Assembly (NCBI GenBank): GCA_023078555.1
Contig: CM041199.1
Span: 9,243,315-9,307,314 of the forward strand
Source of the DNA: Ulva prolifera
Lineage: Eukaryota; Chlorophyta; Ulvophyceae; Ulvales; Ulvaceae
Length of the DNA stretch: 64,000 bases
Direction: 5' to 3'
The first letter of the stretch is position 1. The number at the start of each line of letters is the position of its first letter. A model generated the notes under the pieces. The model made no database searches and was not told the origin of the DNA. It was given only the letters and a program-made list of their open reading frames with translations. Shown one piece after another: positions 1-64,000 of the stretch. A program made the position numbers and the translations under genes.

Positions 1-588
1 GGGCACATAAGCCATCCGTTGGATCACCTGACTGAGCACACGCACCGGTGGGAACGTGATCACAGTGCAGGCCTGCGCGAGTCGATAATCATGTCGAGCC
101 CAAAGCCGCATCCGCGTTAGCTGCATGCATCGGCTACAAACGCTGCTGGCTCCCTCCGGGCGGCCGCAAGGATCGCCACGAAAGCCGACATCAAGCAAAG
201 CATGACCAGGATTTACGCACTCATGAATCTGTACAGCCGACCCATCACACCACCCACGGGACACCTGCTCAATGTCCGTGCGTCGATGTACCAAACCGCC
301 AGAAACAGTCATCAGCACCCACGGTGCACAGTTCGCACATTCAATCGATTATGTGCCTTATCTGTCAAGATAGTAATATTCAATGCGACCCGATTGTCCA
401 TAGCAGGGCATCGCACCGTTTCACCAATGTGCCATGGCATGGTGGCACAAATACGGCCCCTTATGGAGCAGCTTGGTGAATGCCCAAGCAAACACCCCCT
501 CATCGTGGGGCCCATATGTGCCCCTGACTTTCAAAGTGACCCTGGAGCCGGAACCCCCCCCAGCTGCCGAATCCTGAAACCGCCCCTG
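1..588 (-). mobile_element. Possible hAT-like transposon end (partial)
   Basis: No gene is supported here; the open frames are short and have no recognisable motif. Read on the minus strand from 588, the sequence begins CAGGGGCGGTTTCAGGATT, followed shortly by a run of eight G and GTTCC. Starts of the form CAGGGGCGG-x-TC-x-AGGA with a G-run soon after are common at ends of eukaryotic hAT-type elements. The other end would lie left of the window, so neither inverted repeats nor an 8-bp target duplication (expected copy AACTAGCA at 589-596) can be confirmed. It may simply be G-rich intergenic DNA. Confidence 0.28.
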
Positions 589-682
589 AACTAGCATGGG
601 GCACTACAGCCCTCTGCCAACGAGCCCCCAAGTCATAAGGGGCACCTTGTCCTTCCTTGGGCCGGTCAGGTTTCTTGTAGTG
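589..682. other. Junction segment with CACTA-type terminus
   Basis: The last 12 bases, 671-682, are TTTCTTGTAGTG. Their reverse complement, CACTACAAGAAA, equals the start of the canonical En/Spm (CACTA superfamily) terminal repeat. The satellite starts at the next base. The segment is also bracketed by a 9-bp inverted pair, GGCACTACA at 599-607 and TGTAGTGCC at 676-684. It could therefore be the right end of a CACTA element, a small internal derivative, or a chance palindrome made with the satellite's own GGCACTA. No matching partner end or target duplication is visible. Confidence 0.4.
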
Positions 683-1049
683 CCGGGCACTATGTCGGGC
701 ACTATGTAGGAATGGTTCCATGTCCATGCAGTGTGTCGGGCAGTATGTTGGGCACTATGTTGGGCACTATGTAGGCATGGTTCCATGTCCGTGCAGTGTG
801 TCGGGCACTACGTCGGGCACTATGTCGGCATGGTTCCATGTCCGTGAAGTATGTCAGGCACTATGTTGGGCACTATGTCGGCATGGTTCCATGTCCGTGC
901 AGTGTGTCGGGCACTATGTCGGGCACTATGTAGGCATGGTTCCATGTCCGTGCAGTATGTAGGGCACTATGTTGGGCACTATGTTGGGCACTATGTAGGC
1001 ATGGTTCCATGTCTGTGCAGTATGCCGGGCACTATGTCGGGCACTATGT

Positions 1050-3191
1050 AGGAATGGTTCCATGTCCGTGAAGTATGTCAGGCACTATGTTGGGCACTAT
1101 GTCGGCATGGTTCCATGTCCGTGCACTGTGTCGGGCACTATGACGGGCACAATGTTGGGCGCTATGTCGGCATGGTTCCATGTCCATGCAGTATGCCGGG
1201 CACTATGCCAGGCGCTATGTAGGCATGGTTCCATGTCCGTGCAGTATGCCGGGCACTATGTCGGGCACTATGTAGGCATGGTTCCATGTCCGTGCGGTAT
1301 GTCGGGCACTATGTCAGGCACTATGTTGGGCACTATGTAGGCATGGTTCCATGTCTGTGCAGTATGCCGGGCACTATGTCGGGCACTATGTAGGAATGGT
1401 TCCATGTCCGTGCAGTGTGTCGGGCAGTCTGTTGGGCACTATGTTGGGCACTATGTAGGCATGGTTCCATGTCCATGCACTATGTCGGGCACTATGTTGG
1501 GCACAATGTAGGCATGGTTCCATGTCCGTGCAGTATGCCGGGCACTATGTCGGGCACTATGTAGGAATGGTTCCATGTCCATGCAGTGTGTCGGGCAGTA
1601 TGTTGGGCACTATGTTGGGCACTATGTAGGCATGGTTCCATGTCCGTGCAGTATGCCGGGCACTATGTCGGGCACTATGTAGGAATGGTTCCATGTCCGT
1701 GCAGTGTGTCGGGCAGTCTGTTGGGCACTATGTTGGGCACTATGTAGGCATGGTTCCATGTCCGTGCAGTGTGTCGGGCACTACGTCGGCACTATGTCGG
1801 CATGGTTCCATGTCCATGCAGTATGCCGGGCACTATGCCAGGCACTATGTAGGCATGGTTCCATGTCCGTGCAGTGTGTCGGGCACGACGTCGGGCACTA
1901 TGTCGGCATGGTTCCATGTCCGTGAAGTATGTCAGGCACTATGTTGGGCACTATGTCGGCATGGTTCCATGTCCGTGTAGTGTGTCAGGCACTATGTCGG
2001 GCACTATGTTGGGCGCTATGTAGGCATGGTTCCATGTCCCAGCAGTATGCCGGGCACTATGCCAGGCGCTATGTAGGCATGGTTCCATGTCCGTGCAGTA
2101 TGTAGGGCACTATGTTGGGCACTGTGTAGGCATGGTTCCATGTCCGTGCAGTGTGTCGGGCACTACGTCGGGCACTATGTCGGCATGGTTCCATGTCCGT
2201 GAAGTATGTCAGGCACTATGTTGGGCACTATGTCGGCATGGTTCCATGTCCGTGCACTGTGTCGGGCACTATGACGGGCACAATGTTGGGCGCTATGTCG
2301 GCATGGTTCCATGTCCATGCAGTATGCCGGGCACTATGCCAGGCGCTATGTAGGCATGGTTCCATGTCCGTGCAGTATGCCGGGCACTATGTCGGGCACT
2401 ATGTAGGCATGGTTCCATGTCCGTGCGGTATGTCGGGCACTATGTCAGGCACTATGTTGGGCACTATGTAGGCATGGTTCCATGTCTGTGCAGTATGCCG
2501 GGCACTATGTCGGGCACTATGTAGGAATGGTTCCATGTCCGTGCAGTGTGTCGGGCAGTCTGTTGGGCACTATGTTGGGCACTATGTAGGCATGGTTCCA
2601 TGTCCATGCACTATGTCGGGCACTATGTTGGGCACAATGTAGGCATGGTTCCATGTCCGTGCAGTATGCCGGGCACTATGTCGGGCACTATGTAGGAATG
2701 GTTCCATGTCCATGCAGTGTGTCGGGCAGTATGTTGGGCACTATGTTGGGCACTATGTAGGCATGGTTCCATGTCCGTGCAGTATGCCGGGCACTATGTC
2801 GGGCACTATGTAGGAATGGTTCCATGTCCGTGCAGTGTGTCGGGCAGTCTGTTGGGCACTATGTTGGGCACTATGTAGGCATGGTTCCATGTCCGTGCAG
2901 TGTGTCGGGCACTACGTCGGCACTATGTCGGCATGGTTCCATGTCCATGCAGTATGCCGGGCACTATGCCAGGCACTATGTAGGCATGGTTCCATGTCCG
3001 TGCAGTGTGTCGGGCACGACGTCGGGCACTATGTCGGCATGGTTCCATGTCCGTGAAGTATGTCAGGCACTATGTTGGGCACTATGTCGGCATGGTTCCA
3101 TGTCCGTGTAGTGTGTCAGGCACTATGTCGGGCACTATGTTGGGCGCTATGTAGGCATGGTTCCATGTCCCAGCAGTATGCCGGGCACTAT
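1050..3191 (+). repeat. Higher-order duplication, 1,131-bp displacement
   Basis: The stretch from about 1050 to 2060 recurs at about 2181 to 3191, displaced by 1,131 bp. Rare unit variants match in order: CCGTGAAGTATGTCAGG, CCGTGCACTGTGTCGG, the one-base-deleted CTACGTCGGCACTATG unit, CCGTGTAGTGTGTCAGG and CCCAGCAGTATG. The shared order of rare variants shows a block duplication rather than unit-by-unit drift. Confidence 0.85.
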
Positions 3192-4716
3192 GTCGGGCAC
3201 TATGTAGGAATGGTTCCATGTCCATGCAGTGTGTCGGGCAGTCTGTTGGGCACTATGTTGGGCACTATGTAGGCATGGTTCCATGTCCGTGCAGTGTGTC
3301 GGGCACTACGTCGGGCACTATGTCGGCATGGTTCCATGTCCGTGAAGTATGTCAGGCACTATGTTGGGCACTATGTCGGCATGGTTCCATGTCCGTGCAG
3401 TGTGTCGGGCACTATGACGGGCACTATGTTGGGCGCTATGTCGGCATGGTTCCATGTCCATGCAGTATGCCGGGCACTATGCCAGGCACTATGTAGGCAT
3501 GGTTCCATGTCCGTGCAGTATGCCGGGCACTATGTCGGGCACTATGTCGGCATGGTTCCATGTCCGTGCAGTATGTCGGGCACTATGTCAAGCACTATGT
3601 AGGCATGGTTCCATGTCCGCGCAGTATGCCGGGCACTATGTCGGGCACTATGTCGGGCACTATGTTGGGCACTATGTAGGCATGGTTCCATGTCCGTGCA
3701 GTGTGTCGGGCACGACGTCGGGCACTATGTCGGCATGGTTCCATGTCCGTGAAGTAGGTCAGGCACTATGTTGGGCACTATGCCGGCATGGTTCCATGTC
3801 CATGCAGTGTGTCGGGCAGTATGTTGGGCACTATGTTGGGCACTATGTAGGCATGGTTCCATGTCCGTGCAGTATGCCGGGCACTATGTCGGGCACTATG
3901 TAGGAATGGTTCCATGTCCGTGCAATGTGTCGGGCAGTCTGTTGGGCACTATGTTGGGCACTATGTAGGCATGGTTCCATGTCCGTGCAGTGTGTCGGGC
4001 ACTACGTCGGCACTATGTCGGCATGGTTCCATGTCCATGCAGTGTGTCGGGCAGTATGTTGGGCACTATGTTGGGCACTATGTAGGCATGGTTCCATGTC
4101 CATGCAGTATGCCGGGCACTATGCCAGGCACTATGTAGGCATGGTTCCATGTCCGTGCAGTATGCCGGGCACTATGTCGGGCACTATGTAGGCATGGTTC
4201 CATGTCCATGCAGTGTGTCGGGCAGTATGTTGGGCAGTATGTTGGGCACTATGTAGGCATGGTTCCATGTCCGTGCAGTATGCCGGGCACTATGTCGGGC
4301 ACTATGTAGGAATGGTTCCATGTCCGTGCAATGTGTCGGGCAGTCTGCTGGGCACTATGTTGGGCACTATGTAGGCATGGTTCCATGTCCGTGCAGTGTG
4401 TCGGGCACTACGTCGGCACTATGTCGGCATGGTTCCATGTCCATGCAGTGTGTCGGGCAGTATGTTGGGCACTATGTTGGGCACTATGTAGGCATGGTTC
4501 CATGTCCATGCAGTATGCCGGGCACTATGCCAGGCACTATGTAGGCATGGTTCCATGTCCGTGCAGTATGCCGGGCACTATGTCGGGCACTATGTCGGGC
4601 ACTATGTTGGGCACTATGTAGGCATGGTTCCATGTCCATGCAGTGTGTCGGGCAGTATGTTGGGCACTATGTTGGGCACTATGTAGGCATGGTTCCATGT
4701 CCATGCAGTATGCCGG

Positions 4717-4724
4717 GCACTATG
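4717..4724. repeat. Target site duplication, left copy
   Basis: GCACTATG directly precedes the inserted element and is repeated directly after it at 6011-6018. Removing the element and one copy restores an intact satellite unit identical to the one at about 4496-4560. Confidence 0.9.
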
Positions 4725-4771
4725 AGGGGGTCATGCACTCCCGCTACGAAGTGGTCCCAGTGTGGGCGCGC
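4725..4771 (+). repeat. Left terminal inverted repeat of the inserted element
   Basis: 47 bp starting AGGGGGTCATGCACTCCCGC and ending GGGCGCGC. It matches the reverse complement of 5964-6010 except at position 39 (T versus A). Similarity fades inward. Confidence 0.92.
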
Positions 4772-5963
4772 ATCAAAACGACCGAATTTTCGTAATTGGG
4801 GACAACTTCGAATATTGTGATCAATGTTTGGGGACTCTGCGTGAGCGATCTCGGCTGTGGGGACTCTCCCCACCCCAGGCCCCCCTTTTGGCGAATAATG
4901 GCGGTTCTCCCCAAACGGTGGCATTCGCTGAGCTTTTCCCGCCCAAACGCACGCCAGTGATCACAGTGCAGTGACAACATAGAAAAGTCACTATGATAGT
5001 GTAAATTGGCGATGTGTGCACTGTTGCGACTTCTGTGAGTGATGTGGTCGTCGTCACAGCTGAGCAGACCTCGACGCACTGCAATGACATGGCTTCGTGA
5101 CCACGCAGTGGTCAACAGGTGTTATACGATGGTGTGCAAGACGTATCCGGTGCCTATATAGTAGGTGGAGCCTGTGTCGGCCTTGGAATTGCAGGGAGTC
5201 GAGTCGTGGGAGTCGTCAATACAGTGGTGCCGCGACCAGTCGAGGAGCCAAACGAGGTGAATGTCGTGGCTACACGCAACTGTGGTTTCGAGAATTCATC
5301 TATGAGGCCCGAGGAGTTTCCGCGGGGGACGTTATACTGATTGAACAGCCGGCATCGCACAACACTACAGCATACGATGGACAGCTCTGATCAAACCAAA
5401 CTACAGAGGCATAGGACGTGAACAGCAATGGCCGCGAATAACAAGCACGGTAGCTGCAAGAGCTATCTCAACTGATTGCAACACCCGGACTTGCATTGCA
5501 CGTGAGTCCACAGATTCAAGTTGGGTAGGCTACTGGTAAGCTGACCAGCTGCACCTCGCCATGGGGAAATCACATCCCGGAACTGCCAACACAAATATAA
5601 TTTTGCACAATAGTTGTATTTGAGAGTCCCAGTGTCAACAGACATCACATGAAGGTATGCTGACCACGATTTGACACTGAGTTTGGAAAAGGGCACACAG
5701 AGACGCAAAATAATACCAAGGAAGGCTATATGCCAGTAAAACATCAAAAGAAGCATCATAGAACGAGTTTGGGGACGGTTGGGGAAGAATGTCGATGTTT
5801 GGGGAACAAAACGCGGATTTGGGGGTACTCCCCACGGGAACAGCCCAAATCGGCGACTTCGGGCGATTCTCCCCAAACCTCCGAGATGAATCAGCCATTC
5901 TGTTCATTTATCCTAAATAATACTTAAAGTTTCCCCCAATCGATCAAAATCGTCGTCGATTTC

Positions 5964-6010
5964 GCGCGCCCTCACTGGGACCACTTCGTAGCGGGAGTGC
6001 ATGACCCCCT
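5964..6010 (-). repeat. Right terminal inverted repeat of the inserted element
   Basis: Reverse complement of the left terminal repeat with one mismatch. It ends GCATGACCCCCT at 6010 and is followed at once by the second GCACTATG copy (6011-6018). Confidence 0.92.
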
Positions 6011-6339
6011 GCACTATGCCAGGCACTATGTAGGCATGGTTCCATGTCCGTGCAGTATGCCGGGCACTATGTCGGGCACTATGTAGGCATGGTTCCATGT
6101 CCATGCAGTGTGTCGGGCAGTATGTTGGGCACTATGTTGGGCACTATGTAGGCATGGTTCCATGTCTGTGCAGTGTGTCGGGCACGACGTCGGGCACTAT
6201 GTCGGCATGGTTCCATGTCCGTGAAGTATGTCAGGCACTATGTTGGGCACTATGTCGGCATGGTTCCATGTCCGTGCAGTGTGTCGGGCACTATGTCGGG
6301 CACTATGTCGGGCACTATGTAGGCATGGTTCCATGTCCG

Positions 6340-8149
6340 TGCAGTATGCCGGGCACTATGTCGGGCACTATGTCGGGCACTATGTTGGGCACTATGTAGG
6401 CATGGTTCCATGTCCGTGCAGTATGCCGGGCACTATGTCGGGCACTATGTAGGAATGGTTCCATGTCCATGCAGTGTGTCGGGCAGTATGTTGGGCACTA
6501 TGTTGGGCACTATGTAGGCATGGTTCCATGTCCGTGCAGTGTGTCGGGCACTACGTCGGGCACTATGTCGGCATGGTTCCATGTCCGTGAAGTATGTCAG
6601 GCACTATGTTGGGCACTATGTCGGCATGGTTCCATGTCCGTGCAGTGTGTCGGGCACTATGACGGGCACTATGTTGGGCGCTATGTCGGCATGGTTCCAT
6701 GTCCATGCAGTATGCCGGGCACTATGCCAGGCACTATGTAGGCATGGTTCCATGTCCGTGCAGTGTGTCGGGCACGACGTCGGGCACTATGTCGGCATGG
6801 TTCCATGTCCGTGAAGTATGTCAGGCACTATGTTGGGCACTATGTCGGCATGGTTCCATGTCCGTGCAGTGTGTCAAGCACTATGTCGGGCACTATGTTG
6901 GGCGCTATGTAGGCATGGTTCCATGTCCCAGCAGTATGCCGGGCACTATGTCGGGCACTATGTAGGAATGGTTCCATGTCCATGCAGTGTGTCGGGCAGT
7001 CTGTTGGGCACTATGTTGGGCACTATGTAGGCATGGTTCCATGTCCGTGCAGTGTGTCGGGCACTACGTCGGGCACTATGTCGGCATGGTTCCATGTCCG
7101 TGAAGTATGTCAGGCACTATGTTGGGCACTATGTCGGCATGGTTCCATGTCCGTGCAGTGTGTCGGGCACTATGACGGGCACTATGTTGGGCGCTATGTC
7201 GGCATGGTTCCATGTCCGTGCAGTATGCCGGGCACTATGTCGGGCACTATGTAGGCATGGTTCCATGTCCGTGCAGTATGCCGGGCACTATGTCGGGCAC
7301 TATGTCGGGCACTATGTTGGGCACTATGTAGGCATGGTTCCATGTCCGTGCAGTATGCCGGGCACTATGTCGGGCACTATGTAGGAATGGTTCCATGTCC
7401 ATGCAGTGTGTCGGGCAGTATGTTGGGCACTATGTTGGGCACTATGTAGGCATGGTTCCATGTCCGTGCAGTGTGTCGGGCACTACGTCGGGCACTATGT
7501 CGGCATGGTTCCATGTCCGTGAAGTATGTCAGGCACTATGTTGGGCACTATGTCGGCATGGTTCCATGTCCGTGCAGTGTGTCGGGCACTATGACGGGCA
7601 CTATGTTGGGCGCTATGTCGGCATGGTTCCATGTCCATGCAGTATGCCGGGCACTATGCCAGGCACTATGTAGGCATGGTTCCATGTCCGTGCAGTGTGT
7701 CGGGCACGACGTCGGGCACTATGTCGGCATGGTTCCATGTCCGTGAAGTATGTCAGGCACTATGTTGGGCACTATGTCGGCATGGTTCCATGTCCGTGCA
7801 GTGTGTCAAGCACTATGTCGGGCACTATGTTGGGCGCTATGTAGGCATGGTTCCATGTCCCAGCAGTATGCCGGGCACTATGTCGGGCACTATGTAGGAA
7901 TGGTTCCATGTCCATGCAGTGTGTCGGGCAGTCTGTTGGGCACTATGTTGGGCACTATGTAGGCATGGTTCCATGTCCGTGCAGTGTGTCGGGCACTACG
8001 TCGGGCACTATGTCGGCATGGTTCCATGTCCGTGAAGTATGTCAGGCACTATGTTGGGCACTATGTCGGCATGGTTCCATGTCCGTGCAGTGTGTCGGGC
8101 ACTATGACGGGCACTATGTTGGGCGCTATGTCGGCATGGTTCCATGTCC
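6340..8149 (+). repeat. Higher-order duplication, 932-bp displacement
   Basis: About 6340-7217 recurs at about 7272-8149 with the same order of variants, including CCCAGCAGTATG and GTGTCAAGCACTATG units. The copies part ways where the first reads TCCGTGCAGTATG (7213) and the second TCCATGCAGTATG. Confidence 0.85.
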
Positions 8150-9194
8150 ATGCAGTATGCCGGGCACTATGCCAGGCACTATGTAGGCATGGTTCCATGT
8201 CCGTGCAGTATGCCGGGCACTATGTCGGGCACTATGTCGGCATGGTTCCATGTCCGTGCAGTATGTCGGGCACTATGTCAAGCACTATGTAGGCATGGTT
8301 CCATGTCCGTGCAGTATGCCGGGCACTATGTCGGGCACTATGTAGGCATGGTTCCATGTCCGTGCGGTATGTCGGGCACTATGTCAGGCACTATGTCGGG
8401 CACTATATAGGCATGGTTCCATGTCCGTGAAGTAGGTCAGGCACTATGTTGGGCACTATGCCGGCATGGTTCCATGTCCATGCAGTGTGTCGGGCAGTAT
8501 GTTGGGCACTATGTTGGGCACTATGTAGGCATGGTTCCATGTCCGTGCAGTGTGTCGGGCACTACGTCGGCACTATGTCGGCATGGTTCCATGTCCATGC
8601 AGTGTGTCGGGCAGTATGTTGGGCACTATGTTGGGCACTATGTAGGCATGGTTCCATGTCCATGCAGTATGCCGGGCACTATGCCAGGCACTATGTAGGC
8701 ATGGTTCCATGTCCGTGCAGTATGCCGGGCAGTATGTTGGGCACTATGTAGGCATGGTTCCATGTCCGTGCAGTATGCCGGGCACTATGTCGGGCACTAT
8801 GTAGGAATGGTTCCATGTCCGTGCAATGTGTCGGGCAGTCTGCTGGGCACTATGTTGGGCACTATGTAGGCATGGTTCCATGTCCGTGCAGTGTGTCGGG
8901 CACTACGTCGGCACTATGTCGGCATGGTTCCATGTCCATGCAGTGTGTCGGGCAGTATGTTGGGCACTATGTTGGGCACTATGTAGGCATGGTTCCATGT
9001 CCATGCAGTATGCCGGGCACTATGCCAGGCACTATGTAGGCATGGTTCCATGTCCGTGCAGTATGCCGGGCACTATGTCGGGCACTATGTCGGGCACTAT
9101 GTTGGGCACTATGTAGGCATGGTTCCATGTCCATGCAGTGTGTCGGGCAGTATGTTGGGCACTATGTTGGGCACTATGTAGGCATGGTTCCATG

Positions 9195-12100
9195 TCCATG
9201 CAGTATGCCGGGCACTATGCCAGGCACTATGTAGGCATGGTTCCATGTCCGTGCAGTATGCCGGGCACTATGTCGGGCACTATGTAGGCATGGTTCCATG
9301 TCCATGCAGTGTGTCGGGCAGTATGTTGGGCACTATGTTGGGCACTATGTAGGCATGGTTCCATGTCTGTGCAGTGTGTCGGGCACGACGTCGGGCACTA
9401 TGTCGGCATGGTTCCATGTCCGTGAAGTATGTCAGGCACTATGTTGGGCACTATGTCGGCATGGTTCCATGTCCGTGCAGTGTGTCGGGCACTATGTCGG
9501 GCACTATGTCGGGCACTATGTAGGCATGGTTCCATCTCCATGCAGTATGTCGGGCACTATGTCAAGCACTATGTAGGCATGGTTCCATGTCCGTGCAGTA
9601 TGCCGGGCACTATGTCGGGCACTATGTAGGCATGGTTCCATGTCCGTGCAGTATGCCGGGCACTATGTCGGGCACTATGTCGGGCACTATGTTGGGCACT
9701 ATGTATCATGGTTCCATGTCCGTGCAGTATGCCGGGCACTATGTCGAGCACTATGTAGGAATGGTTCCATGTCCATGCAGTGTGTCGGGCAGTATGTTGG
9801 GCACTATGTAGGCATGGTTCCATGTCCATGCAGTGTGTCGGGCACTACGTCGGGCACTATGTCGGCATGGTTCCATGTCCGTGAAGTATGTCAGGCACTA
9901 TGTTGGGCACTATGTCGGCATGGTTCCATGTCCGTGCAGTGTGTCGGGCACTATGACGGGCACTATGTTGGGCACTATGTAGGAATGGTTCCATGTCCAT
10001 GCAGTGTGTCGGGCACTATGTCGGGCACTATGTAGGCATGGTTCCATGTCCGTGCAGTATGTAGGGCACTATGTTGGGAACTATGTAGGCATGGTTCCAT
10101 GTCCGTGCAGTGTGTCGGGCACTATGACGGGCACTATGTTGGGCGCTATGTCGGCATGGTTCCATGTCCATGCAGTATGTCGGGCAGTATGTCGGGCACT
10201 ATGTTGGGCACTATGTTGGCATGGTTCCATGTCCGTGCGGTATGTCGGGCACCATGTCAGGCACTATGTTGGGCACTATGTCGGCATGGTTCCATGTCCG
10301 TGTAGTATGTCGGGCACTATGTCGGGCACTATGTAGGCATGGTTCCATGTCCGTGTAGTATGCCGGGCACTATGTCGGGCACTATGTAGGCATGGTTCCA
10401 TGTCCATGCAATGTGTCGGGCACTATGTCGGGCACTATGTCGGGCACTATGTTGGGCACTATGTTGGCATGGTTCCATGTCCGTGCAGTATGCCGGGCAC
10501 TATGTCGGGCACTATGTAGGCATGGTTCCATGTCCATGCAGTGTGTCGGGCAGTATGTTGGGCACTATGTAGGCATGGTTCCATGTCCATGCAATGTGTC
10601 GGGCACTATGTCGGGCACTGTGTCGGGCACTATGTTGGGCACTATGTTGGCATGGTTCCATGTCCGTGCGGTATGTCGGGCACCATGTCAGGCACTATGT
10701 TGGGCACTATGTCGGCATGGTTCCATGTCCGTGCAGTATGTCGGGCACTATGTCGGGCACTCTGTAGGCATGGTTCCATGTCCGTGTAGTATGCCGGGCA
10801 CTATGTCGGGCACTATGTAGGCATGGTTCCATGTCCATGCAATGTGTCGGGCACTATGTCGGGCACTATGTCGGGCACTATGTTGGGCACTATGTTGGCA
10901 TGGTTCCATGTCCGTGCAGTATGCCGGGCACTATGTCGGGCACTATGTAGGCATGGTTCCATGTCCATGCAGTGTGTCGGGCAGTATGTTGGGCACTATG
11001 TAGGCATGGTTCCATGTCCGTGCAGTATGCCGGGCACTATGTCGGGCACTATGTAGGAATGGTTCCATGTCCATGCAGTGTGTCGGGCAGTATGTTGGGC
11101 ACTATGTTGGGCGCTATGTCGGCATGGTTCCATGTCCGTGCAGTATGTCGGGCACTATGTCGGGCACTATGTAGGCATGGTGCCATGTCCGTGCAGTGTG
11201 TCGGGCACTATGACGGGCACTATGTTGGGCGCTATGTCGGCATGGTTCCATGTCCATGCAGTATGTCGGGCAGTATGTCGGGCACTATGTTGGGCACTAT
11301 GTCGGCATGGTTCCATGTCCATGCAGTATGTCGGGCAGTATGTCGGGCACTATGTTGGGCACTATGTTGGCATGGTTCCATGTCCGTGCAGTATGCCGGG
11401 CACTATGTCGGGCACTATGTAGGCATGGTTCCATGTCCATGCAGTGTGTCGGGCAGTATGTTGGGCACTATGTTGGGCACTATGTAGGCATGGTTCCATG
11501 TCTGTGCAGTGTGTCGGGCACGACGTCGGGCACTATGTCGGCATGGTTCCATGTCCGTGAAGTATGTCAGGCACTATGTTGGGCACTATGTCGGCATGGT
11601 TCCATGTCCGTGCAGTGTGTCGGGCACTATGTCGGGCACTATGTCGGGCACTATGTAGGCATGGTTCCATCTCCATGCAGTATGTCGGGCACTATGTCAA
11701 GCACTATGTAGGCATGGTTCCATGTCCGTGCAGTATGCCGGGCACTATGTCGGGCACTATGTAGGCATGGTTCCATGTCCGTGCAGTATGCCGGGCACTA
11801 TGTCGGGCACTATGTCGGGCACTATGTTGGGCACTATGTATCATGGTTCCATGTCCGTGCAGTATGCCGGGCACTATGTCGAGCACTATGTAGGAATGGT
11901 TCCATGTCCATGCAGTGTGTCGGGCAGTATGTTGGGCACTATGTAGGCATGGTTCCATGTCCATGCAGTGTGTCGGGCACTACGTCGGGCACTATGTCGG
12001 CATGGTTCCATGTCCGTGAAGTATGTCAGGCACTATGTTGGGCACTATGTCGGCATGGTTCCATGTCCGTGCAGTGTGTCGGGCACTATGACGGGCACTA

Positions 12101-13330
12101 TGTTGGGCACTATGTAGGAATGGTTCCATGTCCATGCAGTGTGTCGGGCACTATGTCGGGCACTATGTAGGCATGGTTCCATGTCCGTGCAGTATGTAGG
12201 GCACTATGTTGGGAACTATGTAGGCATGGTTCCATGTCCGTGCAGTGTGTCGGGCACTATGACGGGCACTATGTTGGGCGCTATGTCGGCATGGTTCCAT
12301 GTCCATGCAGTATGTCGGGCAGTATGTCGGGCACTATGTTGGGCACTATGTTGGCATGGTTCCATGTCCGTGCGGTATGTCGGGCACCATGTCAGGCACT
12401 ATGTTGGGCACTATGTCGGCATGGTTCCATGTCCGTGTAGTATGTCGGGCACTATGTCGGGCACTATGTAGGCATGGTTCCATGTCCGTGTAGTATGCCG
12501 GGCACTATGTCGGGCACTATGTAGGCATGGTTCCATGTCCATGCAATGTGTCGGGCACTATGTCGGGCACTATGTCGGGCACTATGTTGGGCACTATGTT
12601 GGCATGGTTCCATGTCCGTGCAGTATGCCGGGCACTATGTCGGGCACTATGTAGGCATGGTTCCATGTCCATGCAGTGTGTCGGGCAGTATGTTGGGCAC
12701 TATGTAGGCATGGTTCCATGTCCATGCAATGTGTCGGGCACTATGTCGGGCACTGTGTCGGGCACTATGTTGGGCACTATGTTGGCATGGTTCCATGTCC
12801 GTGCGGTATGTCGGGCACCATGTCAGGCACTATGTTGGGCACTATGTCGGCATGGTTCCATGTCCGTGCAGTATGTCGGGCACTATGTCGGGCACTCTGT
12901 AGGCATGGTTCCATGTCCGTGTAGTATGCCGGGCACTATGTCGGGCACTATGTAGGCATGGTTCCATGTCCATGCAATGTGTCGGGCACTATGTCGGGCA
13001 CTATGTCGGGCACTATGTTGGGCACTATGTTGGCATGGTTCCATGTCCGTGCAGTATGCCGGGCACTATGTCGGGCACTATGTAGGCATGGTTCCATGTC
13101 CATGCAGTGTGTCGGGCAGTATGTTGGGCACTATGTAGGCATGGTTCCATGTCCGTGCAGTATGCCGGGCACTATGTCGGGCACTATGTAGGAATGGTTC
13201 CATGTCCATGCAGTGTGTCGGGCAGTATGTTGGGCACTATGTTGGGCGCTATGTCGGCATGGTTCCATGTCCGTGCAGTATGTCGGGCACTATGTCGGGC
13301 ACTATGTAGGCATGGTGCCATGTCCGTGCA
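9195..13330 (+). repeat. Higher-order duplication, 2,135-bp displacement
   Basis: A block of about 2 kb starting near 9195 recurs 2,135 bp downstream, ending near 13330. Diagnostic shared changes include CCATGTCTGTGCAG, CCATCTCCATGCAG (9535 and 11670), ATGTATCATGG (9704 and 11839), GTCGAGCACTATG and TTGGGAACTATG. Several thousand aligned bases with almost no differences mean a recent event. Confidence 0.87.
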
Positions 13331-13619
13331 GCATGCCGGGCACTCTGTCGGGCACTATGTAGGCATGGTCCCATGTCCGTGCGGTATGTCGGGCACTATG
13401 TCGGGCACTATGTAGGAATGGTTCCATGTCCATGCAGTGTGTCGGGCACTATGTCGGGCACTATGTAGGCATGGTTCCATGTCCGTGCAGCATGCCGGGC
13501 ACTCTGTCGGGCACTATGTAGGCATGGTCCCATGTCCGTGCGGTATGTCGGGCACTATGTCGGGCACTATGTAGGCATGGTTCCATGTCCGTGCGGTATG
13601 CCGGGCACTATGTCGGGCA

Positions 13620-14250
13620 CTATGTAGGCATGGTGCCATGTCCGTGCAGCATGCCGGGCACTCTGTCGGGCACTATGTAGGCATGGTTCCATGTCCGTGT
13701 GGTATGTCGGGCACTATGTGGGGCACTATGTCGTGCATGGTTCCATGTCCGTGCAGTATGCCGGGCACTATGTCGGGCACTATGTAGGAATGGTTCCATG
13801 TCCATGCTGTGTGTCGGGCACTATGCCGGGCACTCTGTCGGGCACTATGTAGGCATGGTCCCATGTCCGTGCGGTATGTCGGGCACTATGCCGGGCACTA
13901 TGTAGGCATGGTTCCATGTCCGTGCGGTATGCCGGGCACTATGTCGGGCACTATGTAGGCATGGTGCCATGTCCGTGCAGCATGCCGGGCACTCTGTCGG
14001 GCACTATGTAGGCATGGTTCCATGTCCGTGCGGTATGTCGGGCACTATGTGGGGCACTATGTCGTGCATGGTTCCATGTCCGTGCAGTATGCCGGGCACT
14101 ATGTCGGGCACTATGTAGGAATGGTTCCATGTCCATGCTGTGTGTCGGGCACTATGTCGGGCACTATGTTGGGCACTATGTGGGCATGGTTCCATGTCCG
14201 TGCAGTATGCCGGGCACTGTGTCGGGCACTATGTAGGCATGGTTCCATGT
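13620..14250 (+). repeat. Tandem duplication, 331-bp period
   Basis: The run containing GTGGGGCACTATGTCGTGCATGG at about 13715-13740 recurs at about 14046-14071, with matching neighbours on both sides. The displacement is 331 bp. The shortened unit, with TCGTGCATGG following the third module, is found only here. Confidence 0.75.
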
Positions 14251-14291
14251 CCGTGTAGTATGCCGGGCACTATGTCGGGCACTATGTAGGC

Positions 14292-16100
14292 ATGGTTCCA
14301 TGTCCATGCAATGTGTCGGGCACTATGTCGGGCACTATGTCGGGCACTATGTTGGGCACTATGTTGGCATGGTTCCATGTCCGTGCAGTATGCCAGGCAC
14401 TATGTCGGGCACTATGTAGGAATGGTTCCATGTCCATACAGTGTGTCGGGCAGTATGTTGGGCACTATGTTGGGCGCTATGTCGGCATGGTTCCATGTCC
14501 ATGCAGTATGCCGGGCACTATGCCAGGCACTATGTAGGCATGGTCCCATGTCCGTGCGGTATGTCGGGCACTATGTCGGGCACTATGTAGGAATGGTTCC
14601 ATGTCCATGCAGTGTGCCGGGCAGTATGTTGGGCACTATGTTGGGCGCTATGTCGGCATGGTTCCATGTCCGTGCAGTATGTCGGGCACTATGTCGGGCA
14701 CTATGTAGGCATGGTGCCATGTCCGTGCAGCATGCCGGGCACTCTGTCGGGCACTATGTAGGCATGGTTCCATGTCCGTGCAGTATGTAGGGCACTATGG
14801 CGGGCACTATGTTGGGCGCTATGTCGGCATGGTTCCATGTCCATGCAGTATGCCGGGCACTATGTCGGGCACTATGTAGGCATGGTTCCATGTCCGTGTA
14901 GTATGCCGGGCACTATGTCGGGCACTATGTAGGCATGGTTCCATGTCCATGCAATGTGTCGGGCACTATGTCGGGCACTATGTCGGGCACTATGTTGGGC
15001 ACTATGTTGGCATGGTTCCATGTCCGTGCGGTATGTCGGGCACCATGTCAGGCACTATGTTGGGCACTATGTCGGCATGGTTCCATGTCCGTGTAGTATG
15101 CCGGGCACTATGTCGGGCACTATGTAGGCATGGTTCCATGTCCATGCAATGTGTCGGGCACTATGTCGGGCACTATGTCGGGCACTATGTTGGGCACTAT
15201 GTTGGCATGGTTCCATGTCCGTGCAGTATGCCGGGCACTTTGTCGGGCACTATGTAGGAATGGTTCCATGTCCATGCAGTGTGTCGGGCAGTATGTTGGG
15301 CACTATGTTGGGCGCTATGTCGGCATGGTTCCATGTCCATGCAGTATGCCGGGCACTATGCCAGGCACTATGTAGGCATGGTCCCATGTCCGTGCGGTAT
15401 GTCGGGCACTATGTCGGGCACTATGTAGGAATGGTTCCATGTCCATGCAGTGTGCCGGGCAGTATGTTGGGCACTATGTTGGGCGCTATGTCGGCATGGT
15501 TCCATGTCCGTGCAGTATGTCGGGCACTATGTCGGGCACTATGTAGGCATGGTGCCATGTCCGTGCAGCATGCCGGGCACTCTGTCGGGCACTATGTAGG
15601 CATGGTTCCATGTCCGTGCAGTATGTAGGGCACTATGGCGGGCACTATGTTGGGCGCTATGTCGGCATGGTTCCATGTCCATGCAGTATGCCGGGCACTA
15701 TGTCGGGCACTATGTAGGCATGGTTCCATGTCCGTGTAGTATGCCGGGCACTATGTCGGGCACTATGTAGGCATGGTTCCATGTCCATGCAATGTGTCGG
15801 GCACTATGTCGGGCACTATGTCGGGCACTATGTTGGGCACTATGTTGGCATGGTTCCATGTCCGTGCGGTATGTCGGGCACCATGTCAGGCACTATGTTG
15901 GGCACTATGTCGGCATGGTTCCATGTCCGTGTAGTATGCCGGGCACTATGTCGGGCACTATGTAGGCATGGTTCCATGTCCATGCAATGTGTCGGGCACT
16001 ATGTCGGGCACTATGTCGGGCACTATGTTGGGCACTATGTTGGCATGGTTCCATGTCCGTGCAGTATGCCGGGCTTTATGTCGGGCACTATGTAGGCATG
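14292..16100 (+). repeat. Higher-order duplication, 838-bp displacement
   Basis: Unit order from about 14292 recurs at about 15130 and partly again at about 15968. It includes ATGGCGGGCACTATG units (14798 and 15636) and the GTGCCGGGCAGTATG unit (14615 and 15453). A few single-base differences such as GGGCACTTTG separate the copies. Confidence 0.78.
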
Positions 16101-16374
16101 GTTCCATGTCCATGCACTATGTCGGGCACTATGTTGGGCACTATGTTGGCATGGTTCCATGTCCGTGCAGTATGCCAGGCACTATGTCGGGCACTATGTA
16201 GGAATGGTTCCATGTCCATACAGTGTGTCGGGCACTATGGCGGGCACTATGTTGGGCGCTATGTCGGCATGGTTCCATGTCCATGCAGTATGCCGGGCAC
16301 TATGTCGGGCACTATGTAGGCATGGTTCCATGTCCGTGTAGTATGCCGGGCACTATGTCGGGCACTATGTAGGC

Positions 16375-18560
16375 ATGGTTCCATGTCCATGCAATGTGTC
16401 GGGCACTATGTCGGGCACTATGTCGGGCACTATGTTGGGCACTATGTTGGCATGGTTCCATGTCCGTGCAGTATGCCGGGCACTTTGTCGGGCACTATGT
16501 AGGAATGGTTCCATGTCCATGCAGTGTGTCGGGCAGTATGTTGGGCACTATGTTGGGCGGTATGTCGGCATGGTTCCATGTCCATGCAGTATGCCGGGCA
16601 CTATGCCAGGCACTATGTAGGCATGGTCCCATGTCCGTGCGGTATGTCGGGCACTATGTCGGGCACTATGTTGGGCGCTATGTCGGCATGGTTCCATGTC
16701 CGTGCAGTATGTCGGGCACTATGTCGGGCACTATGTAGGCATGGTGCCATGTCCGTGCAGCTTGCCGGGCACTCTGTCGGGCACTATGTAGGCATGGTCC
16801 CATGTCCGTGCGGTATGTCGGGCACTATGTCGGGCACTATGTAGGAATGGTTCCATGTCCATGCAGTGTGTCGGGCACTATGTCGGGCACTATGTAGGCA
16901 TGGTTCCATGTCCGTGCAGTATGTAGGGCACTATGTTGGGCACTATGTAGGCATGGTTCCATGTCCGTGCAGTGTGTCGGGCACTATGTTGGGCACTATG
17001 TTGGGCGCTATGTCGGCATGGTTCCATGTCCATGCAGTATGCCGGGCACTATGTCGGGCACTATGTAGGCATGGTTCCATGTCCGTGTAGTATGCCGGGC
17101 ACTATGTCGGGCACTATGTCGGGCACTATGTTGGGCACTATGTTGGCATGGTTCCATGTCCGTGCAGTATGCCGGGCACTTTGTCGGGCACTATGTAGGC
17201 ATGGTCCCATGTCCGTGCGGTATGTCGGGCACTATGTCGGGCACTATGTAGGAATGGTTCCATGTCCATGCAGTGTGTCGGGCAGTATGCCAGGCACTAT
17301 GTAGGCATGGTTCCATGTCCGTGTAGTATGCCGGGCACTATGTCGGGCACTATGTAGGCATGGTTCCATGTCCATGCAATGTGTCGGGCACTATGTCGGG
17401 CACTATGTCGGGCACTATGTTGGGCACTATGTTGGCATGGTTCCATGTCCGTGCGGTATGTCGGGCACCATGTCAGGCACTATGTTGGGCACTATGTCGG
17501 CATGGTTCCATGTCCGTGTAGTATGCCGGGCACTATGTCGGGCACTATGTAGGCATGGTTCCATGTCCATGCAATGTGTCGGGCACTATGTCGGGCACTA
17601 TGTCGGGCACTATGTTGGGCACTATGTTGGCATGGTTCCATGTCCGTACAGTATGCCGGGCACTTTGTCGGGCACTATGTAGGAATGGTTCCATGTCCAT
17701 GCAGTGTGTCGGGCAGTATGTTGGGCACTATGTTGGGCGCTATGTCGGCATGGTTCCATGTCCGTGTAGTATGCCGGGCACTATGTCGGGCACTATGTAG
17801 GCATGGTTCCATGTCCATGCAATGTGTCGGGCACTATGTCGGGCACTATGTCGGGCACTATGTTGGGCACTATGTTGGCATGGTTCCATGTCCGTGCAGT
17901 ATGCCGGGCACTTTGTCGGGCACTATGTAGGAATGGTTCCATGTCCATGCAGTGTGTCGGGCAGTATGTTGGGCACTATGTTGGGCGGTATGTCGGCATG
18001 GTTCCATGTCCATGCAGTATGCCGGGCACTATGCCAGGCACTATGTAGGCATGGTCCCATGTCCGTGCGGTATGTCGGGCACTATGTCGGGCACTATGTT
18101 GGGCGCTATGTCGGCATGGTTCCATGTCCGTGCAGTATGTCGGGCACTATGTCGGGCACTATGTAGGCATGGTGCCATGTCCGTGCAGCATGCCGGGCAC
18201 TCTGTCGGGCACTATGTAGGCATGGCCCCATGTCCGTGCGGTATGTCGGGCACTATGTCGGGCACTATGTAGGAATGGTTCCATGTCCATGCAGTGTGTC
18301 GGGCACTATGTCGGGCACTATGTAGGCATGGTTCCATGTCCGTGCAGTATGTAGGGCACTATGTTGGGCACTATGTAGGCATGGTTCCATGTCCGTGCAG
18401 TGTGTCGGGCACTATGTTGGGCACTATGTTGGGCGCTATGTCGGCATGGTTCCATGTCCATGCAGTATGCCGGGCACTATGTCGGGCACTATGTAGGCAT
18501 GGTTCCATGTCCGTGTAGTATGCCGGGCACTATGTCGGGCACTATGTCGGGCACTATGTT
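16375..18560 (+). repeat. Higher-order duplication, 1,428-bp displacement
   Basis: About 16375-17130 recurs at about 17803-18560. Both copies hold the GGGCGGTATGTCGGC unit (16556 and 17984). One difference is private: GCAGCTTGCC at 16758 versus GCAGCATGCC at 18186. Confidence 0.78.
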
Positions 18561-19599
18561 GGGCACTATGTTGGCATGGTTCCATGTCCGTGCAGTATGC
18601 CGGGCACTTTGTCGGGCACTATGTAGGAATGGTTCCATGTCCATGCAGTGTGTCGGGCAGTATGTTGGGCACTATGTTGGGCGCTATGTCGGCATGGTTC
18701 CATGTCCATGCAGTATGCCGGGCACTATGCCAGGCACTATGTAGGCATGGTTCCATGTCCGTGAAGTGTGTCGGGCACTATGTCGGGCACTATGTCGGGC
18801 ACTATGTAGGCATGGCTCCATGTCCGTGCAGTATGTCGGGCACTATGTTGGGCACTATGTGGGCATGGTTCCATGTCCGTGCAGTATGCCGGGCACTATG
18901 TCGGGCACTATGTAGGCATGGTTCCATGTCCGTGTAGTATGCCGGGCACTATGTCGGGCACTATGTAGGCATGGTTCCATGTCCATGCAATGTGTCGGGC
19001 ACTATGTCGGGCACTTTGTCGGGCACTATGTTGGGCACTATGTTGGCATGGTTCCATGTCCGTACAGTATGCCGGGCACTATGCCGGGCACTATGTAGGA
19101 ATGGTTCCATGTCCATGCAATGTGTCGGGCAGTATGTTGCGCACTATGTTGGGCGCTATGTCGGCATGGTTCCATGTCCATGCAGTATGCCGGGCACTAT
19201 GCCAGGCACTATGTTGGCATGGTCCCATGTCCGTGCGGTATGTCGGGCACTATGTCGGGCACTATGTAGGAATGGTTCCATGTCCATGCAGTGTGTCGGG
19301 CAGTATGTTGGGCACTATGTTGGGCGCTATTTCGGCATGGTTCCATGTCCGTGCAGTATGTCGGGCACTATGTCGGGCACTATTTTGGGCACTATGTCGG
19401 CATGGTTCCATGTCCGTGCAGTATGTCGGGCACTATGTTGGGCACTATGTAGGCATGGTTCCATGTCCGTGCGGTATGTCGGGCACTATGTTGGGCACTA
19501 TGTAGGCATGGTTCCATGTCCAAGCAGTATGCCGGGCACTATGTTGGGCACTATGTAGGCATGGTTCCATGTCCGTGCAGTGTGTCGGGCACTACGTCG

Positions 19600-21050
19600 G
19601 GCACTATGTCGGCATGGTGCCATGTCCGTGCAGTATGTCGGGCACTATGTCAGGCACTATGTAGGCATGGTTCCATGTCCGTGCAGTATGCCGGGCACTA
19701 TGTCGGGCACTATGTAGGCATGGTTCCATGTCCGTGCAGTATGCCGGGCACTATGTCGGGCACTATGTCGGGCACTATGTTGGGCACTATGTAGGCATGG
19801 TTCCATGTCCGAGCAGTATGCCGGGCACTATGTCGGGCACTATGTAGGAATGGTTCCATGTCCATGCAGTGTGTCGGGCAGTATGTTGGGCACTATGTTG
19901 TGCACTATGTCGGGCACTATGTTGGGCACTATGTAGGCATGGTTCCATGTCCGAGCAGTATGCCGGGCACTATGTCGGGCACTATGTCGGGCACTATGTC
20001 AAGCACTATGTAGGCATGGTTCCATGTCCGTGCAGTATGTCGGGCACTATGTTGGGCACTATGTGGGCATGGTTCCATGTCCGTGCAGTATGCCGGGCAC
20101 TATGTCGGGCACTATGTAGGCATGGTTCCATGTCCGTGTAGTATGCCGGGCACTATGTCGGGCACTATGTAGGCATGGTTCCATGTCCATGCAGTGTGTC
20201 GGGCACTATGTCGGGCACTACGTCGGGAACTATGTTGGGCACTATGTAGGCATGGTGCCATGTCCGTGCAGTATGCCGGGCACTATGTCGGGCACTATGT
20301 AGGAATGGTTCCATGTCCATGCAGTGTGTCGGGCAGTATGTTGGGCACTATGTTGGGCGCTATGTCGGCATGGTTCCATGTCCATGCAGTATGCCGGGCA
20401 CTATGTCGGGCACTATGTAGGAATGGTTCCATGTCCATGCAGTGTGTCGGGCAGTATGTTGGGCACTATGTTGGGCGCTATGTCGGCATGGTTCCATGTC
20501 CGTGCAGTATGTCGGGCACTATGTCGGGCACTATGTAGGCATGGTGCCATGTCCGTGCAGCATGCCGGGCACTCTGTCGGGCACTATGTCGGCATGGTGC
20601 CATGTCCGTGCAGTATGTCGGGCACTATGTCAGGCACTATGTAGGCATGGTTCCATGTCCGTGCAGTATGCCGGGCACTATGTCGGGCACTATGTAGGCA
20701 TGGTTCCATGTCCGTGCAGTATGCCGGGCACTATGTCGGGCACTATGTCGGGCACTATGTTGGGCACTATGTAGGCATGGTTCCATGTCCGAGCAGTATG
20801 CCGGGCACTATATCGGGCACTATGTAGGAATGGTTCCATGTCCATGCAGTGTGTCGGGCAGTATGTTGGGCACTATGTTGTGCACTATGTCGGGCACTAT
20901 GTTGGGCACTATGTAGGCATGGTTCCATGTCCGAGCAGTATGCCGGGCACTATGTCGGGCACTATGTCGGGCACTATGTCAAGCACTATGTAGGCATGGT
21001 TCCATGTCCGTGCAGTATGTCGGGCACTATGTTGGGCACTATGTAGGCAT
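19600..21050 (+). repeat. Higher-order duplication, 980-bp displacement
   Basis: About 19600-20070 recurs at about 20580-21050. Diagnostic shared units are TCCGAGCAGTATG and ATGTTGTGCACTATG (19898 and 20878). The second copy has a private change, CTATATCGGGC, near 20810. Confidence 0.8.
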
Positions 21051-23759
21051 GGTTCCATGTCCAAGCAGTATGCCGGGCACTATGTCGGGCACTATGTAGG
21101 AATGGTTCCATGTCCATGCAGTGTGTCGGGCAGTATGTTGGGCACTATGTTGGGCGCTATGTCGGCATGGTTCCATGTCCGTGCAGTATGTCGGGCACTA
21201 TGTCGGGCACTATGTAGGCATGGTGCCATGTCCGTGCAGCATGCCGGGCACTCTGTCGGGCACAATGTAGGCATGGTCCCATGTCCGTGCGGTATGTCGG
21301 GCACTATGTCGGGCACTATGTAGGAATGGTTCCATGTCCATGCAGTGTGTCGGGCACTATGTCGGGCACTATGTAGGCATGGTTCCATGTCCGTGCAGTA
21401 TGTAGGGCACTATGTCGGGCACTATGTCGGGCACTATGTTGGGCACTATGTTGGCATGGTTCCATGTCCAAGCAGTATGCCGGGCACTATGTCGGGCACT
21501 ATGTTGGCATGGTTCCATGTCCATGCAGTATGCCGGGCACTATGCCAGGCACTATGTAGGCATGGTCCCATGTCCGTGCGGTATATCGGGCACTATGTCG
21601 GGCACTATGTAGGCATGGTTCCATGTCCGTGTAGTATGCCGGGCACTATGTCGGGCACTATGTAGGCATGGTTCCATGTCCATGCAATGTGTCGGGCACT
21701 ATGTCGGGCACTTTGTCGGGCACTATGTTGGGCACTATGTTGGCATGGTTCCATGTCCGTGCAGTATGCCGGGCACTATGCCGGGCACTATGTAGGAATG
21801 GTTCCATGTCCATGCAGTGTGTCGGGCAGTATGTTGCGCACTATGTTGGGCGCTATGTCGGCATGGTTCCATGTCCATGCAGTATGCCGGGCACTATGCC
21901 AGGCACTATGTAGGCATGGTCCCATGTCCGTGCGGTATGTCGGGCACTATGTCGGGCACTATGTAGGAATGGTTCCATGTCCATGCAGTGTGTCGGGCAG
22001 TATGTTGGGCAGTATGTTGGGCGCTATTTCGGCATGGTTCCATGTCCGTGCAGTATGTCGGGCACTATGTCGGGCACTATGTAGGCATGGTGCCATGTCC
22101 GTGCAGCATGCCGGGCACTCTGTCGGGCACTATGTAGGCATGGTCCCATGTCCGTGCGGTATGTCGGGCACTATGTCGGGCACTATGTAGGAATGGTTCC
22201 ATGTCCATGCAGTGTGTCGGGCACTATGTCGGGCACTATGTAGGCATGGTTCCATGTCCGTGCAGTATGTAGGGCACTATGTCGGGCACTATGTAGGCAT
22301 GGTTCCATGTCCATGCAATGTGTCGGGCACTATGTCGGGCACTATGTCGGGCACTATGTTGGGCACTATGTAGGCATGGTTCCATATCCGTGCAGTGTGT
22401 CGGGCACTATGACGGGCACTATGTTGGGCGCTATGTCGGCATGGTACCATGTCCATGCAGTATGCCGGGCACTATGTCGGGCACTATGTAGGCATGGTTC
22501 CATGTCCATGCAATGTGTCGGGCACTATGTCGGGCACTATGTCGGGCACTATGTTGGGCACTATGTTGGCATGGTTCCATGTCCGTGCGGTATGTCGGGC
22601 ACTATGTCAGGCACTATGTTGGGCACTATGTCGGCATGGTTCCATGTCCGTGTAGTATGCCGGGCACTATGTCGGGCACTATGTAGGCATGGTTCCATGT
22701 CCATGCAATGTGTCGGGCACTATGTCGGGCACTATGTTGGGCACTATGTTGGCATGGTTCCATGTCCGTGCGGTATGTCGGGCACTATGTCAGGCACTAT
22801 GTTGGGCACTATGTCGGCATGGTTCCATGTCCGTGTAGTATGCCGGGCACTATGTCGGGCACTATGTAGGCATGGTTCCATGTCCATGCAATGTGTCGGG
22901 CAGTATGTTGGGCACTATGTTGGGCGCTATGTCGGCATGGTTCCATGTCCATGCAATGTGTCGGGCACTATGTCGGGCACTATGTCGGGCACTATGTTGG
23001 GCACTATGTAGGCATGGTTCCATATCCGTGCAGTGTGTCGGGCACTATGACGGGCACTATGTTGGGCGCTATGTCGGCATGGTACCATGTCCATGCAGTA
23101 TGCCGGGCACTATGTCGGGCACTATGTAGGCATGGTTCCATGTCCATGCAATGTGTCGGGCACTATGTCGGGCACTATGTCGGGCACTATGTTGGGCACT
23201 ATGTTGGCATGGTTCCATGTCCGTGCGGTATGTCGGGCAGTATGTCGGGCACTATGTCGGGCACTATGTAGGCATGGTGCCATGTCCGTGCAGCATGCCG
23301 GGCACTCTGTCGGGCACTATGTAGGCATGGTCCCATGTCCGTGCGGTATGTCGGGCACTATGTCGGGCACTATGTAGGAATGGTTCCATGTCCATGCAGT
23401 GTGTCGGGCACTATGTCGGGCACTATGTAGGCATGGTTCCATGTCCGTGCAGTATGTAGGGCACTATGTCGGGCACTATGTAGGAATGGTTCCATGTCCA
23501 TGCAGTGTGTCGGGCAGTATGTTGCGCACTATGTTGGGCGCTATGTCGGCATGGTTCCATGTCCATGCAGTATGCCGGGCACTATGCCAGGCACTATGTA
23601 GGCATGGTCCCATGTCCGTGCGGTATGTCGGGCACTATGTCGGGCACTATGTAGGAATGGTTCCATGTCCATGCAGTGTGTCGGGCAGTATGTTGGGCAC
23701 TATGTTGGGCGCTATTTCGGCATGGTTCCATGTCCGTGCAGTATGTCGGGCACTATGTC

Positions 23760-26700
23760 GGGCACTATGTAGGCATGGTGCCATGTCCGTGCAGCATGCC
23801 GGGCACTCTGTCGGGCACTATGTTGGCATGGTTCCATGTCCATGCAGTATGCCGGGCACTATGTCGGGCACTATGTAGGAATGGTTCCATGTCCATGCAG
23901 TGTGTCGGGCACTATGTCGGGCACTATGTCGGGCATTATGTTGGGCACTATGTTGGCATGGTTCCATGTCCAAGCAGTATGCCGGGCACTATGTCGGGCA
24001 CTATGTTGGCATGGTTCCATGTCCATGCAGTATGCCGGGCACTATGCCAGGCACTATGTAGGCATGGTCCCATGTCCGTGCGGTATATCGGGCACTATGT
24101 CGGGCACTATGTAGGAATGGTTCCATGTCCATGCAGTGTGTCGGGCAGTATGTTGGGCACTATGTTGGGCGCTATGTCGGCATGGTTCCATGTCCATGCA
24201 GTATGCCGGGCACTATGCCAGGCACTATGTAGGCATGGTCCCATGTCCGTGCGGTATGTCGGGCACTATGTCGGGCACTATGTAGGAATGGTTCCATGTC
24301 CATGCAGTGTGTCGGGCAGTATGTTGGGCACTATGTTGGGCGCTATTTCGGCATGGTTCCATGTCCGTGCAGTATGTCGGGCACTATGTCGGGCACTATG
24401 TAGGCATGGTGCCATGTCCGTGCAGCATGCCGGGCACTCTGTCGGGCACTATGTAGGCATGGTTCCATGTCCATGCAATGTGTCGGGCACTATGTCGGGC
24501 ACTATGTCGGGCACTATGTTGGGCACTATGTAGGCATGGTTCCATATCCGTGCAGTGTGTCGGGCACTATGACGGGCACTATGTTGGGCGCTATGTCGGC
24601 ATGGTACCATGTCCATGCAGTATGCCGGGCACTATGTCGGGCACTATGTAGGCATGGTTCCATGTCCATGCAATGTGTCGGGCACTATGTCGGGCACTAT
24701 GTCGGGCACTATGTTGGGCACTATGTTGGCATGGTTCCATGTCCGTGCGGTATGTCGGGCAGTATGTCGGGCACTATGTCGGGCACTATGTAGGCATGGT
24801 GCCATGTCCGTGCAGCATGCCGGGCACTCTGTCGGGCACTATGTAGGCATGGTCCCATGTCCGTGCGGTATGTCGGGCACTATGTCGGGCACTATGTAGG
24901 AATGGTTCCATGTCCATGCAGTGTGTCGGGCACTATGTCGGGCACTATGTAGGCATGGTTCCATGTCCGTGCAGTATGTAGGGCACTATGTCGGGCACTA
25001 TGTAGGCATGGTTCCATGTCCATGCAATGTGTCGGGCACTATGTCGGGCACTATGTCGGGCACTATGTTGGGCACTATGTAGGAATGGTTCCATGTCCAT
25101 GCAGTGTGTCGGGCAGTATGTTGCGCACTATGTTGGGCGCTATGTCGGCATGGTTCCATGTCCATGCAGTATGCCGGGCACTATGCCAGGCACTATGTAG
25201 GCATGGTCCCATGTCCGTGCGGTATGTCGGGCACTATGTCGGGCACTATGTAGGAATGGTTCCATGTCCATGCAGTGTGTCGGGCAGTATGTTGGGCACT
25301 ATGTTGGGCGCTATTTCGGCATGGTTCCATGTCCGTGCAGTATGTTGGGCACTATGTCGGGCACTATGTAGGCATGGTGCCATGTCCGTGCAGCATGCCG
25401 GGCACTCTGTCGGGCACTATGTTGGCATGGTTCCATGTCCATGCAGTATGCCGGGCACTATGTCGGGCACTATGTAGGAATGGTTCCATGTCCATGCAGT
25501 GTGTCGGGCACTATGTCGGGCACTATGTCGGGCACTATGTTGGGCACTATGTTGGCATGGTTCCATGTCCAAGCAGTATGCCGGGCACTATGTCGGGCAC
25601 TATGTTGGCATGGTTCCATGTCCATGCAGTATGCCGGGCACTATGCCAGGCACTATGTAGGCATGGTCCCATGTCCGTGCGGTATATCGGGCACTATGTC
25701 GGGCACTATGTAGGAATGGTTCCATGTCCATGCAGTGTGTCGGGCAGTATGTTGGGCACTATGTTGGGCGCTATGTCGGCATGGTTCCATGTCCGTGCAG
25801 TATGTCGGGCACTATGTCGGGCACTATGTAGGCATGGTGCCATGTCCGTGCAGCATGCCGGGCACTCTGTCGGGCACTATGTAGGCATGGTCCCATGTCC
25901 GTGCGGTATGTCGGGCACTATGTCGGGCACTATGTAGGAATGGTTCCATGTCCATGCAGTGTGTCGGGCACTATGTCGGGCACTATGTAGGCATGGTTCC
26001 ATGTCCGTGCAGTATGTAGGGCACTATGTCGGGCACTATGTAGGCATGGTTCCATGTCCATGTAATGTGTCGGGCACTATGTCGGGCACTATGTCGGGCA
26101 CTATGTTGGGCACTATGTAGGCATGGTTCCATATCCGTGCAGTGTGTCGGGCACTATGACGGGCACTATGTTGGGCGCTATGTCGGCATGGTACCATGTC
26201 CATGCAGTATGCCGGGAACTATGTCGGGCACTATGTAGGCATGGTTCCATGTCCATGCAATGTGTCGGGCACTATGTCGGGCACTATGTCGGGCACTATG
26301 TTGGGCACTATGTTGGCATGGTTCCATGTCCGTGCGGTATGTCGGGCACTATGTCAGGCACTATGTTGGGCACTATGTCGGCATGGTTCCATGTCCGTGC
26401 AGTATGTCGGGCACTATGTCGGGCACTATGTAGGCATGGTTCCATGTCCGTGTAGTATGCCGGGCACTATGTCGGGCACTATGTAGGCATGGTTCCATGT
26501 CCATGCAATGTGTCGGGCACTATGTCGGGCACTATGTCGGGCACTATGTTGGGCACTATGTTGGCATGGTTCCATGTCCATGCAGTATGCCGGGCACTAT
26601 GTCGGGCACTATGCAGGAATGGTTCCATGTCCATGCAGTGTGTCGGGCACTATGTCGGGCACTATGTCGGGCACTATGTTGGGCACTATGTTGGCATGGT

Positions 26701-29700
26701 TCCATGTCCATGCAGTATGCCGGGCACTATGTCGGGCACTATGTTGGCATGGTTCCATGTCCATGCAGTATGCCGGGCACTATGCCAGGCACTATGTAGG
26801 CATGGTCCCATGTCCGTGCGGTATATCGGGCACTATGTCGGGCACTATGTAGGAATGGTTCCATGTCCATGCAGTGTGTCGGGCAGTATGTTGGGCACTA
26901 TGTTGGGCGCTATGTCGGCATGGTTCCATGTCCGTGCAGTATGTCGGGCACTATGTCGGGCACTATGTAGGCATGGTGCCATGTCCGTGCAGCATGCCGG
27001 GCACTCTGTCGGGCACTATGTAGGCATGGTCCCATGTCCGTGCGGTATGTCGGGCACTATGTCGGGCACTATGTAGGAATGGTGCCATGTCCGTGCAGCA
27101 TGCCGGGCACTCTGTCGGGCACTATGTTGGCATGGTTCCATGTCCATGCAGTATGCCGGGCACTATGTCGGGCACTATGTAGGAATGGTTCCATGTCCAT
27201 GCAGTGTGTCGGGCACTATGTCGGGCACTATGTCGGGCATTATGTTGGGCACTATGTTGGCATGGTTCCATGTCCAAGCAGTATGCCGGGCACTATGTCG
27301 GGCACTATGTTGGCATGGTTCCATGTCCATGCAGTATGCCGGGCACTATGCCAGGCACTATGTAGGCATGGTCCCATGTCCGTGCGGTATATCGGGCACT
27401 ATGTCGGGCACTATGTAGGAATGGTTCCATGTCCATGCAGTGTGTCGGGCAGTATGTTGGGCACTATGTTGGGCGCTATGTCGGCATGGTTCCATGTCCA
27501 TGCAGTATGCCGGGCACTATGCCAGGCACTATGTAGGCATGGTCCCATGTCCGTGCGGTATGTCGGGCACTATGTCGGGCACTATGTAGGAATGGTTCCA
27601 TGTCCATGCAGTGTGTCGGGCAGTATGTTGGGCACTATGTTGGGCGCTATTTCGGCATGGTTCCATGTCCGTGCAGTATGTCGGGCACTATGTCGGGCAC
27701 TATGTAGGCATGGTGCCATGTCCGTGCAGCATGCCGGGCACTCTGTCGGGCACTATGTAGGCATGGTTCCATGTCCATGCAATGTGTCGGGCACTATGTC
27801 GGGCACTATGTCGGGCACTATGTTGGGCACTATGTAGGCATGGTTCCATATCCGTGCAGTGTGTCGGGCACTATGACGGGCACTATGTTGGGCGCTATGT
27901 CGGCATGGTACCATGTCCATGCAGTATGCCGGGCACTATGTCGGGCACTATGTAGGCATGGTTCCATGTCCATGCAATGTGTCGGGCACTATGTCGGGCA
28001 CTATGTCGGGCACTATGTTGGGCACTATGTTGGCATGGTTCCATGTCCGTGCGGTATGTCGGGCAGTATGTCGGGCACTATGTCGGGCACTATGTAGGCA
28101 TGGTGCCATGTCCGTGCAGCATGCCGGGCACTCTGTCGGGCACTATGTAGGCATGGTCCCATGTCCGTGCGGTATGTCGGGCACTATGTCGGGCACTATG
28201 TAGGAATGGTTCCATGTCCATGCAGTGTGTCGGGCACTATGTCGGGCACTATGTAGGCATGGTTCCATGTCCGTGCAGTATGTAGGGCACTATGTCGGGC
28301 ACTATGTAGGCATGGTTCCATGTCCATGCAATGTGTCGGGCACTATGTCGGGCACTATGTCGGGCACTATGTTGGGCACTATGTAGGAATGGTTCCATGT
28401 CCATGCAGTGTGTCGGGCAGTATGTTGCGCACTATGTTGGGCGCTATGTCGGCATGGTTCCATGTCCATGCAGTATGCCGGGCACTATGCCAGGCACTAT
28501 GTAGGCATGGTCCCATGTCCGTGCGGTATGTCGGGCACTATGTCGGGCACTATGTAGGAATGGTTCCATGTCCATGCAGTGTGTCGGGCAGTATGTTGGG
28601 CACTATGTTGGGCGCTATTTCGGCATGGTTCCATGTCCGTGCAGTATGTTGGGCACTATGTCGGGCACTATGTAGGCATGGTGCCATGTCCGTGCAGCAT
28701 GCCGGGCACTCTGTCGGGCACTATGTTGGCATGGTTCCATGTCCATGCAGTATGCCGGGCACTATGTCGGGCACTATGTAGGAATGGTTCCATGTCCATG
28801 CAGTGTGTCGGGCACTATGTCGGGCACTATGTCGGGCACTATGTTGGGCACTATGTTGGCATGGTTCCATGTCCAAGCAGTATGCCGGGCACTATGTCGG
28901 GCACTATGTTGGCATGGTTCCATGTCCATGCAGTATGCCGGGCACTATGCCAGGCACTATGTAGGCATGGTCCCATGTCCGTGCGGTATATCGGGCACTA
29001 TGTCGGGCACTATGTAGGAATGGTTCCATGTCCATGCAGTGTGTCGGGCAGTATGTTGGGCACTATGTTGGGCGCTATGTCGGCATGGTTCCATGTCCGT
29101 GCAGTATGTCGGGCACTATGTCGGGCACTATGTAGGCATGGTGCCATGTCCGTGCAGCATGCCGGGCACTCTGTCGGGCACTATGTAGGCATGGTCCCAT
29201 GTCCGTGCGGTATGTCGGGCACTATGTCGGGCACTATGTAGGAATGGTTCCATGTCCATGCAGTGTGTCGGGCACTATGTCGGGCACTATGTAGGCATGG
29301 TTCCATGTCCGTGCAGTATGTAGGGCACTATGTCGGGCACTATGTAGGCATGGTTCCATGTCCATGTAATGTGTCGGGCACTATGTCGGGCACTATGTCG
29401 GGCACTATGTTGGGCACTATGTAGGCATGGTTCCATATCCGTGCAGTGTGTCGGGCACTATGACGGGCACTATGTTGGGCGCTATGTCGGCATGGTACCA
29501 TGTCCATGCAGTATGCCGGGAACTATGTCGGGCACTATGTAGGCATGGTTCCATGTCCATGCAATGTGTCGGGCACTATGTCGGGCACTATGTCGGGCAC
29601 TATGTTGGGCACTATGTTGGCATGGTTCCATGTCCGTGCGGTATGTCGGGCACTATGTCAGGCACTATGTTGGGCACTATGTCGGCATGGTTCCATGTCC

Positions 29701-32700
29701 GTGCAGTATGTCGGGCACTATGTCGGGCACTATGTAGGCATGGTTCCATGTCCGTGTAGTATGCCGGGCACTATGTCGGGCACTATGTAGGCATGGTTCC
29801 ATGTCCATGCAATGTGTCGGGCACTATGTCGGGCACTATGTCGGGCACTATGTTGGGCACTATGTTGGCATGGTTCCATGTCCGTGCAGTATGTCGGGCA
29901 CTATGTCGGGCACTATGTAGGAATGGTTCCATGTCCATGCAGTGTGTCGGGCAGTATGTTGGGCACTATGTTGGGCGCTATTTCGGCATGGTTCCATGTC
30001 CGTGCAGTATGTCGGGCACTATGTCGGGCACTATGTAGGCATGGTGCCATGTCCGTGCAGCATGCCGGGCACTCTGTCGGGCACTATGTTGGCATGGTTC
30101 CATGTCCATGCAGTATGCCGGGCACTATGTCGGGCACTATGTAGGAATGGTTCCATGTCCATGCAGTGTGTCGGGCACTATGTCGGGCACTATGTCGGGC
30201 ATTATGTTGGGCACTATGTTGGCATGGTTCCATGTCCAAGCAGTATGCCGGGCACTATGTCGGGCACTATGTTGGCATGGTTCCATGTCCATGCAGTATG
30301 CCGGGCACTATGCCAGGCACTATGTAGGCATGGTCCCATGTCCGTGCGGTATATCGGGCACTATGTCGGGCACTATGTAGGAATGGTTCCATGTCCATGC
30401 AGTGTGTCGGGCAGTATGTTGGGCACTATGTTGGGCGCTATGTCGGCATGGTTCCATGTCCATGCAGTATGCCGGGCACTATGCCAGGCACTATGTAGGC
30501 ATGGTCCCATGTCCGTGCGGTATGTCGGGCACTATGTCGGGCACTATGTAGGAATGGTTCCATGTCCATGCAGTGTGTCGGGCAGTATGTTGGGCACTAT
30601 GTTGGGCGCTATTTCGGCATGGTTCCATGTCCGTGCAGTATGTCGGGCACTATGTCGGGCACTATGTAGGCATGGTGCCATGTCCGTGCAGCATGCCGGG
30701 CACTCTGTCGGGCACTATGTAGGCATGGTTCCATGTCCATGCAATGTGTCGGGCACTATGTCGGGCACTATGTCGGGCACTATGTTGGGCACTATGTAGG
30801 CATGGTTCCATATCCGTGCAGTGTGTCGGGCACTATGACGGGCACTATGTTGGGCGCTATGTCGGCATGGTACCATGTCCATGCAGTATGCCGGGCACTA
30901 TGTCGGGCACTATGTAGGCATGGTTCCATGTCCATGCAATGTGTCGGGCACTATGTCGGGCACTATGTCGGGCACTATGTTGGGCACTATGTTGGCATGG
31001 TTCCATGTCCGTGCGGTATGTCGGGCAGTATGTCGGGCACTATGTCGGGCACTATGTAGGCATGGTGCCATGTCCGTGCAGCATGCCGGGCACTCTGTCG
31101 GGCACTATGTAGGCATGGTCCCATGTCCGTGCGGTATGTCGGGCACTATGTCGGGCACTATGTAGGAATGGTTCCATGTCCATGCAGTGTGTCGTGCACT
31201 ATGTCGGGCACTATGTAGGCATGGTTCCATGTCCGTGCAGTATGTAGGGCACTATGTCGGGCACTATGTAGGCATGGTTCCATGTCCATGCAATGTGTCG
31301 GGCACTATGTCGGGCACTATGTCGGGCACTATGTTGGGCACTATGTAGGAATGGTTCCATGTCCATGCAGTGTGTCGGGCAGTATGTTGCGCACTATGTT
31401 GGGCGCTATGTCGGCATGGTTCCATGTCCATGCAGTATGCCGGGCACTATGCCAGGCACTATGTAGGCATGGTCCCATGTCCGTGCGGTATGTCGGGCAC
31501 TATGTCGGGCACTATGTAGGAATGGTTCCATGTCCATGCAGTGTGTCGGGCAGTATGTTGGGCACTATGTTGGGCGCTATTTCGGCATGGTTCCATGTCC
31601 GTGCAGTATGTTGGGCACTATGTCGGGCACTATGTAGGCATGGTGCCATGTCCGTGCAGCATGCCGGGCACTCTGTCGGGCACTATGTTGGCATGGTTCC
31701 ATGTCCATGCAGTATGCCGGGCACTATGTCGGGCACTATGTAGGAATGGTTCCATGTCCATGCAGTGTGTCGGGCACTATGTCGGGCACTATGTCGGGCA
31801 CTATGTTGGGCACTATGTTGGCATGGTTCCATGTCCAAGCAGTATGCCGGGCACTATGTCGGGCACTATGTTGGCATGGTTCCATGTCCATGCAGTATGC
31901 CGGGCACTATGCCAGGCACTATGTAGGCATGGTCCCATGTCCGTGCGGTATATCGGGCACTATGTCGGGCACTATGTAGGAATGGTTCCATGTCCATGCA
32001 GTGTGTCGGGCAGTATGTTGGGCACTATGTTGGGCGCTATGTCGGCATGGTTCCATGTCCGTGCAGTATGTCGGGCACTATGTCGGGCACTATGTAGGCA
32101 TGGTGCCATGTCCGTGCAGCATGCCGGGCACTCTGTCGGGCACTATGTAGGCATGGTCCCATGTCCGTGCGGTATGTCGGGCACTATGTCGGGCACTATG
32201 TAGGAATGGTTCCATGTCCATGCAGTGTGTCGGGCACTATGTCGGGCACTATGTAGGCATGGTTCCATGTCCGTGCAGTATGTAGGGCACTATGTCGGGC
32301 ACTATGTAGGCATGGTTCCATGTCCATGTAATGTGTCGGGCACTATGTCGGGCACTATGTCGGGCACTATGTTGGGCACTATGTAGGCATGGTTCCATAT
32401 CCGTGCAGTGTGTCGGGCACTATGACGGGCACTATGTTGGGCGCTATGTCGGCATGGTACCATGTCCATGCAGTATGCCGGGAACTATGTCGGGCACTAT
32501 GTAGGCATGGTTCCATGTCCATGCAATGTGTCGGGCACTATGTCGGGCACTATGTCGGGCACTATGTTGGGCACTATGTTGGCATGGTTCCATGTCCGTG
32601 CGGTATGTCGGGCACTATGTCAGGCACTATGTTGGGCACTATGTCGGCATGGTTCCATGTCCGTGCAGTATGTCGGGCACTATGTCGGGCACTATGTAGG

Positions 32701-33342
32701 CATGGTTCCATGTCCGTGTAGTATGCCGGGCACTATGTCGGGCACTATGTAGGCATGGTTCCATGTCCATGCAATGTGTCGGGCACTATGTCGGGCACTA
32801 TGTCGGGCACTATGTTGGGCACTATGTTGGCATGGTTCCATGTCCATGCAGTATGCCGGGCACTATGTCGGGCACTATGCAGGAATGGTTCCATGTCCAT
32901 GCAGTGTGTCGGGCACTATGTCGGGCACTATGTCGGGCACTATGTTGGGCACTATGTTGGCATGGTTCCATGTCCATGCAGTATGCCGGGCACTATGTCG
33001 GGCACTATGTTGGCATGGTTCCATGTCCATGCAGTATGCCGGGCACTATGCCAGGCACTATGTAGGCATGGTCCCATGTCCGTGCGGTATATCGGGCACT
33101 ATGTCGGGCACTATGTAGGAATGGTTCCATGTCCATGCAGTGTGTCGGGCAGTATGTTGGGCACTATGTTGGGCGCTATGTCGGCATGGTTCCATGTCCG
33201 TGCAGTATGTCGGGCACTATGTCGGGCACTATGTAGGCATGGTGCCATGTCCGTGCAGCATGCCGGGCACTCTGTCGGGCACTATGTAGGCATGGTCCCA
33301 TGTCCGTGCGGTATGTCGGGCACTATGTCGGGCACTATGTAG
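23760..33342 (+). repeat. Triplicated higher-order repeat of about 3.0-3.3 kb
   Basis: Three consecutive near-identical blocks occur: about 23.8-27.0, 27.1-30.0 and 30.1-33.3 kb. The displacements are 3,304 bp (first to second) and 2,962 bp (second to third). The difference comes from whole units gained or lost: the pair 26489-27076 / 32755-33342 is shared by copies one and three but not two. Rare variants such as CATTATGTTGGGC, CCATATCCGTGCAG, ATGGTACCATG, TGTAATGTGTC and GGGAACTATG recur in the same order. A private change (GTGTCGTGCACTATG at 31191) marks the third copy. This is the youngest large amplification in the array. Confidence 0.88.
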
Positions 33343-33824
33343 GAATGGTTCCATGTCCATGCAGTGTGTCGGGCACTATGTCGGGCACTATGTAGGCATG
33401 GTTCCATGTCCGTGCAGTATGTAGGGCACTATGTTGGGCACTATGTAGGCATGGTTCCATGTCCGTGCAGTGTGTCGGGCACTATGACGGGCACTATGTT
33501 GGGCGCTATGTCGGCATGGTTCCATGTCCATGCAGTATGCCGGGCACTATGCCAGGCGCTATGTAGGCATGGTTCCATGTCCGTGCAGTATGCCGGGCAC
33601 TATGTTGGGCACTATGTAGCCATGGTTCCATGTCCGTGCAGTGTGTTGGGCACTATGTCGGGCACTATGTACGCATGGTTCCATGTTCGTGCGGTATGTC
33701 GGGCACTATGTCGGGCGGTACGTCGGGCACTATGTCGGGCACTATGTTGGGCACTATGTAGGCATGGTTCCATGTCCGTGCGGTATGCCGGGCACTATGT
33801 CGGGCACTATGTAGGCATGGTGCC

Positions 33825-35500
33825 ATGTCCGTGCAGCATGCCGGGCACTCTGTCGGGCACTATGTAGGCATGGTTCCATGTCCGTGCAGTGTGTCGGGCA
33901 CTACGTCGGGCACTATGTCGGCATGGTTCCATGTCCGTGCAGTATGTCGGGCACTATGTCGGGCACTATGTAGGCATGGTTCCATGTCCGTGCAGTATGC
34001 CGGGCACTATGTCGGGCACTATGTAGGCATGGTTCCATGTCCGTGCGGTATGTCGGGCACTATGTCAGGCACTATGTTGGGCACTATGTCGGCATGGTTC
34101 CATGTCCGTGCAGTATGTCGGGCACTATTTCGGGCACTATGTAGGCATGGTGCCATGTCCGTGCAGCATGCCGGGCACTCTGTCGGGCACTATGTAGGCA
34201 TGGTTCCATGTCCGTGCAGTGTGTCGGGCACTACGTCGGGCACTATGTCGGCATGGTTCCATGTCCGTGCAGTATGTCGGGCACTATGTCAGGCACTATG
34301 TAGGCATGGTTCCATGTCCGTGCAGTATGCCGGGCACTATGTCGGGCACTATGTAGGCATGGTTCCATGTCCGTGCGGTATGTCGGGCACTATGTCAGGC
34401 ACTATGTTGGGCACTATGTCGGCATGGTTCCATGTCCGTGCAGTATGTCGGGCACTATTTCGGGCACTATGTAGGCATGGTGCCATGTCCGTGCAGCATG
34501 CCGGGCACTCTGTCGGGCACTATGTAGGCATGGTCCCATGTCCGTGCGGTATGTCGGGCACTATGTCGGGCACTATGTAGGAATGGTTCCATGTCCATGC
34601 AGTGTGTCGGGCACTATGTCGGGCACTATGTAGGCATGGTTCCATGTCCGTGCAGTATGTAGGGCACTATGTTGGGCACTATGTAGGCATGGTTCCATGT
34701 CCGTGCAGTGTGTCGGGCACTATGTCGGGCACTATGTAGGCATGGTTCCATGTCCGTGCAGTGTGTCGGGCACTATGTCGGGCACTATGTAGGCATGGTT
34801 CCATGTCCGTGCAGTATGTAGGGCACTATGTTGGGCACTATGTAGGCATGGTTCCATGTCCGTGCAGTGTGCCGGGCACTATGTCGGGCACTATGTACGC
34901 ATGGTTCCATGTCCGTGCAGTATGTCGGGCACTCTGTCGGGCACTATGTTGGGCACTATGTCGGCATGGTTCCATGTCCGTGCAGTATGTCGGGCACTAT
35001 TTCGGGCACTATGTAGGCATGGTGCCATGTCCGTGCAGCATGCCGGGCACTCTGTCGGGCACTATGTAGGCATGGTTCCATGTCCGTGCAGTGTGTCGGG
35101 CACTACGTCGGGCACTATGTCGGCATGGTTCCATGTCCGTGCAGTATGTCGGGCACTATGTCAGGCACTATGTAGGCATGGTTCCATGTCCGTGCAGTAT
35201 GCCGGGCACTATGTCGGGCACTATGTAGGCATGGTTCCATGTCCGTGCGGTATGTCGGGCACTATGTCAGGCACTATGTTGGGCACTATGTCGGCATGGT
35301 TCCATGTCCGTGCAGTATGTCGGGCACTATTTCGGGCACTATGTAGGCATGGTGCCATGTCCGTGCAGCATGCCGGGCACTCTGTCGGGCACTATGTAGG
35401 CATGGTCCCATGTCCGTGCGGTATGTCGGGCACTATGTCGGGCACTATGTAGGAATGGTTCCATGTCCATGCAGTGTGTCGGGCACTATGTCGGGCACTA
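33825..35500 (+). repeat. Nested duplications, 330-bp and 872-bp periods
   Basis: A 330-bp cassette marked by CACTATTTCGGGCACTATG and GTGCAGCATGCCGGGCACTCTG repeats at about 33.83, 34.16 and 34.49 kb. The larger region recurs 872 bp downstream, giving cassettes at about 35.03 and 35.36 kb. This shows two rounds of duplication at different scales. Confidence 0.78.
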
Positions 35501-36436
35501 TGTAGGCATGGTTCCATGTCCGTGCAGTATGTAGGGCACTATGTTGGGCACTATGTAGGCATGGTTCCATGTCCGTGCAGTGTGTCGGGCACTATGTCGG
35601 GCACTATGTAGGCATGGTTCCATGTCCGTGCAGTGTGTCGGGCACTATGTCGGGCACTATGTAGGCATGGTTCCATGTCCGTGCAGTATGTAGGGCACTA
35701 TGTTGGGCACTATGTAGGCATGGTTCCATGTCCGTGCAGTGTGTCGGGCACTATGTCGGGCACTATGTACGCATGGTTCCATGTCCGTGCAGTATGTCGG
35801 GCACTCTGTCGGGCACTATGTAGGCATGGTTCCATGTCCGTGCGGTATGTCGGGCACTATGTGGGGCACTATGTCGGGCATGGTTCCATGTCCGTGCAGT
35901 ATGTCGGGCACTATGTGGGGCACTATGTCGGGCATGGTTCCATGTCCGTGCAGTATGCCGGGCACTATGTCGGGCACTATGTAGGAATGGTTCCATGTCC
36001 ATGCAGTGTGTCGGGCACTATGTCGGGCACTACGTCAGGAACTATGTTGGGCACTATGTAGGCATGGTGCCATGTCCGTGCAGTATGCCGGGCACTATGT
36101 CGGGCACTATGTAGGAATGGTTTCATGTCCATGCAGTGTGTCGGGCAGTATGTCGGGCACTATGTTGGGCACTATGTGGGCATGGTTCCATGTCCGTGCA
36201 GTATGCCGGGCACTATGTTGGGCGCTATGTCGGCATGGTTCCATGTCCATGCAGTATGCCGGGCACTATGCCAGGCACTATGTAGGCATGGTCCCATGTC
36301 CGTGCGGTATGTCGGGCACTATGTCGGGCACTATGTAGGAATGGTTCCATGTCCATGCAGTGTGTCGGGCAGTATGTTGGGCACTATGTTGGGCGCTATG
36401 TCGGCATGGTTCCATGTCCGTGCAGTTTGTCGGGCA

Positions 36437-39410
36437 CTATGTCGGGCACTATGTAGGCATGGTGCCATGTCCGTGCAGCATGCCGGGCACTCTGTCGGGC
36501 ACTATGTAGGCATGGTCCCATGTCCGTGCGGTATGTCGGGCACTATGTCGGGCACTATGTAGGAATGGTTCCATGTCCATGCAGTGTGTCGGGCACTATG
36601 TCGGGCACTATGTAGGCATGGTTCCATGTCCGTGCAGTATGTAGGGCACTATGTTGGGCACTATGTCGGCATGGTTCCATGTCCGTGCAGTGTGTCGGGC
36701 ACTATGACGGGCACTATGTTGGGCGCTATGTCGGCATGGTTCCATGTCCATGCAGTATGCCGGGCACTATGCCAGGCGCTATGTAGGCATGGTTCCATGT
36801 CCGTGCATTATGCCGGGCACTATGTCGGGCACTATGTCGGCATGGTTCCATGTCCGTGCAGTATGTCGGGCACTATGTCAAGCACTATGTAGGCATGGAT
36901 CCATGTCCGTGCAGTATGCCGGGCACTATGTCGGGCACTATGTAAGCATGGTTCCATGTCCGTGCGGTATGTCGGGCACTATGTCAGGCACTATGTTGGG
37001 CACTATGTAGGCATGGTTCCATGTCCGTGCAGTATGCCGGGCACTATGTCGGGCAATATGTCGGGCACTATGTCGGGCACTATGTAGGCATGGTTCCATG
37101 TCCGTGCAGTATGTAGGGCACTATGTTGGGCACTATGTCGGCATGGTTCCATGTCCGTGCAGTGTGTCGGGCACTATGACGGGCACTATGTTGGGCGCTA
37201 TGTCGGCATGGTTCCATGTCCATGCAGTATGCCGGGCACTATGCCAGGCGCTATGTAGGCATGGTTCCATGTCCGTGCAGTATGCCGGGCACTATGCCAG
37301 GCGCTATGTAGGCATGGTTCCATGTCCGTGCATTATGCCGGGCACTATGTCGGGCACTATGTCGGCATGGTTCCATGTCCGTGCAGTATGTCGGGCACTA
37401 TGTCAAGCACTATGTAGGCATGGATCCATGTCCGTGCAGTATGCCGGGCACTATGTCGGGCACTATGTAAGCATGGTTCCATGTCCGTGCGGTATGTCGG
37501 GCACTATGTCAGGCACTATGTTGGGCACTATGTAGGCATGGTTCCATGTCCGTGCAGTATGCCGGGCACTATGTCGGGCACTATGTCGGGCACTATGTTG
37601 GGCACTATGTAGGAATGGTTCCATGTCCATGCAGTGTGTCGGGCACTATGTCGGGCACTATGTAGGCATGGTTCCATGTCCGTGCAGTATGTAGGGCACT
37701 ATGTTGGGCACTATGTAGGCATGGTTCCATGTCCGTGCAGTATGCCGGGCACTATGTCGGGCACTATGTCGGGCATGGTTCCCTGTCCGTGCAGTATGCC
37801 GGGCAATATGTCGGGCACTATGTAGGAATGGTTCCATGTCCATGATGTGTGTCGGGCACTATGTCGGTCACTATGTCGGGCACTATGTAGGCATGGTTCC
37901 ATGTCCGTGCAGTATGTCGGGCACTATGTCGGGCACTATGTAGGCATGGTGCCATGTCCGTGCAGCATGCCGGGCACTCTGTCGGGCACTATGTAGGCAT
38001 GGTCCCATGTCCGTGCGGTATGTCGGGCACTATGTCGGGCACTATGTAGGAATGGTTCCATGTCCATGCAGTGTGTCGGGCACTATGTCGGGCACTATGT
38101 AGGCATGGTTCCATGTCCGTGCAGTATGTAGGGCACTATGTTGGGCACTATGTCGGCATGGTTCCATGTCCGTGCAGTGTGTCGGGCACTATGACGGGCA
38201 CTATGTTGGGCGCTATGTCGGCATGGTTCCATGTCCATGCAGTATGCCGGGCACTATGCCAGGCGCTATGTAGGCATGGTTCCATGTCCGTGCATTATGC
38301 CGGGCACTATGTCGGGCACTATGTCGGCATGGTTCCATGTCCGTGCAGTATGTCGGGCACTATGTCAAGCACTATGTAGGCATGGATCCATGTCCGTGCA
38401 GTATGCCGGGCACTATGTCGGGCACTATGTAAGCATGGTTCCATGTCCGTGCGGTATGTCGGGCACTATGTCAGGCACTATGTTGGGCACTATGTAGGCA
38501 TGGTTCCATGTCCGTGCAGTATGCCGGGCACTATGTCGGGCAATATGTCGGGCACTATGTCGGGCACTATGTAGCCATGGTTCCATGTCCGTGCAGTATG
38601 TAGGGCACTATGTTGGGCACTATGTCGGCATGGTTCCATGTCCGTGCAGTGTGTCGGGCACTATGACGGGCACTATGTTGGGCGCTATGTCGGCATGGTT
38701 CCATGTCCATGCAGTATGCCGGGCACTATGCCAGGCGCTATGTAGGCATGGTTCCATGTCCGTGCAGTATGCCGGGCACTATGCCAGGCGCTATGTAGGC
38801 ATGGTTCCATGTCCGTGCATTATGCCGGGCACTATGTCGGGCACTATGTCGGCATGGTTCCATGTCCGTGCAGTATGTCGGGCACTATGTCAAGCACTAT
38901 GTAGGCATGGATCCATGTCCGTGCAGTATGCCGGGCACTATGTCGGGCACTATGTAAGCATGGTTCCATGTCCGTGCGGTATGTCGGGCACTATGTCAGG
39001 CACTATGTTGGGCACTATGTAGGCATGGTTCCATGTCCGTGCAGTATGCCGGGCACTATGTCGGGCACTATGTCGGGCACTATGTTGGGCACTATGTAGG
39101 AATGGTTCCATGTCCATGCAGTGTGTCGGGCACTATGTCGGGCACTATGTAGGCATGGTTCCATGTCCGTGCAGTATGTAGGGCACTATGTTGGGCACTA
39201 TGTAGGCATGGTTCCATGTCCGTGCAGTATGCCGGGCACTATGTCGGGCACTATGTCGGGCATGGTTCCCTGTCCGTGCAGTATGCCGGGCAATATGTCG
39301 GGCACTATGTAGGAATGGTTCCATGTCCATGATGTGTGTCGGGCACTATGTCGGTCACTATGTCGGGCACTATGTAGGCATGGTTCCATGTCCGTGCAGT
39401 ATGTCGGGCA
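36437..39410 (+). repeat. Higher-order duplication, 1,487-bp displacement
   Basis: About 36437-37923 recurs at about 37924-39410. Shared rare features include GTGCATTATGCC, ATGGATCCATG, GTAAGCATGG, GGGCAATATG, CATGGTTCCCTGTCC and CCATGATGTGTG. One private change is visible: GTAGCCATGG at 38572. Confidence 0.87.
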
Positions 39411-42400
39411 CTATGTTGGGCACTATGTGGGCATGGTTCCATGTCCGTGCAGTATGCCGGGCACTATGTCGGGCACTATGTAGGCATGGTTCCATGTCCG
39501 TGCAGTATGTCGGGCACTATGTCAAGCACTATGTAGGCATGGATCCATGTCCATGCAGTGTGTCGGGCACTATGTCGGGCACTATGTCGGGAACTATGTC
39601 GGGCACTATGTACGCATGGTTCCATGTTCGTGCGGTATGTCGGGCACTATGTCGGGCACTATGTAGGCATGGTTCCATGTCCGTGCGGTATGTCGGGCAC
39701 TATGTCAGGCACTACGTTGGGCACTATGTAGGCATGGTTCCATGTCCGTGCAGTATGCCGGGCACTATGTCGGGCACTATGTCGGGCACTATGTTGGGCA
39801 CTATGTAGGCATGGTTCCATGTCCGAGCAGTATGCCGGGCACTATGTCGGGCACTATGTAGGAATGGTTCCATGTCCATGCAGTGTGTCGGGCAGTCTGT
39901 TGGGCACTATGTTGGGCACTATGTAGGCATGGTTCCATGTCCGTGCAGTGTGTCGGGCACTACGTCGGGCACTATGTCGGCATGGTTCCATGTCCGTGCA
40001 GTATGTCGGGCACTATGTCAGGCACTATGTAGGCATGGTTCCATGTCCGTGCAGTATGCCGGGCACTATGTCGGGCACTATGTAGGCATGGTTCCATGTC
40101 CGTGCGGTATGTCGGGCACTATGTCAGGCACTATGTTGGGCACTATGTCGGCATGGTTCCATGTCCGTGCAGTATGTCGGGCACTATGTCGGGCACTATG
40201 TAGGCATGGTGCCATGTCCGTGCAGCATGCCGGGCACTCTGTCGGGCACTATGTAGGCATGGTCCCATGTCCGTGCGGTATGTCGGGCACTATGTCGGGC
40301 ACTATGTCGGGCACTATGTCGGGCATGGTTCCCTGTCCGTGCAGTATGCCGGGCAATATGTCGGGCACTATGTAGGAATGGTTCCATGTCCATGATGTGT
40401 GTCGGGCACTATGTCGGTCACTATGTCGGGCACTATGTAGGCATGGTTCCATGTCCGTGCAGTATGTCGGGCACTATGTTGGGCACTATGTGGGCATGGT
40501 TCCATGTCCGTGCAGTATGCCGGGCACTATGTCGGGCACTATGTAGGCATGGTTCCATGTCCGTGCAGTATGTCGGGCACTATGTCAAGCACTATGTAGG
40601 CATGGATCCATGTCCGTGCAGTATGCCGGGCAATATGTCGGGCACTATGTAGGAATGGTTCCATGTCCATGATGTGTGTCGGGCACTATGTCGGTCACTA
40701 TGTCGGGCACTATGTAGGCATGGTTCCATGTCCGTGCAGTATGCCGGGCACTATGTCAAGCACTATGTAGGCATGGATCCATGTCCGTGCAGTATGCCGG
40801 GCACTATGTCGGGCACTATGTAAGCATGGTTCCATGTCCGTGCGGTATGTCGGGCACTATGTCGGGCACTATTTTGGGCACTATGTCGGGCACTATGTCG
40901 GCATGGTTCCATGTCCGTGCAGTATGGCGGGCACTATGTTGGGCACTATGTAGGCATGGTTCCATGTCCGTGCGGTATGCCGGGCACTATGTTGGGCACT
41001 ATGTAGGCATGGTGCCATGTCCGTGCAGCATGCCGGGCACTCTGTCGGGCACTATGTAGGCATGGTTCCATGTCCGTGCGGTATGTCGGGCACTATGTTG
41101 GGCACTATGTAGGAATGGTTCCATGTCCATGCAGTGTGTCGGGCACTATGTCGGGCACTATGTAGGCATGGTTCCATGTCCGTGCAGTATGTAGGGCACT
41201 ATGTTGGGCACTATGTAGGCATGGTTCCATGTCCGTGCAGTATGCCGGGCACTATGTCGGGCACTATGTCGGGCACTATGTTGGGCACTATGTAGGCATG
41301 GTTCCATGTCCGAGCAGTATGCCGGGCACTATGTCGGGCACTATGTAGGAATGGTTCCATGTCCATGCAGTGTGTCGGGCAGTCTGTTGGGCACTATGTT
41401 GGGCACTATGTAGGCATGGTTCCATGTCCGTGCAGTGTGTCGGGCACTACGTCGGGCACTATGTCGGCATGGTTCCATGTCCGTGCAGTATGTCGGGCAC
41501 TATGTCAGGCACTATGTAGGCATGGTTCCATGTCCGTGCAGTATGCCGGGCACTATGTCGGGCACTATGTAGGCATGGTTCCATGTCCGTGCGGTATGTC
41601 GGGCACTATGTCAGGCACTATGTTGGGCACTATGTCGGCATGGTGCCATGTCCGTGCAGCATGCCGGGCACTCTGTCGGGCACTATGTAGGCATGGTCCC
41701 ATGTCCGTGCGGTATGTAGGGCACTATGTTGGGCACTATGTTGGGCACTATGTTGGCATGGTTCCATGTCCATGCAGTGTGTCGGGCACTATGTCGGGCA
41801 CTATGTAGGCATGGTTCCATGTCCGTGCAGTATGTCGGGCACTATGTCGGGCACTATGTCGGGCACTATGTCGGGCATGGTTCCCTGTCCGTGCAGTATG
41901 CCGGGCAATATGTCGGGCACTATGTAGGAATGGTTCCATGTCCATGATGTGTGTCGGGCACTATGTCGGTCACTATGTCGGGCACTATGTAGGCATGGTT
42001 CCATGTCCGTGCAGTATGTCGGGCACTATGTTGGGCACTATGTGGGCATGGTTCCATGTCCGTGCAGTATGCCGGGCACTATGTCGGGCACTATGTAGGC
42101 ATGGTTCCATGTCCGTGCAGTATGTCGGGCACTATGTCAAGCACTATGTAGGCATGGATCCATGTCCATGCAGTGTGTCGGGCACTATGTCGGGCACTAT
42201 GTCGGGAACTATGTCGGGCACTATGTACGCATGGTTCCATGTTCGTGCGGTATGTCGGGCACTATGTCGGGCACTATGTAGGCATGGTTCCATGTCCGTG
42301 CGGTATGTCGGGCACTATGTCAGGCACTACGTTGGGCACTATGTAGGCATGGTTCCATGTCCGTGCAGTATGCCGGGCACTATGTCGGGCACTATGTCGG

Positions 42401-42753
42401 GCACTATGTTGGGCACTATGTAGGCATGGTTCCATGTCCGAGCAGTATGCCGGGCACTATGTCGGGCACTATGTAGGAATGGTTCCATGTCCATGCAGTG
42501 TGTCGGGCAGTCTGTTGGGCACTATGTTGGGCACTATGTAGGCATGGTTCCATGTCCGTGCAGTGTGTCGGGCACTACGTCGGGCACTATGTCGGCATGG
42601 TTCCATGTCCGTGCAGTATGTCGGGCACTATGTCAGGCACTATGTAGGCATGGTTCCATGTCCGTGCAGTATGTTGGGCACTATGTTGGGCACTATGTAG
42701 GCATGGTTCCATGTCCGTGCAGTATGCCGGGCACTATGTCGGGCACTATGTAG
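39323..42753 (+). repeat. Overlapping duplications, 2,615-, 1,487- and 1,063-bp displacements
   Basis: The segment from 39323 recurs at 41938 (2,615 bp) and in part at 40386 (1,063 bp). The segment from 39872 recurs at 41359 (1,487 bp) and 42487 (2,615 bp). Shared markers are CCATGATGTGTG, GTCGGTCACTATG, GTCGGGAACTATG and CCATGTTCGTGCGG. Confidence 0.78.
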
Positions 42754-44337
42754 GCATGGTTCCATGTCCATGCAGTGTGTCGGGCACTATGTCGGGCACT
42801 ATGTCGGGAACTATGTCGGGCACTATGTACGCATGGTTCCATGTTCGTGCGGTATGTCGGGCACTATGTCGGGCACTATGTAGGCATGGTTCCATGTCCG
42901 TGCGGTATGTCGGGCACTATGTCAGGCACTACGTTGGGCACTATGTCGGCATGGTCCCATGTCCGTGCGGTATGTCGGGCACTATGTCGGGCACTATGTA
43001 GGAATGGTTCCATGTCCATGCAGTGTGTCGGGCACTATGTCGGGCACTATGTCGGCATGGTTCCATGTCCGTGCAGTATGTCGGGCACTATGTCGGGCAC
43101 TATGTTGGGCGCTATGTCGGCATGGTTCCATGTCCATGCAGTATGCCGGGTACTATGCTAGGCACTATGTAGGCATGGTTCCATGTCCGTGCAGTATGCC
43201 GGGCACTATGTCGGGCACTATGTTGGGCACTATGTCGGCATGGTTCCATGTCCGTGCAGTATGTCGGGCACTATGTCGGGCATTATGTAGGCATGGTGCC
43301 ATGTCCGTGCAGCATGCCGGGCACTCTGTCGGGCACTATGTAGGCATGGTTCCATGTCCATGCGGTATGTCGGGCACTATGTCGGGCACTATGTAGGAAT
43401 GGTTCCATGTCCATGCAGCATGCCGGGCACTCTGTCGGGCACTATGTAGGCATGGTTCCATGTCCGTGCAGTATGTTGGGCACTGTGTTGGGCACTATGT
43501 AGGCATGGTTCCATGTCCGTGCAGTGTGTCGGGCACTATGTCGGGCACTATGTAGGCATGGTTCCATGTCCGTGCAATATGCCGGGCAGTACGTCGGGCA
43601 CTATGTACGCATGGTTCCATGTTCGTGCGGTATGTCGGGCACTATGTCGGGCACTATGTAGGCATGGTTCCATGTCCGTGCGGTATGTCGGGCACTATGT
43701 CAGGCACTATGTTGGGCACTATGTCGGCATGGTTCCATGTCCGTGCAGTATGTCGGGCACTATGTCGGGCACTATGTAGGCATGGTGCCATGTCCGTGCA
43801 GCATGCCGGGCACTCTGTCGGGCACTATGTAGGCATGGTCCCATGTCCGTGCGGTATGTCGGGCACTATGTCGGGCACTATGTAGGAATGGTTCCATGTC
43901 CATGCAGTGTGTCGGGCACTATGTCGGGCACTATGTAGGCATGGTTCCATGTCCGTGCAGTATGTAGGGCACTATGTTGGGCACTATGTAGGCATAGTTC
44001 CATGTCCGTGCAGTGTGTCGGGCACTATGTCGGGCACTATGTAGGCATGGTTCCATGTCCGTGCAGTATGTCGGGCACTAAGTCGGGCACTATGTAGGCA
44101 TGGTTCCATGTCCGTGCAGTATGTAGGGCACTATGTTGGGCACTATGTAGGCATGGTTCCATGTCCGTGCAGTGTGTCGGGCACTATGTCGGGCACTATG
44201 TACGCATGGTTCCATGTTCGTGCGGTATGTCGGGCACTATGTCGGGCGGTATGTCGGGCACTATGTCGGGCACTATGTTGGGCACTATGTAGGCATGGTT
44301 CCATGTCCGTGCGGTATGCCGGGCACTATGTCGGGCA

Positions 44338-45071
44338 CTATGTAGGCATGGTGCCATGTCCGTGCAGCATGCCGGGCACTCTGTCGGGCACTATGTAGGC
44401 ATGGTTCCATGTCCGTGCGGTATGTCGGGCACTATGTCGGGCACTATGTCGGGCATGGTTCCATGTCCGTGCAGTATGCCGGGCAATATGTCGGGCACTA
44501 TGTAGGAATAATTCCATGTCCATGATGTGTGTCGGGCACTATGTCGGTCACTATGTCGGGCACTATGTAGGCATGGTTCCATGTTCGTGCGGTATGTCGG
44601 GCACTATGTCGGGCGGTATGTCGGGCACTATGTCGGGCACTATGTTGGGCACTATGTAGGCATGGTTCCATGTCCGTGCGGTATGCCGGGCACTATGTCG
44701 GGCACTATGTAGGCATGGTGCCATGTCCGTGCAGCATGCCGGGCACTCTGTCGGGCACTATGTAGGCATGGTTCCATGTCCGTGCGGTATGTCGGGCACT
44801 ATGTCGGGCACTATGTCGGGCATGGTTCCATGTCCGTGCAGTATGCCGGGCAATATGTCGGGCACTATGTAGGAATGGTTCCATGTCCATGATGTGTGTC
44901 GGGCACTATGTCGGTCACTATGTCGGGCACTATGTAGGCATGGTTCCATGTCCGTGCAGTATGTCGGGCACTATGTTGGGCACTATGTGGGCATGGTTCC
45001 ATGTCCGTGCAGTATGCCGGGCACTATGTCGGGCACTATGTAGGAATGGTTCCATGTCCATGCAGTGTGTC
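44338..45071 (+). repeat. Tandem duplication, 367-bp period
   Basis: 44338-44704 and 44705-45071 share the same unit order, including GGGCAATATG and CCATGATGTGTG. The first copy has a private AATAATTCCATG where the second has AATGGTTCCATG. Confidence 0.75.
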
Positions 45072-48000
45072 GGGCAGTATGTTGGGCACTATGTTGGGCA
45101 CTATGTAGGCATGGTTCCATGTCCGTGCAGTGTGTCAGGCACTATGTCGGGCACTATGTCGGCATGCTTCCATGTCCGTGAAGTATGTCGGGCACTATGT
45201 CGGGCACTATGTTGGGCGCTATGTCGGCATGGTTCCATGTCCATGCAGTATGCCGGGTACTATGCTAGGCACTATGTAGGCATGGTTCCATGTCCGTGCA
45301 GTATGCCGGGCACTATGTCGGGCACTATGTTGGGCACTATGGCGGCATGGTTCCATGTCCGTGCAGTATGTCGGGCACTATGTCGGGCATTATGTAGGCA
45401 TGGTGCCATGTCCGTGCAGCATGCCGGGCACTCTGTCGGGCACTATGTAGGCATGGTTCCATGTCCGTGCGGTATCTCGGGCACTATGTCGGGCACTATG
45501 TAGGAATGGTTCCATGTCCATGCAGTGTGTCGGGCACTATGTCGGGCACTATGTAGGCATGGTTCCATGTCCGTGCAGTGTGTCGGGCACTATGTCGGGC
45601 ACTATGTAGGCATGGTTCCATGTCCGTGCAATATGCCGGGCAGTACGTCGGGCACTATGTACGCATGGTTCCATGTTCGTGCGGTATGTCGGGCACTATG
45701 TCGGGCGGTATGTCGGGCGGTATGCCGGGCACTATGTTGGGCACTATGTCGGCATGGTTCCATGTCCGTGCAGTATGTCGGGCACTATGTCGGGCATTAT
45801 GTAGGCATGGTGCCATGTCCGTGCAGCATGCCGGGCACTCTGTCGGGCACTATGTAGGCATGGTTCCATGTCCGTGCGGTATGTCGGGCACTATGTCGGG
45901 CACTATGTAGGAATGGTTCCATGTCCATGCAGTGTGTCGGGCACTATGCCGGGCACTATGTAGGCATGGTTCCATGTCCGTGCAGTATGTTGGGCACTAT
46001 GTTGGGCACTATGTAGGCATGGTTCCATGTCCGTGCAGTGTGTCGGGCACTATGTCAGGCACTATGTAGGCATGGTTCCATGTCCGTGCAGTATGCCGGG
46101 CAGTACGTCGGGCACTATGTACGCATGGTTCCATGTTCGTGCGGTATGTCGGGCACTATGTCGGGCGGTATGTCGGGCACTATGTCGGGCACTATGTTGG
46201 GCACTATGTAGGCATGGTTCCATGTCCGTGCGGTATGCCGGGCACTATGTCGGGCACTATGTAGGCATGGTGCCATGTCCGTGCAGCATGCCGGGCACTC
46301 TGTCGGGCACTATGTAGGCATGGTTCCATGTCCGTGCGGTATGTCGGGCACTATGTGGGGCACTATGTCGGGCATGGTTCCATGTCCGTGCAGTATGCCG
46401 GGCACTATGTCGGGCGCTATGTAGGCATGGTTCCATGTCCGTGTAGTATGCCGGGCACTATGTCGGGCACTATGTAGGCATGGTTCCATGTACATGCAAT
46501 GTGTCGGGCACTATGTCGGGCACTATGTCGGGCACTATGTTGGGCACTATGTAGGCATGGTTCCATGTCCGTGCAGTATGCCGGGCACTATGTCGGGCAC
46601 TATGTAGGAATGGTTCCATGTCCATGCAGTGTGTCGGGCACTATGTCGGGCACTATGTAGGCATGGTTCCATGTCCGTGCAGTATGTTGGGCAGTATGTT
46701 GGGCACTATGTAGGCATGGTTCCATGTCCGTGCAGTATGCCGGGCTGTACGTCGGGCACTATGTACGCATGGTTCCATGTTTGTGCGGTATGTCGGGCAC
46801 TATGTCGGGCGGTATGTCGGGCACTATGTCGGGCACTATGTTGGACACTATGTAGGCATGTTTCCATGTCCGTGCGGTATGCCGGGCACTATGTCGGGCA
46901 CTATGTAGGCATGGTGCCATGTCCGTGCAGCATGCCGGGCACTCTGTCGGGCACTATGTAGGCATGGTTCCATGTCCGTGCGGTATGTCGGGCACTATGT
47001 CGGGCACTATGTCGGGCATGGTTCCATTTCCATGCTGTGTGTCGGGCACTATGTCGGGCACTATGTAGGCATGGTTCCATGTCCGTGCAGTATGTCAGGC
47101 ACTATGTTGGGCACTATGTGGGCATGCTTCCATGTCCGTGAAGTATGTCGGGCACTATGTCGGGCACTATGTTGGGCGCTATGTCGGCATGGATCCATGT
47201 CCGTGCAGTATGTTGGGCACTATGTTGGGCACTATGTAGGCATGGTGCCATGTTTGTGCAGCATGCCGGGCACTCTGTCGGGCACTATGTAGGCATGGTT
47301 CCATGTCCGTGCGGTATGTCGGGCACTATGTCGGGCACTATGTGGGCATGGTTCCATGTCCGTGCAGTATGCCGGGCACTATGTCGGGCACTATGTAGGC
47401 ATGGTCCCATGTCCGTGCGGTATGCCGGGCACTATGTCGGGCACTATGTAGGCATGGTTCCATGTCCATGCAGTGTGTCGGGCACTATGTCGGGCACTAT
47501 GTAGGCATGGTTCCATGTCCATGCAGTGTGTCGGGCACTATGTCGGGCATTATGTAGGCATGGTGCCATGTCCGTGCAGCATGCAGGGCACTCTGTCGGG
47601 CACTATGTAGGCATGGTTCCATGTCCGTGCGGTATGTCGGGCACTATGTCGGGCGGTATGTCGGGCGGTATGCCGGGCACTATGTTGGGCACTATGTCGG
47701 CATGGTTCCATGTCCGTGCAGTATGTCGGGCACTATGTCGGGCATTATGTAGGCATGGTGCCATGTCCGTGCAGCATGCCGGGCACTCTGTCGGGCACTA
47801 TGTAGGCATGGTTCCATGTCCGTGCGGTATGTCGGGCACTATGTCGGGCACTATGTAGGAATGGTTCCATGTCCATGCAGTGTGTCGGGCACTATGTCGG
47901 GCACTATGTCGGGCACTATGCCGGGCACTCTGTCGGGCACTATGTGGGCATGGTTCCATGTCCGTGCAGTATGCCGGGCACTATGTCGGGCACTATGTCG

Positions 48001-48364
48001 GCATGGTTCCATGTCCGTGAAGTATGTCGGGCACTATGTCGGGCACTATGTTGGGCGCTATGTTGGCATGGTTCCATGTCCATGCAGTATGCCGGGCACT
48101 ATGCCAGGCACTATGTAGGCATGGTTCCATGTCCGTGCAGTATGCCGGGCACTATGTCGGGCAATATGTAGGCATGGTTCCATGTCCGTGCGGTTAGTTG
48201 GGCACTATGTCGGGCACTATGTCGGGCACTATGTCGGCATGGTTCCATGTCCGTGCAGTATGTCGGGCACTATGTCAGGCACTATGTAGGCATGGTTCCA
48301 TGTCCGTGCAGTATGCCGGGCACTATGTCGGGCACTATGTCAGGCAATATGTAGGCATGGTTCC

Positions 48365-48836
48365 ATGTCCGTGCGGTATGTCGGGCACTATGTTGGGCGC
48401 TATGTCGGCATGGGTCCATGTCAGTGCACTGTGTCGGGCACTATGTCGGGCACTATGTTGGGCGCTATGTCGGCATGGTTCCATGTCCGTGCACTGTGTA
48501 GGGCACTATGTCGGGCACTATGTTGGGCACTATGTCGGCATGGTTCCATGTCCATGCAGTATGCCGGGCACTATGCAAGGCACTATGTAGGCATGGTTCC
48601 ATGTCCGTGCGGTATGTCGGGCACTATGTTGGGCGCTATGTCGGCATGGGTCCATGTCAGTGCACTGTGTCGGGCACTATGTCGGGCACTATGTTGGGCG
48701 CTATGTCGGCATGGTTCCATGTCCGTGCACTGTGTAGGGCACTATGTCGGGCACTATGTTGGGCACTATGTCGGCATGGTTCCATGTCCATGCAGTATGC
48801 CGGGCACTATGCAAGGCACTATGTAGGCATGGTTCC
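48365..48836 (+). repeat. Tandem duplication, 236-bp period
   Basis: Two copies of a 236-bp group carry the unusual GGGTCCATGTCAGTGCACTG unit (48411 and 48647) and GCAAGGCACTATG (48572 and 48808). These forms are not seen elsewhere in the array. Confidence 0.78.
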
Positions 48837-50090
48837 ATGTCCGTGCGGTATGTCGGGCACTATGTCAGGCACTATGTTGGGCACTATGTCGGCATGGTTC
48901 CATGTCCGTGCAGTATGTCGGGCACTATGTTGGGCGCTATGTCGGCATGGTTCCATGTCCATGCAGTATGCCGGGCACTATGCCAGGCACTATGTAGGCA
49001 TGGTTCCATGTCCGTGCAGAATGTCGGGCACTATGTTGGGCGCTATGTCGGCATGGTTCCATGTCCATGCAGTATGCCGGGCACTATGCCAGGCACAATG
49101 TAGGCATGGTTCCATGTCCGTGCAGTATGCCGGGCACTATGTCGGGCACTATGTAGGCATGGTTCCATGTCCGTGCGGTATGTCGGGCACTATGTCAGGC
49201 ACTATGTTGGGCACTATGTCGGCATGGTTCCATGTCCGTGCAGTATGTCGGGCACTATGTTGGGCGCTATGTCGGCATGGTTCCATGTCCTTGCAGTATG
49301 TCGGGCACTATGTTGGGCGCTATGTAGGCATGGTTCCATGTCCATGCAGTATGTCGGGCACTATGTTGGGCGCTATGTCGGCATGGTTCCATGTCCATGC
49401 AGTATGCCGGGCACTATGTCGGGCACTATGTAGGCATGGTTCCATGTCCGTGCAGTATGTCGGGCACTATGCCAGGCACTATGTAGGCATGGTTCCATGT
49501 CCGTGTGGTATGTCGGGCACTATGTCAGGCACTATGTTGGGCACTATGTAGGCATGGTTCCATGTCCGTGCAGTATGTCGGGCACTATGTCGGGCACTAT
49601 GTTGGGCACTATGTCGGCATGTTTCCATGTCCGTGCAGTATGTCGGGCACTATGTCAGGCAATATGTAGGCATGGTTCCATGTCCGTGCGGTATGTCGGG
49701 CACTATGTTGGGCGCTATGTCGGCATGGTTCCATGTCCGTGCACTGTGTCGGGCACTATGTCGGGCACTATGTTGGGCACTATGTCGGCATGGTTCCATG
49801 TCCATGCAGTATGCCGGGCACTATGCCAGGCACTATGTAGGCATGGTTCCATGTCCGTGCGGTATGTCGGGCACTATGTCAGGCACTATGTTGGGCACTA
49901 TGTCGGCATGGTTCCATGTCCGTGTAGTATGTTGGGCACTATGTTGGCCACTATGTAGGCATGGTTCCATGTCCGTGTAGTATGCCGGGCACTATGTCGG
50001 GCACTATGTAGGCATGGTTCCATGTCCATGCAGTGTGTCGGGCACTATGTCGGGCACTATGTCGGGCACTATGTTGGGCACTATCACTAG

Positions 50091-50646
50091 GAGAATGGCG
50101 ACACGGTGAAACGGATCCGGGTGTCGTCCGCCAGATTCCGAAAGTCCGTTCACTCTCTGATACCTCTCCGACGTCATCGGAAGCGAGCAGTCGGATGGAC
50201 CTTGGACTTTGGCATCGAATCATCCGCCGACCCAGGTATAATCTGCCGGACTGTGGACGTACCTTACCGCTGCAAGTGGCCTTCGCGTGTCTGCGCCGGC
50301 TGCCATGATACGAGGTCACTTCGGGCCCAGCCCGCGCTGACAGTGGATCGAATGATACTATTGGTTACTTTATTACTACACGCGTATCTGGAAACGACTG
50401 GATTCGACACGGTGCAGGTATATGTGGACCCATACTCATGGCAACTGACATCGACTTTGGGCAGGAGACGAAGCGGCAGGAAGCTGGAGGCAGGCTCACA
50501 ATAGCGGTGACTTTCTGCATCGCCCAAGATAGCGTTGGTCCGTATTTCAGGCTCGGCAGCAGTCCATGTAGTGTTGGTCGTCGCCCTGTGAATGGTGGCC
50601 GGAAAAGCGTGCACATAGGTTCCTGGATGCGAATGCATGCGGTGGT
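50091..50646. other. Non-coding stretch next to the transposon end
   Basis: I see no supported gene. Open frames on both strands overlap and have no motif. The segment is not satellite. It separates the CACTA terminus from the hairpin repeats. Confidence 0.5.
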
Positions 50647-51001
50647 CCAGAGTGGCCATTCGGCGAATGGCCACTCTGGCGGAGTAACGTCATCATGCTC
50701 CAGGTAAGGCGTGCGCTCGTCCTCCTGGACGCGAATGCATGTGATGGTCCAGAGTGGCCATTCGCCGAATGGCCACTCTGACGGGGTGACGTCATCGTGC
50801 TCAAGCAAATGTGTGAGCTCATCCCGATTAGTACCTGGCTGCGAGTGCATACGCTGATCCAGAGCGGCCATTCGCCGAATGGCCGCTCTGGCGGGATGAC
50901 GTCATCGTGCTCCAGGTAACGAGTGAGCTCATCCCGATTAGTACCTGGATGCGAGTGCATGCGCTGGTCCAGAGTGGCCATTCGCTGAATGGCCACTCCA
51001 G
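50647..51001. repeat. Four hairpin repeats, candidate subterminal transposase sites
   Basis: Four copies of a roughly 102-110-bp repeat each centre on a 33-bp palindrome with 15-16-bp arms and a one-base centre: 50647-50679, 50749-50781, 50859-50891 and 50969-51001. The arm is CCAGAGTGGCCATTCG. In the third copy both arms change together (AGTGG to AGCGG, CCACT to CCGCT), so pairing is kept. The fourth is imperfect at its right edge. The first three are followed by a (T/A)ACGTCAT motif; TGACGTCA is complete in copies two and three. The last two share CTCATCCCGATTAGTACCTGG. CACTA transposases bind subterminal direct and inverted repeats, and these lie 0.56-0.92 kb from the proposed end. Confidence 0.85.
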
Positions 51002-51252
51002 CGCGGTTGATCTCACCCTGCCCTACCCGAGTGATCAGGCGCCTTTGCATTCGGGGCCCCCAACTTGGGTCGTGCTTCATGAAAGGGACAAACGGTGGAT
51101 ATTGTGTATGATACGGCTAACGTCCAGCGTTTGTAGTTCACCTGGCGTTTCAGTGCACCGCGTCCCTGCTGGCGTCGTATTCCTTCGCCTAGCTGCGCTG
51201 CTCGTGACCAGTTACCGCATCCGGCAGTGACTAGAATATTTGTTTGCATACA

Positions 51253-54200
51253 ATGGATCCGCGCCATGCTGCAGCAGTTGCAGGGCTGTCAAGTACCCAG
51301 AATGGGCCTACTTCCGCGCGCAGCGGAGACTTACTCGTCGGTCGCATGCGTACTCAGAGAATCCCTGTAGTGGGTACTTTAATTTCAAGGGACGGGCGTT
51401 TTACTGATCGTGCCCGCGTCGGCCGCAACGACGGTCCACTGTCCGGTCCTGGGGTGTCGGTGTGGTGGTCCCTGGGGGTGGTTCTGCGAGACGACGTGGT
51501 GGAGAGTCGGACGAGGGAGCTGGGTACGGCCAAGGAAGTGATTGTCACTACCTGTCTCGTGCTCTCCTCCTGGCTGCACGAGCAGGCAATGCTCGTGTCC
51601 TCGTGGGAGGGCAAAGGGAAGACCCCACATGGCTGCCTGGTGCCCCGGCGGTGGAAGCCCCTGTCGGGAAAGACAGAGGTGTGTGTGCCCGGTGTGCTGG
51701 TGGATCAGCTGAGCGCGATCTGCATTTACTGCCAGTCCACTGACACGGGGCCCGGCTAACCTGTGGAGTGGGGCCAGGACTCAGTGCCGCCATTTGTGCA
51801 GGTTGAGATCACCGGCCACGTAAGTGAGTCTGGCCTCCCTAAGACCAGAATCACAGCGGAGAGAGATCCGGAGCTTCGCCAGCGGTTCGTTCTTCCTCAG
51901 ATCAACGTGGGGGGAAAGCGCAAAGGCCCGGACCCCCCGCGTCCAGACGGTGTGCTCTCTGCACGCATGTTGTTATGTAACGCAGTCACGTATGCTGTCC
52001 CCACATCGTGCGCGGCATGGCCTCCGCATTTGTGCACAAGTGACATGGGTGTTCTCGGTGCAGTGTATCATTGCTCCACCCCGCGACACGTCGTGTGGGC
52101 CTGGGCTTCCTTCATGTCTGGGCTGTCCCCTCATCGCACCAAGTTGTGGACAGCCGGAAAGGCGTCTCCCGCGGTGGAGGGTCACGGGTCCTCCAGGCAC
52201 AGGGAGAGACCCACATCCAACCTCCCAGAGGACCTGAACCCGCTGGTGGCGTGGGTGCTGTATGAACACGCACACTACCTCCAGCTCGAGAGCATGGATG
52301 AAGATGAGCTCGAGCCGTGTCAGTCGATAGCACGGCACATTGGGGACCGGTGCCACAGGATGTTGGCGAACACAAACGGGGTCCCTGCACAGCCGGTTTT
52401 CCAGCTGACCTCGGGCGTGCCGGTGTTAGCTGACATGCACACCTCGCACTCGGACCTCATCAAAGCTTTCGTGCGCTCCTGTGACTTTCCATGACTCCGG
52501 CATGGACAGGGGGACTGCCTGTTGGTCTGTGTGCTGTCCTGTTCTACCAGGCATTTGTACCTTATCGCATGCATGATCGTGGCCATGGTGCCCCGGGCCC
52601 TGTTTCTGTTGATCCCTCAAGTCTGGCCTGTCACCGGCCTGGGCTCGAGCTGTGTAGTCAGGTCTCTTTGCGTGCAGGATGTCAAGATCCTCGGTGAGTT
52701 TGTCGCCGCGCTCGACAACTTAGGACCCTGGGTATTGGCTTATGCGGCGGAGCACCCTCTGTTTGATTGTGCAGAGGTGCGAGGTGCCACTGACCTGTAC
52801 ATGCCATCGAGAGCTGCGTGTCTGTGCAGAGCTGTATATGCTTTCTGTTCCCCGTCCCCCATTGTTGAGTATACCTGGATCTCGCCGTGCAGGGTGACCG
52901 AGTAGCCCGAGCTCTCCGTCCGGCGTGGAGTTCTGTCCAGGCATTCAACTCCCACATCATGTGGGCATGTGAAGGGCTGCAGCTGACCTCTACGGAACTG
53001 GCGTCCTTCGCCACGAATGGGATCCACCTGTTCATGCATGCTTATCGGCGCCTCGTCGCCGCGGCTGTGACAGGGGACCCGGGGGCGCCTGTCCTGGAGA
53101 GGCGGCGTGTGCAGGTCATTCCAGCCTTGGAGCCCAGCCTCCTGGATCCCGCCTTTGCCGCCATCCTGGTGTGCACGGTGAATACCAGCAGTGCGCTACC
53201 AACCTTTTCTTCTCCATTGTTCAGGATTCAGTTGTTACCTGCTGTAGCCCCCGATGTGGGGCAAGACTCAGCTTTGCAGACAGTGCTCTCGTCTGAACCA
53301 CGCGGTGCATCCAGGTTTGGTGAAATCGGGGTATGGTCAGCCCGTCAAGAGGCTGGCCGACGACCTGATCCCCTTGTGCCCGCCCCACACGCTGTGGCAC
53401 TGGGCGCTCAGGAGCTGGCGGTACCTTAGCGTGGGGCAGAAAGACACCGCGGGGAGCAGTTCCGGGAAATCAGCATCCCCGCCGGTTGTCCGCCTTAGGC
53501 CAGGATCATTCCCCGAGATCAAGGACTGGGATTATGCCGGCGCTGAAGAGCTTGCCAAGCTGTCCTTGGCCAAGGGGATGCAGAGCTCTCAGTGTTACAT
53601 GTGCGAACCCCCGGTGATGGTCCCTAGTCCAGGAGTGTCTCTTGCAGAACATGCTCCCTGCATGTTCAGTCGTATGCGACTGAGTACTGGCCATCAGATC
53701 CTCCTGTTCTTTCACCAACGGGAGCATGTGCTGCTGTTAGTTGATCCAGAGTTGACATGCACGGGCCCTGGGACTACCAGCGTGTTCTGTTTGTTGTTGG
53801 CGACTCCGGTTAATGGTACAGGGCGGAGCTCAATAACATTCCCGAAGGTATCCTCGCCACCCTGCCCGAGGACTTGCGGCAGCCGCCTGTCGTAGCACCC
53901 CAGCCTACCCCTGGGGCAGGGGGTGCCGGTGACACCCCTGCCTCTGGCCAGCGCAACCGTCGACGAACCGGGAAGCACGAGGTAGCTAAAGCACGTACCA
54001 AGTCGCTAATGCTGCGTAAGATGGGCCTGCCACCAGCCAAGAAGGGGGACACAGCCGCTGGCGGCACCGATACCGGCGGCAGCGACACTCAGGAATCCGG
54101 TGGGGACAGGGGCACCACCCGCCCTGCGTCCAAGGTGGCCACAGGGCCAGAGGTGCTCGGCCTGGGTTCCGCTGCGGGACCGGGGCAGGGGGGGGCAGTC

Positions 54201-55319
54201 TCCCAGCCGGGGGGGGGGGTGCGTGTGGCCGTCCCGCAGAGGCTGTGCCGGTCACGGCAGCGACAGGGGGGTTGAGCCTGACTGTGGGGCGGGGGGTGGT
54301 TTGGGGGGGAAAGCAGCGGCGGTGGCAGATTCGGCGGCGAAGGCGGGATTGAACCCCACTGTGAGGGTGGCAGCCACTGGGGGGGCTGCGGAGGCATTGC
54401 CAGTCACAGCGCTGAAGGCGGGACTGAGTCCCGTGGAGGGGAGGGCAGCGGGGGGGGGGGGGGGGGGGGGGGGGGGCGCGGAGGCTAAGGCAGGCTTGGC
54501 GGGGCAGGGCGGGTTGAGCCCAACGGTGGCGGGGGCGGGGGGGGGGGGGGGGGGGGGGGGGGGCTGGGGGGGGCCGGGCTGCGGAAGCTATGGAAGACAT
54601 GGCGGCGCGTGGCGGGTTGAACCCACCAGTGGGGGGGGGAGTTGTGGGGGATTTTGCGGGGATCCCCTTGCAGGGTCAGGACGCTACAGGTCGTCCAGAA
54701 GTGGGCCCCTTTGGCCTGCCTGTCCCCGTGCCGGCGGGCGGACCGGAACCCGTCCCTACAGGGTTTATGCAACCGGACAGTGCGGAAGGACGTGGGGATC
54801 TGGTGTACGATCCGGTAGCAGACGCCATGTTTGCAGATGCTCTGGCGGAGGCAGTGCTGTATCCGGAAGACCACTCCTCAGATTATTTCGGATCCATCAG
54901 CTTGGATGACGATTCGGATCGTTCTGACCCAGCGGACCCCCGCTGCGCTGTGCACGAAGTGGCGACAGAGGACCCTGAGACTAGGCCGTCCCAAATAATC
55001 TACCTGCACGATAGTTCGGGGTCAGTTCGTCTAACCGTGGACGAGTCCTTCGAGGAGCAGAAGACTACCCTGCGCATGGCCGCCACTTTCGTATCTCCTC
55101 CGGGTGGTTCGGTCGGGCGTGCTGCTCAACTGCGGCTCATTGTCGTGGCAGTTGACCTGATGTTGGTAAGCACCGCCGGCATGGATTTGACTAAAGCGGA
55201 GCGCTTGGTCCGCATGAAGTCGATCATATCGGCGTACGGGCTCCAACCAGATGAAGACACTGTATCCGAAGTTGTGTCACTGATTCAGACGGTGCGCTCC
55301 TCCAAGCAAATTACCCCCG

Positions 55320-55369
<50 letters not shown>

Positions 55370-55525
55370 TGGCCAGTCTGTCGCATGGCCGTGGTGGGCC
55401 AATTCTCTACTCCCTCTCCCAAGGCAGACGTACAGAACCCAGGGATGTTGACCGTGCAGGGACGCAATTCTACAGAGGGCAGCGAAGCCGTCCCAGCCCC
55501 GGATCCTGTGGTGAATACTGGTTGA
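51253..55525 (+). CDS. Multi-exon gene of unknown function (probable third transposon gene)
   Basis: I do not recognise the product. Exon blocks, inferred from frame and splice signals, are about 51253-51759 (ATG at 51253), 51800-52470, 52678-52776, 52893-53168, 53225 to about 53600, then 53850-55525. Three junctions keep phase exactly: GTGCGC...GTGCAG (52471-52677), GTGCGA...GTGCAG (52777-52892) and GTGTGC...TTCAG (53169-53224). The middle has helical, aromatic-rich sequence and the Cys-rich motif VTCCSPRCGARLSF. Next comes a basic stretch, RNRRRTGKHEVAKARTKS, that looks like a nuclear localisation or DNA-binding patch. Then come 25-residue repeats with core KAGLxPTV, an acidic Ser/Asp region, a folded-looking part (VDLMLVSTAGMDLTKAERL), a proline run encoded by C50, and a TGA stop at 55523. 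Reading frame changes at the poly-G tracts. It could be a TNPA-like DNA-binding partner of the transposase, but nothing proves that. Confidence 0.5.
54450..54476 (+). repeat. Poly-G tract, 27 bp
   Basis: Uninterrupted run of 27 G inside the third gene, encoding polyglycine if translated. It can form G-quadruplex structures and is prone to length error. Confidence 0.9.
54537..54563 (+). repeat. Poly-G tract, 27 bp
   Basis: Second run of 27 G, 60 bp downstream of the first. The coding frame differs on its two sides, as judged by the flanking repeat cores. Confidence 0.9.
55320..55369 (+). repeat. Poly-C tract, 50 bp
   Basis: Uninterrupted run of 50 C near the 3' end of the third gene. It is in frame as a proline run between the residues SSKQITPA and WPVCRMAV. 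Confidence 0.9.
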
Positions 55526-55598
55526 TGAGCAAAGTCCCTGGAGGATGGGGGCCTGTGGTGAATACTGGTTGATGAGCTAAGTCCCTGGGGGATGGGGG
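55505..55598 (+). repeat. 47-bp tandem duplication across the stop codon
   Basis: Two nearly identical copies starting CCTGTGGTGAATACTGG lie at 55505-55551 and 55552-55598. They contain the TGA that ends the third gene, so the second copy is downstream of the stop. Confidence 0.85.
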
Positions 55599-56253
55599 TG
55601 CCGGTAGCACAGCTGCATGGGAGTACACTTTAATGCGGCGTGCAGTGTCCGCTAAGCCATCAAGCGTAGCACTTCCCGGCAGTATCAGCATAGTCACTTT
55701 GTTAATGCAGATGCTACGGGAATACGTCACAATTCTTCCCAGTTCGGCGGTAATACAAGGACGGTGGGCCACATCACTGTACAGTGATGCAACCCCGTCT
55801 ACTAGTGCCATACGCTCTGCTATAATGCAGGGGTTGACCGTTGTACCCCTGTAATCCTACAGCGCCGACCTGGTGTAGCCGTTGAGGATTGATAGGATTT
55901 TTACACGAAATAACGATTAGAATACTGAGTCGAACTCCGTACGCAAACTGTGGCGTCTTGTCTTCTGCAGACAATGTGTTCAGAACAGTTTCAGCTGTGC
56001 CTGCCTGGCAGCAGCCCGCAGCGCTGCAGATACACCGAGGTTCAGTGCAGCTGCAGCGAAATGGCATCACCTGGCCTGTGGCGTCGGAATGTCCCGGATG
56101 CCACCCTTCAGTGACTCATACACGCGTCTTCAGCGAAATAGCCATCAGCTTGTTATACTGCTGACTCAGGGTAGCCACTACCGGGCTCGCCTTCTCCAGG
56201 AAGGTGTCAAAGCGCGCCTGCAGGTACCACTCCCTGCAGATCCAGCAGCTTCA
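55599..56253. other. Convergent intergenic region
   Basis: This separates the 3' ends of the plus-strand gene and the minus-strand protease gene. Short overlapping frames on both strands have no motif. A TGTAA, the usual green-algal polyadenylation signal, lies on the plus strand at about 55851, some 325 bp past the plus-gene stop. It is too short a motif to be called on its own. Confidence 0.4.
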
Positions 56254-59200
56254 TCAGGCAAAGGTCCCCACCGGGCCTCCAAGGGGGTGCCAGAGGATAG
56301 ATGGTGACAATGCTGCGGTGGACATGGCAGGTGCATCGAGTCGCCCGCACCTCAGCCCCTCTTCGGAAAAGTCGTTGAATGGCGGTGTCTGGAGGTGGCG
56401 GTCCCACCTAGCGTCGGCAAGCATCTTGGTGCCGTCCTCGACTGATAAGTGTCCCAACTTGTCGCCCCCTCTCCCGCCTCGGTGCCACTCTTGAATGAGG
56501 GCTCGAGTGAGGACGATACGGTACAGCACCGCGTGCTGCACCTTGACGCGGTTGGTGAGTAACAGGACCCTTCGAGTCGCCTCGTAACCGTGGATGTCAC
56601 TGCTGAACACAGTTCCCCCCTCCTGTCGCATGCGGTGGATGACGTCGCACACAGCGTCGGCCAGCATGCATGTGAAAATCCCGCAGTCGTGGCCGTTTGG
56701 TTGCTGCGGGGTTCCTCCAACCTGGACACCACTGGGGGACGGTTATAATGCTAATGTTACGTCAACAGATCAGGTCCACCGCAGACCTTGGACGCGGGGT
56801 GGTTCCAAAGCAGTACGCTGTCCGGTTTCGGGCAGAGAGGGGGGGGGGGGAGTCTGGTGGGCGCAATCAGAGGGTGCTGTTGTGTCAACGATTGCAGTCC
56901 ATTTGGTAATATGCGCGACTGTCAAGGGTCAGAGGACAGCATCTGTGTGGATGGTATCGCAGGAGAACAGTGGGACGTGGGCATTGTACCTTCGCCAACT
57001 TCAGGGTTATCCTAGCGGTGGATTCGGTCGGCCGGGTGGCCAGTCGGACGTTGTGTCGGCGGCCCACTGCTTTTACCCGAGGCCGGGTGGTAGATGGGGG
57101 GTCTTCCGGGGGGGAGGGGGCCCGGCCCTCGGGGCAGTCAAGCGCCATGCACAGAGCCTCACTCAAGACGTCCCTGGCCCGTTCAGCGGTCCCTGAGTCG
57201 GCGCTTATCAGGCTGTCAAAGAACGACACAGTCGGCGCCTTATTCTGCTTCATACGCCCTGCATTATGGCTGAAACGTCAGTAGTGGCGTTCAGTGGGCG
57301 TCTTTTGGGGGGGGGGGGGGGGGGGTGGGGGGGCATATGCCAGTCCCTCGCACAGCAGGCTACCTCATCACATTGTCAGCTGCTGCGGGAGAGCGTACAT
57401 GGGTGCCAGATGACAGCCAACATCCAGTGGCTGTTCCGGGGAATAGGGACTAAGACGCATTCTTGCTCAAAGGTGTGAGCTCTGAACATCCACCGCCCCA
57501 TAAATCTGGTGCGTCCGCTTGACCAGTCTGCGTCCGCATCCCCAGTACATATCCCAGCCATATTCTGGCTAGGCGTTGCAATGACGCCCTGCCCGGCCAG
57601 CGCGACACACCAACTCAAGGCGTAGTCAACGTGTGCACTCTCGGCCCATGCGGTGGGCCAGCCTCTCGCGAGGGTGTCCAGACCGACTGTAACAGACACC
57701 CGAGCATCCCCAAAATGCCCTAGCTGCAAGGTCACACCGCCCACCACATTCGGGAACCTCTCCCCATCCTCGTCGCCGGAGGACACTACGGTCGGTTCAG
57801 CTGCCTCCTGCGTTGTGTCGGCAGCGGATGAACCGGCGTCTTTGGAAGTGGACCCCCACTGCTGCCTCAGCTTGCCCGGAGGCTTTGCAGGGAGGTTTGT
57901 GACCCAATCCGGTGGCACCACCGGAGGGTGTGCCAGGAGGGATGCTGACAGCCGCGGGACGTCCGGGGCAGGAGGAAGTGCGGACAGGATAGGCCCCTCT
58001 TGACCGGGTGCTGGACAAGCAGGCTCCGGAGAGGACCGGAGCGGGGGGGGGGCCTCGCCGATGGAGCAGATGGCTGCACCGACTGGGGCAGGTTGGGGCC
58101 CCTCGCTAGGGCCATCATCAGGGGTGACGGATGGAACCTGATTGGCATCGTCCAGCCATGGCGGCGGCAAACAGCCACTGGTCCGCGATGGCGACGGCGG
58201 CCTCACAGGGCCAACCGGCTGTGGGGACTGCGGGGGCAACGCCACAGGGGGAACCCTTACTGCAGCCGGCCCCTCTGGCGGCGGATGATCCCGGCTAAGG
58301 ATCTGCGCTACGGCCGCAGCCCCCCCCCGTGCGGCACCCCGTGCCCCCCTGCGCAACCTAATGCGTGCGGGCTGCTGCAGATTGGTGCCCCGAACTGCGC
58401 GCCCTCTACCCGGTGCCCTTGCCCCTTGTGCCTCGCCAACCCGCTGCTGCTGCCGCAGATTGGTGTGTCTGCCACGCCCCTGCCTTCGGTCACCCGGGCG
58501 TATACTGGTGGCTATGGACTCTGTTGGCGGCGGGGCAGCGACTGCACCCGGTCCTGGGGCTGTGGCGGTGCCGGTGACGCCCCCAAGAGCGGCGTCGGGT
58601 CCCCCCCGGTCTTCACCGTCCGACCCGCCCGCCCCACCCCTCTCTAGCTGTAACGCCAACATGGGCGCCTGCAGAGGCCCCAACCTGAACCTCGGAGCGA
58701 GGCCACTTAGGATTTGGAGTCCGTGCGAAGTTTGCCTCGCACTGTATCCACTCGCAGATCAAGTCTGTCCCGCCCGTGTGCCGCACACGTTCGAGCAGGC
58801 CGCCAGCGTCTTCTATGATGCCCGCGCCGACCTGGCAAGACCGGTACAGCACGATCTCCTCTGGCTTGCACGGGGCCTTAGTATGGACCGCGCGCTCGAA
58901 TGCGATCATCCGGAGGTCGTGCCAGAGGGATTTCATCTTCTGCTCTACCCGCGCGGCGTGGTCGGCGGTTTGTGAAGCCTCTACACTCTCCTTCATCGCC
59001 CGGATCGAGTCCAGGTACATTTCTAACCCTTCCCCCCCGGCCTCCACTATAGAGCCCACCATGGTAACATCTACAGTCGTTAATAGGTAGGCGTTGGCCA
59101 TGAAGTCTATCGGGAACCCGGGCTTCCGGGTACAGATCGTTAGTGCTGGGATCGGCTGGCCAGGCGTCCAGTTACCCTTCAGGGCGGTTTCCAGGAACCG

Positions 59201-59308
59201 CTTGAAAGACGAGTCACACGAACGGTTACTACGAATTGTCGCAAGGTAGGCCCGCAAGTCCCTGTCCGTTATCATACTGGCACACATCGTGTGGACTGTA
59301 CACCGCAC
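56254..59308 (-). CDS. Ulp1/SENP-like cysteine protease (peptidase family C48), multi-exon
   Basis: Predicted SUMO- or ubiquitin-like-specific protease. Catalytic residues are read in order: His in PIPRNSHWMLAV (codon 57427-57429), Asp in VSFFDSL (57215-57217), and Gln and Cys in PQQPNGHDCGIFTC (Cys at 56683-56685). This is the full C48 set. Introns inferred from splice sites and phase: 57259-57398 (GTACGC...ATGCAG) and about 56732-57152 (GTGCAT...CCCCCAG). The catalytic part is preceded by about 300 residues rich in Pro, Ala and Gly, then by a helical 231-codon block (58613-59308) in another frame. The latter may be an N-terminal exon or a separate small gene; the joint near 58660 is unclear. 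The stop is at 56254. It lies downstream of the transposase on the same strand, 333 bp after its stop. Ulp1-like proteases occur as passengers in plant transposons; the target here is unknown. Confidence 0.78.
57307..57325 (+). repeat. Poly-G tract, 19 bp, in a protease intron
   Basis: Run of 19 G on the plus strand (C on the gene strand), inside the inferred intron 57259-57398 and about 50 bp before its 3' splice site. There it can serve as pyrimidine tract. It is followed by TGGGGGGG. Confidence 0.85.
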
Positions 59309-59641
59309 AGAAACGTTCTATCCGCGCTATCGCGACGCAGTCTTCCTACATCAACTGCATCAGACCTTGCACCTACCATTAATCTGTCCGCTGGACCAGC
59401 GACGTGCACTAACAGACGACACCGACGCTTGAAGACCAAGCGAAAGTGGCCACGAGCGCACGCCACAGGACGTGGGTTGTATGGCTCCAACGAGGGTGGC
59501 GCCTGTAGACACGCACTGGCGGGGACTCTGGTCCCCCCCCGTGGCCCTCTGGCAAGTATGGACAATGCAAAGTGGGCACAACTGGGATTGCAGTCAACTG
59601 GGATTGCTGACGAAGGCATATGCGGCGGTGGTCTTGTACAA
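59309..59641. other. Spacer between the two minus-strand genes
   Basis: No supported gene. It would hold the transposase 3' region and the protease upstream region. Small overlapping frames lack motifs. Confidence 0.4.
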
Positions 59642-62600
59642 TTACACAGTTCGGCCAGAAGCCTTGTTCGCAGTGGCCCAATACTGCACATTTTGTGCAC
59701 CCCTCCGGACTGGAACTAACTGGCATGGAACTGCGTCCAAGTCTACGACGTATCTGCCGGCATATGCCCGAGACCCCCTGTTTGCACCCGCCACACCGAA
59801 AAACTCAGGGGGGCGTTTCAACACGGGATCAGGGGCGCGGGCTCCCGGGGTGGCTGGCAAGGTGCAATTATACAGATCAGCAACCCCCAGGTACAATGGG
59901 TTTGGTTTCGCAACACATGACACGCAACACACGCCATCCCGGGGCTGCAGACACGCCCTCGTGAAAAACTGCAGTTCCCCGACGAAATACGTCACTGTCC
60001 CGCCACCCCCGTCCCCGTCCCCCCCAATGAGGTACCTCAAGAGGCACCACTTGTTGTCTTTCTTCCCTTGCGTACCCTGTTGCGAGCAGCTGAACATGTC
60101 TGCAACGCGGGATTGCATCTGGTGGAACTTCATCAGTGTCACTGTGCCCTCACGGCGAGCCTCATCAACAGTGCCATTCACCTTCAGGCCCAGAGCTCGG
60201 TGGATGGCCGCGCGACGTGCATATCCAACCCCCAGGCGACAGTGAGTTGGCCAGCCCTCATCCTGTAGGGAATCCTGATGGAAGAGGAGGTACGGCAGCC
60301 CTGTCAGCTCATCTCCCACGAAGTCAAGGGGGAGGACCTCTGCAGTCTCAGACTGGGCAGGAGCCCTGCCCACCCCGACGACCCTGTCGGAGATCCGGTC
60401 GCTGTCAACTGATTGATCCCCGTCAGCGGATCTTCCATTGCGAGTTCGTGCCCGCCGGCGTTTCTCCGTCGCTATGGCATCCGACAGTGAGGTCATGGCA
60501 GCAGGCAGTGAAGCTGCATCATGTAGCAGCCGCATACATGGGCGGCGCAGCAGTTCATCACTCACGTATACTTGTTCAGGGCAACGAGTCGATCGATATT
60601 TGATCAGCCTCTTCAAGAGCTGGACCATCCGCTCGATCCAGAATTCAAGACTGAAGAAGGATGCACCGCAGCACCTAACCTGATCCGGGAGGTGACAAGC
60701 TGCCAGATGCAGCTTGTACGTGCTGAGAGCGGCGCCCTCAAACGTCTCATCCGCCAGCTTGGCGTACTGCAGCATCAATCGCTGTGCTTCCGTGATTCGG
60801 GCCGGTGTGTGCTGACCCTCTTCATATCTGAGAAAGTAGAGGGCCCCTGCTCGCAGGAGCCCCCACGACTGCTCAAACACACTGCGTATGCGTTTCTCGG
60901 AGGCTTTCCACGGGAGATCGTGCAGGAGGTACAGCGAGAATGTCTCGGTGAAGGCCAGCAAGTCTTCCATGAGCCAGCGACTGCGGTGCCTACGCAAACA
61001 GTCACCCTGACTCAGACGGGCTGCTTCAACAGGAGTGCACATGGTTCCTGCAGCTGTGTCCAAGTAACAGTCCGACAAATGGCGCAGCCTCGGATGCGAG
61101 CAGGGTGTGCAGGCGATGGGACTGCGCACTTGGTGATGTCGGTGTACACCTTCTTGAAAAGAGAGGTCTGCATGATGTGGGGCGCTCTGGCAGCTATCGC
61201 CTTGACGACATCCTCTGGCAGTCGGAACAGGGCCCGGAGGCCAGTCAATGGCGCCTTCTTGGACTTCTTCCGGCCCAGGGGAGGGAGCCACTGGTTCCAG
61301 AAGTCCATGAGCACACCGAGCAGAAACACGTGCGCCACTCCGAGCCGGAAGAAATGGCAGGGACTGCAACGCCACAGCGTATTTCATAATCAACTCCAGA
61401 CTCAAGGGCGAGGCAGGCAGCAGCAGGCTGGGGGTGCTCGTACTTGAAGTAGGAGAGGAGACTGAACAGCGGAAGTAGCTTGTACTCATCTTTGGCGAGC
61501 TTGGCCCTGGACTTCGGTGTCTTCCGGTCGCAATAGCGTTTCAAGGTTGGTGCGTGGACCTGCACTACCACAGGCCTGGCCAGGGTTACCACAAGAAAAG
61601 AGCCGTATCACCAACGACGCTTGTTCGGTGACAGAGGGGTTGGCATGATGAGTTGCGGCGCACAGAGGGGGGGCAGGGGAGTAGGCGGCATGTGCACAGT
61701 TTGCATTCTATGACACTGTAGATGGAATTGCACCTGGGCAGCGATCTTGTCGCCCTTTCGGCCCCTGGCCAGGATCTCTGCCGCCGAGTACTTCAAGCGG
61801 TTGTCAGACTCCCAGGACGAGGGCTGCACATGCCGGGGCTCAGACCACGCGGTCCGCGGCGGGTTGCCACCAGTGTCCGGTTGTACACTCCCAGGCACCA
61901 TCCGGGGGTTTGCAGCAGAAGATGCCGCTTCTTCCTCCGGGGTGAGTGATTTCCCTTTCAGAGGCCCGTCGGCATAGCAGGGCACGGGCTGGTGCAGAGG
62001 GTGATGGTGTCCCAGCCACCTGTGTGGCATGCATGATAGCAGTTATGAGCAGGACAGGTACGTGAGACAGCACTAGCAGGAAAGAGATTACAAACGTAAG
62101 TGAACACCCCGGACCTGACAGTGTTGGCGGGGTAATCCCACACGCCGATTTGGGCACATCTGAAACATGCCCTCTTCGCTGTATGGCCGATGCTGTTGGT
62201 AAGTTTCTCCAGCCATGGGATATCCCCCTCCACACAGCACAGCACCGGCCACACGTGCAGTACCTCGCCCCCTGGCAGTGTGATTTCGAGTGCCTCACCC
62301 CCAGCTCCTGCACTCCAGCCATCACGTGGTGCGGGGGCCAGACACTACGTGATCGGGAACTGTACACATCACCCGGCAGTGTCCAGGAAGACAAGGTGAG
62401 TGCGCGCCCGGATCATGCTTCTTGAAGAACGCCATCACGGACTCCAGAATGCTGGCCATGCATGTTGGTTCGGATGGCCCCTCCACCACTCCAAGGGGAA
62501 TCCAGGCCACATTGGTACTTCAGAGATGGGGCGGCAGGTCAAGCAGGCGGATCCCCCAGATGGTGACACCGTGCTGCTTGTTGACATACAGCTGGGCCCC

Positions 62601-63802
62601 GTCCCCCCCTGCAGGAAAAGCGACTGTCGGGACACGAGGCAGAGGGTCTCAATTCGCGGAGTTGCATAGGCGTGCCGTTTCGGTGTGCCTGATAGCCACC
62701 TGCTCAGATGAGGAGGTGGAGCGCACCGAGGCTGAACAGCAGGACAAGCTCCCTATGCTTTGGCTTCAGGATTTTGCCCCCACACCCCAGGTTGAGGGCC
62801 TTTCCAGCCGGGGAGTTGAGGAAGCTGCTTTTGTCTTTGACAGCTGTTGCCCTGGCTTCCCGTACGCTCGTCAGCAGCCCCGGCTGCAGGAGGAGGTCTT
62901 TCAGCGAGGCTTCTTCGCCAAAGAAGAAAGCTGAGCGCACTGGGACACCCTTCCCTGTGAGATCGACATCGAATCGCTGTTGACAACAACCAGGGGTTCC
63001 GCAGGTGTCCGCCAAATGCTGGTGATGGTCACCCGGATCAAGTGGGGGGAACAAGGTCCAGCATTGGGGACAAACGTGGCGCGTCACAGAGGAAACAGGC
63101 GGGACACCCAACACCGCCTTGACGAGGTGAAAGGAGGGGGGGAAAAAGTTGCCATCGGGTAGCAGGAGGTAATGTATGAACCTGCACCACGTATCGACGA
63201 CCACGTCTTGTATGCGAAAGAGGCTCTTCAACTGGGCAATCCACATGCACACCGTGAGGACGGTGAGGGCGCTGCCAGTGTATATGTGTTTCATGCGTTG
63301 GTCATGCCACCAGGCGCCCGTGCCCTTACGGGCCCCTGTGGTGGGGAGCGGGCCGTCGTCATCCGCCTCCTGCATGGGCAACGATGCGGCCAGTCCCACG
63401 GAGGAGTACGAGCGGATTCACAGCATTGCATGTAATGGAAGATGAGGACACACCTCGGATTCGTCTGAACTGTAGTCCGTCTCTGAGGAGAAGGCAATGG
63501 AGTCTGCGTCTGAGGTGTCTGAGTCGGCGTCTGAAAATTGTGCGGGGCCCTCGGCATAGTCACTTTCGGACGGTGGGGGCAGCTGTACACAATCCCAACA
63601 CATCAGAGTTGCTTTGGGCGAGCAGGCAGGTTACAGCTGAGGGACAGGAGCGCTGACACCCATGGCCATCGTGATCACGAGCCGCTGTCAGGCCGATCTG
63701 CATCATGATCAGGCAAACCGGGACTTAGCACGGTCAACTACCGAAGGTACGCACGTCGAAGAGGTCGTCGGAGTGGGCAGGCTCATCGGGGGGACCCCCC
63801 AT
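59642..63802 (-). CDS. CACTA-type transposase (tnp2 / Transposase_21 family), multi-exon, with an in-frame stop
   Basis: The protein order fits tnp2 transposases of the En/Spm class. It opens with an acidic Ser/Asp-rich region. Next comes the YTGSALTVLTVCMW helix and a zinc finger (HVCPQCWTLF ... TCGTPGCCQQRF), then GKGVPVRSAFFFGEEASLKDLL. The catalytic core follows: GDGAQLYVNKQHGVT, IRLLDLPPHL, GVVEGPSEP, VEGDIPWLEKLTNS and TAKRACFRC. After it come TVRWLGHHHPLHQP, FRLGVAHVFLLGVLMDFW, LRHLSDCYL and the STYKLHLAACHLPDQV segment. The C-terminal part has a Lys/Arg-rich patch and RYVVDLDAVPCQL. Introns fitting frame and GT-AG are 63583-63754, 63370-63453, 62020-62114, 61560-61733, 61364-61443 and 61089-61129. 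Introns near 62.79-62.61 and 62.4 kb are less certain. A TGA at 62520-62522 replaces the conserved Arg after LPPHL. The stop is TAA at 59642. I used the ATG at 63800-63802, but the frame is open to the window edge. Confidence 0.82.
62520..62522 (-). other. In-frame TGA in the transposase core
   Basis: The frame continues with family-like sequence on both sides (LPPHL before, STNVAWIPLGVVEG after). In related transposases an Arg follows the LPP motif. A CGA to TGA transition would explain the stop. No splice donor nearby removes it. Confidence 0.65.
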
Positions 63803-64000
63803 GGCTGGAGGTGATGGGGATCTCCCAGAGGGACCGGCCCCGTCGTGTCTGCCGCTGCGGTCATCATCGGCAGTAGCGGAGGTCGGGCCAGCGGCTGGCC
63901 TCGAGTCTGGGCCCGCGTCGTCGTGTCCACCAGCGGCTCTCCGCGATGCGGCTGCTGCACTCAGTCGACGGCTGCAAGGACCGTGATGGTTTTGGGCGGT
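63803..64000 (-). other. Possible 5' extension of the transposase gene
   Basis: The frame of the first transposase exon stays open to the window edge, with an Ala/Gly/Asp/Arg-rich low-complexity sequence. It may be coding or 5' untranslated. Nothing else is recognisable here. Confidence 0.35.

Follow-up and report, generated by a model that had tools for sequence, protein, structure and literature searches.

A 17.6-kb CACTA element of Ulva prolifera with a transposase, a Ulp1-like protease and two unrecognised proteins

A tandem satellite in Ulva prolifera (assembly GCA_023078555.1, contig CM041199.1) gives way abruptly to a long gene-bearing region, which raises the question of whether this region is a single transposable element and what its accessory genes would do for it. 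We analysed a stretch of 64,000 nucleotides (positions 9,243,315 to 9,307,314, forward strand), referred to here as the window. A sequence-only reading of the window had placed a three-gene CACTA transposon at 50085..64000. Its statement that the satellite ends exactly at CACTAGGAGAA was correct, and this sequence sits at 50085, on the border of the tandem satellite. The proposed start therefore held, but the proposed end was the window edge: when the contig was read beyond the window, the element spanned 17,573 bp (50085-67657), its right part being cut off by the window. The features are listed in Table 1.

Table 1. Features of the element in window coordinates; coordinates above 64000 lie outside the window.
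Feature	Position	Strand	Remark
CACTA element, part in window	50085..64000	.	continues to 67657 outside window
Left target site duplication, TAT	50082..50084	.	right copy at 67658-67660, outside window
Left terminal inverted repeat, CACTA start	50085..50115	+	partner is inverted right end 67627-67657, outside window
Left subterminal array	50647..50998	.	four ~30-bp palindromes, GGCCATTCGCCGAATGGCC core
Gene A, no recognised family	51253..55155	+	multi-exon, about 631 aa, comparative exon model
Gene B, Ulp1-like cysteine protease (Peptidase_C48)	56116..59228	-	multi-exon
Gene B catalytic residues	H in exon 57399-57639; D in 57163-57258; Q and C in 56351-56731	-	
Gene C, CMC/EnSpm-type DDE transposase	59642..64000	-	multi-exon; 5' end beyond window at about 64.15 kb
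In-frame TGA in gene C	62520..62522	-	between first and second catalytic D
Gene D, no recognised family	about 64491-66537 (extended)	+	outside window
Right palindrome array	65565-65722 (extended)	.	outside window

The window copy begins with CACTAG, ends with CTAGTG and is bordered by a 3-bp target site duplication (TSD), TAT. Its terminal inverted repeats match at 29 of 31 bases when the left end is compared by eye with the inverted right end. The satellite lies on both flanks and resumes in register past the right end. Members of this family are sometimes nested, one insertion (C3:6511768-6530671) sitting between the A, B and C, D matches of another copy, and certain copies combine pieces of more than one subfamily; the 13.9 kb in the window might be read as several elements with adjoining host genes, with the CACTA at 50085 present by chance. 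This reading has virtually no probability given that both ends and their TAT duplication are present, that the flanking satellite is in register, and that other copies hold the same gene set between matching ends; for the window copy it is ruled out by the paired ends, the TSD and the recurring package. A KDZ transposon was also ruled out, as the duplications are 3 bp long and not the 8 bp given for Zisupton (KDZ) in PMC12730594 (this and the other papers cited by PMC number are cited for the portions of their text available to us).

The sequence-only reading had proposed a genome search for inverted ends, 3-bp duplications and copies with all genes between matching ends; it was carried out, and other copies showed all of these. 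In the 88.9-Mb genome, the first 11 bases of the element had 118 forward and 106 reverse matches, compared with 8 forward and 11 reverse matches for the control. All 20 further same-family copies that were read at both ends had CACTAG..CTAGTG ends. Perfect 3-bp duplications flanked 16 of these 20 (chance of at least 16, 6e-26), with no matching duplication in the other four, and 3-bp duplications were also found in 8 of 10 other copies. The genome contains two divergent subfamilies, that of the window copy and a sister subfamily. The matching ends, the TSDs and the many near-identical copies indicate that this is very probably a CACTA/EnSpm (CMC-type) cut-and-paste family that has recently multiplied. 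As a separate observation, the genome held 38 Chloroa_b-bind (light-harvesting) matches.

Four coding regions were found in the element, in the order A(+) B(-) C(-) D(+). The grouping of the genes into one element was borne out, while their number had to be raised from three, the fourth region, D, lying beyond the window. Genome matches were tabulated for A (93), B (91), D (96) and C (88 at 60% identity or more, 24 below 60%). A, B and D were all present within 22 kb of 67 of the 88 closer C matches, compared with 485 of 20,000 random sites, and the order A+ B- C- D+ was kept around 55 of the 88. All four genes were present in each of the five full sister-subfamily elements examined. The C relatives below 60% identity were mostly free of A, B and D, with 2 of 24 having one of them within 22 kb. 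The sequence-only reading had counted occurrences of the protease and the third gene alone at non-transposon loci, with orthologues in relatives, against a single element. Loners, lacking all three partner genes within 22 kb, exist but are few (11/93 A, 4/91 B and 6/96 D), and five of the six A loners on C1, C2 and C3 up to 3.74 Mb have an exact element end within about 2.1 kb; a few co-opted or fragmentary copies may be among the A, B and D loners. Since related copies elsewhere hold the same gene set, the four genes appear to move together as one package. The A-B block occurs in both orientations, and in one copy (L014) palindrome arrays flank it on both sides.

Gene C encodes a zinc-finger-like N-terminal stretch followed by D (GGDG), D (GDIPW), CFRC, HLAACH and E (LEFWIER), in this order. 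The motif positions were invariant over up to six other copies, and the first D was present in 7/7. PMC12730594 describes this series for EnSpm relatives, with C(2)C and H(3-4)H standing between the second D and the last E. No Pfam transposase model (Transposase_21/tnp2) matched the window model at E up to 1, nor the proteins of two other copies at E up to 5; DUF4218 stayed below its cut-off (E 0.025 in one sister copy, E 0.17 in a window exon). The earlier label of a tnp2-type transposase is thus backed by the ends, the duplications and the motifs and not by a Pfam model, and the CACTA/EnSpm assignment is based on the same three. At the position of the in-frame TGA of the window copy, a sense codon was found in 7/7 compared copies.

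The predicted protein of gene B, with its exons joined, matched Pfam Peptidase_C48 (E 6.1e-11, 43 bits, cut-off 20.7), and the motifs SHW, FFDSL and QPNGHDCG were read in it. The match and the presence of the His, Asp, Gln and Cys residues agree with the full catalytic set that had been read from the sequence, and by sequence gene B is a member of the Ulp1/C48 cysteine protease family.

Gene A had been noted as an unrecognised multi-exon gene on the strand opposite to B and C, and pieces with 26-57% amino acid identity in the sister subfamily confirm it as real coding sequence. Its exons were modelled by comparison and not from RNA, and the last small exons are doubtful. Neither A nor D matched any Pfam family, and the best matches to solved structures (E 0.27 for A, 0.53 for D) were taken as chance. 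In viral contigs, 40 pattern matches to A and 76 to D were found, none of which was confirmed by tblastn. The predicted structure of A exon 1 alone had a mean pLDDT of 32.8 and was of no use. Gene D has the highest pI in the package, 9.55.

We examined selection on the four genes by computing recent dN/dS against a recent copy that had been left out of gene-model building. The value was 0.18 for C (wrong-frame controls 1.24 and 1.97), 0.61 for B (0.62 and 1.47), 0.82 for A (2.19 and 0.47) and 1.28, from few changes, for D exon 1 (0.52 and 0.98). Because A, B and D do no better than wrong-frame controls, C is the only gene for which recent constraint can be shown. For A, B and D, values not distinguishable from neutral would suit captured host genes that ride as passengers with no role in the life cycle of the element (Pack-type capture), and capture of host genes by CACTA elements is documented (PMC2528002, PMC13317346). 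In addition, the genome has 19 C48 matches, of which 7 lie outside the tabulated B matches and could be host Ulp1 genes. Against this, all four genes are kept in the sister subfamily at low identity, with deep dN/dS of 0.34 (A), 0.22 (B) and 0.13 (D exon 1), values biased low as the same pair shaped the gene models; moreover, among the genome matches other than the loners we noticed no divergent relative of A or D that looked like a single-copy host gene. We consider such passenger genes quite improbable.

The hairpin repeats reported in the sequence-only reading were recovered as the left array of four palindromes, with stems of at least 12. The whole element contains 7 palindromes with stems of at least 11, compared with a mean of 0.15 in 20 shuffles in two-base blocks, and En/Spm-like subterminal repeat arrays are present at both of its ends. 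Near their ends, the two subfamilies carry different palindromes of ~30 bp. Sister-subfamily elements had a right array in 5/5 and a left array in 4/5 cases; among individual copies, the left palindromes are missing from L012/L013, and the left end of L022 is likewise free of them. Gene-less derivatives of 6-9 kb are rich in palindromes and carry sister-subfamily ends, and three of four have 3-bp duplications.

Transposase C would cut at the CACTA ends. We tentatively propose that D most likely, or else A, would bind the subfamily-specific palindromes and help to draw the ends together, the job of TnpA in En/Spm. Position, the charge of D and the absence of another candidate make D or A the candidate palindrome binder; as A and D match no Pfam family or solved structure beyond chance, this DNA-binding role has no sequence support. 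It is also quite possible that protease B would favour mobilisation by removing SUMO, or a similar tag, either from the transposase complex or from factors involved in silencing or repair. With a stop in its transposase frame, the window copy is probably mobile only with proteins from other copies.

The same CACTA element could also use A, B and D mainly against silencing, A or D recognising the palindromes of its own family and, with the protease, removing or blocking host silencing as in VANC/KIU systems. VANC proteins, some with a Ulp1 domain, recognise short motifs located outside the coding parts of related elements and bring about hypomethylation (PMC13317346), and the palindromes here differ between the two subfamilies. 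However, neither A nor D has a Pfam match, the models place B in a gene of its own, unfused to A or D, and the retention of palindromes in mobile gene-less copies also fits a transposition role; a mainly anti-silencing function is unlikely. A more elaborate proposal, which we regard as a long shot, is a self-contained package for both mobilisation and anti-silencing, in which A and D would be new palindrome-binding families for the arrays of their own subfamily, the protease would remove SUMO there, and inversion of the A-B block by recombination between arrays would change A and B expression.

This family combines a separate protease gene and two proteins of unrecognised type with a split into two divergent subfamilies and with mobile derivatives that have no genes. 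Such a family allows tests of the trans action of each gene and of the cis requirement for the palindromes. Genome annotators should mask A, B and D as parts of a transposon and leave them out of the count of algal genes.

Ulp1-like proteases have been found joined to Mutator, Ginger and CACTA transposons (PMC2836005, PMC2528002), and their role is described as unknown or merely suggested (PMC13317346, PMC2836005). Grapevine CACTA families with ULP domains (Cactavine-2, -3, -4, -5 and -13) and tnp2-plus-ULP1 proteins of rice (PMC2528002) resemble the present element in combining a transposase with a Ulp1 protease domain; compared here by description only, they are from land plants, and counterparts of A and D go unmentioned in the available text. 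In Arabidopsis VANDAL elements (Mutator-like), the KIU/VANC genes similarly provide an accessory gene with a Ulp1 domain alongside family-specific non-coding motifs (PMC13317346), but the transposase belongs to another superfamily, terminal inverted repeats are absent and Ulp1 is fused to VANC, whereas the present element encodes its protease in a gene of its own and has CACTA ends. In Ginger1, the protease forms the C-terminal domain of a Gypsy-integrase-like transposase (PMC2836005), unlike the CMC-type transposase and separate gene here.

Large size is also known among CACTA elements, with Tam1 at 17 kb and soybean Tgmt* at 20.5 kb (PMC2613891). Together with En/Spm, these share with the present element the CACTA ends, the 3-bp duplication, the size and subterminal repeats that are subfamily-specific and capable of forming stem-loops. 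Their second protein is TnpA/TNP1-like, with no protease mentioned in the available portion of that paper, whereas the present element has a protease, two unrecognised proteins and perfect ~30-bp palindromes. Among algae, giant EnSpm elements of up to 15.2 kb are reported in Ectocarpus (PMC12477816), and giant EnSpm elements with multiple accessory genes in the red alga Bostrychia, as cited in the same paper; the term Ulp is absent from its main text, while a Ulp1-like protease is encoded here. Our literature search, conducted mostly without subscription papers, found no algal CACTA element with Ulp1. Both Ulp1-bearing CACTA elements and giant EnSpm elements of algae have been published before; the conserved four-gene CACTA package with two unrecognised proteins appears to be new.

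The window is C4:9243315-9307314 of a genome comprising 88.9 Mb in 44 contigs. This genome has 38 light-harvesting (Chloroa_b-bind) matches, which identify the host as a photosynthetic eukaryote. Satellite makes up most of the window between about 684 and 50084. The sequence-only reading had placed a CACTA terminus at the satellite edge, and this was borne out: CACTAGGAGAA starts at 50085, its inverted counterpart (CACTAGAAGAATGGCGACACGGTGAATCGGA) ends the element at 67657, and TAT stands directly outside the element on each side. From these two ends, the element is therefore 17,573 bp long, of which 13.9 kb lies inside the window. Its right flank opens with the satellite unit variant GGCATGTTTCC, and the satellite goes on through the further 12.3 kb fetched. 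In-silico removal of the element and one TAT gave a 16-bp junction that is present 377 times in the window's satellite; the 20-, 24- and 28-bp empty-site junctions did not occur there.

Features of the window element (positions above 64000 continue past the window's right edge)
Feature	Position	Strand	Remark
Left end and TIR	50085 (start); right end 67657		29/31 bases shared, inverted
Left palindrome array	about 0.56-0.91 kb from left end		four palindromes
Gene A	51253-55155	+	comparative exon model
Gene B	56116-59228	-	comparative exon model
Gene C	59642 to about 64.15 kb	-	comparative model; first mini-exon 64367-64369 doubtful
Gene D	64491 to about 66537	+	comparative model; later exons approximate
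Right palindrome array	about 1.9-2.1 kb from right end		three palindromes, between conserved parts of D in model

Another CACTA-type element, 7,593 bp long, sits in this satellite, from C4:9236404 (L011:3005) to window 682. Its ends (CACTACAAGAAACCTGAC...) are unlike those of the window element, it has a CCG duplication, and A, B, C and D found no match in it by tblastn. A 1.29-kb satellite insert at 4725-6010, with long inverted ends (AGGGGGTCATGCACTCCCGCTACGAAGTGGTCCCA...) and, by eye, an apparent 8-bp duplication GCACTATG at 4717-4724 and 6011-6018, belongs to a superfamily other than CACTA.

Matches to the 11-bp end number 118 in forward and 106 in reverse orientation across the genome, compared with 8 and 11 for the backwards control. 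Besides the window itself, the left 3.8 kb gave at least 20 matches at 95-99% identity (40 of 139 candidates scored; matches covering at least about 3.2 kb counted). The right 801 bp, for which 40 of 70 candidates were scored, gave at least 40 matches counting that of the window, at least 27 of them at 97-100%. The sequence-only reading had proposed a search for other copies with inverted ends and 3-bp duplications, and such copies were found: when left and right ends were paired and the borders read, CACTAG/CTAGTG ends were present in 20/20 further copies and a perfect 3-bp duplication in 16. At 1/64 per copy, the chance of 16 or more of 20 is 6e-26. The duplication was also found in 8/10 other copies from L012-L028, a count from which L025 was excluded because that stretch stops inside the element. 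These results demonstrate that the element is a member of a multicopy family.

Two copies (C7:1751907 and C5:7251439) were mosaic: identity to the window element was 98-99% over the left part and 84-85% at the right end, which suggests exchange between subfamilies. A further copy at C3:6511768-6530671, with GAA duplications, separates the A and B matches from the C and D matches of an older relative (C3:6504048-6537157); from the coordinates, this appears to be a nested insertion.

Exon models were obtained by a home-made comparative search, made independently of RNA, against another copy (L012/L013) and, for A, also against L069 and L070. The earlier grouping of the genes into one element stood, as the package recurs (below); their number did not, since there are four coding regions rather than three, with D beyond the window. 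The claim of a protease with its full catalytic set held for B, which matched Peptidase_C48 at 43 bits (cut-off 20.7) and carries motifs for all four catalytic residues (H, D, Q, C). C matched none of the Pfam transposase models; it contains in order D (GGDG), D (GDIPW), CFRC, HLAACH and E (LEFWIER), a motif series that passages of PMC12730594 describe as marks of EnSpm and its relatives. The first D was retained in 7/7 compared copies, and key positions of the other motifs were invariant among up to six aligned copies. A and D matched no Pfam family, gave only chance-level E-values against solved structures, and had no match in viral contigs. Runs of G or C of up to 56 bases lie within or beside gene A (54450-54580, 55314-55369); these could be mutable tracts or errors of length in the assembly.

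A divergent sister subfamily (L014-L023; end CACTAGGAGAATGGTGAC) had A, B, C and D in 5/5 full elements fetched (tblastn), with identities per single match of 26-57%, 33-55%, 31-73% and 34-41%, respectively. Genome-wide, there were 95 matches for A, 96 for B, 97 for D and at least 159 for C (150 of 256 candidates scored); 93, 91, 96 and 112 were tabulated, with split pieces dropped and, for C, also the weaker end of the list. Among the matches listed, A, B and D all lay within 22 kb of 67/88 C matches at 60% identity or more, compared to 485/20,000 random sites. Gene orders around the 88 were A+ B- C- D+ (55), B+ A- C- D+ (9), C- D+ (9), B- C- D+ (7), A+ B- C- (3) and five others once each, from nearest matches, so that single rows can mislead where copies are nested. 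Only 11/93 A, 4/91 B and 6/96 D matches had none of the other three genes within 22 kb. These distributions indicate that A, B, C and D belong together as one package. Transposase relatives 39-59% identical to C (e.g., C2:10741453, C10:506954), of which 2/24 tabulated had A, B or D within 22 kb, are probably other CACTA families.

Against the L012/L013 copy, dN/dS was 0.34 for A, 0.22 for B, 0.16 for C and 0.13 for D exon 1, values that tend to be too low, since this very pair served to shape the exon models. A second comparison used L071/L072, a recent copy independent of the models. C gave 0.18, from 66.5 synonymous changes and 39.5 others (wrong frames 1.24, 1.97); A gave 0.82 (2.19, 0.47), B 0.61 (0.62, 1.47) and D exon 1, with five changes, 1.28 (0.52, 0.98). 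With the ratios of A, B and D set beside their wrong-frame values, recent constraint is clear for C alone; for the other three, it rests on the more distant comparison and on the genes having persisted in the sister subfamily. Such ratios would be expected of recent copies that drift while proteins are supplied to them in trans, and also of passengers. In the window copy, an in-frame TGA (62520-62522) interrupts the transposase between its first two catalytic D residues; 7/7 compared copies encode an amino acid at that site. The window copy is therefore probably not autonomous.

The window element carries seven palindromes of about 30 bp. In the sister subfamily the palindrome is another one, forming right arrays in 5/5 elements and left arrays in 4/5; the left array is absent from the L012/L013 copy. 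Four stretches of 6-9 kb bounded by sister-subfamily ends (L024, L026-L028) consist largely of (tandem) repeats, with no match to A-D by tblastn. They contain 11, 20, 16 and 25 palindromes, respectively (shuffles 0 to 0.1), and 3/4 have a 3-bp duplication. Such gene-less, palindrome-rich derivatives point to the ends and palindromes as the cis requirement. The A-B block is reversed in two of the five sister-subfamily elements (L016/L017, L018/L019) and not turned in L014/L015, L020/L021 and L022/L023. L014 and L022 have an extra palindrome array at the B-C boundary. Since arrays flank the A-B block on both sides in L014, the inversion could plausibly have arisen by recombination between them.

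The analysis shows a CACTA-type element family with its termini, target duplications, four-gene package and repeats. C would carry out cut-and-paste, B would remove SUMO or a SUMO relative, and D or A would bind the palindromes, like TnpA of Spm/En, which recognises subterminal repeats and is needed for Spm/En transposition (PMC2613891). D is tentatively preferred as the binder: its pI (9.55) is the highest, and it starts divergently from the transposase at a distance of a few hundred bases. A Peptidase_C48 search of the genome gave 19 matches at E ≤ 0.001, of which 12 coincide with B matches of the sister subfamily; the other seven, including the four best, do not coincide with B matches and may be host Ulp1 genes.

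A literature search found no account of CACTA with Ulp1 in an alga. Ulp1 is reported in Mutator and Ginger elements (PMC13317346, PMC2836005). Subterminal stem-loops are described for CACTA elements of 17-20.5 kb in PMC2613891, and giant EnSpm elements for a brown alga in PMC12477816, which also cites those of a red alga with accessory genes. CACTA elements of grapevine and rice have ULP domains, as described in PMC2528002. As CACTA elements with Ulp1 and large stem-loop or giant algal EnSpm elements are already in print, the new part is the conserved four-gene package with the two unrecognised proteins, A and D.
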